Source of the DNA: Propionibacteriaceae bacterium
Lineage (GTDB): Bacteria; Actinomycetota; Actinomycetes; Propionibacteriales; Propionibacteriaceae
NCBI GenBank assembly: GCA_009782915.1
Contig: WRIC01000008.1
Span: 1 to 64,000, forward strand
Reading direction: 5' to 3'
Length of the DNA stretch: 64,000 nucleotides
Part shown: in pieces, positions 1-64,000 of the stretch
Position numbering within the stretch: the stretch's first letter is position 1
How the letters are laid out: every line of letters starts with the position of its first letter
Notes under the pieces: generated by a model
What the model was told of the DNA's origin: nothing
The model's input: the letters and a program-made list of their open reading frames with translations, nothing else
Database searches by the model: none
Translations under genes and position numbers: made by a program

Positions 1-186
1 TGGTTGAGTGTGACCAATGGAGGTTCTTCCTGCTCGAAGGGCGATCTTGGGGAGCTGGGTGGTCTTGCCCGAACCAGTTTCGCCGGCGACCACGATGACT
101 TGGTGGGTACGCAGGAGGTTCTCGATCTCATCGGCGTGGGCGGAGATGGGGAGAGTGAAATCCACTGTTAAGTCGAGACTCGTCAC
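1..186 (-). CDS. hrpA: ATP-dependent RNA helicase HrpA, N-terminal fragment
   Basis: The first 62 codons of a DEAH-box helicase, cut by the window edge. Read on the minus strand from a GTG at 186, the protein contains the DEAH-family motif [14 protein letters not shown] at about residues 39-51, then an IGHTQP segment typical of actinobacterial HrpA. A Shine-Dalgarno-like AGAGGT lies 6 nt before the GTG, which decides the start; an in-frame GTG eight codons later is an alternative. HrpA proteins unwind RNA and act on ribosomes and mRNA. The upstream side runs straight into a palindromic repeat arm (about 197-236), so the ribosome-binding site lies at the edge of repeat DNA. The long reading frame on the opposite strand is a shadow. 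Confidence 0.85.
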
Positions 187-196
187 TGTGGACCTC

Positions 197-236
197 TGGA
201 TTCTGGATTCTGCGACTTCGCGCAGAAAGACGGGGT
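197..236. repeat. Palindromic repeat arm next to hrpA start
   Basis: A right-type arm of the intergenic palindrome family: TCTGG, then ATTCTGCG and CGCAGAAA around an ACTTCG loop, then GACGG. It begins about 10 bp upstream of the hrpA start codon. No matching left arm is seen; the hrpA start may lie where the spacer normally is. Confidence 0.7.
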
Positions 237-360
237 GGGTGAGCGGGAAGACCCGGTGGGTGAGCCAAAAGACCCGGTGGGCGAGTCGAAAGACCCGGTG
301 GGTGAGTCGAAAGACCCGGTGGGTGAGTCGAAAGACCCGGTGGGTGAGTCGAAAGACCTG
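229..360. repeat. 21-bp tandem array (six copies)
   Basis: Six head-to-tail copies of a 21-bp unit beginning GACCCGGTGGGTGAG, at 229, 250, 271, 292, 313 and 334, with a partial seventh at 355. The first copy overlaps the end of the palindromic arm, so the array seems to have grown out of it. The copies are contiguous, without unique spacers, so this is not CRISPR. Confidence 0.9.
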
Positions 361-396
361 AGTTGGTGTACAGACACTCCAGGTTGGTAAGCAGAA

Positions 397-809
397 TGAC
401 GGGGAAGAGTTTGCGCAGAATGCCAACCAATTCCGTCTCCCTGCGCGAAGTCGCAGGGTCCAAGATTCATACCCGTATTCTACTGGAGCGGCTGACGGAT
501 TCTGCGACTCGCAGGGTCCAGACTACCCAGTTGTTCGAATGTAGTATCTGGATTCTGCGACTTCGCACAGAAAGACAGGGCAGGGTAAGCGTGGCCTGAC
601 GGGGAAGAGTTTGCGCAGAATGCCAACCAATTCCGTCTCCCTGCGCGAAGTCGCAGGGTCCATGATTCATACCCGTATTCTACTGGAGTGGCTGACGGAT
701 TCTGCGACTCGCAGGGTCCAGACTACCCAGTTGTTCGAATGTAGTATCTGGATTCTGCGACTTCGCGCAGAAAGACAGGGCAGGGTAAGCGCGGCCTGAC
801 GGGGAAGAA
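397..809. repeat. Two 200-bp tandem repeats plus the start of a third
   Basis: Positions 397-596 and 597-796 are near-identical direct copies with a period of exactly 200 bp; the first 12 or so bases of a third copy follow at 797. Each unit holds a left arm (CCCTGCG/CGCAGGG), an internal shortened arm with CTGCGACTCGCAG, and a right arm (ATTCTGCG/CGCAGAAA). Only a few substitutions separate the copies, so the duplication is recent. No gene is supported between 187 and 823. Confidence 0.9.
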
Positions 810-823
810 CCTACTTGTGTGGG

Positions 824-1060
824 TTACCTGGTGATACGAATTCTGGAATAACCCAGTGCTAGACCAGCGCCCACCAAGCCCATGGCAGCCAAGGCGCTCA
901 AGGGGATAGAGGATGTCGAACCATCATCACTGACGTAGGTTTTACCTAGGACACCTGGCATACCGGCTGATAACCCCGCCATGGCAGCGGTCACGTGAGC
1001 TGTTGCCATCGCTGACACAACACAAAACAGTAGAACCTTGCGTACGATTGCCTTACTCAT
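824..1060 (-). CDS. Small secreted or membrane protein, unknown
   Basis: A 78-aa protein that I do not recognise. It starts with a basic N-terminus and a hydrophobic stretch (about residues 8-28, ending in an AxA-like AAMA), which looks like a signal peptide. A short Gly/Ser/Asp-rich linker follows, then a second hydrophobic segment (about 52-70) and a basic tail YSRIRITR. The layout is that of a miniature wall- or membrane-anchored protein, but no LPxTG-like motif is visible. A GGA-containing ribosome-binding site lies about 8 nt before the ATG. The gene stands alone between the 200-bp repeats and an AT-rich region holding a possible promoter. It could be a spurious frame, but the two-hydrophobic-segment architecture and own upstream region favour a real gene. 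Confidence 0.5.
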   Translation of the reverse strand: MSKAIVRKVLLFCVVSAMATAHVTAAMAGLSAGMPGVLGKTYVSDDGSTSSIPLSALAAMGLVGAGLALGYSRIRITR

Positions 1061-1137
1061 GACGAATATCCATCCTGGCGCACCCCTATTCCACCCCCCA
1101 TTGGATGAATATATAGTGCAACAAGTATTCCCTCATA

Positions 1138-1166
1138 TCTTTAAACAGCAATACCTCAAAGATCAA
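1138..1166 (-). promoter_or_regulatory. Possible promoter for the 78-aa protein
   Basis: On the minus strand TTGATC (1166-1161) is followed after 17 bp by TAAAGA (1143-1138). Predicted transcription would start near 1131, giving a leader of about 70 nt. The whole 1061-1302 gap is AT-rich compared with its surroundings. Confidence 0.3.
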
Positions 1167-1290
1167 ACTGTTTCCACATTTTAATCTCACTAGTTGGCAC
1201 TACTAGATTGGGGAAAGGGTATGAACACTGGACAAGCTCCAGCGAGTACGATCACCCTGCAGCTACTGAGCAGAGAAACAGCCCCTGTCG

Positions 1291-1296
1291 TATGCT
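1291..1296 (+). promoter_or_regulatory. -10 box for leaderless murB
   Basis: TATGCT lies exactly 6 nt before the murB ATG. A GGAGG follows but sits only 1 nt from the ATG, too close to act as a ribosome-binding site. The geometry fits a leaderless transcript starting on the ATG. Confidence 0.5.
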
Positions 1297-1302
1297 GGAG
1301 GT

Positions 1303-2403
1303 ATGGCTTTCTTCTCACGCAAACCCGCGTACGAACTCGACGAAACTATTGAACTCTCGCTGCCCCCACGCAAGATCTCTGAATCCTGGTCCCTGGCAGA
1401 GCACACCACCATTCGTACTGGTGGGAAAGCTCGTGTCTTTCAAGTTGCGGAAGACATAGCAACCATGATCTCTGTGACCAGAGGCTGCGACTTTGATGGA
1501 ACCGATCTCTTGATACTCTCTGGTGGCTCCAACACTCTGATAAGCGATGAAGGGTTCCCCGGAATGGTGATGCTTGTTGCTGCCCAAGGTGCCCGCGCGG
1601 TGGTCACCTATGGTGAACTGGTTCTGGAGGTAAATGCCGGTGTCGTCTTGGACACCCTGATTGCTGAGACAGTCAAACGTGGGTGGCGTGGTTTGGAGAT
1701 GCTCTCTGGTATTCCTGGCCTGGTGGGGGCTGCACCCATCCAGAACATTGGCGCCTATGGGGCTGAGATTGCCACCGCGATTCGCAATGTTGTTGTCTAT
1801 GACCGCCAGGCTAGGGAAGTCACGGTCCTCGAAACAGATCAATGCCAGTTCGGCTATCGTACCTCCATTTTCAAGCAGAATCCCGACCGCTATGTCATCT
1901 TGCGCGTGGACCTGGGTGTGGGGCTTGACCGGAACTCCAAGCCAGTCACCTACGCAGAGCTAGCCCAGGCGCTCAAGATCAATATCGGTGAGGAAGCTCC
2001 ACTGAAGAAGGTACGCCACGAGGTTCTCAAACTGCGCCAATCCAAGGGTATGGTTCTCGATTCGAAGGACCATGACACCTGGAGTGCAGGAAGCTTCTTC
2101 ACCAATCCTTTCATTGATGACCCGACAGCTAACGCCCTACCCGAGGATGCTCCCCGCTTCGACCAAGGCGATGGTGCGTACAAGACTTCGGCTGCTTGGT
2201 TAATCGAGCATGCCGGGTTCCCCAAGGGGTACGGTGGGGGTCCAGCGACCCTCTCCACCAAACACGTACTCGCCTTGACGAATCGCGGAACAGCCACCAC
2301 CAGTGACATCATCACGTTGGCCCGCGAAATCCAGCAAGGTGTTCGCGACAGATTTGGGATTACTCTGAGTCCTGAACCAACGCTGGTGGGTGTGACATGG
2401 TGA
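1303..2403 (+). CDS. murB: UDP-N-acetylmuramate dehydrogenase MurB
   Basis: 366 aa; reduces UDP-GlcNAc-enolpyruvate to UDP-MurNAc with NADPH and FAD in cytoplasmic peptidoglycan precursor synthesis. The FAD-binding half has HTTIRTGGKA (about 45-54), LSGGSNTL (about 78-85) and the segment SGIPGLVGAAPIQNIGAYG (about 134-152). The substrate domain carries SAGSFFTNP with the catalytic serine near residue 260, and the C-terminus ends with the usual RFGITLSPEP. ATG at 1303 is chosen because the family N-terminus follows directly and a -10 box sits 6 nt upstream. The 3' end overlaps the convergent ylxR by 44 bp. Confidence 0.96.
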   Translation: MAFFSRKPAYELDETIELSLPPRKISESWSLAEHTTIRTGGKARVFQVAEDIATMISVTRGCDFDGTDLLILSGGSNTLISDEGFPGMVMLVAAQGARAVVTYGELVLEVNAGVVLDTLIAETVKRGWRGLEMLSGIPGLVGAAPIQNIGAYGAEIATAIRNVVVYDRQAREVTVLETDQCQFGYRTSIFKQNPDRYVILRVDLGVGLDRNSKPVTYAELAQALKINIGEEAPLKKVRHEVLKLRQSKGMVLDSKDHDTWSAGSFFTNPFIDDPTANALPEDAPRFDQGDGAYKTSAAWLIEHAGFPKGYGGGPATLSTKHVLALTNRGTATTSDIITLAREIQQGVRDRFGITLSPEPTLVGVTW

Positions 2404-2605
2404 GACCTGTCTGTCGAAAAGCACGCGACCACACTTTGCGCCGCTGAGCAAGATCAAAACATGAGGATCGCGGATGGAGCCATGCGCCTCGTCCAGGAGC
2501 AGTACGCGAGTTAATGATGTGAGCCCCATCGACTGCCAGGCGAGTCATCTCTGTTTGAGGACTGCGTGCACGACACCCAACACAGGTGCGGATGGGGACA
2601 GCCAT
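2360..2605 (-). CDS. ylxR: YlxR family RNA-binding protein
   Basis: 81 aa with the family signature RTCVGCRAR at residues 6-14 and APGRGAWLH at about 36-44. YlxR proteins are small nucleic-acid-binding proteins usually encoded between nusA and infB. Here it follows nusA after 2 bp and is surely co-transcribed with rimP and nusA. Its last 15 codons lie antisense to the end of murB. No infB follows: the next gene is the convergent murB, so the standard rimP-nusA-ylxR-infB string is broken. Confidence 0.92.
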   Translation of the reverse strand: MAVPIRTCVGCRARSPQTEMTRLAVDGAHIINSRTAPGRGAWLHPRSSCFDLAQRRKVWSRAFRQTGLTMSHPPALVQDSE

Positions 2606-2607
2606 CC

Positions 2608-3594
2608 TCAGACCTCATCCTCGTCACCGGCAGCAGTATCGGGGCGAACATCAATCTTCCAGCCTGTGAGTTTCACAGCAAGCCGAGCATTTTGCCCATC
2701 ACGACCTATCGCGAGACTCAACTGATAATCGGGGACGATGGCACGGGCTTTACGCCCAGTCAGATCCACGATAGTCACCGATGACACTCGCGCTGGTGAA
2801 AGAGCCTCAGCGATGAACTGCGCTGGATCATGAGACCACAACACGATGTCGATCTTTTCACCATTCAATTCGTTCATCACCGCTCGTACCCTCGAACCCA
2901 TCGGGCCGATAAAAGTCCCCTTCGCGGAGACCTCACCTGAGCGAGACAAAACAGCAATCTTGGTCCGGTGCCCAGCTTCGCGGGCAATCTCCCTGATCTC
3001 CACCAGGCCTTCAGCGATCTCGGGGACCTCCGAGCGGAAGAGTTTCTCCACCAGGCCAGGGTGGGTCCGTGACACGACGACCTGCGGGCCACGCAATTCC
3101 TTGCGAACAGCCACCACATAGACCCGCAACTTCATGCCGTGCTCATAATTCTCTGTGGGCACCTGCTCCGCCTGGGGCATGATGGCCTCCACCGAACCAA
3201 GATCCACCCGTACTGTGCGAGAATCCTTGTCCTGCTGGATGGTGCCCATGACGATGTCACCCTCTTTAGCCAGGAAGTGACCATACTTCTGCTCATCCTC
3301 GGCTTCGCGGATATGGCTCATCATGATCTGGCGTGCTGTGGCTGCTGCCACCCGAGAAAAATCATCGGGGGTGGCATCCACTTCACCGATCTTCTCGTCG
3401 TTTTCGTCGAGTTCGGGCACCCACACTGCCACCTTGCCTGAGCGACGATCCAAGGAAACTCGACCACCAGGACTGTGGTGGGGTATCTTTTCGTACGCGT
3501 GCAACAGAGCCTCCTCCAGGGCGGAGATCATCACCTCAACCTTGATTCCACGATCTTGTTCTAATTGCCTCAACACACTCATGTCGATGTCCAT
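2608..3594 (-). CDS. nusA: Transcription elongation/antitermination factor NusA
   Basis: 328 aa. NusA binds RNA polymerase and nascent RNA, modulating pausing, termination and rRNA antitermination. Visible parts are the N-terminal polymerase-binding domain (about 1-105), an S1 domain (about 110-175, starting KEGDIVMGTI), and two KH domains with loops GPMGSRV (about 230-236) and IGRDGQN (about 296-302). The length is normal for actinobacteria, which lack the C-terminal AR repeats. AAGGAG lies 5 nt before the ATG. It follows rimP after 2 bp and precedes ylxR after 2 bp. Confidence 0.97.
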   Translation of the reverse strand: MDIDMSVLRQLEQDRGIKVEVMISALEEALLHAYEKIPHHSPGGRVSLDRRSGKVAVWVPELDENDEKIGEVDATPDDFSRVAAATARQIMMSHIREAEDEQKYGHFLAKEGDIVMGTIQQDKDSRTVRVDLGSVEAIMPQAEQVPTENYEHGMKLRVYVVAVRKELRGPQVVVSRTHPGLVEKLFRSEVPEIAEGLVEIREIAREAGHRTKIAVLSRSGEVSAKGTFIGPMGSRVRAVMNELNGEKIDIVLWSHDPAQFIAEALSPARVSSVTIVDLTGRKARAIVPDYQLSLAIGRDGQNARLAVKLTGWKIDVRPDTAAGDEDEV

Positions 3595-3596
3595 GG

Positions 3597-4058
3597 CTAC
3601 TCCTTTTTCTCGTGGTCCGAGGTCATCTCCACCTGAATGATGGCCTTTTTAATATGGGCGTACGCAAGTTGCTGACCACCGTCAAGAGTGACATCCAGGT
3701 CGCTAGCTTCGATAATGCGACTGATGGTGGTGGAACCGGCAATGTCGGTGATCTTCACCAGTCGTGATATGTTGCGGCGCCAATGGTGTGGTTTGGTCAA
3801 CGGCGCATCCACACCACGGGTGCCAACTTCGAGAACATAGGCCGTATTGCCCATGATGTCGCTGTCGTCGAGGGCTTCAGAGATCGCCCGCGACACCTGG
3901 GCCACCTCATCAAGATTAAGACCGTGCCCCGAGACGCCATCACCATCCACAGTGATCCGCACCACCGAACGTGAACCGGCTTTTGTCGTCTTGAGTTCTT
4001 CCAAGTCGATCCCCTGGCGTTCTAAGACCGACTCAACCAAGTCGCGTAATGGACTCAT
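3597..4058 (-). CDS. rimP: Ribosome maturation factor RimP
   Basis: 153 aa starting MSPLRDLVESVLERQG; needed for 30S subunit maturation. The family core is seen in VRITVDGDG, the helix LDEVAQVSRAISEALDD and the downstream EVGTRGVDAPLTKPHHW segment (family consensus EVSSPGLDRPL). The ATG at 4058 has AAGGAGA 6 nt upstream. The open frame extends 23 codons further, but those residues are atypical and lack a ribosome-binding site, so the shorter start is preferred. It is the first gene of rimP-nusA-ylxR. Confidence 0.93.
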   Translation of the reverse strand: MSPLRDLVESVLERQGIDLEELKTTKAGSRSVVRITVDGDGVSGHGLNLDEVAQVSRAISEALDDSDIMGNTAYVLEVGTRGVDAPLTKPHHWRRNISRLVKITDIAGSTTISRIIEASDLDVTLDGGQQLAYAHIKKAIIQVEMTSDHEKKE

Positions 4059-4110
4059 CAGCGGTCTCCTTCTTCGATTGTGCGGTTCATTTGTACCCGA
4101 GGGGACTCCT

Positions 4111-4116
4111 ACTCTA
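4111..4116 (-). promoter_or_regulatory. Possible -10 box for the rimP operon
   Basis: TAGAGT on the minus strand, about 52 bp upstream of the rimP start, in the 198-bp divergent gap shared with the lipoprotein gene. No clear -35 box was found. Confidence 0.3.
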
Positions 4117-4244
4117 CCGAACTCCACCAGTTTTGGGTACGGCCGTGTGTGACACTGGGGACAGGCACCACCAGGCTCGGTGAATTGCGCGACAAATGGG
4201 GACGGTACTGTTTTGTCACATCCCCATGCTCACCGTGAATTGTG

Positions 4245-4250
4245 TACGCT
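4245..4250 (+). promoter_or_regulatory. -10 box for leaderless lipoprotein gene
   Basis: TACGCT lies 6 nt before the ATG at 4257, the same geometry as at murB. It overlaps the five codons that would be added by an upstream GTG, which argues against that longer start. Confidence 0.45.
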
Positions 4251-4256
4251 TTTCCT

Positions 4257-5183
4257 ATGCGTAAATGGATGGGTCTGATGGTGATCCTTGGGCTGCTTAG
4301 TGTGGGGGGGTGCGCTTTTTCGGATCCTCGAATCTCGGGGACACCGCCGACACCACCGGTGGAGCCAGAGTTCATTGAGAATGTCGCCACCTCCACCCAA
4401 GAGCTACAAACAACCTGGGCGACAGTGGCTGGTTTAGCCAAACTGGACCCCGATCAGCCCAAGTGGGCCACCATGGCTGAGACACTGGAAGCACTATGGA
4501 TCGTTGTGGTGGGTCCCGACCCGGTCAATCGAATTCCTGCCTTCAATGCCGACATTGGGGAACCTGCCACCTTCGCGACTGTGGAGGAGGCCACCAAGGA
4601 CGCCGAAGAAGCACTCACTTCTTCTCGCGATGTTCACCGGGAAATGGGGAAAACCTCATCTGGAATGGATGCACTGCTGTGGGGAAGCATTGCCGCCAGT
4701 TGCGCCCAGATGCTCCAAGGGCTCACTGGTTCCTACCAGAATCCTGTCGTCGCCAATCAGCAGATCACTGTCACGATCACCGACGAGGAAAGTGCTCTGA
4801 AAGACCTCATCATCAGCTACGACGAGGCCATTTTTGCCTTGCGTACCTCCCAAGGATTCTCTAGTTGGGATATCGCAGGAAAGCTCGCCCCCATGGCGAC
4901 CTCGCTGGACCGGCAAATGTCTCGCCTGATGCTCATCGCCGACGAACGGGATATCCAGGTTGAAGCGGTGGCTATCTATGATCTTCCAGCAGGGCGTGAC
5001 GACCAGGCAGCGATGGTTCTGCTTCGCGCATCACAAGCCTCAGTGGTGGACAGTGCAGCGGTGTGGCTCGCTTCAGCTGACAGTGGAGAGGACGCCACTA
5101 ATTTTCTGATCTCTGCGTCCACGGTGGGGTTGTCCTTGGGTGTTGGTACGGCACAGTGGCCCGGTTTCCCTGACACCACCTAG
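4257..5183 (+). CDS. Lipoprotein, probable DUF4439 (ferritin-like) family
   Basis: 308 aa. The N-terminus is a lipoprotein signal peptide with a hydrophobic core and lipobox VGGC (cysteine about residue 19), so it should be anchored outside the membrane. A Pro/Thr linker follows, then a mostly helical body. The C-terminal part ([21 protein letters not shown] and after) resembles the DUF4439 ferritin-like domain commonly encoded next to rimP and proS in actinobacteria. The match rests on neighbourhood and general appearance, so it is tentative. ATG 4257 is preferred over GTG 4242 because of the -10 box. Its TAG stop overlaps the stop of convergent proS within a CTAG. Confidence 0.75.
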
Positions 5184-6943
5184 GCACGCACCTCCCCAAG
5201 AATTTCTTCGACAGCCCTGGCGACTTCTACGTTTCGGTTGGTTCCAGCAGTACGGTCGCGTACCTCCACTACCCCATCAGCCAAACCGCGTCCCACCACC
5301 ACACAGGTGGGGAACCCGATTAACTCAGAGTCAGCGAATTTCACCCCAGGAGAAACACTGCGATCATCAAGGACAACATCGAGACCGGCCTCATCGAGTT
5401 CCTGAGCCAAAGTGGAGGCAGCTTCAACTAGTTCCTCGCCTTTGCCGGCAATGATAATGACCACATCGTACGGCGCAAGGTTGCGTGGCCACGCCAACCC
5501 CTTGTCGTCGCAGGTGGCCTCAGCCACCATCGCCACAGCGCGTGTCACCCCGAAACCATAGGACCCCATGGTGACGGTGACGAGTTTGCCGTTCTCATCC
5601 AAAACCTGCAAACCCAGTGCCTCAGCATATTTCTGCCCGAGTTGGAAGATGTGGCCCATCTCGACACCGCGAGCAATACTGAGCGGGCCAGACCCATCAC
5701 CAGCCAGATCACCTTCACGAATTTCAGCAACATCCATCACACCATCGGAGGTAAAGTCACGTCCCGCAACAAGGTTCATCACATGGAAGTCTTTCTCATT
5801 AGCCCCCGTGATCCAGGAACTACCTTCCACCACGCGAGGATCAGTCCGATATTCCAGCTTCCCACTCAGTATTTGGGTGGAATCCTTCACTGGACCAATA
5901 TAACCTTTGACCAGCTGGGGGTAGGCCTCAAAATCGTCATCATTGAATGGTTCAGCAACGTCAGGGCTGAGAGCTGCTTCCAGGCGTTTCTCGTCGATCT
6001 CACGGTCCCCAGGCACCCCGATCATCAGCGGAGTACGCTCACCTTCAGGGCTCACGCGCATATAGACCACATTCTTCAGCGTGTCAGAGGCGGTCCACGG
6101 CTCACCCTCGCGTGAATGGGCAGTGTTCAGAAAACTCACCAGCAGGTCAATAGTCGCTGTCCCTGGGGTAGCGATGGTCTCGGCGGGTGGAATCTGGGAG
6201 TAGTCCTGTGCTGGTGGTGCCGCTATCGATGCGGCCTCCACATTAGCTGCGTACCCTCCAGGTGAGCGTACGAAATCATCCTCGCCATTCTCGCTGATCG
6301 CCAGGAATTCTTCCGAACGGGAACCGCCCATGGCCCCCGACATGGCTTGGACAATGACGTACTCCAAACCCAAGCGTTCCATGATCTTTTGGTAACACAC
6401 ACGGTGTTTGTCATAGGCGACCTGGAGACCCTCGGTAGTGGCATCAAAACTGTAGGAGTCTTTCATCGTGAATTCGCGCCCGCGCAGGATTCCGGCCCTC
6501 GGTCTCGCCTCGTCGCGATACTTGGTTTGCACCTGATAGAGGATGACGGGAAGATCCTTGTACGAGGAGTAGAGGTCTTTGACCATGAGGGTGAACATCT
6601 CCTCATGGGTGGGCCCCAACAACATGTCGGTTCCCTTGCGGTCCTTCAACCGAAACAGGTTCGGCCCGTACTCGGTCCAACGATTCGTCAACTCATAGGG
6701 TTCGCGTGGCAGTAGGGCAGGGAAGTGAACCTCTTGGGCTCCGATAGCCTCCACCTCTTCGCGTACGATTGCCTCCACCTTGGCGAGCACCTTCAACCCC
6801 AGTGGCAACCATGAGTAGATCCCCGGGGCAGCACGGCGGATATACCCCGCCCGGGTCAACCACCGGTGACTGGGCACCTCCGCATCAGCAGGGTCCTCTC
6901 GCAAGGTCCGAACAAACAACTCGGACATTAGGGTGTACGTCAT
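5180..6943 (-). CDS. proS: Prolyl-tRNA synthetase, bacterial long form
   Basis: 587 aa; charges tRNA-Pro with proline. Class II motif 2 ([20 protein letters not shown], about 143-162) and motif 3 ([10 protein letters not shown], about 460-469) are clear. The roughly 180-residue insertion between them is the editing domain that removes alanine from tRNA-Pro, so this is the bacterial type. The C-terminal anticodon-binding domain follows. AGGAG lies about 8 nt before the ATG; a second in-frame ATG five codons later is possible. It is transcribed alone, and its stop codon shares CTAG with the convergent lipoprotein gene. Confidence 0.97.
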
Positions 6944-6971
6944 GATCTTACTCCTCTACTTGGCGCGCACT

Positions 6972-6977
6972 AGTCTA
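6972..6977 (-). promoter_or_regulatory. Possible -10 box for proS
   Basis: TAGACT on the minus strand, about 29 bp upstream of the proS ATG. This hexamer recurs at other -10 positions in the window. No convincing -35 box. Confidence 0.35.
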
Positions 6978-6997
6978 TCTGGAGGCTGTCGAGACTG

Positions 6998-7064
6998 GTG
7001 GACCCTGCGACGGAGCCTGTGCTGCGGAGCGCGCCAGCGCGACTCGCAGTGCGCAGGGAGACGG
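6998..7064. repeat. Palindromic arm with extended loop
   Basis: A right-type arm (TGGACCCTGCG ... CGCAGGG) whose loop is enlarged by about 40 bp that itself folds as CTGCG ... CGCAG around a GCGC/GCGC stem. The same extended loop occurs at 59811-59853 and, inverted, in the left arm at 53739-53805. It lies between the proS start and the end of the GNAT gene. Confidence 0.75.
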
Positions 7065-7073
7065 GGTGGGGAG

Positions 7074-7922
7074 TTAGTACATGATGGTGGCGTACTCGCC
7101 TACTTCGACGAAACCGACACCGAGGTAGGAGCCCACGGCGGGGGTGTTATGGGCATTGACATAGAGACTCACGGTGGATACCCGCTCTAGACATTGGGCA
7201 ACCACTGAAGCAATATAGGGTTTCGCTAAACCGAGACCTCGATATTCTGGGGCCAGCCACACTCCAGAGATCTGGCACACCGACCCAGAAATCGCCACCA
7301 CATCGGCTTTAAACACCACCTGGTCGCCCTCCATCACCGCGAAGGCACGCTGACCCATCATCAATTTGGCAACATGGTCACGGTAGGACCCTTGGGGATC
7401 GGGGGGAGCCACCCCCACTTCCTCGGTGTACATTAACAACGAAGCATCCAGGTAGGAATCAATGAAACTAGTCCCCAGTGGTTGAACATCACGATCAGGA
7501 TGAACCAGAGGATAACCGGTCATCGCCATCACAATCTGTTGATGACGCACATCACGTGGGGCAGCCCATTGAGTGAAACTGAGTTCGCTGAGTCTCCTCC
7601 ACAAACCCATTGCTTCGCCGCGTACGCCTAGTATTGTTTGGCAGGTTCGTTGCTCAATATGGCGGGCAAAGAAATCCAAGGCATCCAGGGTCGCATTCAC
7701 CGGTTGCAGGGTTGAACCCACACTCAAAGCAGACACCAGGTGGTCGCCGTGAAAGAAACCGAGAAGCTGCGCACCTGATTTTCCCGGATCAAAACCATGG
7801 GTGTCGAGTCGCGCCGAGACCACGATGTTCTCGATGGGGCGCAAGGCCAGTAGACGGCGAAGCTCAGGTTCGTCGCTGTGGTCGAGTTCCCGAAGTTCAC
7901 TACTCACTGGGACCCATCTCAT
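7074..7922 (-). CDS. GNAT family N-acetyltransferase with DUF4081 N-terminal half
   Basis: 282 aa. The C-terminal half has the GNAT acetyl-CoA loop [16 protein letters not shown] (about 221-236), followed by [19 protein letters not shown] typical of the last GNAT strands. The N-terminal half fits the DUF4081 partner domain found in the actinobacterial acetyltransferases encoded next to ispG. The substrate is unknown. It overlaps the 3' end of ispG by 23 bp and is the last gene of dxr-rseP-ispG-GNAT, so translation is probably coupled; a GTG three codons in could be the true start. The 3' end abuts a palindromic repeat. Confidence 0.85.
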
Positions 7923-9000
7923 CGGCGACGCGATGGGCGTGAGCCACCAGGGATGAAAGGATGTCAGCCTCGGGTACGGTTTCGATCACTTCCCCACGTA
8001 CGAAAATCTGACCTTTCCCATTACCTGAGGCGACACCAATATCAGCCTCCCTGGCTTCACCTGGCCCATTGACGATGCAACCCATGACAGCAACACGCAG
8101 GGGTGCGGTGAAATCTTTGAGCTCTGCGGTGACTTGTTCTGCTAGGGAATAGACGTCAACCTGGCAGCGTCCACAGGTGGGGCAGGAGATAATTTCTAGG
8201 GTACGCGGGCGCAGGTGGAGGGACTCCAGGAGTCGTGAACCAACCTTGACCTCTTCCACTGGTGGGGCCGACAGGGACACTCGAATCGTGTCCCCAATAC
8301 CCTCAGCTAAGAGGATCGAGAACCCGGCACAGGATTTCACTGTCCCCTGCTGGAGGGGACCAGCTTCGGTTACACCCAGATGCAGAGGATAGTCACACCG
8401 CTGGGAGAGCAACCGATAGGCCTCGACCATGGTCACCACATCGTGGTGTTTGACCGAGATCCCGAAATCATAGAAACCCACTTCTTCGAAGAGCCTGGCT
8501 TCATTGAGAGCGGATTCCACTAAGGCTTCGGGGGTTGCTCGACCATATTTCTCCATGACACGATCATCAAGGGAACCAGCATTGATCCCTATACGTAGTG
8601 CCGTACCATGGGCGGATGCAGCGCTGGCGATCTCGGAGATCTGGTCGTCGAAGGCTTTGATGTTTCCAGGGTTAACCCGCACCCCTGCGCATCCTGCCTC
8701 GATGGCAGCAAAGACATACCGGGGCTGAAAATGAATATCAGCCACCACAGGAATAGGCGACTTGGCAGCGATCGCGCCCAGGGCATCAGCATCCTCTTGG
8801 CGTGGGCAGGCTACGCGGACAATATCGCATCCAGCGGCCACTACTTCCGCGATCTGCCCTAGGGTGGCATCGATGTCATGGGTGGGAGTGGTGGTCATGG
8901 TCTGAACAGTGATGGGCGCGTCCCCACCGACATACACCGAACCAAGTTTGACTTTGCGGGTCTTCTTGCGTGGAGCAAGAGGGGTAGTATCCTCACTCAT
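7900..9000 (-). CDS. ispG: 4-hydroxy-3-methylbut-2-enyl diphosphate synthase (flavodoxin)
   Basis: 366 aa; penultimate step of the MEP isoprenoid pathway, converting MEcPP to HMBPP with a [4Fe-4S] cluster. Cluster cysteines are visible in ISCPTCGRC (C273, C276) and [10 protein letters not shown] (C308, with the conserved glutamate after it). The N-terminal TIM-barrel begins near [23 protein letters not shown] precedes the ATG. It sits 9 bp after rseP and two genes after dxr, so two MEP enzymes are co-transcribed. Confidence 0.97.
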
Positions 9001-9009
9001 GGTTCTTCC

Positions 9010-10275
9010 TTAGAGTATAGAAACTGGTGAAATGATGTCGGCCAGAATCAGGATGATTCCAATGAGGACCAACATTCCTCCCACCACATAGGTCACCGGG
9101 AGCAGCATCGCTGTGTCAGCGGGTCCTGGGTCTTCTTTGCCTCGTAGTTTCCGCAATCGACGTCGGAACCATTCATAGATCCCCGCAGCGACCTGTCCCC
9201 CATCGAAGGGTGGAAGTGGTACGAGGTTGATGAGTCCCACGAAGAGGTTCACGGAGGCGAGCAGTTGAACATAGAAGGCAACTCTTGCGCCAGCCGGAGC
9301 ATCAGCTGAGGCAACTTCGCCAGCGATCACTGAGGCACCCAGGATCGAAATAGGGCTGTCGAGGTCACGTGGCTTCCCAGTGATCATGTCGATGAGCACT
9401 CTCACCGCGGTCACCGGTAATTTGGCGATGGCTTTCACGGATTCGGTGGTGTAGAGCCACATCTGTTTGAGGGTTCCCCCTGGGCCAACTTTGACCATTT
9501 CATACCCGGCAAAGACACCCAGGAACCCGGCTTCGATTGTGGAATTGGGGTCATCAGGATCTGCCACGGTTCGAGTCATTCCCATCACTTCGGGAAGCTC
9601 GACACGAGTTCCGTCGCGCTCTACCACCAAACGTACTGGGTTGGCACCATTGGTACGGATCGCTGCGGTCACCTCCTCCCAGGTGTCGTAGGTAACACCA
9701 TTGAGTTCGAGGATTTTGTCGCCCGCTTTCAAGCCCATGAGGGCTGCTGGGGTTGGTTCGCACACCTGCGTCGTGGCATCCACACAGTCAGAGACTCCTG
9801 CGATCTCCATGGATGTCTGCCGAACCCCGAAAGCCATGTTGACTCCGAGGAAGAGAATGAAGGCCAGCAGAATATTCATCATCACCCCGGAGAACATCAC
9901 GATCATTCTCTGCCACAGTGGTTTCTGGTAGAAGAGCCGCCCACTGGCGACATCTGCTTCGGTAATGTCTTCCCACTCGGCTTCACGGGCAGAGTCTGCG
10001 ACCCTCTTCAGCCACGTGTTTTTGCCTTCCCTCTTGGGTGGGTACATTCCTTGCATGAGTACGTAGCCCCCCAGAGGCAACATCTTCACCCCGTACTCGG
10101 TCTCACCACGTTTGGTTTTCCAAATGTTTTTTCCGAATCCGAGAAAGAACTGGAGGACCTTCACTTTAAAGAGTTTGCCGGGGATGAAATGCCCGAGTTC
10201 GTGGAGTCCCACGCTCAGCAAGATCAGGGCAAAGAAAATCAGTGCGCCAAGAATTTTGACCACGGTGTCGTTCAT
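9010..10275 (-). CDS. rseP: Site-2 zinc metalloprotease RseP/Rip1 (M50)
   Basis: 421 aa intramembrane protease. Zinc ligands are in HELGH (25-29) inside the first membrane segment, and the second site is LVPLPPFDGGQ near residue 360. A PDZ domain (about 165-260) lies between membrane segments, and the C-terminus is hydrophobic. Such proteases cleave anti-sigma factors or other membrane proteins; mycobacterial Rip1 is the relevant homologue. Its ATG overlaps the dxr stop (ATGA, 4 bp), so the two are translationally coupled. The position between dxr and ispG is common in actinobacteria. Confidence 0.94.
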   Translation of the reverse strand: MNDTVVKILGALIFFALILLSVGLHELGHFIPGKLFKVKVLQFFLGFGKNIWKTKRGETEYGVKMLPLGGYVLMQGMYPPKREGKNTWLKRVADSAREAEWEDITEADVASGRLFYQKPLWQRMIVMFSGVMMNILLAFILFLGVNMAFGVRQTSMEIAGVSDCVDATTQVCEPTPAALMGLKAGDKILELNGVTYDTWEEVTAAIRTNGANPVRLVVERDGTRVELPEVMGMTRTVADPDDPNSTIEAGFLGVFAGYEMVKVGPGGTLKQMWLYTTESVKAIAKLPVTAVRVLIDMITGKPRDLDSPISILGASVIAGEVASADAPAGARVAFYVQLLASVNLFVGLINLVPLPPFDGGQVAAGIYEWFRRRLRKLRGKEDPGPADTAMLLPVTYVVGGMLVLIGIILILADIISPVSIL

Positions 10276-11459
10276 GAGATCCTCTCGATGGATTGGGTGG
10301 CTGCGGCTCGTGCCCAGGCGTCGGCTGCACGAATATCGTCCAGGGTGTCAGGCGGACGCTGGCTACTGGTGAACTCTGAGTGTGCTTCCACATAGTCCTC
10401 AACCACCGCTGACACCGTGTCAACGATACCGAGAAACCCAAGTTTTCTCTCGCAGAACGCGTCGACACACACCTCATTGGCCCCATTGAAGACAGCTGGA
10501 ACCGTACCACCGATCTCGCCAACACGCCGGGCGAGTTCCACCGCTGGGAAGGTGATGTCATCCAGCGGTTCAAAGGTCCATGCGCTGGGATCCGACCAAT
10601 CACAGGGGGAGGCGACATCGTCGAGGCGATCCGGCCAACTCAACCCCAGAGCGATCGGAATACGCATGTCGGGTGGGGAGCATTGGGCGATCGTGGAACC
10701 GTCTTGGAATTCCACCATTGAGTGAACAATTGATTGGGGATGGACAACGACCTGGATGCGATCCCAATCCACATGGAACAGCAAGGCGGCTTCCATCAGT
10801 TCAAGGCCCTTGTTGATCAAGGTAGAGGAGTTAATGGTGACCACCCGGCCCATATCCCAGGTGGGATGAGCCAGCGCATCATCGACGGTGACCTGTTCGA
10901 GTTGCGCCTTGGTGTATCCGCGGAAGGGGCCACCTGAGGCTGTCAGAATGATGCGGGACACCTCCTGATCTGTTCCTGACCTGAGGGCTTGGGCGATCGC
11001 TGAGTGTTCTGAGTCCACAGGAACAATTTGTCCCGGCACGGCTACCGAGGTGACAAGTTCGCCACCAACGACAAGCGACTCTTTGTTTGCCAGAGCTAAG
11101 GTGGATCCAGCATTCAAGGTGGCGAGTGTGGGTTCGAGCCCGGCATATCCAGTGATGGCATTGAGCACAACATGGGCACCCATCCCTGCCAACTGTGACG
11201 CCGCTTGTTCACCAGCCAGTATTGTCGGCAAAGGTATCCCTTGTTCGTCGAGAACCTCACGCAGAACATCGGCTGTATCTTGGCGCGGTACGGCGACCTG
11301 CGCAGGTCGTACAGCCCCAATGTGGTCAACCAAACGATTGATGTCACTTCCCCCCGCAGCTAGACCAACCACTCGAAAGCGATCCTTGTGGCGCAAGACC
11401 ACATCTATTGCTTGGGTGCCCACCGACCCTGTGGACCCCAGTATCACAACATCTCTCAC
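10272..11459 (-). CDS. dxr: 1-deoxy-D-xylulose 5-phosphate reductoisomerase
   Basis: 395 aa; converts DXP to MEP with NADPH, the committed step of the MEP pathway. The NADPH-binding loop GSTGSVGTQAIDV (about 8-20), NKESLVVGGELV (about 125-136), DSEHSAIAQ (about 148-156) and ASGGPFRG (about 174-181) are family hallmarks. The start is GTG at 11459; no ribosome-binding site is evident, and a weak GACAAT 6 nt upstream may make it leaderless. It is the first gene of dxr-rseP-ispG-GNAT and diverges from the acidic TPR gene across a 113-bp gap. Confidence 0.96.
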   Translation of the reverse strand: MRDVVILGSTGSVGTQAIDVVLRHKDRFRVVGLAAGGSDINRLVDHIGAVRPAQVAVPRQDTADVLREVLDEQGIPLPTILAGEQAASQLAGMGAHVVLNAITGYAGLEPTLATLNAGSTLALANKESLVVGGELVTSVAVPGQIVPVDSEHSAIAQALRSGTDQEVSRIILTASGGPFRGYTKAQLEQVTVDDALAHPTWDMGRVVTINSSTLINKGLELMEAALLFHVDWDRIQVVVHPQSIVHSMVEFQDGSTIAQCSPPDMRIPIALGLSWPDRLDDVASPCDWSDPSAWTFEPLDDITFPAVELARRVGEIGGTVPAVFNGANEVCVDAFCERKLGFLGIVDTVSAVVEDYVEAHSEFTSSQRPPDTLDDIRAADAWARAAATQSIERIS

Positions 11460-11536
11460 CTAATCATTGTCTCACGACCAAGGTGGGACTATGCGACCAT
11501 GATGTGACCTCAAGACATGTTGTCCGACCTCGAAGC

Positions 11537-11542
11537 TAGACT
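11537..11542 (+). promoter_or_regulatory. Possible -10 box for the TPR protein gene
   Basis: TAGACT 30 nt upstream of the ATG at 11573. An AAGACA 19 bp before it is a weak -35 candidate. The gene has a purine-rich GGGGGGA leader segment about 5 nt before the ATG. Confidence 0.35.
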
Positions 11543-11572
11543 TGATGAGACTAATTCCAATGGGGGGATATC

Positions 11573-14500
11573 ATGTCCGACGACACACAAGACCACGAAG
11601 CACCTGAGGTCGATTCCAGCGAAGAGGAAACACCCATCCCTGAGACTGATCAACCAGGCGTACCTGAAGACACTGATCATACGCAGGATGAACCTGAACA
11701 CCAGGATGAACCTGAACAAACTGAGGAGCCCGAGGTTGAATCAGATTCCCCAGACACACCCGATGAGCAGATCGATGAACCATCGCCTGACGACGAGACA
11801 TCGAAGGAGAATGACTCTGAACCTGAAGAGTCTCAGTCGTCCGAGGATGAGTCCGAGGTATCTCACAATGAGTCTGACGAATCCCAGGACCCCGACAGTG
11901 AGTCTGAACTATCGGATGAACAGAAAGAAGAATCCACTGCAACAACCAATGAGCAGGAGTCTGCACCAACAGACGATGAGAAATCCGAAGAGCCCAACGA
12001 CGAGCAACCGTCAACTGATGACCCACCTCAGGAACCCTCAGAAACAGAAGAGATCCTGGAGGACAAGGCGACACCAGTGGCACTTTCACCAAAGAAATGG
12101 TGGGGGAAACTCTTCAAGAAACCAGGTGGGTTGGTTAAGCGATCGCGCGTACTGATCATTGGTTTGGCGGTTGTCCTGCCCACCCTGCTCGTGGTGAGTA
12201 CGGCTGTTGCCTTCCCCTATGTGGCCACCAACTATTCCACCTCACGGGTGGAGAAAGCCGCCTCACCGGATCTCGAAACAGAACCAGTGATACCTCCTGG
12301 CGCTCCCAACGCCGAGGAACCCAGCGAGCCAGCGTCTGATGATCCCACCTCATCGCAGGAACCCGACACCCAAGACTCCGAACAGCCTGAGGATCTGGTC
12401 TCTGAGCAACCTGAGGATCCAACCGCGGATGTTTCAGAGAATCCAGCCGACCAACAAGCAGTACCCACTGGTAATGTGGACCCCCTCACTGTGGGAGAAA
12501 AGCCCTACACCGACTTGGGGATTCGAACCCTTCCTCTACTGAGTGACGAAGCAAAAGCGAACTATCGCGAAAACCCCTACCAGGCCTATGACACGGCGAT
12601 GAGGAAAGCTTTCGGTGATTGGTCCACCGAAGAAATGTTCTACGATTCAGTCAGTAGCTACGCGCCTGAGGAAAATGCCATCGATGGGCTCTCGATGGGC
12701 CTGGAAGACCACATCTCATATCACGTGGGAGGTCGGGAATCTGATGCCCTCGACTTTATCGGTTTGGCGCTACTTAATGGCACCACCCTCAACTATCCCA
12801 AGGCCCGCCCCGGCCCCACCAATTTCGGACTTGCCTCCGCCCGCCGAATTGAAGAGATTTACCACTCCTGCGACTCATCACTCACCCGAGCATACGCAGC
12901 TAACCTCATCGATTCGCTTGACATGGATCCGGCATCACTGAAAATGCGATGGACCAATGCCATCAACAACTGCCCCGATGACCCCACTCCTGTCATCGAA
13001 TATGCTCGGAGCCGACTCAGTGCCGCCGACCAATGGGCGTACACCTTCTGGGGGAACATTTCTGCTCGACGAGACCCATGGGTGGAGCAGGCTTCCACAA
13101 TCGACGATATCATCAGTGAGTTGCCCGACCTGCCGGCTACCTACGTTCTGGCTGGTGATGCCTATCGGAATCTTGTCACTATTCCGCTGCAGCCTTTTGT
13201 TGAAGCGCAACCAGTCATGCCTGACTATGTGGAAAAGCTTTACCTCCGCAAAGCCGTCGAGGCGTATGCTCGGGCAGCAGCGATGACTTCTGCGCCAGAG
13301 GTACGTGTCTCCTGGGCGGCGGCTTTGCTCGCACTCAGTGATATCGACAAAGCTCAAGAGGTTCTCAACTCTTTGAGTGCGGAAGAGCAGAAAGCCCAAT
13401 CAGCGATCAATGTTCAAGCTTCGATATTCCTCAACCAAGGTGAGGCGAAAAAGGCTCAGAAGGTTCTCCTCTCGATAGCAGACACCACCCCAGCGATGGA
13501 ACCTGTGATGTATCGCGGCGCCTTCACTTGTCGTACTCCGCTGACCTTTATCATGACTCATCCGGCAGGCAGTCTCATTGGGCCACCTGTGTATGGCCAA
13601 TATGGTTGTCACGCCTACCAGGGACTCTATGATAATGGTGTCGTGCCCGAACATCGGATTGGGAAACTGATGTTCGGCCCCACCGACCCATTAGTCGCCG
13701 AGCGATATCCCCACGAGCAACAATTCTTTGAGGCCGAGGTCGCCCTGCTGGCCGAAGACTGGAGTGCCACCACCATTTGTGGGTCTTCCCATTCGATGCA
13801 GGGAGTCCCTGATTATCGCCAAATGCACGTACTATGTCGGGCATTTCAAGCCCAGGGCAATATTTCTCAGCTCTCGGACAAAACCATTGATATCTACCAG
13901 GATTTCTACCGCTGGTATGGATTCTATGATGAGGCTAAAATAATCGCCGAACAGTGGATTGAGCAAAGCCCCAAGACACCAGAAGCCTACGACCGGTACG
14001 CAGAGATACTCCTGCTGTTGGGTGACTATCCAGCCTCAGCCCAAGCCTCTGAAAACGCAATCGATCTTTACCACTCACCGAAGGTTTGTCAGAGTTTCTA
14101 CGATTGGAGTGACAGCTGTGTCACCACAGGACCAGGGTGGGCCATGGTACGCCAAGCCCAAGCCCAGCGACTTGCCGGGAAACCAGACAACGCTAGTGAG
14201 CTTCTCGATGGCGCCAAGACGGCTCATGAGTCCTTCTACAATCGGCTCGATTTCAACACCCACGGTTGGGCGGACTCCCCCGATCCCAAGCAATTGCGAA
14301 GCACCTATCTCACTGTGCTCTCGTCCTATATTTCACAAGAAAGGGGCCTGCTCGCAACTCATAGCGGTGAGTACGAAGATGCCCTGCCGCTTCTTAAAGA
14401 ATCCATTGAATTGCGACACAAGGTCACCTGGTACAAGATTCCTTTTGCTCTCGATGACGGCACCACCGAGCAAGCCATCTCCGGGGCGTACCTGGCCATG

Positions 14501-14971
14501 GGTGAGAACAGGCAGGCGCTCACGTGGGCGCAGAAGGCACTCGACTGCGATCCGTACCATCCTGACTACCTTGTTGCCTGGGCCGATGTGAAGTCTCTGC
14601 TGATGGTCTCTACCCCTGGCGGTATTACTTCCGCTCAAGAATCATCATCCGAGGACTCCACCCAGGCTCGAATGGACATACTCAATGCTTATCGAAAGGC
14701 TCTCACCACTGACCCAACCCTGTGGAAGGCGTGGAATAACCTGGGGGTCCTCCAAGCCCAGATGGGCGATGGTGAAGCTGCGGTTGCATCACTGCGGCAA
14801 GCAGCCCAGGTCAACCCAGACTTCGGTCTCGCCTGGTTCAATTTGTCGCTCGTCCAAGAATCACTGACAGGGTTGTCTTCCTATGTTGATTCCCAAGGCG
14901 CAATGCGCAAGGCCCTCGAACTCGACCCAACACTCGCTGATGCCCCCCACGTACTGACCATCATCACCTAA
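11573..14971 (+). CDS. Large membrane-anchored acidic protein with TPR-like domain
   Basis: 1132 aa, not recognised as a named family. Residues 1-170 are a low-complexity tract of Glu, Asp, Ser, Pro and Thr. A basic patch KKWWGKLFKKPGG (about 174-186) then precedes a single membrane segment (about 193-216). By the positive-inside rule the acidic tract is cytoplasmic and the rest is outside. A second acidic Pro/Glu/Asp linker (about 228-300) leads to an all-helical region of about 820 residues. Its last part (about 1040-1132) has clear TPR pattern, for example WKAWNNLGVLQAQMGDGEAA; helical repeats also appear near 560-650, 780-830 and 960-1000. It is monocistronic and diverges from dxr. A role as an envelope scaffold is possible but unproven. 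Confidence 0.8.
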   Translation: MSDDTQDHEAPEVDSSEEETPIPETDQPGVPEDTDHTQDEPEHQDEPEQTEEPEVESDSPDTPDEQIDEPSPDDETSKENDSEPEESQSSEDESEVSHNESDESQDPDSESELSDEQKEESTATTNEQESAPTDDEKSEEPNDEQPSTDDPPQEPSETEEILEDKATPVALSPKKWWGKLFKKPGGLVKRSRVLIIGLAVVLPTLLVVSTAVAFPYVATNYSTSRVEKAASPDLETEPVIPPGAPNAEEPSEPASDDPTSSQEPDTQDSEQPEDLVSEQPEDPTADVSENPADQQAVPTGNVDPLTVGEKPYTDLGIRTLPLLSDEAKANYRENPYQAYDTAMRKAFGDWSTEEMFYDSVSSYAPEENAIDGLSMGLEDHISYHVGGRESDALDFIGLALLNGTTLNYPKARPGPTNFGLASARRIEEIYHSCDSSLTRAYAANLIDSLDMDPASLKMRWTNAINNCPDDPTPVIEYARSRLSAADQWAYTFWGNISARRDPWVEQASTIDDIISELPDLPATYVLAGDAYRNLVTIPLQPFVEAQPVMPDYVEKLYLRKAVEAYARAAAMTSAPEVRVSWAAALLALSDIDKAQEVLNSLSAEEQKAQSAINVQASIFLNQGEAKKAQKVLLSIADTTPAMEPVMYRGAFTCRTPLTFIMTHPAGSLIGPPVYGQYGCHAYQGLYDNGVVPEHRIGKLMFGPTDPLVAERYPHEQQFFEAEVALLAEDWSATTICGSSHSMQGVPDYRQMHVLCRAFQAQGNISQLSDKTIDIYQDFYRWYGFYDEAKIIAEQWIEQSPKTPEAYDRYAEILLLLGDYPASAQASENAIDLYHSPKVCQSFYDWSDSCVTTGPGWAMVRQAQAQRLAGKPDNASELLDGAKTAHESFYNRLDFNTHGWADSPDPKQLRSTYLTVLSSYISQERGLLATHSGEYEDALPLLKESIELRHKVTWYKIPFALDDGTTEQAISGAYLAMGENRQALTWAQKALDCDPYHPDYLVAWADVKSLLMVSTPGGITSAQESSSEDSTQARMDILNAYRKALTTDPTLWKAWNNLGVLQAQMGDGEAAVASLRQAAQVNPDFGLAWFNLSLVQESLTGLSSYVDSQGAMRKALELDPTLADAPHVLTIIT

Positions 14972-15066
14972 GACCCTGCGGACAGGCCCTGTTTTCACAC
15001 AGGTCATCTCGTGAGAGAACAACGTAAGGATTGAGTACGGGAACCACGCGTGTCAGAGCTAACCGA

Positions 15067-15072
15067 TAGAAT
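15067..15072 (+). promoter_or_regulatory. -10 box for the HAD hydrolase gene
   Basis: TAGAAT, 8 nt before the ATG at 15081; a leaderless or nearly leaderless transcript is likely. No ribosome-binding site is visible. Confidence 0.4.
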
Positions 15073-15080
15073 TGTTGGCG

Positions 15081-15896
15081 ATGAATAAGACACCGATCAA
15101 GCTGATTGTCACAGATATGGATGGGACCTTCCTGCAAAGTGACCGGGAGATCAGCGATATTAACCGCGAAGCAGTACGGCGTGCCGCCGAAATGGGGGTT
15201 CCCACTGTTTTTGCCACTGGACGTCCTTGGCGATGGCTCGATCCTCTCCATGGTCTCGAAGGAGCACACAACCATGTGATTACTTCCAACGGGGGGATCA
15301 TTGCTGACTTCCCCGCCCAAGAGGTCGTCCATGCTTTCGGGCTCGATCCTGAGATAACAAATGAGGTGATAGACGATATTCGCGCTCAGGTTCCTGGGGC
15401 AATGTTCGCTATGGAATGCACCCACGGTTGGACCCGCGAAGAACCGTACCCTCATTGGGAGGGGATCGAACCCGCTAACCCGATTGTCCCTCTTGGTGGT
15501 GACCTGTTCTCTGGTGGTACGCCAGTGAAACTCTTGGTTCGCAATGGGCAGTCCACCGAGAAACTACTGGCTAAAGTTGAACCACTCATTGAAGATCGCC
15601 TCACGTTGACAGTCTCGTTGTTTTGCGATGATGGATTCCTGGAACTGTCTCAACCGGGTATTTCTAAAGGAAAAACCCTGGGTTTTGTGTTGGATGATCT
15701 GGGTATCGCCCCCCACGAAGTGGCCGCTTTCGGCGACATGCCCAACGACCTCACCATGCTGCAGCTGGCTGGGTTTCCCTTCATCGTTAATAGCGCAGCC
15801 AAGGCCCTCCACAGTGAAGGATTCCCCACCTGTGGAAACCACGATGAGTCCGCTGTGGGATATACGATGTCGCGGTTGCTGGGGCTTGGTCTGTGA
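15081..15896 (+). CDS. HAD superfamily (Cof-type, IIB) phosphatase
   Basis: 271 aa cytoplasmic hydrolase. The nucleophile motif is VTDMDGTFL (about 8-16), motif II is in VFATGRPW, the lysine of motif III lies in ISKGKTLG (about 194-201), and motif IV is FGDMPNDLTML (about 216-226). The insert between motifs II and III matches the C2 cap of the Cof/YidA group, which dephosphorylates sugar phosphates and related metabolites; the substrate here is unknown. The ATG at 15081 is chosen over upstream TTG codons because family members start this close to the DxD motif. The stop overlaps the GTG of the next gene, so the pair is translationally coupled. Confidence 0.92.
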   Translation: MNKTPIKLIVTDMDGTFLQSDREISDINREAVRRAAEMGVPTVFATGRPWRWLDPLHGLEGAHNHVITSNGGIIADFPAQEVVHAFGLDPEITNEVIDDIRAQVPGAMFAMECTHGWTREEPYPHWEGIEPANPIVPLGGDLFSGGTPVKLLVRNGQSTEKLLAKVEPLIEDRLTLTVSLFCDDGFLELSQPGISKGKTLGFVLDDLGIAPHEVAAFGDMPNDLTMLQLAGFPFIVNSAAKALHSEGFPTCGNHDESAVGYTMSRLLGLGL

Positions 15897-16681
15897 TTGA
15901 TTTCCGTGAGGTACGCCCAGGGGTTCACCTGGTGACACTTGATGTGGAGAACACCAATGTCGTCCTGCTTGCTGATGAGCGAGGGGCCATGCTGGTTGAC
16001 ACCGGTTCCAGCAAAGAGGCTGGCGCTGAGATTCGTACCCAGGTATCGGCGACAATCGACGTTCCACTGACCCATGTCGTACTCACCCATGGGCATTGGG
16101 ATCATTCCTTTGGATTGTCAGCCTTCGACGACCTCACCATCCTCGCCCAGGAGAACACTGCTATGGATCTCTCCTGTGCAGAGAATTCCCATCGAGCCGC
16201 TCAAGATGGATTCGACCTCAGTGGAATACCCGAACCCACCACAACAATCGCCAACATCGGATTCGTAGACCTCGGGGATTTCCCTGTTGAACTCGCCCAC
16301 TTCGGCCAAGCCCATTCGCGAAGCGACCTCATTGTTGGGCTACCTGGCAGAGACATCCTGATCGTTGGTGACCTCGTTGACTCAGCTCCCCCACAGTTCG
16401 ATGAAACCAGTTCCTTGAAAGGTTGGGTAACCGCCCTCGACTCCTTGTATTCCCTACTCAAACCCGACACCGTAGTGATCCCCGGTCATGGTGATCTGCT
16501 CGGCCCACCAGAAGTTGCCCACTTCCGCAGTGGATTAGCTGCCATCTGGGACCAAAGCGAATGGGCATACAACCAAGGAATCCCACTAGAAAAGGTTTAC
16601 GACCACGACAACCTTCAGTGGCCCTGGGATCGCCCCACCGCAGAAAATGCAATCCGCGTAGGATACCGCGACCTCAGTTAG
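15893..16681 (+). CDS. MBL-fold metallo-hydrolase
   Basis: 262 aa. The metal-binding motif HGHWDHSFG (about 64-72) is the HxHxDH signature. The downstream ligands are AHSRSD (about 142-147), GDLVD (about 159-163) and VIPGHGD (about 199-205). Such enzymes hydrolyse thioesters, lactones, phosphodiesters or similar bonds; nothing visible sets the substrate. It starts with GTG overlapping the stop of the HAD gene by 4 bp (GTGA). Its 3' side is followed by 457 bp of repeat DNA. Confidence 0.92.
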   Translation: MIDFREVRPGVHLVTLDVENTNVVLLADERGAMLVDTGSSKEAGAEIRTQVSATIDVPLTHVVLTHGHWDHSFGLSAFDDLTILAQENTAMDLSCAENSHRAAQDGFDLSGIPEPTTTIANIGFVDLGDFPVELAHFGQAHSRSDLIVGLPGRDILIVGDLVDSAPPQFDETSSLKGWVTALDSLYSLLKPDTVVIPGHGDLLGPPEVAHFRSGLAAIWDQSEWAYNQGIPLEKVYDHDNLQWPWDRPTAENAIRVGYRDLS

Positions 16682-16849
16682 TCAAGCTCCTGCCCTGGGT
16701 TCGGATTCACCATAGGCCGCTATTGATCAACCGTGGCAGGATGAGTCGCTGCGTTGCTGGTGCTACGTGGGGCTCCCAAATAATCTTCCGCCACTGTTCA
16801 GCTCGCAACCGCTACTATCGCGTATCGCACTGTGTATCCAACCCAACCC

Positions 16850-16988
16850 CGTCATTCTGCGCGAAGTCGCAGAATCCAGACTCCACAGTCGGACAACTGT
16901 GGGGTCTGTGGGGAACGATCGAGTTTGACAGACTCATCATTGTGTTGCGTGTGATATCTGGACCCTGCGACTTCGCGCAGGGTGACGG
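16850..16988. repeat. Palindromic intergenic element with both arms
   Basis: A left arm (ATTCTGCG/CGCAGAAT around CGAAGT, then CCAGA) starts near 16853. A right arm (TCTGG, then CCCTGCG/CGCAGGG around ACTTCG, then GTGACGG) ends near 16988. The spacer begins with an inner palindrome CCACAGT/ACTGTGG. The gap 16682-17138 holds no supported gene. Confidence 0.8.
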
Positions 16989-17110
16989 AGTGATGGGGTG
17001 ACAGGGTGACATGGAGACAGGGTGATGGGGTGCCCGGATGACAGGGTGACGGAGTGATGGGGTGACGGAGTGATGGGGTGACAGGGTGACATGGAGACAG
17101 GGTGATGGGG
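16981..17110. repeat. Minisatellite of GGTGAC-rich units
   Basis: A 50-bp block (16981-17030) is repeated exactly at 17061-17110, separated by 30 bp of related sequence. Each block is built from shorter units such as GGTGACGGAGTGATG and GGTGACAGG. The array starts on the GGTGACGG end of the preceding right arm. Confidence 0.9.
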
Positions 17111-17138
17111 GACATGCCCCAATGCCACGGACACCTCA

Positions 17139-18230
17139 TCAGATCTGCTGGGCTACCACATCCAGTAACCGTCGAATGTCATCGGGGTAAACCTCACCGA
17201 TGTTGCCTATGCGGAAAGTGTCTGCTTGGGTGATCTTGCCGGGATAGAGGACAAACCCGCCAGCTTTCACACGATGATAGAACTGGTCGAAATCGAAGTC
17301 TGGATTCGGATAGAGGAACGAGGTGATGATGGGTGATTGGAGATCGGGTGGCAGGAGAGTATCAAACCCGAGTTCTTTCATGCCCTCAACCAACACCCTC
17401 TGGTTTTCTTGATAGCGACTGTGGCGGGCTGGGATTCCCCCTTCGGCTTCTAGTTCGTCGAGAGCCTGATAGAAAGCTCTCACCACATGGGTCGGTGAGG
17501 TGTAACGCCATTTGCCGGATTTGTCCATCTGGTTCCACTGCCCAAACAGATCAAGACACAGCGAATGACCGTGACCCTCACAGGCAGCCAAAGCCTCGCG
17601 TTTGGCTAGTACGAAACCAAACCCGGGAACCCCTTGAATACATTTATTAGACGAGCTGATGAGGAAATCAATTCCCCATTTTTCGATGTTGATGGGGATC
17701 CCACCAAAGGAACTCATCGCATCAACAATCAGCGAACGATGATGACGTTTCACCACCTGGGCGATCTTTTTCAGCGGATTCAACATTCCGGTGGTTGTTT
17801 CACAGTGTACGAGTACGACATGGGTTAATTCTGGAACAGCAAGAAGATAGTCTTCCACCCGATCAGGATCGGGAGCCTCCACTTCGCTCAGAGCATATTC
17901 AACATAGGGCTGGCCGAGAACCTCAGCGATCTGAACAATTCGCTTCCCGTAGGCGCCATTGGTGATGATGAGGAATTTCCCAGAAATAGATCCGATCGTC
18001 GCTTCAACAGAAAAAGAGCCACTGCCTTGCATGAGAACAGTTGAATACTCTTGGGGAGAAACTCGCCCCACATCCAGCAGTCGCCGGCGAATATTTTGAA
18101 CAATCTCTTCGTTGTAGTCTGCGTCCCAGGTGCACCAATCACGCAGCAAGGCTTGGCGGACAGACTTCGAAGTCGATAAGGGACCAGGGGTGAGCAACAG
18201 ATAAGGGTTGTCGGGAATATGGTCATACAT
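17139..18230 (-). CDS. phnW: 2-aminoethylphosphonate:pyruvate aminotransferase
   Basis: 363 aa PLP enzyme that moves the amino group of 2-aminoethylphosphonate to pyruvate, giving phosphonoacetaldehyde and alanine. The start [14 protein letters not shown] is the family N-terminus. The PLP-contacting aspartate is in [10 protein letters not shown] (D170) and the Schiff-base lysine in [12 protein letters not shown] (K196). It is the last gene of the operon, 5 bp after phnX, whose enzyme uses its product. Its stop lies next to a minisatellite. Confidence 0.95.
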
Positions 18231-18235
18231 GGTTG

Positions 18236-19027
18236 TTATGCCTCCAAGCTTTGATGAAGTGACGTGATCAGACTGGGAAGTTCAGTGATATTCCGCAGAA
18301 CATAGTCCGCTCCGGCCTCGAAGAATAATTGTTCCGCCTTGGTGAACACTGGTAGTAAGTCCCCTGGGCCAAGCTGGGCAACTTCGCTACTGGTCAACCC
18401 CACCACGCTTGACCCCTCCAACACCCCAACGCTCAGACAACCAGCGTTGTTCCCCTCCTGGATGTCGGCGATCGTATCCCCCACCTTGATCACCTCGCTG
18501 ATACAGCGTGTGCCGAGTTTCTCCAGGTTCCTCCACAGCATGTACGGGAAAGGTCGCCCAGTATTGCCAACATCATCAGGGCATACCAAGCAGTCAGGTG
18601 CATAACCTTTCTTCTTTGCCAGCGGGAGAACAACATCCATCATGGCTTGGGTGTACCCAGTGGTCGAACCAACAGACAACCCCATCTCTCCCAGTTCACC
18701 CACAGTGGTGATAACACCAGGAAGAGGGTCAGTGTATAACTCCAGTACGTCGAAGAGAGCGGGTTCGAATCGAGCATAGATAGTGTCAACATCCTCTGGT
18801 TGATGAGGATAGGGTTCAAGCATCTTGGCGATATGAGCTCGTTTTTGCATTCCCATGTAGGCACGTACCTCATCGACACTGGGATGTAATCCCACGGACC
18901 CAAAAGCGGTGAGGAAAGCCTCCACGGGAGCGAAACTTCCATAGTCGATGGTGGTTCCAGCCCAGTCGAGGATCACAGTGGTGATTGTCGAAAGAGATTG
19001 TGGATTGGTTGATGGGTTAGGTTTCAT
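18236..19027 (-). CDS. phnX: Phosphonoacetaldehyde hydrolase (phosphonatase)
   Basis: 263 aa HAD-family C-P hydrolase that cleaves phosphonoacetaldehyde to acetaldehyde and phosphate. Motif I is [11 protein letters not shown] with nucleophile D21. The Schiff-base lysine in the cap lies in MGMQKRAHI (K62), the feature separating phosphonatases from other HAD enzymes. Motif II is in GSTTGYT and motif IV in [11 protein letters not shown]. The start overlaps the permease stop by 11 bp; phnW follows after 5 bp. Phosphate and a C2 aldehyde are the products of the operon. Confidence 0.95.
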
Positions 19028-20702
19028 GACGTTCCTTTGCGCTCGTGTGTTTCTTGATGGCTTTGATCCCCACCTCGTAGAGAAGTCGAATCAACACATT
19101 CATCATGAGGATGAGCAGACTCATCGCTGCAGCCTGTCCGAAGTTTCCAGCCTCCTCCATATGTGTGATTGCTATCGAGGCGATCTTGATCTTGGCACTG
19201 TAGAGGAAGACCACAGCGGAGACGGTGACCATGGCATTGACGAAGAAGTACATGAAGATTTCAAGGATTGCCGGTAGAGAGAGCGGCGCACTCACGCGCA
19301 GGAAAGTCTTCCAACGGGGAATATTCATCGAATCTGAGACCGACTCAAATTCTTTGTCTAGTTTCTTCAAACATCCACTAGCAGTCAGATAGGGCACCGA
19401 GAAATAGTGCAGAATATTCGACACTACCAGGATGATCATGGTTCCATAGATGAAGTTCAAGGGGTTAGAGGGGTTGTTGAAGAAGAAGATGAACGAGATG
19501 CCAATCACCATGCCAGGCAAAGCCAAAGGTAGGATGGACAACAGTTTCCCGAACCGGCGAAGATTCTCAAAGCCACTGATTTTCTCCATGAGGTAGGCAT
19601 AGATGAAAACGAAGATCGTCCCACACAAGGCGGTGAGCCCAGCCATTTCTAGAGAGTTCACATAAGCATCCATGCCACCTGAGGAGCGAGAGAACAGGAA
19701 ATTCTTCCAGGTGAAACTCAGATTGTAGGGGTAGTTTTCGCTCAGCCCGCCAATGAACAGTGCAGTAACCAAGGTGAGAAAGAAACCAGTGATCAGCGAG
19801 CAAAAAATAAAGAAGAAACTGTCGCGTTTCCAATTTGGTTTCACGATCAAGGTGGTCGCTTTGGCGTTAATCGTGGAGGCATTCTTCGAGTTCACCAACC
19901 GGTCGACAGTAAAAGAAGCCAATGCCGGAATCAGGAGCAGTGTTCCCACCACAGCACCCATGTTGAAGTTGAATTGCCCAGCGACCTGCTTGTAAATATC
20001 AGTGGCGAGTACGTTGAAACTTCCACCAATCACCTTGGGCGCACCGAAATCAGTGAAGGCAAGAGTGAAGCAGACAAAGAAAACATTGATGACAGTGAAT
20101 TTGATGTCTGGCAGGGTCACGTGGGTGAGTTTCTTCCACCCAGGGATCCCCATCGCATCAGCAGCTTCATAGAGTCGCCCATCAGCGAATTCTAGCGCCA
20201 CAAAGAACATCAGAAAGGCCTGAGGAAAGGTGAAAATCACCTCCGAGATGATGATCCCCAACCGACCGTACAGCTCGAAAGGAAACAGGCCGGCACGTGT
20301 GAAGATCCCCTGTTTACCAAAGAGATACACCAATCCGAGCGCATGAACAATGGTGGGAATAAAGATAGGAATCAAAGCGGTATACCTGAAAAAGGCTTTG
20401 GCTTTGATTCTGGTTCTGGTCAAGGCGTACGCATAGATGAAACCGAAAACCACCGAGAACAAAGTCGACCACAAGGAAATATCGATGGTGTTCATCACCG
20501 AAATACTCAGGGCCGGAGACTGGAAGTAGGTGATGTAGTTGCCTAGTCCAACAAATTCACCACCCTTGTCGACAAAAGCCTTGGAGAACAGCGAATACAG
20601 CGGAAAAATCAGGACAATGGTGAAAGTGGTGATAGTGGCGACCAGGGCAAAGAGTTGGGACCACCTCAACCCACTGAGATAGCGTCGAAGTTTCTCACGC
20701 AT
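19017..20702 (-). CDS. 2-aminoethylphosphonate ABC transporter permease, fused two-domain
   Basis: 561 aa with two consecutive permease domains, each of about six membrane segments, so one chain supplies both halves of the channel. Two EAA-type loops for ATPase contact are visible: EAADAMGIPGWKKLTHVTLP (about 179-198) and a second ending SMNIPRWKTFLRVSAP (about 474-489). The fused form is the one seen with phnW-linked (type 2, PhnU2-like) transporters rather than separate PhnU and PhnV. It overlaps the upstream ATPase by 8 bp and the downstream phnX by 11 bp. Confidence 0.88.
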   Translation of the reverse strand: MREKLRRYLSGLRWSQLFALVATITTFTIVLIFPLYSLFSKAFVDKGGEFVGLGNYITYFQSPALSISVMNTIDISLWSTLFSVVFGFIYAYALTRTRIKAKAFFRYTALIPIFIPTIVHALGLVYLFGKQGIFTRAGLFPFELYGRLGIIISEVIFTFPQAFLMFFVALEFADGRLYEAADAMGIPGWKKLTHVTLPDIKFTVINVFFVCFTLAFTDFGAPKVIGGSFNVLATDIYKQVAGQFNFNMGAVVGTLLLIPALASFTVDRLVNSKNASTINAKATTLIVKPNWKRDSFFFIFCSLITGFFLTLVTALFIGGLSENYPYNLSFTWKNFLFSRSSGGMDAYVNSLEMAGLTALCGTIFVFIYAYLMEKISGFENLRRFGKLLSILPLALPGMVIGISFIFFFNNPSNPLNFIYGTMIILVVSNILHYFSVPYLTASGCLKKLDKEFESVSDSMNIPRWKTFLRVSAPLSLPAILEIFMYFFVNAMVTVSAVVFLYSAKIKIASIAITHMEEAGNFGQAAAMSLLILMMNVLIRLLYEVGIKAIKKHTSAKERHET

Positions 20703-21690
20703 CGCTTTTCACTGGATAAGTCACCAGGTGTTCTTCCGGCATTCGTAGAAAAAGAGTTGACCCTTGGGATAGCTGGAGAGCCTGCGCCCTCTCGGAAGGA
20801 ATATCCAGGCACAGCTCAGAATCATTATTCACAGTGACGCTGTACAACCTCGTCATGGGACCCTTGAATTCAATGGTGGTCACCTGGGCTGTCACATCGT
20901 GGGCACTAGGTTGGGAAAGAATCTCGATGTTCTCCGGGCGGATAGCGCAAGTGACACCGTGGTGGGAGTAGACATTCATCGTGCCGATGAAATCAGCAAC
21001 AAAAGCGCTGGCGGGATGGTGGTATATCTCATGTGGGGTGCCGATTTGCTCGATGCCAGCATTATTCATCACGATGATACGATCCGCCATCGTGAGAGCT
21101 TCCTCCTGATCATGGGTGACCATGATGGTGGTGATACCCAAGGACAGCTGGATAGAGCGAATCTCCTGGCGAAGCCGTGCCCGTACTTTCGCATCCAAGG
21201 CAGACAAGGGTTCGTCAAGAAGAAGGAAAGCTGGGGACAAGGCGATTGCTCGGGCCAAAGCCGTCCTTTGCTGCATCCCACCCGATAATTGCCGTGGATA
21301 TTTGTCTTGGGCATCTTCGAGATCAACTAGCCGGAGAGCTTCCTCAGCTTTCGCTTTCATCTCAGCCTTGTTGGTCCACTTCTTTTGCTGAAGACCGAAA
21401 AGAATATTTTCCATCACGGTCATGTTGGGAAACAAAGCATAGGATTGGAAAACGATGCCATAGTTGCGTTTTGCTGGTGGTAGATGCGTGGCATCTCTGC
21501 CATCGATGAACACCTGACCAGAGTCTGCAGTTTCCAACCCGGCAATGATGCGCAGCAAGGTGGTCTTCCCACACCCAGAGGGGCCCAGAATGCACACCAA
21601 TTCACCTTTGTTGATGCTGGTTGTGATTCCATTTAAAACAGTCTGTGAATGGTATCGCTTGGTGATGTTTTTAGTTTCCAAGAAGGACAT
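20695..21690 (-). CDS. phnT: 2-aminoethylphosphonate ABC transporter ATPase
   Basis: About 331 aa from MSFLETKNITKRY. Walker A GPSGCGKTT (about 37-45), Q-loop VFQSYALFP, signature LSGGMQQRTALARA and Walker B LLLDEPLSALD are intact. A C-terminal TOBE-like regulatory region follows, as in MalK/FbpC-type ATPases. The frame stays open for 47 codons upstream, but these do not look like the family; starts at 21690 or 21702 (MGKH) both place the conserved region correctly, and neither has a strong ribosome-binding site. It lies 82 bp after the binding-protein gene, with a strong hairpin in the gap, and overlaps the permease gene by 8 bp. Confidence 0.9.
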   Translation of the reverse strand: MSFLETKNITKRYHSQTVLNGITTSINKGELVCILGPSGCGKTTLLRIIAGLETADSGQVFIDGRDATHLPPAKRNYGIVFQSYALFPNMTVMENILFGLQQKKWTNKAEMKAKAEEALRLVDLEDAQDKYPRQLSGGMQQRTALARAIALSPAFLLLDEPLSALDAKVRARLRQEIRSIQLSLGITTIMVTHDQEEALTMADRIIVMNNAGIEQIGTPHEIYHHPASAFVADFIGTMNVYSHHGVTCAIRPENIEILSQPSAHDVTAQVTTIEFKGPMTRLYSVTVNNDSELCLDIPSERAQALQLSQGSTLFLRMPEEHLVTYPVKSDA

Positions 21691-21724
21691 ATGTTTTCCC
21701 ATCAAATGAGTGAATGTAACCGCA

Positions 21725-21757
21725 GGGAGGATTCCGAGGCATGTTCGGAATCCCCCC
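21725..21757 (-). promoter_or_regulatory. Intercistronic hairpin between phnS and phnT
   Basis: A perfect 9-bp stem GGATTCCGA/TCGGAATCC around a 7-nt loop, extended by three G-C pairs after one mismatch. No T-run follows on either strand, so it is more likely an RNA-stabilising or processing hairpin than a full terminator. Such structures after binding-protein genes raise their yield relative to the membrane parts. Confidence 0.6.
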
Positions 21758-21772
21758 TGGGTACTGCATGTG

Positions 21773-22846
21773 TCACTGCGGAGCAGATTTCCCATCGAAT
21801 TTTTCTGTCCAGGTGTCGAGGATCGAATCACGATTCAAAGCAACCCATGACAGATCATTATCAATAAGCTGATCAACGGGGTCAGAGTCAAAGCCGTCAT
21901 ATTTCCCGCCCTGGCCATTAGCCAGCATCGGATAGTTGTTCTGATAGAGACTCATAGCCTCACTGGAGATAGCCCAATCAAGGAAGGTTTGGGCTGCAGG
22001 GTTGATGCTGTCTTTCTTCATCAGAGCATTGGCTTCGAGGTCCCAACCAGATCCTTCAGCAGGGAAGACGACGACCACGGGCAAGCCATCACGAATCTGC
22101 TTAATTCCTGCATATCCGAAACTCACACCGACCACAGTCTCACCAGCACCAGCCATCTTCGCTGGTTTAGAACCGGAGTGAACATATTGATCAATATTCT
22201 CATGGAGCGCACCCAGGTAATCCCATCCAGCTTCTGTTCCCTTGCCCTTCAACTGAAGCAGACCAGAGACAGTCAACAGCCCTGTTCCGGAGGAAGAAGG
22301 ATTAGACATGACGATTTTCCCTTTCAATTCGGGACGCAGCAAATCGTCATAGGAGGCAATGTCTGAAGCCTGGAGTCCCAATTTTTCCAGCTCAACAGTG
22401 TTGATAATGAAAGCAGTTTCCCACACATCGATTCCCACCCATGTGGGAACAGACTTCTCAGACTTGAATTGTGGAAGAATCGTTTCAACACCAATGGGAG
22501 CATAGGGTTCGAGCATGTTCTCAGAGTCAAGAACAAGCAGAGAAGACGCTGCCGTACCCCACACAACATCAGCGATAGGATTATCCTTCTCCGCAAGTAG
22601 TTTGGCAGTAATGATGCCAGTTGATTCACGGACAACATTCACTTTGATATCGGGATAGGTCGTGTTGAAGACAGCCAAATATTCTTCGACTATCTCGTCT
22701 TCGAGAGCAGTGTAAACAGTAATCTCACCAGCGTCGGGTACGGTGGTGGGGTTTTCGTCTTCAGTTGCCGGTGAACATGATGCAAGCCCCAGGAGCACAA
22801 AAGAGGCCATCACAGCGACAACGGGGGCGAAGAAGGATTTCTTCAT
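21773..22846 (-). CDS. phnS: 2-aminoethylphosphonate ABC transporter substrate-binding lipoprotein
   Basis: 357 aa extracellular solute-binding protein of the iron/AEP (type 2 periplasmic-binding) fold. A lipoprotein signal peptide ends in LASC (cysteine about 24), followed by ITVYTALEDEIVEEYLAVF, the typical start of the family's ligand domain. The assignment to 2-aminoethylphosphonate rests on the operon, which contains phnX and phnW. AGGAGG lies 7 nt before the ATG. It is the first gene of the phn operon, 74 bp after the CtpE-like ATPase gene, and a promoter may lie in that gap. Confidence 0.88.
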   Translation of the reverse strand: MKKSFFAPVVAVMASFVLLGLASCSPATEDENPTTVPDAGEITVYTALEDEIVEEYLAVFNTTYPDIKVNVVRESTGIITAKLLAEKDNPIADVVWGTAASSLLVLDSENMLEPYAPIGVETILPQFKSEKSVPTWVGIDVWETAFIINTVELEKLGLQASDIASYDDLLRPELKGKIVMSNPSSSGTGLLTVSGLLQLKGKGTEAGWDYLGALHENIDQYVHSGSKPAKMAGAGETVVGVSFGYAGIKQIRDGLPVVVVFPAEGSGWDLEANALMKKDSINPAAQTFLDWAISSEAMSLYQNNYPMLANGQGGKYDGFDSDPVDQLIDNDLSWVALNRDSILDTWTEKFDGKSAPQ

Positions 22847-22874
22847 TTCATAACCTCCTCAAGGTTTGGCAAAA

Positions 22875-22880
22875 AATCTA
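22875..22880 (-). promoter_or_regulatory. Possible -10 box for the phn operon
   Basis: TAGATT on the minus strand, about 28 bp upstream of the phnS ATG. No clear -35 box or phosphate-type operator is visible, so read-through from the upstream ATPase gene is also possible. Confidence 0.3.
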
Positions 22881-22920
22881 GCAACACCAAGGAAAGGCAA
22901 AGGCTGGGAGCAAGTAAGAG

Positions 22921-25272
22921 CTAAGTGATTTTTTCGTAAGGGTGATTGAGGCTCAAGGCCCGCCGCGCCTGATGAGCAATCTCCACCACAGCTGCCCCAC
23001 ATCCACCAATGAGAAACGCCGCGCCAATCTCGACCGAAGGGAGATCGAGTTGGAAGAAACGGCGGGTGAACTGGTGGGACATCGCCGTGACCGCCAGAGA
23101 CACCATGACCGAAATAGTCAGGATCTTCCACCAATTCCAGGGGCGAGCCAGGACACCCAAGAGCCAGAAGTTAACGATGAACAACACCATGAGCGCAAGG
23201 GTGCTCCGCTGCGGGGAAGAGCCCACGCCCAAGGTGAAAGCGATGAAGGTTGCTATTCCAGCAGCAAGACCGGCTGGTAGTGCTAATCCCAAGACCCGGG
23301 TGAGGAACCCAGGGACATATTTCCTGCTGTTGGGGCCAAGAGCCAGGATCGCTGCAGGGATACCAATAGTCAACACCGACAGCAAAGTCATATGACGCGG
23401 AAGGAACGGAAACGACACCCCCAGGATGGCGGTGGCAAGAATCAACGACGCTGCCATGACATTCTTGGTAACAAAGAGAGCCGCCACCCTCTCCACATTG
23501 CCGATAAGCCGGCGCCCTTCAGCGAGGATCGTCGGCATATGGGAGAACCGCGAATCCACCAGTACGATTTGTGCAACCGCCTTCGTAGCTGAAGCCCCAT
23601 TGCCCATGGCAATCCCAATGTCGGCATCCTTAAGCGCCAGGATGTCGTTCACCCCATCACCGGTCATGGCCACCGTGTGCCCGCGGGCCTTGAGTGCACC
23701 CACCAGGAGCCTCTTCTTTTCAGGACTCACCCGTCCAAAGACAGTGATTGAATCCACTATGTCGGTGAGTTCTTCGATCGTGTCAGGTAGGGTACGCGCA
23801 TCAACGACACTGTCGGGCCCCAGATCAAGACCAACCTTTCTCGCCACCGCCGCCACAGTGACCGGATTGTCTCCCGAAATGATTTTCACACTGACATCTT
23901 GGGAAGCAAAATATTCCAGGGTACGCCCAGCATCGGGGCGTACCTGTTCACTCAAAAGAACCAAGGCACAAGGTTGAGGTGTTCCCCAGTTCTCTAAAGA
24001 ATCCACCTGAGCCAACAAGACACACCTGACACCCTTGTCAGACCACCGATCGACACGAGCCATGAGGTCGCCGTGTGCACCAGCAATAATCTCAGGTGCC
24101 CCCAACACCCATGACAAACCGGACTCCCAGGTGATCGCCGAATACTTTCGAGCAGAAGAAAACTCCACATGGTCGATCACTGCATGGGTGGGTTGATCGG
24201 TGTGTGGGGCTAGAGCCAGGATCGTTGCATTCGGATGAGGACTAGCAGCAAAGGATGCTAAAGCTTCCCGAGCTTGAAACTCATCGGCGCCCTCCAAGAA
24301 TTCACAGTGATCGAAGGTGATCTCTCCCGCAGTGAGAGTGCCGGTTTTATCCAGACAGATGACATCCACCCGCGCTAAGGCCTCCACTGCTGGGAGTTCT
24401 TGGACGAGAGCCTGATGGCGCGTGAGTTGGAGGGCAGCAAGGAGAAAAGCCAATGTGGTGAGCAAGACCAAACCCTCGGGAACCATCGCCACCAGTCCAC
24501 CAGCTGATCTCAACACGATCGTACGCCAGTTGCTGGCCACCTCTGTCCACGATCCCGTGGCCAAACCCCGATATTGGGCAACCAGCGCCACCGGGAACAT
24601 GACCACCAAAACCCAGGTGATCCATCTCAACAAACGATTAGTGGAGGCCTGCACCTCCGAATAGGCCCGAGTGAACTTCTTTGCTTCGGTGGCAAGCCGC
24701 TGAGCTGTGGCTTGCTCCCCGACAACCTCGGTACGAAAAACACCTGATCCAGCAACAACCGCCGTACCGGAAAAAACCTCATCACCGAGATGTTTGATTT
24801 GAGGATCAGATTCACCAGTCAAATTGGATTCATCCACCTCCAGATTCATCGAATCCACCAAGGAGCCATCAGCGGGAATCTGATCGCCTGGAGTGAGACA
24901 GACCAGATCATCAACCACCACCTCACCCACCCCGATCGACACCTGCTCACCATCGCGTAACACCGTTGCTGTGGGGGCATGGAGCAGAGCCAAAGAATCG
25001 AGCTTTCTTTTGGCGTACCACTCTTGTCCGATCCCCAACACCGTATTGAGCACCAAGGCAATCCCAAAAAGCCCATCGATGAAAGAACCAGTGAGAAGAA
25101 CCAAGACGAATAAAACCCCAAGTAAAGCATTAAACCGGGTGAAAACATTCGCTGTGACGATCTGCCCCAAAGACCGTGAGGTTACTTCCTTGACCTCATT
25201 GGTCAGCCCAGCAGTGCGGCGCTCAGCAACCTCTGTGCTGGTCAGGCCCCTCAGCGCAGGGTGGCTTTCCAT
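22921..25272 (-). CDS. CtpE-like cation-translocating P-type ATPase
   Basis: 783 aa. The actuator motif is LTGES (about 153-157), the phosphorylation motif is DKTGTLTAGE (about 314-323), the hinge is MTGDGVNDILALKDADIGIA (about 540-559), and the PEGLVLLTT segment marks membrane helix 4. Hydrophobic segments cluster at about 30-80, 210-300 and 595-770. Overall pattern and the ILALKDAD hinge resemble mycobacterial CtpE, linked to calcium uptake; the ion cannot be read from sequence with certainty. No N-terminal heavy-metal domain is present. The start overlaps the end of pyrB by 22 bp, and the phn operon follows. Confidence 0.88.
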   Translation of the reverse strand: MESHPALRGLTSTEVAERRTAGLTNEVKEVTSRSLGQIVTANVFTRFNALLGVLFVLVLLTGSFIDGLFGIALVLNTVLGIGQEWYAKRKLDSLALLHAPTATVLRDGEQVSIGVGEVVVDDLVCLTPGDQIPADGSLVDSMNLEVDESNLTGESDPQIKHLGDEVFSGTAVVAGSGVFRTEVVGEQATAQRLATEAKKFTRAYSEVQASTNRLLRWITWVLVVMFPVALVAQYRGLATGSWTEVASNWRTIVLRSAGGLVAMVPEGLVLLTTLAFLLAALQLTRHQALVQELPAVEALARVDVICLDKTGTLTAGEITFDHCEFLEGADEFQAREALASFAASPHPNATILALAPHTDQPTHAVIDHVEFSSARKYSAITWESGLSWVLGAPEIIAGAHGDLMARVDRWSDKGVRCVLLAQVDSLENWGTPQPCALVLLSEQVRPDAGRTLEYFASQDVSVKIISGDNPVTVAAVARKVGLDLGPDSVVDARTLPDTIEELTDIVDSITVFGRVSPEKKRLLVGALKARGHTVAMTGDGVNDILALKDADIGIAMGNGASATKAVAQIVLVDSRFSHMPTILAEGRRLIGNVERVAALFVTKNVMAASLILATAILGVSFPFLPRHMTLLSVLTIGIPAAILALGPNSRKYVPGFLTRVLGLALPAGLAAGIATFIAFTLGVGSSPQRSTLALMVLFIVNFWLLGVLARPWNWWKILTISVMVSLAVTAMSHQFTRRFFQLDLPSVEIGAAFLIGGCGAAVVEIAHQARRALSLNHPYEKIT

Positions 25273-26279
25273 GGGCGCTGTTTCGTGGTGAGTTGAACGG
25301 CTTCAATAGAGACCCCCAGAGCAGTGAGGAAGATCGCCATGCGGATATTGAGCCCATTGTCTGTTTGATGGAAGATAGCCAGGCCAGGAAGATCATCGAC
25401 ATCCCCAGCCAAGTCGAAAGAATTCGGCCGAGAATCCCTTGGCAGTGGGTGCATGAGGATAGCCTCCAGATTGTCGGCCTCAGCGAGCATCGCCCAATTC
25501 AATAGATCTCCCTGCGCGTTCGCATTTGCTAATTCCTCGGTCATCCGCTCACGCTGGACCCTCGTGGCATAGATCGCATCCGCTGCTCTGACTGCTTCCA
25601 CGACCGTACCCTTGACAGACACATGATGCCCGCGATCGGTGGCATATTTCTCAACCCCGCCCGGCAACTCCATGCTGACCGGTGCAAACAACGTTATGTG
25701 AAGATCAGAATAAAGACTCAACAATTTGATCAGAGAATGAACCGTCCTCCCATGTTTGAGATCACCAATGACAGCGATATGACACCCATCTATTGCTTTC
25801 CCTCGACTCGATAACTCCTTGTCGAGGGTGTAAACATCCAGAAGAGCCTGGGAGGGATGCTCCCCTGCGCCATCACCAGCATTCACCACAGGTACGGTCG
25901 AGGCTTGAGCAAATTGTGCAACAGAACCCTCATCGGGGTGGCGGACCACCAGCACATCAGAGTATCCACTGACCACCCGTGAGGTGTCTGCAATAGACTC
26001 CCCCTTGGCCATCGAGGAGAAAGTAAAACCCGTGGTCGTGGTCACTTCACCACCGAGACGCAAGAACGCCGATTCGAAACTGAGGCGGGTACGCGTACTG
26101 GGCTCAAAGAAAAGGGACCCCAACATGGCCCCATCTAACACTGTGCATACTGCTTGACGCTGGGCGATCGGGTCGACGGCGTCGGCAAGATCAAAGAGGC
26201 TACGGAGATTGTCTCGGTCGAATTGGGCCACAGACAACAGATGGCGACCCTGTTCAAATGCGGGATAGTCCTCGGGCAT
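25251..26279 (-). CDS. pyrB: Aspartate carbamoyltransferase catalytic chain
   Basis: 342 aa; condenses carbamoyl phosphate and aspartate in pyrimidine synthesis. The carbamoyl-phosphate loop FEPSTRTRLSFE (about 57-68), the HPSQALLD segment (about 136-143) and HPLPRDSRPNSFD (about 276-288) are diagnostic for this enzyme rather than ornithine carbamoyltransferase. AAAGGAGAGGT precedes the ATG. It stands apart from other pyr genes, between a SanA-like gene and a cation ATPase with which it overlaps; no regulatory chain gene is adjacent. Confidence 0.93.
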   Translation of the reverse strand: MPEDYPAFEQGRHLLSVAQFDRDNLRSLFDLADAVDPIAQRQAVCTVLDGAMLGSLFFEPSTRTRLSFESAFLRLGGEVTTTTGFTFSSMAKGESIADTSRVVSGYSDVLVVRHPDEGSVAQFAQASTVPVVNAGDGAGEHPSQALLDVYTLDKELSSRGKAIDGCHIAVIGDLKHGRTVHSLIKLLSLYSDLHITLFAPVSMELPGGVEKYATDRGHHVSVKGTVVEAVRAADAIYATRVQRERMTEELANANAQGDLLNWAMLAEADNLEAILMHPLPRDSRPNSFDLAGDVDDLPGLAIFHQTDNGLNIRMAIFLTALGVSIEAVQLTTKQRPWKATLR

Positions 26280-26305
26280 ACCTCTCCTTTGATTCCAGTG
26301 ACAGT

Positions 26306-27019
26306 CTAGCGACCAAGCACCTCATCGACACCAGTTTCATAGTCCCCAAGAATCGGTTCGCGACCACGCAGGACATCCAGAATCATCTTCACTGTTGCCG
26401 GATATTCACGGGCTGTGTATCTCCACCACTTCCATCCGTTGTATTCTGGATCATAAGGATCACCCACAGCTACCACATCAACTCCGACTAAACGACACAC
26501 CGAAATAGCCCGAGGAAGATGATATTCCTGGGAGACAATGATCGCTGAGGTCACCCCAAAGATTTTCCGCGCACGAACACAGGATGTATAGGTGTCCTCA
26601 CCAGCATGATCCAACACAATCACGTCTTCGGGAATCCCATGGTCAATCAACCACTTCTTCATCACCGCTGGTTCATTGTGATGCTCAGTGAGATTGTCGC
26701 CGGTTAATAGGATAGCTCGTACCTTGCCTGAGTTGTAGAGGTCTCGAGCAATCGTGAGTCGCGCTTTGAGATAGGGGGTGGGTTGATCACCATACAGCCC
26801 CGCACCAAAGACGATCACCACATCATGAGGGTCGACAGTATCAACGGTGTAGGAGCGCCCATCACTGGCGACACTCGTCACCACCAACGGTGACAGCATC
26901 AACACCAACGCAACAAGAACACTCACCACCATGATTTTCCTCCGAGATGGATGTGATTTCTTATTAGTAGTTTCCTTATCAGCAGAGGATTGGCGTTTGC
27001 TCTTGTTGACCTTGGACAC
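26306..27019 (-). CDS. SanA/YdcF-like DUF218 membrane protein
   Basis: 237 aa. A basic N-terminus (about 1-28) precedes one membrane segment (about 29-50). The DUF218 domain begins at DVVIVFGAGLYGDQPTPYLKAR with the family acidic and arginine positions, followed by GDNLTEHHNEPAVM and VSQEYHLPRA. SanA-type proteins affect envelope permeability, but no defined reaction is known. The start is GTG at 27019, with TAATCT exactly 6 nt upstream and no ribosome-binding site, so the mRNA is probably leaderless. pyrB follows after 26 bp. Confidence 0.87.
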   Translation of the reverse strand: MSKVNKSKRQSSADKETTNKKSHPSRRKIMVVSVLVALVLMLSPLVVTSVASDGRSYTVDTVDPHDVVIVFGAGLYGDQPTPYLKARLTIARDLYNSGKVRAILLTGDNLTEHHNEPAVMKKWLIDHGIPEDVIVLDHAGEDTYTSCVRARKIFGVTSAIIVSQEYHLPRAISVCRLVGVDVVAVGDPYDPEYNGWKWWRYTAREYPATVKMILDVLRGREPILGDYETGVDEVLGR

Positions 27020-27025
27020 CCGTCA

Positions 27026-27031
27026 AGATTA
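27026..27031 (-). promoter_or_regulatory. -10 box for leaderless SanA-like gene
   Basis: TAATCT on the minus strand, 6 nt before the GTG start. It probably also serves pyrB downstream. Confidence 0.45.
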
Positions 27032-27067
27032 GCAGAGCCCCCTGTTGTTGGAGTCAACTGTGATTTC

Positions 27068-27180
27068 TGGATTCTGCGACTTCGCGCAGAAAGACGGAGA
27101 TGGAGCGCACAAAGACGGAGATGGAGCGCAGAAAGACGGAGATGGAGCGCACAATGACGGAGATGGAGCGCACAATGACT
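27068..27180. repeat. Palindromic arm followed by four 21-bp tandem copies
   Basis: A right arm (ATTCTGCG/CGCAGAAA around ACTTCG) at about 27068-27095 runs directly into four copies of a 21-bp unit beginning AAAGACGGAGATGGAG, at 27090, 27111, 27132 and 27153, plus a partial fifth. The unit contains the end of the arm. Confidence 0.88.
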
Positions 27181-27223
27181 TGGTAAGTGAGTGTGGCAGG
27201 GGGCAGGTCCCGCTGCCGCCACG

Positions 27224-28351
27224 TTAGTCGAGGATTTCGCGGACGATGAGGTCGGCAATGAGTCGACCACGGAGGGTACACACCAATCGAGTGCCAGATC
27301 GCAGGAGATCACCAGAGATGAGGAAACGCTGTGCTCGGTTCAACTCGGTTTCCGTGAGAAGGTTCGACTCAAAACCCTCGGCAAGCCTGATCCCCAGCAT
27401 GATTCTTTCGGTACGTTTTTGGTCCTCAGTGAGAAGTTCACGACCCAAAACAGGGGATTCACCCACATTAAGGGTGGCCACATATTTCGCTGGGGAACGA
27501 GGGGCCCACCACCGAGAGCGACCATCAAAAGAATGGGCCCCCACACCGATGCCCCTCCACTGGCCAGAATGCCAATACTGGAGGTTGTGCTGACACTCAA
27601 ACCCCGGTCGAGCCCAATTGCTCACCTCGTACCACGGCAAACCAGCAGCACTAAGAATCTCATCAGCGAGCAGATATTTCTCAGCCATATCGTCCTGGTC
27701 TACATCATCGAGATATCCTTCAGTGATGCGACGAGCCAAAGGCGTACCCTGCTCAACAGTCAGAGAATAAGCTGAGATGTGATCAGGGTCTGTATCCAGC
27801 GCCACTCGCAAGGAATACTCCCAATCCTCCATGGTTTCCCCCGGTGTGCCATAGATAAGATCCAAAGAGAGATTCTTGAAACCCGCAGCTCGAGCCCACT
27901 GGGCAGCCTCCAAGACCCGTCCAGGGGAGTGAACCCTCTCCAAGGTGTTCAGCACATGCAAGGCCGCCGACTGCATCCCCATCGACAACCGATTGATTCC
28001 CAGTTTGTTCAAGTCAGAGAGGTACTCCAAAGAAAGAGTCTCAGGGTTGGCCTCTGTGGTGATCTCAACAGTCGGGCTCAGTGAAAAACTCTCGTGAACA
28101 CTGGCGAGAATCTTCTCGAAATCCTTGGCCCGCAGCAAAGTCGGTGTTCCCCCACCAAAATAGATGGTGACCACTTCGGCATCCTCAACACCAACCTTGG
28201 CCCGACCAATTTCCATACACAACGCACTGATGTAGGGCATGACGGTCTCGGCGCGCCTTGATTCCTCCAGCTCAAAAGTGGTGAAGTCACAGTATCCGCA
28301 GCGAGTACGACACCACGGAATATGAATATACAGCGAGAGTGGTGTCGCCAT
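27224..28351 (-). CDS. hemW: Radical SAM heme chaperone HemW
   Basis: 375 aa. The N-terminus LYIHIPWCRTRCGYCDFTTF holds CxxxCxxC plus the extra CDF that separates HemW from coproporphyrinogen dehydrogenase HemN. GGGTPTLL and the SAM-binding TTEANPETL follow. HemW proteins bind heme and are thought to insert it into respiratory enzymes. It starts 6 bp after lepA, a common arrangement. Its end lies 50 bp from the 21-bp tandem array. Confidence 0.93.
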   Translation of the reverse strand: MATPLSLYIHIPWCRTRCGYCDFTTFELEESRRAETVMPYISALCMEIGRAKVGVEDAEVVTIYFGGGTPTLLRAKDFEKILASVHESFSLSPTVEITTEANPETLSLEYLSDLNKLGINRLSMGMQSAALHVLNTLERVHSPGRVLEAAQWARAAGFKNLSLDLIYGTPGETMEDWEYSLRVALDTDPDHISAYSLTVEQGTPLARRITEGYLDDVDQDDMAEKYLLADEILSAAGLPWYEVSNWARPGFECQHNLQYWHSGQWRGIGVGAHSFDGRSRWWAPRSPAKYVATLNVGESPVLGRELLTEDQKRTERIMLGIRLAEGFESNLLTETELNRAQRFLISGDLLRSGTRLVCTLRGRLIADLIVREILD

Positions 28352-28357
28352 AAAGAC

Positions 28358-30184
28358 CTACTTCTTCTCAGTTTGGGAAGTCGCCAGCGCAGCAACAAAG
28401 GCTTCCTGGGGGACCTCAACTCGACCCACCATCTTCATCCTCTTCTTGCCTTCTTTCTGCTTCTCCAGCAACTTGCGCTTGCGTGTGATGTCACCACCAT
28501 AACACTTTGCTAGAACATCTTTGCGCATGGCACGAATAGTTTCCCGAGCAATAACCCGCGAGCCAATAGCAGCTTGAATAGGAACCTCGAACTGTTGGCG
28601 TGGAATGAGTTTGCGAAGCCGTGTTGCCATATCCACACCATAGGCATAAGCCTTGCCCTGGTGAACAATCGCCGAAAAGGCATCCACCGGTTCAGAGTTG
28701 AGCAAAATATCCACCTTCACCAAATCGGCCTCCTGCTCACCAGCATCCTCGTAGTCTAATGAGGCATATCCTTTGGTTCGCGATTTCAGGTTGTCGAAGA
28801 AGTCATAGACAATCTCTGCCAGGGGCAACAGATAGTGAAGTTCCACGCGATCTGCTGACAGGTAGTCCATCCCCGTTTGGGTGCCCCTTCGCTGTTGACA
28901 CAATTCCATGAGCGTACCGACAAAATCAGCGGGGGCGATCACCGAGGCCTTAACCACTGGCTCGAAAACTTCAGCGATTTTCCCCTCCGGAAACTCTGAA
29001 GGGTTCATCACAATATGTTCAGTTCCATCCTCCATCAGTACGCGGTAGACCACATTGGGCGCTGTCGAAATGATGTCCAGGTCGTACTCGCGGTCCAGAC
29101 GCTCCCGGATAATTTCCATGTGAAGAAGCCCCAGAAAACCAACACGGAAACCAAACCCGAGAGCTGCTGAGGTTTCAGGCTCAAACACCAACGCTGCATC
29201 ATTGAGTTGAAGTTTCTCCAAGGCCTCCCGCAACATCGGATAGTCGGTGCCCTCAATAGGATAGATGCCCGCGTACACCATAGGTTTGGGGTGGCGATAT
29301 CCACTGAGCGCCTCCTGGGCTGGTCGAGCAGCAATCGACACTGTGTCACCCACCCGCGATTGGCGTACGTCCTTCACGCCAGTGATCACATAACCAACCT
29401 CGCCAACACCGAGGGCTTCAGACTTGGTGGGCTCTGGTGAAATCACCCCCACTTCCAAAATCTCGTGGGTGGCCTTCGTACTCATCATCAGAATACGATC
29501 ACGGTGGCTCAACTGACCATCAACCATCCGCACATAGGTCACCACCCCACGATAGGAGTCATAAACGGAGTCAAAAATCAGCGCACGCATCGGAGCTTTC
29601 GCATTGCCGGTGGGTGCGGGAACCTGGCGTACGATCTCGCCCAGGAGGTGTTCAACACCATCACCAGTTTTAGCTGACACTCTGAGAACCTCATCCACCT
29701 CACATCCGATGATGTGGGCGAGCTCCTCGGCGTACTTGTCGGGATAGGCCCCCGGCAGGTCAATCTTGTTGAGCACCGGAATGATAGTCAAATCGGCTTC
29801 CAAGGCAAGATAGAGGTTGGCGAGGGTTTGGGCTTCGATCCCTTGGGCAGCATCCACCAGCAGTACGGCCCCCTCACAGGCAGCGAGGGACCGTGACACC
29901 TCATAAGTGAAATCCACATGGCCCGGTGTATCGATCATATTGAGGGTGAAAGTATTCTCCCCCACCATCCACGGCAGCCGTACCGCCTGAGATTTGATCG
30001 TGATTCCGCGCTCGCGCTCAATGTCCATGCGGTCGAGGTATTGGGAACGCATGGTTCGTTCATCAACCACCCCTGTGAGTTGAAGCATCCGATCGGCCAG
30101 GGTGGATTTTCCATGGTCGATGTGGGCAATGATGGAGAAGTTACGGATCAACGAAGGATCAGTAGAGCCGGGTTGGTTGGTCAC
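28358..30184 (-). CDS. lepA: Elongation factor 4 (LepA)
   Basis: 608 aa ribosome-associated GTPase (EF-4). G1 is [10 protein letters not shown]3 DTPGH, G4 NKIDLP. The C-terminal EF-4 domain ends with [18 protein letters not shown] start at 30205 (TTG) is possible, but GTG at 30184 with AAGGAGA 4-5 nt upstream is preferred. It is first in a two-gene unit with hemW; tRNA-Leu lies upstream on the other strand. Confidence 0.95.
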
Positions 30185-30338
30185 ACATCTCCTTGGGTTA
30201 GTCAATGAACCTATTGTCCCATCTTACCTGCCCACTGTCCTGGCTCGGTCTTCCCCACGATCGCCATGGGTCGGTTGATGGTCAAAATCGCGAAGTCTTC
30301 CCAGTGTTGGTATAGTTTCGACTTGTATTCAACACCTT

Positions 30339-30425
30339 GTCCGGGTGGCGGAATTGGTAGACGCGCTAGCTTGAGGTGCTAGTGGCCCTTATACGGTCGT
30401 GGAGGTTCAAGTCCTCTCTCGGACA
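30339..30425 (+). tRNA. tRNA-Leu (anticodon GAG)
   Basis: The acceptor arm GTCCGGG pairs with CTCGGAC (one G-U), the anticodon loop CTTGAGG gives GAG, and a long variable arm (CCCTTATACGGTCGTGG region) marks a class II tRNA. The T arm is AGGTTCAAGTCCT. The discriminator is A; CCA is not encoded. A TATAGT at 30311-30316 could be the -10 box. Confidence 0.93.
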
Positions 30426-30494
30426 CAAATAGTGAGTTTTCCTGCGCACCCACCCCACAACAGTGCGCACCCCACCCCACAACGTTGCGTACTC

Positions 30495-30632
30495 AACCCT
30501 GTCGTAGTGCGCACCCAACCCTGTCGTGGTGCGCACCCAAGCACCGTCATTCTGCGCGTAGTCGCAGAAACCAGACTCAACAGTCGAACAACTGTTGTTG
30601 TCTGGACCCTGCGACTCCGCGCAGGGAGACGG
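30495..30632. repeat. 22-bp direct repeats and a palindromic element
   Basis: Two 22-bp copies beginning AACCCTGTCGT (30495 and 30517) precede a compact palindromic element at 30546-30632: left arm ATTCTGCG/CGCAGAAA, inner palindrome ACAGTC/ACTGT, right arm CCCTGCG/CGCAGGG. Here the array is on the left-arm side. No gene is seen in 30426-30638. Confidence 0.8.
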
Positions 30633-30638
30633 AAAAGG

Positions 30639-31187
30639 TTAGTCACTGAGGGGGGCTGTGGCTAGGGGGGTGTAGAGGGGGTGGTGTCCGGGGCCTTCGC
30701 CGAGGTCGGAGCGGAACAACGTGAGGTGATCCACTGTCCACGATGGGCCACGATAGACCGTGAGAGCAGTCATCAGATCCTCTAGTCCACCTCGGCGCCC
30801 GATCCGGGAGATGGTCACATGGAAGCGGTTCTTGGTGTGTTGGTCATCAGTGGCATAGGGTCCTCGTACCTTCGCGGCCAACCCACCCAAAGACCGGGAG
30901 GGGTCTTTCACCCCGATCCAGCAGATGTCATGGCGGAAGACCCCAGCACCAGCCAAAGACACATCAAAAGGCGACGATGTCTGTGCTGCATCACTCAATA
31001 ATGCTGCTAACTCTTCGACAGCCACATCAGGTTGTTCACCGAAAAACCCGAGGGTGATATGCCAGTTCACCGCTGGGCCCCAGGGGTTTCGTGGCGAGGT
31101 ACGCGAACTCGACATCGCTTCGAGGGTGGTGGAAAGATGATCCCGTACGTGGGTGGGGAGTTCAATCCCGGCAAAAAGTCTCACCAC
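30639..31187 (-). CDS. thpR: RNA 2',3'-cyclic phosphodiesterase (2H family, ThpR)
   Basis: 182 aa. The two catalytic HxT[LI] motifs HITL (about 43-46) and HVTI (about 122-125) define the 2H phosphoesterase fold, and the N-terminus MVRLFAGIELP is the ThpR start. Such enzymes open 2',3'-cyclic phosphates or ligate 2'-5' RNA ends in vitro. GTG start at 31187, 9 bp after the preceding NlpC/P60 gene, with which it is probably co-transcribed. Confidence 0.9.
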   Translation of the reverse strand: MVRLFAGIELPTHVRDHLSTTLEAMSSSRTSPRNPWGPAVNWHITLGFFGEQPDVAVEELAALLSDAAQTSSPFDVSLAGAGVFRHDICWIGVKDPSRSLGGLAAKVRGPYATDDQHTKNRFHVTISRIGRRGGLEDLMTALTVYRGPSWTVDHLTLFRSDLGEGPGHHPLYTPLATAPLSD

Positions 31188-31196
31188 AACTGCTAG

Positions 31197-31847
31197 TCAC
31201 AGAATGCGTCGTGCGCCAGAGTACTTGGACATATCAATGCCCGTCACCACAATGCCGATCGACTCATTGCGGGCGTGCACAATTTTGCCTTCACCGATGT
31301 AGATAGCCACATGACCCGGCCCGGAGTAATAGAAAACAAGGTCACCCATCTGGAGTTCGTTGATGTCGACGGCTTTCCCAGCCTTGAATTGGCCACCGGC
31401 ACTACGCGGGATCGACACACCCACAGACTGGTAAGCCATATAGGTCAATCCCGAGCAGTCAAAGCCCTGGGGGCCCGTACCGCCATAGGCGTAATATCCA
31501 TCAAGCTTGCTCAGAGCATAGTCCACAACTCGCTGAGCTGCTGGAGGCAAGGGCATTGTCGGATTAACAGCAGGCTGAACCTTCGAAAAACCAACCAGCT
31601 CCTGTGCCATCACATCTGCGGCTTCCTGGGTGTCAGGGATCACGACCTGCTTGTAGCGAGCAAGAGGAGGTACGCGGGTGGCGCTTGGGTCAGCAACAAC
31701 CACGTCGTGGATTGCCCGAGCCAGCGACAGTGCATCGTGGGGCCCTGAAGGCTCTGTGGCACTGGCTATGGGAACACCACCACTGGAGATCAGCGCCACC
31801 ATGACACCTACCACCAGTGCTCGAATGCACCCGACTCTCCTCGACAT
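31197..31847 (-). CDS. Secreted NlpC/P60 peptidoglycan endopeptidase
   Basis: 216 aa from MSRRVGCIRALVVGVM. A signal peptide ends near ASATEP. After a linker, the NlpC/P60 domain has the catalytic cysteine in GFDCSGLTYMAY, the histidine in GPGHVAIYIG and the third polar residue in VHARNE. The enzyme should cut D-Glu to diamino-acid bonds in peptide stems. The ATG at 31847 with AGAGGAGAG upstream is preferred over a start 11 codons earlier. No coiled coil is present, unlike the related protein at 33465-34685. A TAGAAT on the minus strand near 31908-31913 may be its -10 box. Confidence 0.92.
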   Translation of the reverse strand: MSRRVGCIRALVVGVMVALISSGGVPIASATEPSGPHDALSLARAIHDVVVADPSATRVPPLARYKQVVIPDTQEAADVMAQELVGFSKVQPAVNPTMPLPPAAQRVVDYALSKLDGYYAYGGTGPQGFDCSGLTYMAYQSVGVSIPRSAGGQFKAGKAVDINELQMGDLVFYYSGPGHVAIYIGEGKIVHARNESIGIVVTGIDMSKYSGARRIL

Positions 31848-31935
31848 TTCTCTCCTCTTTTCGCGCTCCGCCATCCCCATCAGGGGCGAAACCTGAAAAA
31901 CTCATAAGAATTCTACCAGTTGCGAGCTCGCCTGC

Positions 31936-33420
31936 CTACCCGCGATCTTTACTCACTTCTTCAGGCGTCTCTTCGCCTGTGACATGGCTGAGTGTCCCGC
32001 CAGCTGGTTGAGTGATCTCCTTGGTCATCATCTGTGTCCAGGTTTTTTGTGTCAACAGGTGCCTCTCCTGCGATGGGCGACCCAGGAATGCCCCCAAAGA
32101 AGCGCCTGCAGAAATAGCCAGGGCAATCGCGATAGCCATACCCACTGTGGCAAAACCAGAGCTTGGATCGGGTTCAACACTATGGGTGCCCACGGTTTGA
32201 AGAAGACCCAGATAGAGCAGCATGCCCGGAACGAAAGGAATACCCATGGCATTGAGCACACCGAATGTTGGCGCAGACCACCTCCGGCGTACGACGATAA
32301 CTGTGACAAAAGCAGCCACCATCGGCCCGGCAAAGGATGCCACCACAATCGAGGTGTCGAAGGCAACAAGACTCGTGTCGAAAACCATGACGAGAAGATA
32401 GGTTGCTCGTGCCAGGAGAGTGACGCAGGCCATGACGATGAGGGTACGAGCATTGCTATAGGCAGCAATCCCCCACAACACTGCTGTCAATGTGGCAGCA
32501 ACCAACTGTTCTATGGGGCCACCGGGAGTCAACACCGACGTACGCAGGTAGACAGCGATCCCGAATCTGCGAGCAAACTCTAAAGCTGTCAACAGACCCA
32601 CAACGAGCCCAACATTCATGATGACAACTTCGAGTATCCGTGCTGTTGCGGTGACATAGTGCCCATCAATGGCGTCTTGAACCCCAGCAACAAACCGTGC
32701 CCCAACAACAAGCTGGAAGATACACCCCACCGCTATCGTGGTGGGACTGACGTACCCAAAGAATTCCAGGTTGGGATGCTCGTTAAGCCATGTGAAGCTC
32801 GCAGCGATAGCAATGACAAGCCATCCACCAAAGAGCTGCTGAAAGAAAATGGGCAACCCCCAGCTGCGCAGCAGCGAAATGAACCTGTTGACCAGGATTC
32901 CAGTGAGCAAAGCAAGAATAAGTATCTTAATATCTAGGGTGTAGAACAGCTGAACACTCATCGATATGCCGCCAGAAGCTAAGGCGGCCACCCAGCCGGG
33001 ATATGGAGGATCAGCTTTACGCAGACGATCAAATTCTTTCATTGCCCGCGCAATGCTCATCCCCTGTTCGATCTTCACAACAAGATCATTGACTTCCATG
33101 ACTTTCGACAGATTTGACACCGTGGGTGTCACTGTTCTGGCCACCGTCAGTGGCGGCATTCCCTCCCCAGGATAGTACGAGGTGAGTATCACATGATAGG
33201 TGACATCGATCTGAACACGGTCCAACCCATAGGCGTGACAGATCTTGCGCATCAAAACGATAGTGTCTTGAACACTAGCCCCACTGGAGGTCACCAGATC
33301 ACCAGCCCTCATGGCTAATTCAACAGCAAGTCCTTCCGTGGTGGAGGGTAGTTCACCACGAGCTTTGAGCTCAGCCATGGATACGTGAGGAATCCTCATG
33401 GTCATTGTTGTGTCATTCAC
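31936..33420 (-). CDS. ThrE-family threonine/serine exporter
   Basis: 494 aa. An N-terminal cytoplasmic hydrolase-like domain (about 1-140, DUF1212/ThrE part, with AVELAMRAGDLVTSSGASVQDT) is followed by about ten membrane segments covering the second ThrE part (DUF3815-like). The layout equals Corynebacterium ThrE, which exports threonine and serine. The GTG at 33420 has AAGGAGG 6-7 nt upstream. It lies 44 bp after the coiled-coil NlpC/P60 gene. Substrate is inferred from family only. Confidence 0.88.
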   Translation of the reverse strand: MNDTTMTMRIPHVSMAELKARGELPSTTEGLAVELAMRAGDLVTSSGASVQDTIVLMRKICHAYGLDRVQIDVTYHVILTSYYPGEGMPPLTVARTVTPTVSNLSKVMEVNDLVVKIEQGMSIARAMKEFDRLRKADPPYPGWVAALASGGISMSVQLFYTLDIKILILALLTGILVNRFISLLRSWGLPIFFQQLFGGWLVIAIAASFTWLNEHPNLEFFGYVSPTTIAVGCIFQLVVGARFVAGVQDAIDGHYVTATARILEVVIMNVGLVVGLLTALEFARRFGIAVYLRTSVLTPGGPIEQLVAATLTAVLWGIAAYSNARTLIVMACVTLLARATYLLVMVFDTSLVAFDTSIVVASFAGPMVAAFVTVIVVRRRWSAPTFGVLNAMGIPFVPGMLLYLGLLQTVGTHSVEPDPSSGFATVGMAIAIALAISAGASLGAFLGRPSQERHLLTQKTWTQMMTKEITQPAGGTLSHVTGEETPEEVSKDRG

Positions 33421-33464
33421 TTATGCCTCCTTGGCTTGCCGATATCTACGATACCTGCCCCACA

Positions 33465-34685
33465 CTAGAGAAGGCGGCGAGCTCCCAGGTATGGCGCCAC
33501 ATCCACCGACGTCATCTGGATTCCTAGAGCAGAATTCCTGGCATGAACAACTTTCCCGCTGCCCACATAGATCGCCACATGGCTGGGCCCTGAATAGTAG
33601 AACACAAGATCACCGGGTTGTAGGTTGGCTTTTGCCACGGCCTTGCCGTACCGGTATTGGGCTGTGGCATCGTGGGGAAGTTTGATCCCCACCTGGGCGT
33701 ACGCCATCTTGGACAATCCTGAGCAGTCGTATCCTTTGGGGCCTTCGCCACCCCATACGTAGGGGCCTCCCACCTTTGATTTCGCGAAATCGACTACTTT
33801 CTGGGCCTGTGAGGTCACTGGTGGCGGTGGTGGCGTGGGCGAGGGTGATGGTTTGGGTGCCGGCGAGGGTGTGGGGCTCGGGGCTGGCTGACCTGGGGTC
33901 GAAGGCGACAGGTTGTTCAGTTCTTGCTTGCGTTGAGCCAGAAGGTTCTTTTGCGTGGCGAGAGCTGATTCTGCAGTACGTTCTGCAGCTACCTGGGCAT
34001 CGAGAGCGGCCATAAGTTGGGTGTGGGCTGCTGCAGCAGCTTGTCTGGATTCCTCGGTTGCTTGGGTGTGGAGGTCTGCTTGGGTTTTCGCCTCCTCAGC
34101 TAGCTGCCGGGCTTCTTCACATTCTTGGCGGGCTTGGGTGAGCTCGGCCAGGATCTCAGAGAGGTTGTCGAGGTCTACCTGGTTGCTGACCAAGATGGTC
34201 TGTGTCCACTGGACCCTATTGGCCAGCTCTGAGGTATTGGATGCCCCCAGGAGTGTCACCACCGAAACCATGGGGAGATTGTCTTGGTAGATGGCGCGCG
34301 CATAGGCGGCGACCTGGGATCTTTGGGCATCAACCTTGACTTGTCCTGCTGCTTGTTTGACTTCAGCAAGAGATAAGGCTTGGGTGGCGGCTTGAAGGGC
34401 GACTTGTTTTTCTTCGCTGACCGATTGGGCTTGGCGGAACTCCTGATCAGCGTGATCAAGGGCTACCTGTGCACGCGAGACTTCCGTTGCGGTTTGCGCC
34501 ACTCGTTTTTGAGCGCTGGACAGGGTACGTGTTGCCTGGTCGAGGTCCTTCTGGGCTTGGGCGAGCGCTGTCTCAGCTTTTTTCTTGTCCGCCGCAGGAT
34601 CGGCGTAACTCCACTGTGGGCTGAGGGACACACCTAGGGCAAGAACAACTGCTATGACTGCGCGAGATATCCGGGATTTTCTCAC
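33465..34685 (-). CDS. Coiled-coil NlpC/P60 endopeptidase (RipC-like)
   Basis: 406 aa from a GTG with GGAGGGG just upstream. A signal peptide ends near WSYADP. A long coiled coil (about 35-250) is interrupted by the segment ARAIYQDNLPMVSVVTLLGA, then a Pro/Ser linker (about 258-288). The NlpC/P60 domain carries YDCSGLSKMAY (Cys), GPSHVAIYVG (His) and VHARN. Coiled-coil NlpC/P60 enzymes such as mycobacterial RipC are recruited and activated by FtsEX at the septum. The interrupting segment is shared with the M23 protein at 35377-36657, and ftsEX lies 2 kb away on the same strand. Longer starts are open but lack support. Confidence 0.92.
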   Translation of the reverse strand: MRKSRISRAVIAVVLALGVSLSPQWSYADPAADKKKAETALAQAQKDLDQATRTLSSAQKRVAQTATEVSRAQVALDHADQEFRQAQSVSEEKQVALQAATQALSLAEVKQAAGQVKVDAQRSQVAAYARAIYQDNLPMVSVVTLLGASNTSELANRVQWTQTILVSNQVDLDNLSEILAELTQARQECEEARQLAEEAKTQADLHTQATEESRQAAAAAHTQLMAALDAQVAAERTAESALATQKNLLAQRKQELNNLSPSTPGQPAPSPTPSPAPKPSPSPTPPPPPVTSQAQKVVDFAKSKVGGPYVWGGEGPKGYDCSGLSKMAYAQVGIKLPHDATAQYRYGKAVAKANLQPGDLVFYYSGPSHVAIYVGSGKVVHARNSALGIQMTSVDVAPYLGARRLL

Positions 34686-34849
34686 TACCCCTCCTAGCCT
34701 CACCCCTGTGGTGAATAGTGAAAACCCTAGCAACGGTGTGTCGCAGACGAAAAAATCGGTTACCCACCGGTATTATGCTCGCCTTAACTCTCAAGTGGGT
34801 CTTGAGGCTGAGTTGGTTTTCCGGCTTGCTGGACGATGATCAGTGTGGT

Positions 34850-35320
34850 TTATCTGCGTGAGCGCGCTTTGAGAGCCTTCGCTGCTTCACGCTTGGCATC
34901 ACGCTCAGCAATTGTTTGTCGCTTATCCCATTCCCGCTTGCCTGTGGCCACAGCGATCTGCACCTTGGCATATCCGTCTTGGAAATAGAGTTGAAGTGGA
35001 ATGATGGTACGCCCTGTTGCCGTGGATTCACGGACCAATTTGTTGATCTCTTTGCGATGAAGCAACAGCTTGCGTACCCTCTTGGGCGCATGGTTCGTCC
35101 ACGTACCATAGGCATATTCGGTGATCGTTGCTTGACGTAACCACACCTCACCACGGTCGATAGTCACGTAGGCATCACTGAGTGATGCTCGACCAGCTCG
35201 AAGAGATTTCACCTCTGTCCCCGTCAAAACAATCCCAGCCTCGAAAACATCATGAAGGTGGTAATCGTGGTGTGCCTTCTTGTTTTGAGCGATGAGCTTA
35301 CGCCCAACCTCCTTGGCCAT
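34850..35320 (-). CDS. smpB: SsrA-binding protein SmpB
   Basis: 156 aa. Core motifs are [35 protein letters not shown] and the basic C-terminal tail rich in Lys and Arg. SmpB binds tmRNA and delivers it to stalled ribosomes. AAAGGGGGA precedes the ATG. No tmRNA gene is visible beside it: the gaps on both sides are only 56 and 164 bp. It lies inside the ftsEX-hydrolase cluster. Confidence 0.95.
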
Positions 35321-35376
35321 GATTCCCCCTTTCAGTGAGTCGAGGGATCATTGTACTCCAGGTGGGAGAACCCGGC

Positions 35377-36657
35377 TTAGGGCAGGTAATTACGCGGGTT
35401 CACCAAGGAGCCACCCACCCACAGCATGAAGTGGAGATGGCAACCTGTTGAATACCCGGTGGTTCCCACGTAACCAATGGTTTGACCCTGGGATACTCGT
35501 GCTCCATTGCTCACGGCGTAGCGAGAAAGATGGTTGTACGAGGAAACAATATGGCGACCCTTGACCCAACCATGGTCAATAAAGATGCGGTATCCATAAC
35601 CAGAGGAATAGTAGCGCTGGGAGACTCGCCCTGCAGCAACAGCCTTCAGTGGCGTACCACAGCTGGCAGCGACATCAATACCATCATGGAATCGTCGAAC
35701 CTTGGCGATCGGATGAATGCGGTAGCCATAATTGGAGGACACCCAACCAGTGCTTGGCCAAATCAACCCATAGGAGGAAACCTTATATCCTGAACTGCTT
35801 GAGGAACTCGACGAGGAACCACTAGCGGGTTTGGATGCTGCTGCCTTTCTGGCAAGCTCAGCAATTTCTTCGTTGACCTTGCGAAGTTCAGCTTCATGGC
35901 TGGCCAGTGAAGCCTGGTCGGCTTTCAAAGCAGATTGGGCGGCGGCGCGAGCAGCAACCTGCTCAGCAAGGGCTGCTTCCACCTCAGCGTGGGCCCTCTC
36001 TGCAGCTTTCATCGCTTCTTCCATCACTGCAGTGTGGCGATCGGCTTCTTCCTTGGCTGCTGTGGCGGTTTCTTGGGCAATCTGGCTTTGGAGACGTTTC
36101 TCAGCTAATTCAGCTTGGATCTCACGCAGGTAGTCCAAGTCAATCTGATTGGTCACCAGGACCGTATCAGTCCATTGAACGCGGTTAGCCAAATCAGAAC
36201 TAGAGCTTGCCCCCAGCAAGGTCACCACCGAAATCATGGGCAGATTGTCCTGATAGACAGCCCGAGCATACCCAGCCACGGCTTCGCGTTGAGCATCAAC
36301 CTTCTCCTGGCCCTTGGCCTCTTCTGCTTTCGCTTGAACCAGTACGACATTAGCTAGTCGAAGCTCTTCAGCTTTCTTGTCTGACTCAGCCTTGGCCACC
36401 GCATAGGCAGCTTGGGCAGATTCGAGTTTCGCTTGTGCCTCGGCCACTCGCGCCTGGGCGGCCTCAACCCGAGCAGCAGCTGCCACGAGGGCAGCCTCAG
36501 AAGCTTCAACGCTTCCCTTGGCTTGGGCGACTTCCTTGGTGATCTTTGATTTCTTGTCGCTGAGACCATCAGCGTTGGCCTCAGGAGCTAGTCCCACAAG
36601 AAGTACGAGGGTGCAACCAAGCACCGCAACGCGACGAACTAAGGTCTTCCAATTCAT
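35377..36657 (-). CDS. M23 peptidoglycan endopeptidase with coiled coil, FtsEX-linked
   Basis: 426 aa. A signal peptide ends near EANADG. A long Ala/Glu-rich coiled coil (about 35-270) carries the interrupting segment ARAVYQDNLPMISVVTLLGA (about 130-149), a Ser-rich linker follows, and then an M23/LytM domain with zinc ligands in FHDGIDVA and CHLHFML. The layout is that of EnvC-type proteins or activatable M23 hydrolases; both metal motifs look intact, so it should be active. It lies directly downstream of ftsX, the expected partner. The gene has its own 152-bp upstream region with a structured leader. Confidence 0.92.
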   Translation of the reverse strand: MNWKTLVRRVAVLGCTLVLLVGLAPEANADGLSDKKSKITKEVAQAKGSVEASEAALVAAAARVEAAQARVAEAQAKLESAQAAYAVAKAESDKKAEELRLANVVLVQAKAEEAKGQEKVDAQREAVAGYARAVYQDNLPMISVVTLLGASSSSDLANRVQWTDTVLVTNQIDLDYLREIQAELAEKRLQSQIAQETATAAKEEADRHTAVMEEAMKAAERAHAEVEAALAEQVAARAAAQSALKADQASLASHEAELRKVNEEIAELARKAAASKPASGSSSSSSSSSGYKVSSYGLIWPSTGWVSSNYGYRIHPIAKVRRFHDGIDVAASCGTPLKAVAAGRVSQRYYSSGYGYRIFIDHGWVKGRHIVSSYNHLSRYAVSNGARVSQGQTIGYVGTTGYSTGCHLHFMLWVGGSLVNPRNYLP

Positions 36658-36684
36658 CGGTTCCTCCGAATCTGAGTCTCTGCG

Positions 36685-36711
36685 CGCCTACCGACATATG
36701 TCCCGTAGGCG
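36685..36711 (-). promoter_or_regulatory. Leader hairpin of the M23 hydrolase gene
   Basis: On the minus strand a 7-bp stem CGCCTAC/GTAGGCG encloses a nearly self-complementary GACATATGTC, and an outer GAGTC/GACTC pair flanks it. A TAGAGT just upstream could be the -10 box, so the hairpin would lie near the 5' end of the mRNA. Confidence 0.45.
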
Positions 36712-36809
36712 TGAGATGACTCTAGTTCCGTCGTCGCCGAGCACCCAGAAATAGGGTTTTCTTGGTCGTGTCACAGGGGAAAAGCCTCAAGGTGGACTTG
36801 AGCAATGGT

Positions 36810-37712
36810 TTAGACCCTCAGGTATCTCCGCGCAGAAATCACGGTTGGAATCACCGACAAGATGATTGCCACAAGCACCATTCCCCCAACAGCGATGCCG
36901 GTTTGAGGCCATCCAACCCAGCGGAAACCATCACCAGCGCCCGTATTGCGCATGATGATGAACCAGACCCCAAAGATCACAGTTCCCGAAGCTAAGACAG
37001 CACCCACTAATCCAGCGATCAGAGACTCCAGGAGGAAGGGGCCCATGATGTAGAAGTTAGAGGCACCCACCAAACGCATGATCCCAATCTCGCGACCACG
37101 GGTGAAGGTGGCCATACGAATCGTCGTACCAATCTGGAGAGCAGCTGCCAGGAGCAAAACCACACTCAAGGCGATCGTCCCCCACTGCAAGGCCCCCAAC
37201 CATTTGAAGACCGGATCGAGGATTTGATGAAGGTCCTGAATTTTTTGGACACCGCGCATCAGCTGAAGTTGGGACACCAAACCCGCATACTCCTGCGGAT
37301 CGACGAGCTTGACTCGGTAGTTGTCCTGCATCTCTTCGATGCTCAACGAATCTTTGATCGGGGAGTCTTTAAAAACATCCAGGAACTCTTGATAAGCCTG
37401 CTCCTTGGTCTGATAGTAGACTGCCTCAACCTCCGGGTTGTTTTGGATGGCAGTAAAAATCTGAGCCCTCTGCTCATCGGTGGCATCCTGACCAGGTTCA
37501 CAATTACCACCGGTTTGGAGTTTGGCCGTACACAGATAAACTGTGATCTCGATCTTGTCGTACCATTCCCCCTTAAAGAGGTTGACCTGCTGGGCGGCAA
37601 TCAAACCAGCGCCAAACAGTGACAGGGACACCCACATGGTCATGATGACAGCCAAGGTGATGCCAAGGTTTCTGACCAAACCAGACCAGGTTTCGGATAA
37701 AGCGTGACGCAT
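36810..37712 (-). CDS. ftsX: Cell division protein FtsX
   Basis: 300 aa from MRHALSETWSGLVRN. Four membrane segments (about 20-45, 170-200, 220-245 and 265-295) surround a large extracellular loop that contacts cell-wall hydrolases. The cytoplasmic EIGIMRLVGASNFYI stretch is the FtsX/MacB-type coupling region. The ATG at 37712 has GAGGAAA upstream; the frame is open for 23 codons before that, but these overlap ftsE and do not fit the family. It follows ftsE after 10 bp. Confidence 0.94.
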   Translation of the reverse strand: MRHALSETWSGLVRNLGITLAVIMTMWVSLSLFGAGLIAAQQVNLFKGEWYDKIEITVYLCTAKLQTGGNCEPGQDATDEQRAQIFTAIQNNPEVEAVYYQTKEQAYQEFLDVFKDSPIKDSLSIEEMQDNYRVKLVDPQEYAGLVSQLQLMRGVQKIQDLHQILDPVFKWLGALQWGTIALSVVLLLAAALQIGTTIRMATFTRGREIGIMRLVGASNFYIMGPFLLESLIAGLVGAVLASGTVIFGVWFIIMRNTGAGDGFRWVGWPQTGIAVGGMVLVAIILSVIPTVISARRYLRV

Positions 37713-37722
37713 ATCTTTCCTC

Positions 37723-38412
37723 TCAGGCTCTCGCGCCGTAGATTCCACGAGCCTGGTCACGGACAACATGGCCCGATTCAAGCTCCACTACTCGTTTGCG
37801 CATCTGATCAACCATGGCCCAGTCATGGGTCGCCATGACCACCGTGGTTTCCGAGCGGTTGATTCTATCGAGAAGTTTCATGATCCCCACCGAGGTTTCT
37901 GGATCAAGGTTTCCTGTGGGTTCGTCAGCAAGCAGGATCTTCGGATGGTTCACGAAGGCACGAGCCACCGCCACCCTCTGCTGCTCACCACCAGAGAGTT
38001 CATCGGGGCGACGCCCAGTCTTATCAGCAAGCCCCACCAATTCGAGGGTCTCGGGAACAACTTTACGAATGAGGGAACGTGGTTTGCCGATCACCTGCAA
38101 AGCAAAGGCCACATTCTCAAACACAGTCTTGCCGGGAAGCAGACGGAAATCTTGAGAGACCATGCCAATCTCGCGACGCAAGGCAGGAATCTTGCGCTCA
38201 GGTAGCGCCGCCACATCCTTGCCTGACACATAGATACGACCGGTCGTGGGACGGAATTCACGCAAAATGAGCTTCATCAGTGTCGACTTACCCGACCCTG
38301 ATCCTCCCACGAGGAAGACAAACTCCCCTTTCTCGATCTCGATGTTGATGTTCGCCAGAGCAGCCCTGGTTTGCCCATCATAGATTCGAGAAACTTCTTC
38401 AAACTTGATCAA
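37723..38412 (-). CDS. ftsE: Cell division ATP-binding protein FtsE
   Basis: 229 aa ABC ATPase. Walker A is GGSGSGKST (about 36-44), signature [14 protein letters not shown], Walker [13 protein letters not shown], all in the FtsE pattern. With FtsX it forms the membrane complex that activates septal hydrolases. The start is TTG at 38412 with GGAGAGG 6-7 nt upstream. It follows prfB on the same strand after 75 bp. Confidence 0.95.
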
Positions 38413-38487
38413 TGCTTTACCTCTCCAGATCAGTTCATCAGTGCCCTACTCTACCTTGGTCTTCCTCAGGTCAAGGTTTACCTCGCC

Positions 38488-39603
38488 CTAAGCCTCAGCA
38501 TTACTCATGCGACGCCACCGAATCCCAGCATCAATAAACCCATCCAAATCACCGTCAAAAACAGCCGTGGGGTTACCCACCTCGAACCCACTGCGAAGGT
38601 CTTTGACCATTTGGAAGGGTTGGAGTACGTAGTTACGGATTTGGGCGCCCCAAGAATTGCCACCATCACCTTTGAGTTCTTTCATTTCAGCCTCACGCTC
38701 CAAGCGGGCCCTCTCCAAAAGGCGGGATTGGAGGACCTTCATGGCAGCCACCTTGTTCTGGAGCTGTGATTTCTCATTTTGGCAACTGACGACGAGCCCT
38801 GTGGGAAGGTGGGTGATCCTGACCGCTGAGTCGGTAGTGTTGACCGATTGTCCACCTGGGCCTGAGGATCGAAAAACATCCACCCGAATATCGGCCTCCG
38901 GTATATCAATGTGATCTGATTCCTCAGTGACCGGCATGACCTCCACCCCAGCAAAAGAGGTGTGGCGTCGCCCCTGATTGTCAAAAGGTGAGATTCTCAC
39001 CAGTCGGTGGGTTCCATGTTCAACCGCGAGTGTTCCGTATGCGAAGGGTGCCGTGACCTGGAAGGTCGCCGATTTGATGCCTGCCTCTTCAGCGTAGGAG
39101 ATGTTGTAAACCTCAGTTGTGTGACCGTGGCGTTCAGCCCAGCGCAGGTACATCCGAAGGAGCATTTCCGCAAAATCTGCGGCATCTACTCCCCCAGCCT
39201 CAGAACGAATAGTGATCAACGCGTCACGGTCGTCGTAGTCCCCGTTCAGCAGGGTTCGTACCTCCAAGGCCTGGATCTCCGGGGTGATCGCGCTCAGGGT
39301 CAATTCAGCTTCCGCAAGGGTCTCTGCATCCGATTCTTCAGCACCCAAGTCTATGAGTACGCTCGCGTCATCCAAGCGACTTCGCAGCGTCGCCACCTTC
39401 TCCACATCTGCCTGCAACCTCGACAACTTGGAGGTCACCTCCTGAGCATGGGCTTGATCATTCCACAAGTCAGGATGAGCAGCTTGGGTTTCCAGTTCCG
39501 CTATGGTGGCAAGTTTCTTGGGTACGTCAACAACAACCTCAATCGAACCCATCACGTGATCGAGCTCATTGAAGGTGTTTCGAAGATCATCCACAGTAGC
39601 CAC
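38488..39603 (-). CDS. prfB: Peptide chain release factor 2
   Basis: About 371 aa; releases peptides at UGA and UAA. The stop-recognition tripeptide SPF lies in RISPFDNQG and the catalytic GGQ in [17 protein letters not shown]. No internal UGA frameshift site is present, as is usual in actinobacteria. Two GTG starts are possible (39609 and 39603). 39603 is preferred because a TAGAAT lies 8 nt before it and the family N-terminus is [11 protein letters not shown]. It is upstream of ftsEX, the normal actinobacterial order. Confidence 0.94.
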
Positions 39604-39611
39604 GAGCACCG

Positions 39612-39617
39612 ATTCTA
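39612..39617 (-). promoter_or_regulatory. -10 box for prfB
   Basis: TAGAAT on the minus strand, 8 nt before the GTG at 39603; probably a leaderless transcript. Confidence 0.4.
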
Positions 39618-39759
39618 CCGGTGTACGACCTCTGAGGAGAACTTATGACTAGTTGTGTGACTGCGGGGTCTGGATTCCTTGTGCGAGTCACAACACTGGC
39701 ATGACCCGCCCCGTCTGCGCAGCATAGCGACTCGCAGTGCGCTGCATGACTCAATTCCC

Positions 39760-39794
39760 GTCACCCTGCGGAGCGGAGCGACTCGCAGGGTGAC
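39760..39794. repeat. Isolated palindromic arm
   Basis: A perfect 11-bp inverted repeat GTCACCCTGCG/CGCAGGGTGAC around a purine-rich loop. It is the simplest member of the palindrome family in the window. Confidence 0.8.
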
Positions 39795-39850
39795 AAGGGG
39801 ACGGTATGAACTGTCACACGTGTGACAGGCAACGAGTCACACTCATCGCC

Positions 39851-39999
39851 GTCACCCTGCGCGAAGTCGCAGGGTCCAGACTATCCAGTTGCCTGACTGT
39901 GGATTCTGGATTCTGCGAGTCGCTTCGCTCCGCAGAATGACCGGGAAGAATGTGCTCCGCAGAATGACGGGGAAGAATGTGCTCCGCAGAATGACGGGG
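39851..39999. repeat. Palindromic element with 27-bp tandem tail
   Basis: Left arm 39851-39880, inner palindrome CAGTTG/ACTG, right arm ending 39942 with a lengthened loop. A 27-bp unit starting at the arm end (GCAGAATGAC) is repeated at 39932, 39959 and partly 39986. The gap 39610-40125 contains no supported gene apart from the prfB promoter. Confidence 0.85.
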
Positions 40000-40125
40000 C
40001 AGGAGAAAATCTGCAGGGTGACGGGAATTGGGTGACGGGATCGATTCCTGCCACCCCGCAACCATCTGGGGAAAGGCGAGGGGTGCGGACAGGGTTGGGA
40101 GGTCACGCACCCCTCACGGTTGGTG

Positions 40126-41958
40126 CTAACTTGCGTCAGCAATCCTTTGGCGCAGATCAGCCAATTGCTTGGTGAGTTCTGCGGGTAGTTTGTCGCCGAA
40201 TTGTGCGAAATACTCTTCAGCCAGGTCAGCTTCCACACTCCAGGCTGCCGGGTCCAAGGTGAACAGGGCATCCATGGTTTCTGCTGAGATATCCAGACCG
40301 TCCAAGTTGAGCTCACCTGGAGCAGGGATCTGGCCAGAGATAGCATCGACAGCTTCAGCTTCACCAGCTACCCGGCGTACTGCCCACTCGATGGGGCGGC
40401 AATTCTCGCCGAAACCCGGCCACATGAAATTGCCATCGGCGTCCTTGCGGAACCAGTTCACCTGGAAGATCTTGGGAGCCTTGTCACCAAGGATCTTGCC
40501 CATCTTCAACCAGTGTGCCCAGTAGTCGGCCATGTTGTAACCACAGAAGGGAAGCATCGAGAACGGGTCGCGACGAAGAGCGCCCACCGAACCCTCGGCA
40601 GCAGCAGTCTGCTCAGAAGCTACCGTGGCACCCACAAAGACACCATGCTCCCAGTCATAGGACTGGGCGATCAGCGGCACATTGGAGGTACGACGTCCAC
40701 CGAAGAGGATGATGTCCACGGGCACACCAGCTGGATCCTCCCAGTTGGGGGCAATCGAGGCGGCCTGATCGGCGCGTACAGTGAAACGACCATTCGGATG
40801 GGCAGCAGGAGTGCCAGATTCCGGGGTCCAGTCATTGCCCAACCAGTCGATCAGGTGAGCAGGTGGTTCATCGGTCAAACCCTCCCACCACACGTCACCA
40901 TCATCAGTCAACGCAACATTGGCGAAGATCGTGTCATGGTCGAGCGCTTCCAAAGCGGTGGGGTTGGTCTTCAGCGACATGCCGGGTGCCACACCAAAGA
41001 ATCCAGCTTCAGGGTTGATCGCGTACAGACGCCCATCAGCACCAGGGCGCAACCAGGCAATGTCATCACCAATAGTTTCGACCTTCCATCCGGGGATAGT
41101 GGGACGCAGCATCGCCAGATTTGTCTTTCCACAAGCAGAGGGGAAAGCAGCCGACAGATGGAAGTGGCGACCCTTCGGATCAGTCAACCTCAGCAGCAGC
41201 ATGTGCTCGGCGAACCAGTTTTCATTGCGGGCCAGAACTGAGGCGATACGCAAGGCGTAACACTTCTTGGCCAGCAGTGCGTTTCCGCCGTACCCAGAAC
41301 CATAGGACCAAATCTCAGAGGTCTCAGGGAAGTGGGTGATGTACTTCTCGTCATTACACGGCCAGATGACATCTTCGCGCTCGTTGCCATCAGCGTCAAT
41401 GAGTGGGTAGCCCACCGAGTGCACAGCAGGAACCCAGAAGGCCCCAGCATTAATAGCATCGAGGGCTTTCGTGCCGGCGCGGGTCATGAGGATCATGTTG
41501 ATCACCACGAAGGGCGAGTCAGTGACCTCGATACCCAGCTTGGAGATCTCCCCACCAAAGGGGCCCATCGAGAACGGGATGATGTACATCGTGCGACCAC
41601 GCATACAACCATTGAAGACCCCCTTGATGGTTGCGCGCATCTCGGTGGGATCAGCCCAGTTGTTGGTCGGACCAGCGTCTTCTTCTTTCTCCGAACAGAT
41701 GAAGGTACGCGACTCCACACGGGCTACGTCAGCAGGGTTGGAGCGAGCCAGGAAACAGTTCGTTCGCTTGGCAGGGTTGAGCGGGATCATCGTACCGGCG
41801 TCAACCAGCTCGGCAGCTAGCTTATTCCACTCTTCCTTGGATCCATCACACCAGTGAATGGCTGACGGCTTGGTTAAATCGGCAATCTCATTGACCCATG
41901 AGAGGAGGGCTTCGGGGACACCAGCAGGTGTATTCGTGGGGATGGCTTCCTGGGTCAT
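40126..41958 (-). CDS. pckG: Phosphoenolpyruvate carboxykinase (GTP)
   Basis: 610 aa; interconverts oxaloacetate plus GTP and PEP plus CO2. The active-site loop [12 protein letters not shown] with its reactive cysteine, and [10 protein letters not shown] and WFRKDADG segments are typical of the GTP form. The start is one of two adjacent ATGs; the second (41958) has AAGGAG at 6 nt. In this kind of organism it links the C4 acids of central metabolism to glycolytic intermediates. It is transcribed alone from a 258-bp upstream region with two hairpins. Confidence 0.96.
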
Positions 41959-42089
41959 CATTGACTCCTTGTGTAGCTCACGTCTCCGCAGTACGGATGC
42001 GCGATGATCATTACTGATTGTCCTTGTGGGGTACGCTAGCGACTCACCACTGTGACATGTTCAGAATACTAGCTTGATCCACAACCACC

Positions 42090-42147
42090 ACCAGAAATCT
42101 TCTGGTTGTCCCAGCAAGTGGAACGCTCTGACTCATAGTGATGAGTC
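42090..42147. promoter_or_regulatory. Two hairpins upstream of pckG and tRNA-Val
   Basis: ACCAGAA/TTCTGGT with a 3-nt loop (42090-42106) and GACTCAT/ATGAGTC with a 4-nt loop (42130-42147). Both are perfect 7-bp stems. They lie in the divergent region between pckG and the tRNA promoter. Function is unknown; no T-run follows. Confidence 0.4.
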
Positions 42148-42170
42148 TGCTTACCGCTCAATGGATTGGG

Positions 42171-42200
42171 CTGACCAGAACAACCCAAGTGAGGTAGACT
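42171..42200 (+). promoter_or_regulatory. Promoter of tRNA-Val
   Basis: CTGACC (42171-42176) and TAGACT (42195-42200) separated by 18 bp, ending 19 bp before the tRNA. Confidence 0.5.
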
Positions 42201-42219
42201 AGGTGGTCGCGTTTGCATA

Positions 42220-42295
42220 GGACTCATAGCTCAGTTGGTGGAGCGCTTCCCTTACAAGGAAGAGGTCGTCGGTTCGAGCCCGGCTGAGTCCACCA
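42220..42295 (+). tRNA. tRNA-Val (anticodon TAC)
   Basis: The acceptor stem GGACTCA pairs with TGAGTCC, the anticodon stem is CTTCC/GGAAG with loop CTTACAA giving TAC, and the T arm is GTCGGTTCGAGCCCGGC. The discriminator is A, and CCA follows at 42293-42295, so the 3' end is encoded. Confidence 0.95.
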
Positions 42296-42373
42296 CCATC
42301 ACCCTGCGCACCCAACCCAGTCATTCCGCGCTATGTACCCAATCCGGTCATTCCTTGATATGTACCCAATCCG

Positions 42374-43240
42374 GTCATTCCGCGCGAAGTCGCGGAATCC
42401 AGATGTGATAGTTCCCACGACTGGGGTTGTTGGTGGTTGGTCAGACTGTTCGCCTGAGCGCATATTGTGGATGATGTGGATTCTGGGCCCTGCGACTTCG
42501 CGCAGGGTGACGGTGGTGGAGTTGCGCAGGGTGACGGCTGTTGAGGTGTCATTGGAGTTGAGCGCAACGATCCAGAATTGCCACCATCAGCAACTGCGGC
42601 ATCTTTCGAACAACCGCGACCGTTCAGCGGTGGAAATGCAGGATCGTTGCGTCGCTGGTCAAACCGCGACTCACTCCCAACCCCACCAAGTCATTCCGCG
42701 CGAAGTCGCGGAGTCCAGATGTGATAGTTCCCACGACTGGGGTTGTTGGTGGTTGGTCAGACTGTTCGCCTGAGCGCATATTGTGGATGATGCGGATTCT
42801 GGACCCTGCGACTTCGCGCAGGGTGACGGGGGTGGAGTTGCGCAGGGTGACGGGGGTGGAGTTGCGCAGGGTGACGGTGGAGAGACGCAGGGGGACGGCT
42901 GTTGAGGTGTCATTGGAGTTGAGCGCAACGATCCAGAATTGCCACCATCAGCAACTGCGGCATCTTTCGAACAACCGCGACCGCTCAGCGGTGGAAATGC
43001 AGGATCGTTGCGTCGCTGGTCAAACCGCGACTCACTCCCAACCCCACCAAGTCATTCCGCGCGAAGTCACGGAATCCAGATGTGATAGTTCCCACGAATG
43101 GGATTATGTGTGGTTGGTGAGACTATTCGGCTACTCCGCGTAGTGGATGATGTGGATTCTGGGCCCTGCGACTTCGCGCAGGGTGACGGTGGTGGAGTTG
43201 CGCAGCGGCGGTGGTGGAGTTGCGCAGCGACGGTGGTGCG
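42374..43240. repeat. Three long palindromic elements with shared tail blocks
   Basis: Elements at 42374-42513, 42690-42829 and 43051-43189 each have a left arm of the ATTCCGCG/CGCGGAAT type, a spacer of about 78 bp and a right arm CCCTGCG/CGCAGGG. After the first two come near-identical blocks (42538-42689 and 42898-43050) with an inverted pair GCAACGATCC/GGATCGTTGC. Between them are 24-bp tandem copies (CAGGGTGACGG at 42819, 42843, 42867). The whole gap 42296-43264 holds no supported gene; frames through it only translate the repeats. Confidence 0.9.
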
Positions 43241-43264
43241 CGCCGGGTACGCGGATGCGCCACC

Positions 43265-43714
43265 CTACCGCCGTACTGCCTTAGGGCGAACCACCTTATG
43301 GGCTGACCAATCCTGGGAAACCTGGGCTGAGGTGGTTAACGACAGACCAGCAGCCACAACACCCTCGGATAGGTCGGATTGTGGTACGTGGCCGTCTCGA
43401 CCAATTTTGGGGGTCATCACCCACAGAAAACCTGTGGGGCCTAAGTCGGTGAGTGAATCAATGAGGAGATCCATGACATCCCCATCGTCTTCACGCAACC
43501 ACAAAAGCACCACATCGACAGCCCCTGCGGATTCCTCCACCATGTCGGAATCGATGAGATCCATGATTGCTTGACGAAAACCCTCGTCAACATCACTATC
43601 CCAACCGAGTTCCTCGACCGCCATATCTTTCATCAAACCAAGTTGGTGGATTCCCGCAGGATCAGCTCCACCGTCTTGACGCAGTACAGACTCCTTCGTC
43701 TTATCTAAACGCAC
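43265..43714 (-). CDS. DUF3052 family protein
   Basis: 149 aa, the small protein that accompanies aceE in many actinobacteria. The ELGWDSDVDEGFRQAIMDLI segment and the VVLLWLREDDGDVMDLLIDSLTDL segment are conserved family features, as is GFLWVMTPKIGRDGHVP. Its function is not established. The start is GTG at 43714 with TAGATT 7 nt upstream, so it is probably leaderless and has its own promoter, although aceE ends only 19 bp away in the same direction. The 3' end touches the repeat array. Confidence 0.88.
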   Translation of the reverse strand: MRLDKTKESVLRQDGGADPAGIHQLGLMKDMAVEELGWDSDVDEGFRQAIMDLIDSDMVEESAGAVDVVLLWLREDDGDVMDLLIDSLTDLGPTGFLWVMTPKIGRDGHVPQSDLSEGVVAAGLSLTTSAQVSQDWSAHKVVRPKAVRR

Positions 43715-43721
43715 GAGGACT

Positions 43722-43727
43722 AATCTA
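43722..43727 (-). promoter_or_regulatory. -10 box for leaderless DUF3052 gene
   Basis: TAGATT on the minus strand, 7 nt before the GTG start; it overlaps the gap after the aceE stop codon. Confidence 0.4.
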
Positions 43728-43733
43728 CGCGAT

Positions 43734-46490
43734 TTAACCCTTGGATGTACGCCGAGTGTCCACTGGTGGAGACACTGTGGCGCTGACCTCGTTCAGTTGA
43801 TACTTCTCGAAAGCCGCCAAAGGCGCTTCGGGGGCGATCTGCCCACCACGTGCAAGCATCTGAAGAGCCTTGACCACTATCGAAGCGGCATCGATCTTTA
43901 GCCAACGCCGGGCAGCATCACGAGTATCAGAGAAACCGAACCCATCAGCGCCCAAGGCAAAGAAATCCTGCCCCACCCAAGGAGCGATCTGATCTTGGAC
44001 AGCCCTCATGAAATCCGAGACAGCAATCACTGGACCAGGGCGCCCACCGAGCTTGTTGACCAGGAAAGGCTCCCGAGCGGCTCCCCCCTCCATGAGGGGG
44101 GCTTCGGACTCCATGGCATCACGTCTCAACTCATTCCAAGAAGTCACTGACCACACATCAGCGCCCACCTGGAAATCATGCCAGAGCATTTCTTGAGCCT
44201 TGAGTGCCCACGGAACGGAGGCACCCGAAGCCAAGAGTTGAACACAGGGGCGATCCTTGACCTGACCTTCACGCAGGAGATACATCCCGCGTTTGATTCC
44301 TTCCACGTCCACATTCGGTGGCTCAGCGGGTTGAATCATGGGTTCGTTGTACATCGTCAGGTAGAAGATCAGATCCTGGGGGTCCTTACCGTACATGGTC
44401 TGCAAACCGTGTTCGAAGATATGGGCCATCTCGTAAGCGAAAGCCGGATCATAGTGGCGTATTGCAGGGTTCGCCGATGCGAGCAGGGGGCTATGCCCAT
44501 CAGCATGTTGGAGCCCCTCCCCAGCTAGTGTTGTCTTCCCAGCGGTGGCTCCAATGAGGAACCCGCGGGCGAGTTGATCGGCTGCCGCATAGAATTCGTC
44601 GCCGGTACGCTGGAAACCAAACATGGAATAGAACATGTAGATCGGAACCATGGGATATCCGTGGGTGGCATAGGAGGACCCTGTTGCCGTGAACGCCGCC
44701 GCCGATCCGGCCTCATTGATTCCGGTATGGATGATCTGCCCCGAACTGGATTCCCGGTAAGCCAGCATGGCGTCATTATCGACCGGGGTATATTTCTGGC
44801 CGTGGGGGTTGTATATCTTGATCGTGGCAAAGAAAGAGTCCATTCCGAAGGTACGCGCTTCGTCAGGGATGATGGGCACCACTCGAGTGCCGAATTCTTT
44901 GTGGCGAATCAGGTCCTTGAGCAGGCGTACGAAAGCCATCGTGGTAGCCACAGGCTGGGTGCCTGAACCCTGGCGTACTGCTGCATAAGCTTTGGACTCC
45001 GGCAAGGCGATCGGCTTCACCATCGAGCGACGTTCGGGGACAAAACCACCGAGTTTCATCCGGTGTTCCCTCAGATAAACGATACGTGGGTCTTCCGCGC
45101 CAGGGTGATAGTACGGTGGGAGGTAGGGATCGGCCTCCAACACCTTGTCGGTGATCGGGATCTGGAGGCGGTCACGGAATGCTTTCAAATCATCGAGTGC
45201 TAGTTTCTTCATCTGATGGGTGGCATTGCGCCCAGCAAAATGGCTCCCCAAGAAGTAACCCTTGATCGTGTGGGCAAGGATGACCGTGGGTGCACCATTG
45301 GCATGACTCGCTTGAGCATAGGCAGCATAAACCTTCTGATAGTCATGCCCGCCACGGGTCAGACGCCAAATGTCGTCGTCACTCCAATGCTCAACCATCT
45401 GGGCGGTACGCGGGTCTCGTCCGAAAAAGTTTTCACGAACATACGCTCCATCGTTGGCTTTGAAGGTCTGGAAGTCACCATCAGGAATCGAGTTCATGAG
45501 GTTGACTAGTGCGCGATCCTTGTCTGCTTCGAGTAGCGGATCCCAGCCGGAACCCCACACCACTTTGATGACATTCCATCCAGCGCCCGAGAAGAAGGCT
45601 TCCAATTCTTGGATGATCTTCCCGTTACCGCGTACTGGCCCATCGAGACGTTGCAGGTTGCAGTTGACTACGAAGGTGAGATTATCGAGCCCCTCATAGG
45701 CGGCGAATTGGATCAGTCCACGCGATTCTGGTTCATCCATTTCCCCATCACCGAGGAAGGCCCATACTCTCTGGTCGGAGGTGTCTTTCAAACCGCGATG
45801 AGCAAGATATCGGTTGAAGGATGCTTGGTAGATCGCGTTCATGGGGCCTAGGCCCATCGACACGGTGGGGAATTCCCAGAATCCTGGAAGATTCCTGGGG
45901 TGAGGGTACGACGGCAGGGCCCGAATTTTTCCGTCAACAAGGTGGCTTTTTTCTTGACGGTATCCATCAAGATCAGCTTCCTCCAGACGCCCTTCAAGAT
46001 AGGCTCGGGCATACATTCCTGGTGCTGAATGACCTTGGAAAAATATTTGGTCTCCCCCGCCGGGGTGTGCCTTACCTCTAAAGAAGTGGTTGAGACCTAC
46101 CTCATAAAGCGTAGCTGAGGACGCGTACGATGAAATGTGTCCGCCCACACCAAATCCTGGTCTTTGGGCTCGATGAACCATGATGGCGGAGTTCCACCGA
46201 AGGAGGCGACGGTAGCCTCGTTCCACCACGATGTCACCTGGGTATTCGGGTTCCTGAGCAACCCCAATAGTGTTGACGAAGTCTGTGCTGTGTAAACCTG
46301 GTACGGCAATGTGGCGTTCCCTTGCACGCTCCAGCAAGCGTAAAACCATGTAATGTGCGCGCTCATAGCCTGAATCACGGATGAGCCCGTCGAAGGACTC
46401 TAACCATTCTCCAGTCTCATGGGGGTCCTGGTCTTTCACTGCGGATGGAATCCCTGAGATGATAGGGGATGATTGCTCTTGGGGTATCAC
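43734..46490 (-). CDS. aceE: Pyruvate dehydrogenase E1 component, homodimeric
   Basis: 918 aa; thiamine-diphosphate enzyme decarboxylating pyruvate and acetylating the E2 lipoyl group. The ThDP/Mg motif starts [10 protein letters not shown] (about 257-266). [16 protein letters not shown] and [20 protein letters not shown] (about 408-427) are typical of the AceE type. The start is GTG at 46490; the ribosome-binding site (AAAGGA) is rather distant. No E2 or E3 gene is adjacent, as usual in actinobacteria. It diverges from uppP. Confidence 0.96.
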
Positions 46491-46585
46491 GAGAGTGTCA
46501 TCCTTTCTCGGCGTAATGAAGTGATTCTTGCCACTTGTGTGAGAGAATCATTTCCCATCCTACAAAGGAATTTAAGGAGACCACA

Positions 46586-47443
46586 ATGGATTGGTTACGA
46601 GCCCTCTTGCTCGGCATCGTTGAAGGCATCACAGAGTTTCTACCAGTGTCGTCAACAGGTCACCTCACGATCACTGAAAAACTGCTGGGGATGAACATCG
46701 ATGCACCCGATGTCACTGCCTTCACTGCCATCATCCAGATCGGTGCTATTGCTGCAGCTATTCTCTATTTTTGGAAAGATATCGTACGGCTGGCTGTGGG
46801 CTGGGTGAAGGGGATTGTCAACAAAGACCAGCGTGGAACTGACTATCGCCTCGGTTGGGCTGTCATTGTGGGTTCGGTTCCTATTGGCATTGTTGGTTTT
46901 TCTCTGCGCCATGTGATCGAGACAACCCTGAGATCTCTTTGGGTGGTGGCTGCTGCCCTGATCCTGTGGAGTTTTGTCCTCTGGTTCGCTGATCGTTTTG
47001 CTGAACGTAGTTCTCGTGCGCAACGCGCCCACCTGCGTGACGAATCATCGATCACGGTCGTGGATGCTTTGATTATTGGTGCGACACAGTGTTTGGCTCT
47101 GATCCCAGGGGTGTCTCGTTCAGGTGCCACCATTTCTGCGGGTCTTCTTCGCGGTTTCGATCGTACGACAGCAACACGGTGGAGTTTCTTCTTGGGCATT
47201 CCAGCTCTCACCCTGGCGGGGATTTTCGAAGCTGTCACCAATTTTGATGAAATCTCCACCGGTTTCGGATGGGGACCAACACTGGTGACCACCGGTGTCT
47301 CTTTTGTGGTGGCCTATGCAACCATTGCATGGTTGTTGAAGTTTGTTGCTTCGAATCGTTTCACGGTCTTTATCATCTACCGGATTGTGCTGGGTCTGGC
47401 CTTGATTGCTCTGCTGGTTTTCGGCGTGATCTCAGCGGTGTAA
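46586..47443 (+). CDS. uppP: Undecaprenyl-diphosphatase
   Basis: 285 aa integral membrane enzyme that recycles undecaprenyl diphosphate for cell-wall synthesis and gives bacitracin resistance. The two catalytic motifs are EGITEFLPVSSTGHL (13-27) and PGVSRSGATISAG (about 178-190), with seven to eight hydrophobic segments. The ATG at 46586 has AAGGAGA 6 nt upstream; a longer frame is open but lacks support. It is divergent from aceE. Confidence 0.95.
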   Translation: MDWLRALLLGIVEGITEFLPVSSTGHLTITEKLLGMNIDAPDVTAFTAIIQIGAIAAAILYFWKDIVRLAVGWVKGIVNKDQRGTDYRLGWAVIVGSVPIGIVGFSLRHVIETTLRSLWVVAAALILWSFVLWFADRFAERSSRAQRAHLRDESSITVVDALIIGATQCLALIPGVSRSGATISAGLLRGFDRTTATRWSFFLGIPALTLAGIFEAVTNFDEISTGFGWGPTLVTTGVSFVVAYATIAWLLKFVASNRFTVFIIYRIVLGLALIALLVFGVISAV

Positions 47444-47489
47444 GAAGCTGCCCCGGGTGTCTTTGGCGAGCTGAGTCGCAGCTATGGAA

Positions 47490-47495
47490 TAGTCT
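47490..47495 (+). promoter_or_regulatory. -10 box for the aldo/keto reductase gene
   Basis: TAGTCT, 8 nt before the ATG at 47504, with no ribosome-binding site between; probably leaderless. Confidence 0.35.
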
Positions 47496-47503
47496 TAGCT
47501 ACC

Positions 47504-48469
47504 ATGCGTACTGCATTTGTCGGCTCCTCCACGTTGAGGGTTTCCCAACTCGGCTTGGGCACAATGAGTTGGGGCGGGCGTACGACTGCTAGCGAAGCCT
47601 CGGATATGTTGAAGGCTTTCGCTCACGCTGGTGGCACACTGATCGACACTGCTGCCGCCTATGGCAACGGGGATGTCGAATCATTGTTGGGCCGGCTCAT
47701 GAGGCAGGATGTTCCTCGCCGGGAACTCGTCCTGGCAACGAAATCTGGTTTTGTGGTCAAACGCGACCAACGGGTGGTCGACAATTCACGGTCAACCTTG
47801 CTAAAGGATTTGGAGGGCTCCCTTGACCGCTTGGGCACTGACCATGTTGATTTGTGGCAGGTCCATGCGTGGGGTGAGGAACCTCTGGAGGAAACCCTGA
47901 GTGCTCTCGATGAGGCAGTGTCGCGGGGTATGGCTGCCCATGTTGGTGTCTCTAATTTTGTGGGATGGCAGGTGGCTGAAGCAGAAACCTGGCAGCGGGC
48001 TCGCGGGAATACTCCCTTGATCTCGGCCCAAGGTGAGTATTCCATGCTAGCCCGCAGTGCAGAGTTGGAGCTTCTTCCTTGCCTGAATCAACTCCAGGTG
48101 GGTTTCTTCGCCTGGTCGGCTTTGGGCCGTGGTGTGCTGAGCGGGAAGTATGCGAATTCGATCCCTGCTGGTTCTCGTGGTGATGATTCTTCTCTGGCAT
48201 GGTTTGTTGAGCAGTACGCCGATGAGGGGTCGAGACGGATTGTTGAAGCTCTCATGGTGGCAGCTCGTGGTCTGGGCCTCACTGCTGCACAGGTGGCACT
48301 CAGTTGGTTGTGCGATTCTCCCCATGTCACCTCTGCACTGATTGGCCCACGAAACCTCGATCAGCTTCAACCTTTGTTGAGTATCGATGACATTGTGTTG
48401 CCCGAACCTATTATCTCTGCCTTGGATGATGTCACTGGTGGACCGAGGATATATCGCCTTGAGTCTTGA
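47504..48469 (+). CDS. Aldo/keto reductase
   Basis: 321 aa NADPH-dependent TIM-barrel oxidoreductase. The catalytic tetrad is visible: Asp and Tyr in DTAAAYGNGDVE, Lys in LATKSGF, His in DLWQVHAWG. The N-terminus LGLGTMSWGGRT and the C-terminal GPRNLDQLQ (cofactor side) fit the family. The substrate is unknown. It is the gene just before the arabinose transporter, but an arabinose-type operator and promoter follow its stop, so it is probably not part of that operon. Confidence 0.9.
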   Translation: MRTAFVGSSTLRVSQLGLGTMSWGGRTTASEASDMLKAFAHAGGTLIDTAAAYGNGDVESLLGRLMRQDVPRRELVLATKSGFVVKRDQRVVDNSRSTLLKDLEGSLDRLGTDHVDLWQVHAWGEEPLEETLSALDEAVSRGMAAHVGVSNFVGWQVAEAETWQRARGNTPLISAQGEYSMLARSAELELLPCLNQLQVGFFAWSALGRGVLSGKYANSIPAGSRGDDSSLAWFVEQYADEGSRRIVEALMVAARGLGLTAAQVALSWLCDSPHVTSALIGPRNLDQLQPLLSIDDIVLPEPIISALDDVTGGPRIYRLES

Positions 48470-48478
48470 GTGTGGAGC

Positions 48479-48492
48479 GTAGAGCGCTCACA
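48479..48492 (-). promoter_or_regulatory. Arabinose operator, upstream site
   Basis: Read on the minus strand, TGTGAGCGCTCTAC: the TGTGAGCG half matches the sites at 48591 and 57851, and GAGCGCTC is a perfect palindrome. It lies about 112 bp (centre to centre) upstream of the second site, a distance that could allow looping. Confidence 0.5.
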
Positions 48493-48545
48493 TGATTCTT
48501 GTTCAAGTTGAGACCAAACCGTTATAAAATCTGCGGATTTTTGCA

Positions 48546-48574
48546 TTGACTCAGCGTAAATACCCCCGTAGTAT
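48546..48574 (+). promoter_or_regulatory. Promoter of the arabinose transporter operon
   Basis: TTGACT (48546-48551) and TAGTAT (48569-48574) separated by 17 bp, the best -35/-10 pair in the window. Transcription would start near 48581, about 10 bp before the operator at 48591, giving a leader of about 190 nt. The gap 48470-48769 otherwise shows nothing I can name. Confidence 0.6.
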
Positions 48575-48590
48575 GAGACCAGATCAAAAA

Positions 48591-48604
48591 TGTGAGCGTT
48601 AACA
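48591..48604 (+). promoter_or_regulatory. Arabinose operator, downstream of the promoter
   Basis: TGTGAGCGTTAACA, identical to the site in the araB promoter on the opposite strand at 57851-57864. Its place just after the predicted start would let a LacI-type repressor block transcription. Confidence 0.7.
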
Positions 48605-48769
48605 CTAATCCGGCGATGAGGGCATCGCCAACCAAGACAGGTCAAGAGATAGTGAGGCAATGGAGCTACCGCAAGACCTGACTGAAACCAGCTGAAACCC
48701 ATCCGGGGTGGCACCGGGCCACACAAGGCTGGACATCATACTGATATGTAACTGCAGAGGAGAAACTTG

Positions 48770-49759
48770 ATGAATATCAAGAAAATTATTTTGGGTGTGG
48801 CAAGTGTCGCACTATTCCTAGGCCTGTCCGCTTGCAACCCAGGCGAAGGCGGAGGAGATGGGGGCACCACTGGTGACGTCATCACTGTAGGGTTTGCTCA
48901 GGTGGGTGCCGAGTCTGGCTGGCGTACCGCTAACACACAGAGCTTCAAAGACTACTTCGTTGAAGAAAACGGCTTCAAGCTGGTGTTCGCTGATGCGAAC
49001 CAGGATGCTGACAAGCAAAAGCAAGACGTCCGTGACTTCATCGCTCAAGGCGTCGACTACATTGTTCTTGCCCCTGTGACGGATTCCGGATGGGAACCCG
49101 TGCTCCAAGAGGCCAAAGATGCTGGTATCCCGCTGATCGTTGCTGACCGTCAATTGATGGTTGCTGATGATCTCTATCTCACCTACTTGGGTGGGAACAT
49201 GAGAGGTGAAGGTGACACCGCTGTTCAGTGGCTCGTCGACCACATTGCTGCTGAGGGCATCACCGATCCTATTAATATCGTCCACCTCCAGGGCACCATT
49301 GGTTCAACCGCACAAAAGGGTCGCACCGAAGCTCTGGACGAGGCAGTCAAGGACAAGGCTGACTGGACCATCGTTGCTCAGCAGACTGGTGAATTCACCC
49401 AGGCCAAGGGCCAGGAAGTCATGGAATCCATCATTCAGCAGGGTCTGGCATTCAACGTCATTTACGCCGAAAATGATGACATGGCTTATGGCGCCATCGA
49501 CGCCCTCAAGGCTGCTGGCATCAACCACCAGGAATTGATCATCATCTCCTTCGACGGCAATAAGTCCGCCGTACAGATGGTTATTGATGGTGACATCGAC
49601 GTGATTGCCGAATGCACCCCGTTGCTTGGGCCACAGATTGCTGATCTGATTCGCAGAGCTGAAGCTGGCGAGACCCTCGATAAGGTGACCTACTCCATTG
49701 AGGGCTTTATCGACTCGACCAACGCAGCAGAGAAACTGCCGATCGCTTTTGGTTCATAA
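48770..49759 (+). CDS. Sugar ABC transporter substrate-binding lipoprotein (YtfQ-like)
   Basis: 329 aa. A lipoprotein signal peptide ends in LSAC (cysteine about 22), then a Gly-rich linker. The mature part VGFAQVGAESGWRTANTQS and GVDYIVLAPVTDSGWEPVL closely follow E. coli YtfQ, the furanose-specific galactofuranose-binding protein. HLQGTIGSTAQKGR and YAENDDMAYGAIDALK are the ligand-loop regions of this fold. AGAGGAGA precedes ATG 48770. As araBAD and the araR-like gene share its operator, L-arabinofuranose is a likely ligand; this is an inference. Two hairpins follow the stop. Confidence 0.9.
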   Translation: MNIKKIILGVASVALFLGLSACNPGEGGGDGGTTGDVITVGFAQVGAESGWRTANTQSFKDYFVEENGFKLVFADANQDADKQKQDVRDFIAQGVDYIVLAPVTDSGWEPVLQEAKDAGIPLIVADRQLMVADDLYLTYLGGNMRGEGDTAVQWLVDHIAAEGITDPINIVHLQGTIGSTAQKGRTEALDEAVKDKADWTIVAQQTGEFTQAKGQEVMESIIQQGLAFNVIYAENDDMAYGAIDALKAAGINHQELIIISFDGNKSAVQMVIDGDIDVIAECTPLLGPQIADLIRRAEAGETLDKVTYSIEGFIDSTNAAEKLPIAFGS

Positions 49760-49768
49760 GGCGTGACC

Positions 49769-49839
49769 ACTTCTCTTGAGAGAAGTTAATGTCTACAAGG
49801 AGGCGGACACGCGGAGTTATACTTCGAGTGTCCGCCTTC
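49769..49839 (+). promoter_or_regulatory. Two intercistronic hairpins after the binding-protein gene
   Basis: First ACTTCTC/GAGAAGT with a TTGA loop (49769-49786); then a 12-bp stem GGAGGCGGACAC/GTGTCCGCCTTC (49799-49839). No T-run follows. They probably stabilise the binding-protein mRNA or attenuate read-through to the ATPase gene. Confidence 0.6.
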
Positions 49840-49878
49840 ATCATTCCCCAGTAGCTCCTAGACAGACAGGAGGTAGCC

Positions 49879-51393
49879 ATGAATCACCCCCTCATCCAGA
49901 TGCGTTCCATCACCAAAAATTTTCCTGGAGTGCTCGCCCTAGATCAGGTTGATTTCACTCTCAAACCTGGAGAGATCCATGCACTCATGGGAGAAAATGG
50001 CGCCGGCAAGTCCACGCTCATCAAGGTTCTCACCGGGGCCGAAGAATTCGAAACAGGACAGATACTTCTGGGAGAGAATCCTGAACCCATCATCAACACC
50101 TCCCCCGAACAAGCTCAACAACGAGGAATCTCAACGGTTTATCAGGAAGTCAATCTGTGCCCGAACCTCTCGGTGGCAGAAAACCTCTTTGTTGGTCGAC
50201 AGCCGAAACGACTCTCCATGATTCATTGGGCTGAGATGAATCGTCGCTCGCGAGCCATCATGGATCGCATCGGGGTCGACATTGATGTTGAGAAACCACT
50301 GGAAGTCTATTCACTGGCAGTCCAGCAGATGGTGGCCATCGGGCGGGCCATTGATATCTCCGAAGATGTGCTCATCTTGGACGAACCCACATCTTCCCTC
50401 AACGAATCAGAGGTTGCTACCCTCTTTGATCTCATGCGCAAACTTCGCGATGAGGGTATGGGCATCATCTTCATCACACACTTCCTGGAGCAGGTCTACG
50501 AGGTCTGCGACAAGATCACGGTTCTTCGCAATGGTGGCTTGGTGGGCGAATACCTCATCGAAACAATGCCCCGCAAGGACCTTGTTGCTGCGATGCTGGG
50601 TCGCTCCTTTGATGATCTTGCTGCCATCGAGGGGGAAAGCCACGCCGTGAAAGAAGAGGGGATGCCCGTGATCTCCGCACGGTCAGTGGGGGTACGAGGT
50701 GGGGTCAAACCCTTCGACTTCAACGTCTTTGAAGGGGAGGTTGTTGGGCTGGCTGGACTGCTCGGCTCTGGGCGTACTGAGGTAGCTCGGGCTATTTACG
50801 GCGCTGACAACCCCAACTCCGGAACCCTGGAAGTCAAAGGGAAAAGAGTTCGCCACAATCCACTCAGCTCAATGAGAGCAGGCATGGGGTTTTGTCCAGA
50901 ATCCCGTAAACACGAAGGCTGTGTCCAGGATCTCTCTGTACGCGAGAACATCATCCTGGCGGAACAAACCAAGCGTGGTGTTTTCCGACTCATGTCCGCT
51001 AGTGAGCAAGAGAAAATCGCCAAACAATATGTCGATCTACTCCAAATCAAAACAGCCTCCTTGGACACACCCATCAGCCAATTGAGTGGTGGCAATCAGC
51101 AGAAGGTGATTCTTGCCCGCTGGTTGGCCACCCATCCTGATTTTCTCATCCTCGATGAACCCACCCGTGGTATCGATGTGGGCACGAAAGCTGAGATCCA
51201 GCGCCTGTGTGTGGAACTCGCCGGCCAAGGAATGTCGATCCTCTTCATCTCCTCAGAAATCGATGAGATGCTTCGAACATGCTCCCGTATTGGGATCATG
51301 CGTGATTTGCATAAAGTCGGCGAGGCTAGTGGGGATCAACTATCGTCCTCAACGATCATGTCCATGATCGCTGGAGGTGAATCCGATGAGTGA
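49879..51393 (+). CDS. Sugar ABC transporter ATPase, two-domain (YtfR-like)
   Basis: 504 aa with two ABC domains, as in monosaccharide transporters of the RbsA/XylG group. Domain 1 has Walker A GENGAGKST (about 38-46) and Walker B VLILDEPTSSL. Domain 2 has a degenerate Walker A (GLLGSGRTE), signature LSGGNQQKVILARWL and Walker B LILDEPTRGIDVG. ACAGGAGG lies upstream of the ATG. It overlaps the first permease gene by 8 bp. Confidence 0.94.
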   Translation: MNHPLIQMRSITKNFPGVLALDQVDFTLKPGEIHALMGENGAGKSTLIKVLTGAEEFETGQILLGENPEPIINTSPEQAQQRGISTVYQEVNLCPNLSVAENLFVGRQPKRLSMIHWAEMNRRSRAIMDRIGVDIDVEKPLEVYSLAVQQMVAIGRAIDISEDVLILDEPTSSLNESEVATLFDLMRKLRDEGMGIIFITHFLEQVYEVCDKITVLRNGGLVGEYLIETMPRKDLVAAMLGRSFDDLAAIEGESHAVKEEGMPVISARSVGVRGGVKPFDFNVFEGEVVGLAGLLGSGRTEVARAIYGADNPNSGTLEVKGKRVRHNPLSSMRAGMGFCPESRKHEGCVQDLSVRENIILAEQTKRGVFRLMSASEQEKIAKQYVDLLQIKTASLDTPISQLSGGNQQKVILARWLATHPDFLILDEPTRGIDVGTKAEIQRLCVELAGQGMSILFISSEIDEMLRTCSRIGIMRDLHKVGEASGDQLSSSTIMSMIAGGESDE

Positions 51394-52603
51394 GACCAAT
51401 ATCCTCAAACGGATCGTCCGTCACCGGATGTTTTTCCCCCTGCTGTGTCTGGTTTTGGTCCTGCTCATCAATGTGATCGTGACCGCCACACAAGCAGGGG
51501 CCTCCCCGGCGACTTTCTTCCAAATCACTTTCATCAAAGAAACCGGCACCCTGGCTGGTCCCCTCATCACGATTCTCAACCGCTCCTCCGAGCTGGTCAT
51601 TCTCGCCGTGGGTATGACCCTGGTGGTCTCCTGCACCAAGGGCGCAGATATCTCGGTGGGTTCGGTGATGGTGCTGTCAGGGGCTGTCAGTATCTGGCTG
51701 CTCGGCTTCGGAACCCTCAAAGCAAACAACTACCAGGTGGAATCCTACGTTGTTCCCTATGTGGTTGGTCTGCTCGCTGCCTTGATTGTTGGCGCTGCAT
51801 GTGGGCTGTGGCATGGGTTCCTGGTGGCCAAGCTGAAGATCCAGCCCATGATCGCCACGTTGATTCTTCTTATTGGTGGCAGGGGGATAGCCAAGATTGT
51901 CGCCGATGGCCAGATTAATAAGGTACGCGTCCCCAGTTATCGCTGGTTGGGCAACACGATCGAAAACTCTCAAGGACTCAATCCACTGTTGCTACCCACA
52001 CCGATCTTCGTCGCTATTGGCGTGGTGGTCGTGGCAGCACTCTTGTTGAGGTTCACTGCCTTGGGCATGAATATTCAATCGGTCGGGATCAATGACCGCT
52101 CGTCTCGAATCCTGGGGCTCAACTCGGTTCGTATCATTTTCACTGTCTTTGTGATTTGCGGAATGTGTGCTGCCATCGCCGGTATGATCGCCACCTCACG
52201 TATCGCCAGTGTTGACACACAGAACATCGGAAAAATGATCGAGCTGGACGCCATCTTGGCTGTTGCCTTGGGCGGGAACTCTCTGGCAGGTGGCAAGTTC
52301 TCCTTGGGTGGGTCGGTGATCGGGGCCATCACTATTCAGACCTTGACGACCGTACTGTATTCGCTGAGTGTTTCCCCTGATCAACTGCCCTTCTTCAAAG
52401 CTGTCGTGGTGATCATCATTGTGATCGTTCAGTCACCTCAACTTCGCCCATTAGCCGAGAAGGCTCTTGGTGGCCTGCGACGACTCTTCGGTCTTCCCCC
52501 TCGACGCGTCAAGAAACCGCCAATTGCTGGTGATGACGGTCAAGTTTTAGACGTCGAACCCGAGTATGAGGAAACCAATTTTTCTTCAGGAGGTGAACGA
52601 TGA
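51386..52603 (+). CDS. Sugar ABC transporter permease 1 (YtfT-like)
   Basis: 405 aa from ATG 51386, with GGAGGTG 6 nt upstream. About nine to ten hydrophobic segments and the BPD_transp_2 pattern are seen, for example VVSCTKGADISVGSVMVLSG and the cytoplasmic loop ALGMNIQSVGINDRSSRILG. The highly charged C-terminal tail (about 360-405) is longer than in E. coli YtfT. It overlaps the ATPase gene by 8 bp and permease 2 by 4 bp. Confidence 0.9.
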   Translation: MSETNILKRIVRHRMFFPLLCLVLVLLINVIVTATQAGASPATFFQITFIKETGTLAGPLITILNRSSELVILAVGMTLVVSCTKGADISVGSVMVLSGAVSIWLLGFGTLKANNYQVESYVVPYVVGLLAALIVGAACGLWHGFLVAKLKIQPMIATLILLIGGRGIAKIVADGQINKVRVPSYRWLGNTIENSQGLNPLLLPTPIFVAIGVVVVAALLLRFTALGMNIQSVGINDRSSRILGLNSVRIIFTVFVICGMCAAIAGMIATSRIASVDTQNIGKMIELDAILAVALGGNSLAGGKFSLGGSVIGAITIQTLTTVLYSLSVSPDQLPFFKAVVVIIIVIVQSPQLRPLAEKALGGLRRLFGLPPRRVKKPPIAGDDGQVLDVEPEYEETNFSSGGER

Positions 52604-53667
52604 CTGATACAACGACCACCATGTCCACTATCCGCAAGAAGAGCTTCCTTGGTTCCTTGATGGCCAGGTTCTACGGGAACAATTTCCTGTTGATCATCAC
52701 TATCGTGTTGTTTGCCGGAATGTACATCACGGGGTCTGTGATTTTCTCCAACAAGAACTTTGGCACCCTCAACTCTTTCTTTGACATGTTGAACTCCAAT
52801 TCGGCATTGATTGTGTTGGCTGCTGGTATGACCATGGTGTTGATCTCGGGAGGGATAGACATCTCTGTGGGTGCACAGATGGCCATGTACTGCATGATGT
52901 TTGCCTATTTCATCGAGAAACAGCATGTCAACGCGTACACCATGATTGTTGTTGTTCTCATCACCGGTGTTGTTTTCGGGCTCATCCAAGGGGTGTTGGT
53001 GGCGTACTTCGACATCCAACCTTTCATTGTGACCCTGGCAGGGTTATTCCTTGCGCGTGGTTTAACAGCCATGATCTCCCCGGAAACCATCAGCATCCAG
53101 GACCCGAATTTCCAGTCTCTGGTGTCAATGAAACTCCGCTTCCCCTTTGGGGGGTATTACAACTCTGTCGGTGACTATCAACAACCCTTCGTCTATCTCC
53201 ATGTTGTCTTGGCTCTGCTCATTCTCATCGCCTTGTATGTGATGATGACATGGACAAAGTTTGGGCGCAGTATTTATGCAGTAGGTGGCAACCAGCAGTC
53301 AGCTCGCCTGATGGGGTTGAATGTTCGCCGGACCAAACTCATGGTCTACGTCCTCAATGGTTTCCTTGCTGCTTTCGCCGGATTCCTGTTTTGCTTGTTC
53401 TCTCCTGCTGGTGCAGTGGAGAAAGCACCCGCTTATGAGATGTACGCCATTGCAGCAGCTGTGATCGGTGGAGCAATGTTCACCGGTGGTGTCGGCAACG
53501 TACTAGGTTCCCTGTTTGGTGTGCTCGTCCAGGCAACGATCATCAAGTTCGTCAACTTCACTGGCACCCTGTCCAACGGTTGGCCCGAGTTCATCCGAGC
53601 AGCGATCATGAGCTTCTTCATCATCCTTCAAGCCGTCTTCACCTGGGTCCGCAAACAACGAGAGTAA
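52600..53667 (+). CDS. Sugar ABC transporter permease 2 (YjfF-like)
   Basis: 355 aa. The second, non-identical permease, as expected for the YtfQRT-YjfF type with two different membrane subunits. Conserved stretches are LISGGIDISVGAQMAMYCMM and the loop GRSIYAVGGNQQSARLMGLN. The ATG overlaps the stop of permease 1 (ATGA) and has AGGAGGTG upstream. It is the last gene of the transporter operon; a strong terminator follows after repeat DNA. Confidence 0.92.
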   Translation: MTDTTTTMSTIRKKSFLGSLMARFYGNNFLLIITIVLFAGMYITGSVIFSNKNFGTLNSFFDMLNSNSALIVLAAGMTMVLISGGIDISVGAQMAMYCMMFAYFIEKQHVNAYTMIVVVLITGVVFGLIQGVLVAYFDIQPFIVTLAGLFLARGLTAMISPETISIQDPNFQSLVSMKLRFPFGGYYNSVGDYQQPFVYLHVVLALLILIALYVMMTWTKFGRSIYAVGGNQQSARLMGLNVRRTKLMVYVLNGFLAAFAGFLFCLFSPAGAVEKAPAYEMYAIAAAVIGGAMFTGGVGNVLGSLFGVLVQATIIKFVNFTGTLSNGWPEFIRAAIMSFFIILQAVFTWVRKQRE

Positions 53668-53738
53668 CAAACGCCCGCGACGGGTTTCTTTTCGACACAG
53701 TCATTCGCTTCAGGTGACACAAGGGGACAGGAAACTCC

Positions 53739-53986
53739 GTCACCCTGCGGAGCACTGCGAGTCGCGCTGGCGCGCTCCGCAGCACAGGCTCCGCGACTCG
53801 CAGGGTCCAGACTGCCCAGTCGTTTGACTGTGGTTTCTGGATTCTGCGACTTCGCGCAGAACGACGGGGTGGGTGTGTACAGAATGTGACAGGCACCACT
53901 GCCACACCCCCGTCTCCCTGCGCGAAGTCGCAGGGTCCAGACTACGCAGTTGATCGACTGTCGAGTCTGGATTCGCGAGTCGCGGA
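53739..53986. repeat. Two palindromic elements
   Basis: The first (53739-53867) has a left arm with an extended loop, an inner palindrome CAGTCG/GACTG and a right arm ATTCTGCG/CGCAGAA. The second (53912-53986) has a normal left arm CCCTGCG/CGCAGGG and a degenerate right arm. The gap 53668-54059 contains no supported gene; it holds these elements and the terminator. Confidence 0.82.
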
Positions 53987-54004
53987 GCCTGCTCCCCAAA
54001 CGAG

Positions 54005-54044
54005 AAACTGGCCACCGCGCAGGTACGGTGGCCAGTTTTTGTTT
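54005..54044. terminator. Bidirectional intrinsic terminator between transporter and araA
   Basis: A perfect stem AAACTGGCCACCG/CGGTGGCCAGTTT around an 8-nt loop, followed on the plus strand by a T-rich run. It ends the transporter operon on the plus strand and, with a weaker T-run, can end araBDA on the minus strand. Confidence 0.9.
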
Positions 54045-54059
54045 CTCAAGGAGGACGGA

Positions 54060-55544
54060 TTAGATTCCTCGCGCCAAACGGTGGTACGCAGCATTCCACC
54101 GTAGACGATCTTCAAAACTCTCACGGGTTGTGGACTGATCAATGAGAGCAAATTCTGTGTCAACCATGCGGGCAAACTCACGGAAATGATCGACCCCCAC
54201 TGCTGTGGACATCACAGTGTGGTGGGAGGAGCCCGCTGTCAGCCAGCAGGCAGCTGCAGTGTAGAAGTCCGGTTCAGGAACCCACATGGCCCGACCCACG
54301 GGGAGCTTCGGCATAGGTTCGTCTGGCTTGACGAGATTAACCACGTTAGCGGTCATCCGGAAACGATCACGCATATCGGTGAGTCCGACCACTATCCCTT
54401 GACCTGGGTCGCTATCAAAAATGAACCGCACGGGGTCTTCTTTTCCACCAATGCCCAGAGGATGAATCTCCACGGAAGGTTTGGATGTGGTCAGGCTGGG
54501 ACACACCTCCAGCATGTGAGCCCCGAGAATCTTTTCCTTACCTGGCGCCAGATGATAGGTGTAATCCTCCATGAGGGAGGCCCCACCTGGAAGACCCTCG
54601 CCCATCACCTTGGCAACACGAACCATGAGGGCAGTCTTCCAGTCACCTTCAGCACCAAACCCATAACCAGCTGCTTGGAGGCGTTGAACGGACATTCCAG
54701 GGAGCTGCTTGAGGTCTCCCAGATCCTCGAAGTTCGTGGTGAAAGCCATCGCCTGGTGGGTTTCCAAGAAAGACCTCAGAGCGATCTCCAATTTGGCTGA
54801 ATAGAGTAGCGACTCGTGGCGCTGCCCACCAGTGCTAAGTTCTGGAACCACGTTGTAGAGGTCCTCATATTCTTGAGCCAAGCTTCGAGCCTCAGATTCA
54901 CTGACTTGAGCGACCTGTGCAACAAGATCGTTGACCCCATAGGTGTTCACACTCACACCAAAGACATGCTCAGCTTCGACTTTGTCCCCTTCGGTCACCG
55001 CAACATTGCGCATATTGTCACCGAAGCGTACGAGATTGAGGTTCTTCGCACAATGGAATCCCGCGGCAGCTCTCATCCACACATCAATCTGGGAGCGTAC
55101 CAACTCATGGGAGACGTGACCGACAACCGTCGTGCGCGCAATGCCGAGACGCGACTCGATGTAGGCAAACTCGCGATCCCCGTGAGCAGCCTGATTCAGA
55201 TTCATGAAATCCATGTCAATCGTTGACCAGGGAAGATCCACATTAGCTTGGGTGTGAAGGTGAAGCAGGGGTTTGCTCAGTATGTCCAGCCCAGCAATCC
55301 ACATCTTGGCTGGTGAGAAGGTGTGCATCCAAGCAATAACCCCAGCGCAGGTGTCGTCGGCGTTGGCTTCCACCATGATGCGGCGTATAGCATCCTTCGA
55401 TGTCAGCGTAGGTTTCCACACCACCTCACTTCCGAGGTGTGATGTGTTGAGCTGTTCGACGATCGCTTTGGAATCCTCAGCAACCTGGAGCAGAGTCTCC
55501 TCGCCGTACAGGTGCTGGGAGCCAGTTAGAAACCACACGACCAT
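54060..55544 (-). CDS. araA: L-arabinose isomerase
   Basis: 494 aa; converts L-arabinose to L-ribulose. The N-terminus [18 protein letters not shown] is the family start; metal-site residues lie in [11 protein letters not shown] (Glu) and in the histidines of SSHHTVMS near residue 448. The ATG at 55544 has GGAAGG 6 nt upstream and is preferred over the TTG two codons earlier. It is the third gene of araB-araD-araA, 2 bp after araD. Confidence 0.96.
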
Positions 55545-55546
55545 GA

Positions 55547-56230
55547 TCAACCTTCCTTCGTTGTGGGTGCCTGCCCATAGGCGTTGGTGTATCTCTCATA
55601 GAGAAAATCGATGTCTTCGGCCGCGATCACCTGAGGATCCCCGAGTTGACGCGAAACATGAACGGTTTTAGCCACCTCTTCGCACATCACAGCAGCCTTG
55701 AGCGCTGCGCGGGCGTCGCGACCAATGGTGAAAGGACCATGGTTCGCCATGAGTACTGCAGGTGAGCGAGAAGTGTGGAGAGTGTGGACTATCCCCTGCC
55801 CGATGGTGTCATCCCCTATCAAAGCAAAAGGCCCTACGGGTATCTCTCCACCAAACTCATCAGCCATCATCGTCAAGACACACGGTATCGGTTCACGGCG
55901 AATCGACCATGCAGTGGCATAGGTGGAGTGGGTGTGAACAACCCCTCCCACGTGCGCCATGTGCTGGTAAACGTACCCATGGGCGAAGGTGTCCGAACTG
56001 GGTGCAAGATCACCTTCGACTAGTTCCCCAGCGAAATTGGTGACCACCATGGAGGCTGCGGTGAGTTGATCATAAGCAACCCCGGAGGGTTTGATGACCA
56101 TGAGTTCTTCCCCTGGTACGCGTGCGGAGATATTTCCAGCGGTCCACACCACCAAACCCCAGCGAATCAGTTCCTGGTGGAGTTGGGCGAGTTCCTCGCG
56201 TAGGGTGGCGATTGTTGCCGTGACACTCAT
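55547..56230 (-). CDS. araD: L-ribulose-5-phosphate 4-epimerase
   Basis: 227 aa class II aldolase-fold zinc enzyme giving D-xylulose 5-phosphate. GNISAR (about 32-37), KPSGV (about 47-51), the zinc ligands in VHTHS (about 98-102), and ANHGPF are typical. It overlaps the araB stop by 4 bp (ATGA) and precedes araA by 2 bp. Together araA, araB and araD feed L-arabinose into the pentose phosphate pathway. Confidence 0.95.
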
Positions 56231-57795
56231 GATTCTCCTGTCGTTGTCTCGAGCGCCACAGCCATCAGCGGAAGGCTACGCTCGTAGTGTTGAAGGAACT
56301 GTTGATAGCCGGCCACATCGCCAGGATCGGGTTCGAGGGTTTCGATTTCAGTGTGAGCGAAGACCACCTGGGTGAGGTAGTCCCCCAGCGACAGTCCCTG
56401 GGTGTCAGCCCCATAGGCAGCTAAGATAGCCATCCCCCAGGCTCCCCCTTCAGAGGCAGTCGCACCAACACTGACTGGGGTGTTCATGGCAGCTGCGAGG
56501 ATGGACTGGGCTACTGTCTTGGTGGTGAATATCCCCCCATGTGCCCTCATGGTGTCCAACTCGACTTGCTCTGACTCAAGGATTCTCATCCCCAAGGAGA
56601 GGGTCGCAAAGGAACTCATCAGTAGGGTTCTCATGAGGTTCTCTAAGGTCAGTGATGATTCGGGGGTACGCACAATCAGCGGTCGACCTCCCGTGAGACC
56701 AGTGATGGGTTCTCCCGCTAGGTAGTTGTATGCCAGGAGTCCACCACCATCTTTGTCCCCGTCGAGCCCAGCATGGAAGAGGGTGGAAAAGACCTGCGTG
56801 GACTCCAGTGGCATCTGGGCTCTGGAAGCAAATTGGGTGAAGACACCCGCCCAAGCGTCCAGTTCGGATGCCCCATTGTTGCAGTGCACCATAGCCACAG
56901 GGTCTCCTGCTGGCGTAGTGACCATGTCGATCTCTGGATGCAGGGCAGTCAGTTCGCGCTCCAAAACGATCATGGCAAAGATGGAGGTTCCCGCAGAGAT
57001 ATTTCCGGTTCGCGGGGCAACAGCATGGGTAGCAACCATTCCTGTACCTGCATCACCTTCCGGTGGTACGACCACAATCCCATCGGGCAGGTCACCTGAG
57101 GGATCAATGAGCCTCGCTCCAGAGGTTGTGAGTGTCCCTGCTGGTTGGCCGGCCACTCGTACTTCAGGCAGGATCGTAGAAAGTTGTATCCCAGCATCAT
57201 GTTCGTCGAGCAGTTCTTGGGCTAAGTCCATGCGAGGGCGATCCCAGCTGTGAGTTTCATCGATGGGGAAAACCCCGGAAGCATCTCCGACACCAAGAAC
57301 CTTCTCACCGGTGAGTTTCCAGTGAACATACCCAGCTAGTGTGGTGATGTGATCAATCGAGGACACGTGGTCCTCATGATTCAGCACTGCTTGATAGAGA
57401 TGGGCTATTGTCCAGCGCTGAGGGATAGTGAACCTCAGTTTCGTGGTCAGCACTGCACTTGCCTCAAGGGTCATCGTGTTACGCCAGGTACGAAATTGGG
57501 CGAGTTGTGCACCGGTGTCATCAAAGACCAGGTATCCATGCATCATCGCTGAGACACCGATGGCGGAAATGACCGGTGGCTCACCATTGTCAGCGACATA
57601 GGTTTGTTTGAGTTCGCCATAGGCTTGAGACAAGCCCTCCCACACTTCGTTTAACCCGTAGGTCCAGATTCCTTGATCGAAGTGGTTTTCCCAGGTGTGA
57701 GACCCCGCAGCAACGACCTGGTGGTCGGAGTCAATGAGGACAGCTTTGATTCGTGTGGAACCAAACTCTATCCCGAGGTAATGATCTTGTTTCAT
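56227..57795 (-). CDS. araB: Ribulokinase-type FGGY carbohydrate kinase
   Basis: 522 aa. The ATPase core begins GIEFGSTRIKAVLID; the second half has GTSIFAMIVL and AASEGGAWGMAILAAYG near the nucleotide site. It belongs to the FGGY family, in the position of the L-ribulose kinase. The sequence is unlike the well-known E. coli AraB, so kinase specificity rests on the operon. ATG 57795 is preferred (AAGGTG upstream), with GTG 57798 as alternative. First gene of araBDA. Confidence 0.9.
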   Translation of the reverse strand: MKQDHYLGIEFGSTRIKAVLIDSDHQVVAAGSHTWENHFDQGIWTYGLNEVWEGLSQAYGELKQTYVADNGEPPVISAIGVSAMMHGYLVFDDTGAQLAQFRTWRNTMTLEASAVLTTKLRFTIPQRWTIAHLYQAVLNHEDHVSSIDHITTLAGYVHWKLTGEKVLGVGDASGVFPIDETHSWDRPRMDLAQELLDEHDAGIQLSTILPEVRVAGQPAGTLTTSGARLIDPSGDLPDGIVVVPPEGDAGTGMVATHAVAPRTGNISAGTSIFAMIVLERELTALHPEIDMVTTPAGDPVAMVHCNNGASELDAWAGVFTQFASRAQMPLESTQVFSTLFHAGLDGDKDGGGLLAYNYLAGEPITGLTGGRPLIVRTPESSLTLENLMRTLLMSSFATLSLGMRILESEQVELDTMRAHGGIFTTKTVAQSILAAAMNTPVSVGATASEGGAWGMAILAAYGADTQGLSLGDYLTQVVFAHTEIETLEPDPGDVAGYQQFLQHYERSLPLMAVALETTTGES

Positions 57796-57849
57796 CACAC
57801 CTTCACCGTGCTCACTCTGCGCCGCTCATGGCGCATATTGCCTTGAATT

Positions 57850-57879
57850 ATGTTAACGCTCACATATGGAGAGTGTCAA
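57850..57879 (-). promoter_or_regulatory. Promoter of araBDA with embedded operator
   Basis: On the minus strand TTGACA (57879-57874) and TAACAT (57855-57850) are separated by 18 bp. The operator TGTGAGCGTTAACA (57864-57851) overlaps the -10 box and spacer, so repressor binding would exclude RNA polymerase. Confidence 0.65.
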
Positions 57880-57985
57880 GGGTTTCTCCGTTGATTCTCA
57901 CTCTATTGAGACCAGGAAACCCCCCAGTATCCCCCCTGCATAGTGTGATCGTGAACACGAACACGACAAATAGCCTTTCACCCCT

Positions 57986-57991
57986 TAGACT
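57986..57991 (+). promoter_or_regulatory. -10 box for leaderless araR-like gene
   Basis: TAGACT, 6 nt before the ATG at 57998, without a ribosome-binding site. A partly palindromic CGTGAACACGAACACG at about 57950-57965 lies in the -35 region and might allow autoregulation. Confidence 0.5.
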
Positions 57992-57997
57992 AGGGGC

Positions 57998-59008
57998 ATG
58001 GAAGAGACCCGAACTAGCCCAACAATTGCTGATGTTGCTCACCTGGCAGGGGTCTCCCATCAGACAGTGTCACGTGTGTTAAACAACCATCCGTCAGTGT
58101 CGACGAAAACCCATCATAAAGTCTCCCAGGCCATCGCCTCCTTGGGTTATCGGCGTAATCTTGCCGCTCGCACCCTCGCCACCGGCACGAGCCGTGTCAT
58201 TGGGGTCCTGGTTACCCGTACCCACCTGTCTGGCCCCTCCGCAGCTCTACTCGCCATCGAGCAGACAGCTCGACTGGGAGGCTACTGGGTGTCCATGGCG
58301 GGACTGCAACGCAATGATCCGAAGGAGGTCACCGAAGTCATCTCCCACTTCATTGACCAGGGTGTTGATGGCATCATCGCTGTTGCACAAACTGAGACAG
58401 CTGTGGAGGCGACCTTGCAGGCTTCGGGGTCCATGCCGACTGTCCTGGTCACCTCGGGGGCGGTTCCCCCCGACCGGTTCAGTGTTGATATTGACCAGGG
58501 TGAGGGCGCCGACCAAGCTATGACGATCCTGAAAGGACTCAGGCATTCCTCTATCGCCCACATCAGTGGGCCTCACGATGACCTTCACGCTTCGGTACGT
58601 GCTGAGAGTTGGCGTCGAGCCCTACCCGCAGGACAAGATCCAAACGGGTTGCTCATTGAGGGAGATTGGACCTCCCAGTCGGGTTATGGGGCAGCGATGA
58701 CTCTGCTGGCCAATAAGACGTTGCCCACAGCTATTTTCGCCGGAAACGACACCATGGGGTTCGGGGTCTTGCGCGCCTTGCATGATCGTGGAATCGGTGT
58801 TCCAGGGGGAATCTCTGTGGTGGGTTTCGATGACATCGCCGGAGCGGACTGCTCCATTCCACCACTGACCACGATCCACCAGGATCACCATGGGTTGGGG
58901 CAAGCCTCCATGGAACTACTTCTCGAAGCCATCGCTGGCCACGAAGCTCGCTCCATGAAGATCCCGACCCAGTTGATCGTACGAGCCTCAACAGGTGTGC
59001 CTGCGTAA
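57998..59008 (+). CDS. LacI-family regulator of the arabinose genes
   Basis: 336 aa. The N-terminal helix-turn-helix TIADVAHLAGVSHQTVSRVL (about 9-28) and hinge helix are followed by a periplasmic-binding-protein-like effector domain with VIGVLVTRTHLSGP and FAGNDTMGFGVLRALHDRGI. It is divergent from araB, and a LacI-like palindrome with the same 14 bp occurs at both arabinose promoters, so it most likely represses them until arabinose or a derivative binds. It is a LacI-type, not AraC-type, arabinose regulator. Its last codons lie in the 46-bp direct repeat. Confidence 0.93.
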   Translation: MEETRTSPTIADVAHLAGVSHQTVSRVLNNHPSVSTKTHHKVSQAIASLGYRRNLAARTLATGTSRVIGVLVTRTHLSGPSAALLAIEQTARLGGYWVSMAGLQRNDPKEVTEVISHFIDQGVDGIIAVAQTETAVEATLQASGSMPTVLVTSGAVPPDRFSVDIDQGEGADQAMTILKGLRHSSIAHISGPHDDLHASVRAESWRRALPAGQDPNGLLIEGDWTSQSGYGAAMTLLANKTLPTAIFAGNDTMGFGVLRALHDRGIGVPGGISVVGFDDIAGADCSIPPLTTIHQDHHGLGQASMELLLEAIAGHEARSMKIPTQLIVRASTGVPA

Positions 59009-59028
59009 CCTGCTCAGACTCGCCACAG
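58983..59028. repeat. 46-bp direct repeat, left copy
   Basis: Matches 60331-60376 at 44 of 46 positions in the same orientation. This copy encodes the last eight codons and stop of the LacI-type gene plus 20 bp. It begins GAGCCTCAAC and ends CTCGCCACAG. Confidence 0.92.
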
Positions 59029-59178
59029 GGTGAGCGTGGTGGGGGGTATATGCCACAGGACCTGTCCGCGTGCGACAAAATAGCCGCGACCGTTCAGTGA
59101 TGTAAATGTGGGATCGTTGCGTTGCTAGTCCATATGCGATTCATGGTGCCCCCACTAAGTCGTTGCTGATACCACAAC

Positions 59179-59317
59179 GTCATTCCGTGCGTAGTCACGG
59201 AATCCAGACGTGATGGTTTCCACGAATGGGATTGTGTGTGGTTGGTGAGACTATTCGGTTACTCCCCATGGTGGTTGGTGTGGATTCTGGACCCTGCGAC
59301 TTCGCGCAGGGTGACGA
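59179..59317. repeat. Long palindromic element
   Basis: Left arm ATTCCGTG/CACGGAAT (59179-59208), spacer about 77 bp, right arm CCCTGCG/CGCAGGG ending near 59317. Upstream (about 59080-59125) is a fragment of the tail block also seen at 42538-42689. A 24-bp tandem tail (CAGGGTGACG at 59307 and 59331) follows. No other gene lies in 59009-59459. Confidence 0.85.
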
Positions 59318-59447
59318 TGGTGAAGGTGCACAGGGTGACGATGGTGAAGGTTTTGGTACTGTCATTCCGTGCGTAGTCACGGAATCCAGACATGCGGTTA
59401 TCCACAATAATAGAGTTTGTCCATGGTGATCAGCGTGATGTCTTCAG

Positions 59448-59453
59448 TAGGCT
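59448..59453 (+). promoter_or_regulatory. -10 box for leaderless GIY-YIG gene
   Basis: TAGGCT, exactly 6 nt before the ATG at 59460. Confidence 0.45.
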
Positions 59454-59459
59454 CACAAT

Positions 59460-59747
59460 ATGGCAAAAATGGCATACACGTACATGATGGCAAATAAACG
59501 GAATGGGACTCTATATGTGGGTGTCACCTCTAATCTGGAGCGCCGGGTTTTTCAGCATAAAGACAAAACATATCCTGGATTCACAGCAAAGTACGGCATT
59601 GACCTCCTTGTATGGTTTGAAGGTGGTGAAAGCATTGAGGAGGCGATTGCCCTTGAAAAGAAGATCAAAAATTGGAAACGGCAACAGAAGACTGCTTTGA
59701 TCGAGAAGACCAACCCCCAGTGGAGAGACTTGAGTGAAGACTTCTGA
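59460..59747 (+). CDS. Single-domain GIY-YIG nuclease (YhbQ/URI-like)
   Basis: 95 aa. The GIY-YIG motif appears as YTYMMANKRNGTLYVGVTSN (about 6-25), followed by the arginine in LERRVFQHK and the catalytic glutamate in ALEKKIKNWKRQQKTALI. It is a stand-alone nuclease domain of the UPF0213/URI type, whose roles are mostly unknown; related domains occur in UvrC and homing endonucleases. The start at 59460 is set by the -10 box. It is the only gene inside the 59029-60330 repeat block and lies between the two inverted palindromic arms. Confidence 0.88.
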   Translation: MAKMAYTYMMANKRNGTLYVGVTSNLERRVFQHKDKTYPGFTAKYGIDLLVWFEGGESIEEAIALEKKIKNWKRQQKTALIEKTNPQWRDLSEDF

Positions 59748-59884
59748 GCGGATGCTGGTCGTTGGTTCAACGAACTCTCAATGGTGGTGGTTGTGGTTTC
59801 TGGGCCCTGTGACGTAGCCTGTTCTGCGGAGCGCGCCAGCGCGACTCGCAGTGCACAGGGTGACGGTTGTGGAGGTTTGGTACT

Positions 59885-60325
59885 GTCATTCCGTGCGTAG
59901 TCACGGAATCCAGATGTGATAGTTCCCACGACTAGGGTTGTGTGTGGTTGGTGAGATTGTTCGGTTGCTACCCATCATGGTTGATGTGGATTCTGGACCC
60001 TGCGACTTCGCACAGGGTGACGGTTGCTGAGGTGTCATTGGAGTTGGGCGCAACGATACTGTATTGCCACCATCGGCAATTGCGGCATCTTTCGAATAAC
60101 CGCGACTCATTCCCAACCTCACTAAGTCATTCCGTGCGTAGTCACGGAATCCAGATGTGATAGTTCCCACGACTGGGATTGTGTGTGGTCGGTGAGATTG
60201 TTCGGTTGCTACCCATCATGGTTGATGTGGATTCTGGACCCTGCGACTTCGCACAGGGTGACGGTGGTGGCATCGCGCAGGGTGACGGTGGTGGCATCGA
60301 GCAGGGTGACGGTGGTGGGCCCACG
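59885..60325. repeat. Two long palindromic elements and a 24-bp array
   Basis: Elements at 59885-60023 and 60126-60264, both with left arm ATTCCGTG/CACGGAAT and right arm CCCTGCG with CGCACAGGG. Between them is a shortened tail block. A 24-bp unit (CAGGGTGACGGTGGTGG) repeats at 60254, 60278 and 60302. The gap 59748-60335 holds no supported gene. Confidence 0.88.
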
Positions 60326-60330
60326 GGGAT

Positions 60331-60376
60331 GAGCCTCAACTGGTGTGCCTGCGTAACCTGCTCAGGCTCGCCACAG
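60331..60376. repeat. 46-bp direct repeat, right copy
   Basis: Second copy of the sequence at 58983-59028. Read on the minus strand it encodes the last 12 or 13 codons and stop of the Ig-repeat surface protein. Confidence 0.92.
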
Positions 60377-63300
60377 CTAAACCACCGGCAACCATCATCA
60401 CAGCAATCCACACAGTCACTGGTGAAGAGATCAACCCTCCTGTGGGAGCAACCGCTGATGGTGCTGCAGGTGGAGTCACTGTTGTGGGCGGTGGTGAGGT
60501 GGTTCCTCCCCCAGGCGGCGCAGTGGTCCCTCCGCCGCTGGGGGCTGCCTGAACCTCGAAGGTTCTCGATGCTTCACCCCACTGCTGGCTGGATAGTGTT
60601 GCTGTGTGAACACCAGGGTCCAAACTAGCTGGAATACTGAAGGCGAACGAGACTGTCCCTTGACCAGAGGCTGTTTGCGTGCCAACAACCCACGGGTTTG
60701 AGGTCACCACCAAACGTACTTCCTCCCCGGGTTCAAACCCTGATCCGTTCACCACTTGGGTTTCACCAACCACTCGCGAACTGTGGGTGATCGACACCTG
60801 AGGTTCGTATCGTGGAATTGATCGGTCAAAGAAGGTGACCTCCACACCTGATCCAGTGATCTCTTCAGAGTTGATCAGTACAGTCACAGAGTTGGGTCCT
60901 GCTTTGGTACTCGACAAGGACACCTGGCACACCCCTTGGGCATTACTCGTACATTGAGGGGCACTCAAGGTCCCAAATCCACTGACATGGAACTCCACCT
61001 CGACAGATTCCATGGCGCGACCTTGGCTATCTTTCACGGTTGCTGTGACATCCACAGTGTCACCCACCCAAGGAATAGTCGAGGACACGCTCACAGAGGA
61101 CTGGCTCACCGACACCGTCGGCACCATCTCGGCAAAGGTCAAGACAAACTCACGAGTGATAATGGTTCCACATTCGTCGGATTCAGGAACAGACACCGTA
61201 TACTCCCCAGCAGTAAGCGTCGTGAATCTCACGTGATATATCCCACTGCCCTGATCCACAGGTGCGCTCATGAGCAGTCGCGGATCCGAGACCTCAATGT
61301 CGTCGAGTTGGGGGGTGTCGTTTTCATTGGTCATCACAATGGTTCCCACCCAAGCGGAGAGTCCATCAGCAACAACAGTTTCGCTGTAAGGTGTGTTGAC
61401 GTCGCGTCCGATAGTCATCGAGTATGGTGTTTGTGGACCGAAGCAGTCACCACGGGCAGTGAACTCGATCACACGGGCAACCACAACAGGATTCCCGTCA
61501 ACATCAAGCATCATGGCACGAACAGTAGGCTTGCCAGCCACAACAGATGCCATCGTGAAGGTGTAGGTTCCATCACCCACATCGGTGATATCCGAGAAAG
61601 TCACAGCAGGTTCTGTTGATGACAGTACGATCTCATGAGCCATCCCTGCTACTCCCACTCCCATACCATCACTGACAGTCACGGTTCCCGTCCATGCCGG
61701 TCGACCATTGGGCTCGGTGTTAGCCAGTGGCTCTACCTCAAATTCCATGGTCCATGATAGCTGGACGGGAGGCATAGTGAGGAAGGTTACATACTGGGTT
61801 CTACTTGTGAATCCGCACAGATCACTACCCACCGTGACCGTGATCAAGAAATTGCCCACAATAGGTGAGGTCAGTTCGAAGGTGTACGTGCCATCACCTT
61901 GATCCACTACCGCTGTGGAGCGTACCTGAGGATCTGAGGCAGTCACCTGGATTCCTCCGCTGTTACCTGAACCATCACCTGCTGGGCTACCCAACCTGAC
62001 AGTGCCAGTCCACGATGATTCGTCGTTGGCATAGACCGGTCCACCGTGAGTGGGAGCCACCGTGAATCCTTCCAACCAGTACGCTGGATCGCACTCGGGG
62101 ATCGGCCAAAATTCCATAGTGCGACTAACCTCTGATGGTGGACCCATCCACGGATCGTTGGGTATGGACAGAGTCACAGTGAACTGCCCTGGCTCAGTTG
62201 AAGTAAATTCCACGGTATAAGTACCGTCGCCATGATCGACTATCTCGGACGGTTCTACTGCGGGGTCCGACACCGTCATCTCGACAACAGAGGCAAGACC
62301 ATAGGAAGGTGTCATCGTTGCGTCAAGGCGGAATGTTCCGACCCAGGTTTGTTTTCCATCCGCTAATGGATGGCCACTGTCTGAAGTCAGGTCGAATCCC
62401 ATAAAGTAGACATAGTTATAGTCAGCATGAGTGGCCGAGAAATACATCGTCCGATCTATGGAGTGGACGCGACGTGATTCTGCCAGAGCAACGGTGGCAA
62501 CTGCGTCGAAGTTTCCTCCCACAACAACAGAGGTCTTGGCTGTGAATCGTATGGTGTAGGTCCCGTCATTGTTGTCCACGACATCGGAGATATTCACTTT
62601 CTCTGTGTCCACACTCACCTCGAAGGCATCGCCAAAACCAGAAGCCACTGCACCAGGTTCCGGGTTGCCCTCGAATCCTAGAATCACTGTTCCCATATAT
62701 TCGTCAACATAAGCGAAGGTGGGATGTTCACTGGTCACCACAGGGTTGACAGTGAAATCAACCAACACGACCTCAGGTTCCACTGGTGGTGTCACAACCT
62801 CGTCGAAGGTCATGGCCCGTTGAAGAGTCTTCCCATTGACAGTGGTGCGCAGCTCGAAGGTTCCCGGTGTGTCTGATGTGAGATGAACAGTGTAGGTTCC
62901 GTCATCATTATCGGTCAGAGATGACACTGTGACACTTGGATCTGAGGCAGTGATCTCCATCACATCGCCGAATCCCGTAGCAGGGGTACGCAACCGAGCA
63001 GTATCCACTAGGGTGATGGTGGCTGTGTAGTCGTCTAAATCATTGGCAGTCACACTCGACGAATCGCTACGAATGTCCACATTAGCCAAGATGAGTACGG
63101 GGGCTGGTGGTGCAGGGCGATCAACGAACCGTACCTGTCGGGTCATGGTTTGCACCTCAATGCCGTTGTCTACAGCAACAGTGATCGTGAAAGTTCCTGC
63201 CTTGGTTGAGTAGACATTGAACATCTTTATATCGTTTAACTCCGAGATGGTCACCGCCGGATCAGAGGCTGTGATGGTGATGGAATCGTTGTAACCCCGG

Positions 63301-64000
63301 AATCCACCACCAAGGAAGTCCCTGATAGTCACTGATCCTCCCCACCCAACGGAACTATTGGTATAAATCGGTTCTCCCCCACTGGGTGAGATATAAACAT
63401 CCTCTAACCAGAATTCTGGCTCAGGTGGGACAGGATAGAAGGTGGTGGTATTCGCACCGAAGGTTCCGCTTCCACCAATGATGGTGACATCTACCCAGGT
63501 GCTGGCGGGTTCGGTTGCGGTGAGAATGAAAGTGTAGGTTCCATCCCCCTGGTCAACGGGAGCGGTGTAGTGGACAGGGCTATCTGCATAGGGAATATCC
63601 ACCACAATCTGATCAGCAAAACCAGTTGCTGGGTTGGAGGGGTCGCTCAGATCAAGAATCGTCACTGTGGCCACACACTGATCTTGTCCATTGGCTAAGG
63701 GTTTTTCTTTCTCACAAGCAACAGTCGTCCCACCAAAGGCTATCAGCGGGTCAGGGGCTGGATAGAAAATAACTGTTGTATTCCACGTGCTTTCACCCAC
63801 GATGATGGAGATCGTATACCAACCTTCTTCGGTTGCCGTGACCTTGGTCGAATAGGTGCCATCTCCATGATCAACGAGGGTGGAGGCCTGAACTTTGTCG
63901 TTATCGTATCCCAGCTGGATAAGATCTGACTTTCCTGGGACCTGTATCGTACGGTCTTGGGTATCAACCAAGGTAATGGTCAGGATCTCACCGCTCACCC
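60336..64000 (-). CDS. Large Ig-like repeat surface protein, C-terminal part
   Basis: At least 1221 codons in the window; the N-terminus lies beyond the edge. The visible part is a string of about ten Ig-like beta domains of about 100-120 aa, many ending in (D)GDGTYTxxL/F followed by TSTEPGxFxVTV-like strands, in the manner of invasin/intimin and bacterial Ig-like domains. The last domain is of a different type (GSGFEPGEEVRLVVTSNPW). A Pro/Gly/Thr-rich spacer follows, then VAPTGG, a hydrophobic segment and a basic tail SRLRRHTS. This is a sortase-type anchor in which VAPTG resembles the LAxTG motif of class E sortases. A wall-anchored adhesin or stalk is likely. Confidence 0.88.
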   Translation of the reverse strand, partial: VSGEILTITLVDTQDRTIQVPGKSDLIQLGYDNDKVQASTLVDHGDGTYSTKVTATEEGWYTISIIVGESTWNTTVIFYPAPDPLIAFGGTTVACEKEKPLANGQDQCVATVTILDLSDPSNPATGFADQIVVDIPYADSPVHYTAPVDQGDGTYTFILTATEPASTWVDVTIIGGSGTFGANTTTFYPVPPEPEFWLEDVYISPSGGEPIYTNSSVGWGGSVTIRDFLGGGFRGYNDSITITASDPAVTISELNDIKMFNVYSTKAGTFTITVAVDNGIEVQTMTRQVRFVDRPAPPAPVLILANVDIRSDSSSVTANDLDDYTATITLVDTARLRTPATGFGDVMEITASDPSVTVSSLTDNDDGTYTVHLTSDTPGTFELRTTVNGKTLQRAMTFDEVVTPPVEPEVVLVDFTVNPVVTSEHPTFAYVDEYMGTVILGFEGNPEPGAVASGFGDAFEVSVDTEKVNISDVVDNNDGTYTIRFTAKTSVVVGGNFDAVATVALAESRRVHSIDRTMYFSATHADYNYVYFMGFDLTSDSGHPLADGKQTWVGTFRLDATMTPSYGLASVVEMTVSDPAVEPSEIVDHGDGTYTVEFTSTEPGQFTVTLSIPNDPWMGPPSEVSRTMEFWPIPECDPAYWLEGFTVAPTHGGPVYANDESSWTGTVRLGSPAGDGSGNSGGIQVTASDPQVRSTAVVDQGDGTYTFELTSPIVGNFLITVTVGSDLCGFTSRTQYVTFLTMPPVQLSWTMEFEVEPLANTEPNGRPAWTGTVTVSDGMGVGVAGMAHEIVLSSTEPAVTFSDITDVGDGTYTFTMASVVAGKPTVRAMMLDVDGNPVVVARVIEFTARGDCFGPQTPYSMTIGRDVNTPYSETVVADGLSAWVGTIVMTNENDTPQLDDIEVSDPRLLMSAPVDQGSGIYHVRFTTLTAGEYTVSVPESDECGTIITREFVLTFAEMVPTVSVSQSSVSVSSTIPWVGDTVDVTATVKDSQGRAMESVEVEFHVSGFGTLSAPQCTSNAQGVCQVSLSSTKAGPNSVTVLINSEEITGSGVEVTFFDRSIPRYEPQVSITHSSRVVGETQVVNGSGFEPGEEVRLVVTSNPWVVGTQTASGQGTVSFAFSIPASLDPGVHTATLSSQQWGEASRTFEVQAAPSGGGTTAPPGGGTTSPPPTTVTPPAAPSAVAPTGGLISSPVTVWIAVMMVAGGLAVASLSRLRRHTS

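Follow-up and report, generated by a model that had tools for sequence, protein, structure and literature searches.

The window, 64,000 nucleotides of one contig (G000:C8:1-64000) of a genome of 1.64 Mb, contained a gene for a GIY-YIG nuclease lying between two inverted palindromic arms (Table 1), as the initial annotation had claimed. The left arm (GTCATTCCGTGCGTAGTCACGGAATCCAGA) had an 8-bp stem, and the interior between the two arms measured 410 nt. No obvious Shine-Dalgarno sequence was present upstream of the ATG, and an Rfam search of 58.5-61.0 kb matched no family. On the minus strand at 60336-63998 there was a 1220-aa open frame, still open near the window end, which by eye resembled a series of repeated Ig-like domains with a probable C-terminal membrane anchor at the end.

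Table 1. Coordinates in the window of the gene-bearing element and of gene-less dimers of its arms.
Feature	Position	Strand	Remarks
Left palindromic arm, CGTC-type REP (GTCATTCC.../...GGAATCCAGA)	59361..59390	+	Tag here TGTC
GIY-YIG nuclease gene, single-domain, 95 aa	59460..59747	+	ATG to stop TGA
Right arm, inverted, TCTGGGCCCTG...CAGGGTGAC	59799..59864	-	Enlarged loop
Second hairpin, nested within the loop of the right arm	59823..59851	.	
Gene-less head-to-head dimer	16851..16986	.	78-nt spacer
Compact gene-less dimer	30546..30630	.	27-nt spacer
Compact gene-less dimer	39851..39941	.	26-nt spacer
Gene-less head-to-head dimer	42374..42511	.	80-nt spacer
Gene-less head-to-head dimer	42690..42827	.	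80-nt spacer
Gene-less head-to-head dimer	43051..43187	.	79-nt spacer
Gene-less head-to-head dimer	59179..59315	.	79-nt spacer; tag CGTC at 59179
Gene-less head-to-head dimer	59885..60021	.	79-nt spacer
Gene-less head-to-head dimer	60126..60262	.	79-nt spacer

PF01541 was the sole Pfam match of the protein (E = 3.4e-17, 63 bits), and the catalytic-type residues Y8, Y19, R29, H33 and E66 were invariant in an alignment of 29 homologues. As judged from its sequence, the protein carries both the domain and the catalytic Tyr/Tyr/Arg/Glu set that define the GIY-YIG superfamily. Its AlphaFold model was confident (pLDDT 94), and the best fold matches were UPF0213 proteins, Slx1 and the nuclease domain of UvrC; this fold acts on branched or structured DNA. 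A paralogue of 71% identity was encoded about 10 kb further on (C8 69911-70195, minus strand), with arms on both sides and an interior of 461 nt, so that the copy in Table 1, previously described as the only one to hold a gene, is unique within the window and one of two genome-wide. That dN was well below dS, both between the two paralogous genes on the contig (dN 0.19, dS 2.6) and in an interspecies pair (dN 0.08, dS 0.55), indicates purifying selection on the gene. A cobalamin-riboswitch-like sequence was seen, by eye only, just outside the arms of the paralogue (L003; G000:C8 about 69.4-69.7 kb).

Matches to the arm pattern numbered 367 genome-wide (190 + 177), against 0 for the backwards control. 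A survey of 80 kb of contig C8 plus 20 sampled stretches yielded 135 arms, with adjacent arms oriented 45 times HH, 19 times TT and 20 times HT. The window and the next 16 kb held 11 head-to-head dimers. Dimers in the survey were usually heterodimers, one arm being of the GTCATTCy type and the other of the GTCACCCTG type, and the left and right arms of the gene element were of the same types as those of the ordinary dimers. Pairing of every long palindromic element, as initially described, was confirmed for these dimers and did not extend to the single arms that occurred in the same 80 kb. The spacers between the arms, previously summarised as short, fell into two classes, of about 26 nt and of 74-84 nt. 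Terminal inverted repeats around a gene were found together with apparent non-autonomous derivatives, the combination by which insertion sequences and MITEs are recognised. After the last dimer, at 60262-60325, there were three tandem degenerate half-arms (CAGGGTGACGGTGGTGGCATCG), the outer end of the right arm having been expanded locally.

With 11 dimers in 80 kb, the gene might simply have happened to fall in repeat-rich DNA, and homologues elsewhere bear on this alternative. The sample consisted of 80 homologues drawn from GTDB genomes, together with further ones found in relatives and on plasmids, and 96 genes were scored for the best inverted match of their 250-bp upstream flank to their 250-bp downstream flank. 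At a threshold of 35 or more, inverted arms surrounded 69 of the 96 homologues and none of the 169 ORFs neighbouring them in these loci (Fisher P = 1e-41), and 4 of 1613 shifted positions reached the threshold; the arms accordingly belong to the gene element and are no chance association. Several of the 27 homologues below the threshold still had an arm on at least one side. The hosts included Proteobacteria, Chloroflexota, Planctomycetota, Nitrospirota, Acidobacteriota and one cyanobacterium, and element length was tight throughout (median 422 bp). Arms picked by left/right similarity alone folded into hairpins (median z -2.6, against 0.1 in the control), 32 of 48 falling below -2 compared with 2 of 60 control sequences. 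The more distant YhbQ of E. coli (28% identical) had no arms (inverted-repeat score 16).

Genomes with few repeats speak to whether abundance accounts for this. In G074 (3.0 Mb) the arm class searched for was present four times, as one pair around each of two different GIY-YIG genes. Two GIY-YIG genes accounted for five of the seven arms in G067, and in G059 the figure was two of four. Since the arms of G074 and G067 were nearly confined to GIY-YIG genes, repeat abundance cannot explain the framing. Coincidence, hardly credible, was rejected on these low-copy genomes and on the enrichment of arms around homologues, and the agreement between arm class and protein phylogeny stands against it as well.

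Arm class tracks enzyme phylogeny across phyla. On a weakly resolved tree of 100 proteins and 95 columns, with arm classes assigned partly by hand, arm class changed 42 times, against a mean of 66 and a minimum of 60 in 200 shuffles that ignored host relatedness. Classes other than those of the window genome included ATTGCGAG and GTCATACTGG; enzymes with ATTGCGAG arms formed a clade from alpha- and gammaproteobacteria and Planctomycetota, and the actinobacterial L012 and cyanobacterial L118 enzymes, both with GTCATyCTGAG arms, grouped together.

Other repeats were seen beside some homologues. A homologue of 56% identity in the same genus as the window genome (L005, G012) was flanked by GTGACATTGGGGACGGTTCC...TGTCAC repeats and not by CGTC arms. 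More distant homologues (L006-L016), from actinobacteria belonging to the order or family of the window genome, lay among another abundant palindrome, GGTCTCGATACG...CTCGACCA / GGTTTCGA...CTCAACCACC, which suggests a second repeat superfamily with GIY-YIG enzymes of its own. On a Planktothrix agardhii plasmid (L118, 2998-3282) the GIY-YIG gene lay among GTCATTCTGAG repeats, with an MmeI-like restriction enzyme on one side and DISARM drmA on the other.

Sites shared between related genomes were compared for presence of gene and arms. At rplT-pheS in Novosphingobium, three species had arms and gene, four had neither and one had an arm-less remnant of the gene; several of these species had the site without any arm, and therefore the arms arrive with the gene. 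Between fnrL and a regulator in Sphingobium, the arm-gene-arm unit was present on seven plasmids and replaced on two (L121, L122) by a single fused hairpin, CCGTCACCCCGGGTCAAGCCCGGGGTGACGG or a variant, tagged at both ends. This hairpin fits a deletion running from the 8-bp ACCCCGGG copy in one arm to that in the other; alternatively it may be an older target. Neither a target-site duplication nor an exact insertion boundary could be read at the Sphingobium fnrL-regulator and Novosphingobium rplT-pheS sites, where the flanks were too diverged.

Some of the gene-less dimers are, on sequence evidence, internal deletions of gene-bearing elements. In S. meliloti (L112) a dimer directly beside an intact unit consisted of the left and right arms with a few bases and the final third of the gene left between them, and in S. 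medicae WSM419 (L162) the left arm ran into a fusion of the gene's first and last codons; no second full-length copy of the S. meliloti derivative was found when its spread was looked for. In the window genome, the dimer at C8 70500-70650 matched the interior of the gene element at 27 of 46 positions on the left and 26 of 28 on the right, and the last 28 nt of the spacer at 59179..59315 were identical to the two gene-bearing elements at 21 and 23 positions. The other 79-nt spacers matched the gene element well at the right end only, and the 26-nt spacers matched it little, for which reason a deletion origin can be regarded as demonstrated for few dimers and as plausible for the 79-nt class.

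These comparisons bear on a second alternative, in which the gene is a free-standing homing endonuclease that enters pre-existing dimers by cutting and repair copying, the dimers being targets and not derivatives. GIY-YIG enzymes do include homing endonucleases, and the shared arm types of gene elements and ordinary dimers, the two paralogues in one contig and the Sphingobium strains with one fused hairpin where others carry arms and gene would all agree with it. Against this, the empty Novosphingobium sites offer no arm as a target, the dimers that carry gene ends point the opposite way, and in low-copy genomes most arms already surround genes, which leaves few targets. Homing into older dimers is accordingly regarded as improbable.

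Repeats without the gene were found among congeners of the window genome, which had 121 (G003), 69 (G006) and 22 (G005) arms; no single-domain GIY-YIG gene was present in these three genomes, in which the only GIY-YIG proteins were UvrC-sized or otherwise long. Repeats can therefore persist free of the gene. One of the outcomes that the initial annotation had named in advance as contrary evidence has thereby occurred in part, and its proposed comparison of copy number with gene presence gave, within the genus, no support for dependence of the repeats on the gene. The repeats of these congeners are read here as relic populations after gene loss, and they weaken the case that maintenance of the repeat requires the gene.

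The same genomes count in favour of a third alternative, in which the enzyme is a host factor of genome dynamics that modulates recombination by cutting its cognate repeats where DNA is single-stranded, as in incoming transforming DNA, and does not mobilise itself; the arms would stay around the gene as recognition sites while spreading by some other route. The model for such a factor is Ssn of N. meningitidis, a member of a widespread GIY-YIG family that is reported (Chenal et al., Nature Communications, 2025) to cut single-stranded DNA site-specifically at a repeat of hundreds of copies in Neisseria and to modulate natural transformation. The gonococcal homologue L117, presumably Ssn itself, was 46% identical over 94% to the protein in the window and was adjoined by CGTC-1/dRS3 arms. 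Against a host factor without mobility stand the facts that gene and arms lie at different sites from one species to the next within a genus and are absent jointly, that deletion derivatives keep the gene ends, and that the same compact arm-pair frame recurs in many phyla. Its probability is judged low, if well above negligible.

The evidence as a whole leans towards a fourth reading, considered fairly probable: that the unit at 59361-59864, about 0.5 kb long, is a compact and autonomous element of REP type whose nuclease nicks its own arms and from which the gene-less dimers derive. In this element, a single-domain GIY-YIG gene of the Ssn kind would be enclosed by a left arm and an inverted right arm. 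The enzyme would recognise its own arms as single-stranded folded hairpins, in the lagging-strand template or in incoming transforming DNA, and nick there; the unit, or the gap left by it, would then be copied, moved or lost through host replication and repair, and the gene-less head-to-head dimers would be non-autonomous derivatives retaining the arms. GIY-YIG enzymes hydrolyse DNA, and to our knowledge none joins it. The proposal of one autonomous element with many derivatives, already made in the initial annotation, is partly supported, by the framing of 69 of 96 homologues against 0 of 169 neighbours, by the agreement of arm class with the tree and by the interior-deleted derivatives; cutting of the arms by the nuclease, its action on single strands and spread driven by the cutting are what we infer from this pattern.

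A wider proposal, held with rather more doubt than belief, is that the dedicated enzyme which the CGTC-REP superfamily has seemed to lack is, throughout the superfamily, a single-domain GIY-YIG nuclease, each enzyme lineage crossing phyla within its own arm pair as a minimal autonomous element that spawns gene-less dimers, and that this constitutes a RAYT-independent REP-type mobile system. CGTC repeats, including dRS3 of Neisseria, fill many bacterial genomes, and the 2013 survey named no enzyme for them; the question now lends itself to a direct test that takes no more than a 95-aa protein and an oligonucleotide of 30 nt. Should the repeats be mobilised by the enzyme, there would be a second route to REP-type elements, with a hydrolytic nuclease in place of a transposase. 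The matching of arm classes with enzyme clades also yields a ready supply of candidates for orthogonal sequence-specific nucleases.

Among known systems, free-standing GIY-YIG homing endonucleases and UPF0213/YhbQ share the catalytic fold of the enzyme, but the gene described here is intergenic, with no intron or intein seen. The RAYT/REP (REPIN) system resembles it in having one repeat-flanked enzyme gene and many gene-less inverted repeat pairs in the genome; RAYTs, however, are HUH tyrosine transposases that go with GTAG-tagged REPs, whereas a GIY-YIG nuclease and GTC/CGTC tags were found here. With Ssn there is in common a single-domain GIY-YIG enzyme and a genome-wide palindromic partner repeat (here 367 copies, with arms on both sides of the gene); the differences are the actinobacterial host, the arm sequences of its own and the position of the gene inside a unit framed by arms, of which deletion derivatives also occur. 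Membership of the Ssn family is the most likely assignment for the enzyme, which was filed as probably Ssn-like on account of the identity with the gonococcal homologue and the CGTC-1 arms nearby. A literature search found no paper linking GIY-YIG enzymes to REP repeats, the 2025 Ssn paper being outside its reach; given that work, the pairing of nuclease and repeat may already be known.

The arms themselves are of a described kind, which, together with the reported Ssn family tied to such repeats, leaves unsupported the initial statement that no REP-type system run by a single-domain GIY-YIG enzyme was known. The CGTC-tagged REP superfamily, of which the dRS3 repeats of Neisseria are members, is defined by a GTC tag, a stem beginning with A-T, a CCA tail and mainly HH dimers, comprises four described families with loops of 4-5 nt from five phyla without Actinobacteria, and is "apparently" without a dedicated transposase (Di Nocera et al. 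2013; PMC3733652). The present repeats agree with it in the GTC end tag, the 8-bp A-T-first stem, the CCA tail and the mainly HH, often heterodimeric, arrangement, and the tag (CGTC, or TGTC/CCTC) is present as TGTC at 59361 and CGTC at 59179. They differ in their loops, of about 6 nt or longer in this genome though 4-5 nt at other loci, in the actinobacterial host, and in the association with a GIY-YIG gene, no enzyme having been found in the 2013 survey. The repeats are therefore classed as CGTC-REP-like, their loops being longer, and the element in its autonomous and non-autonomous forms, of putative mobility, as a variant new among REP-type systems.
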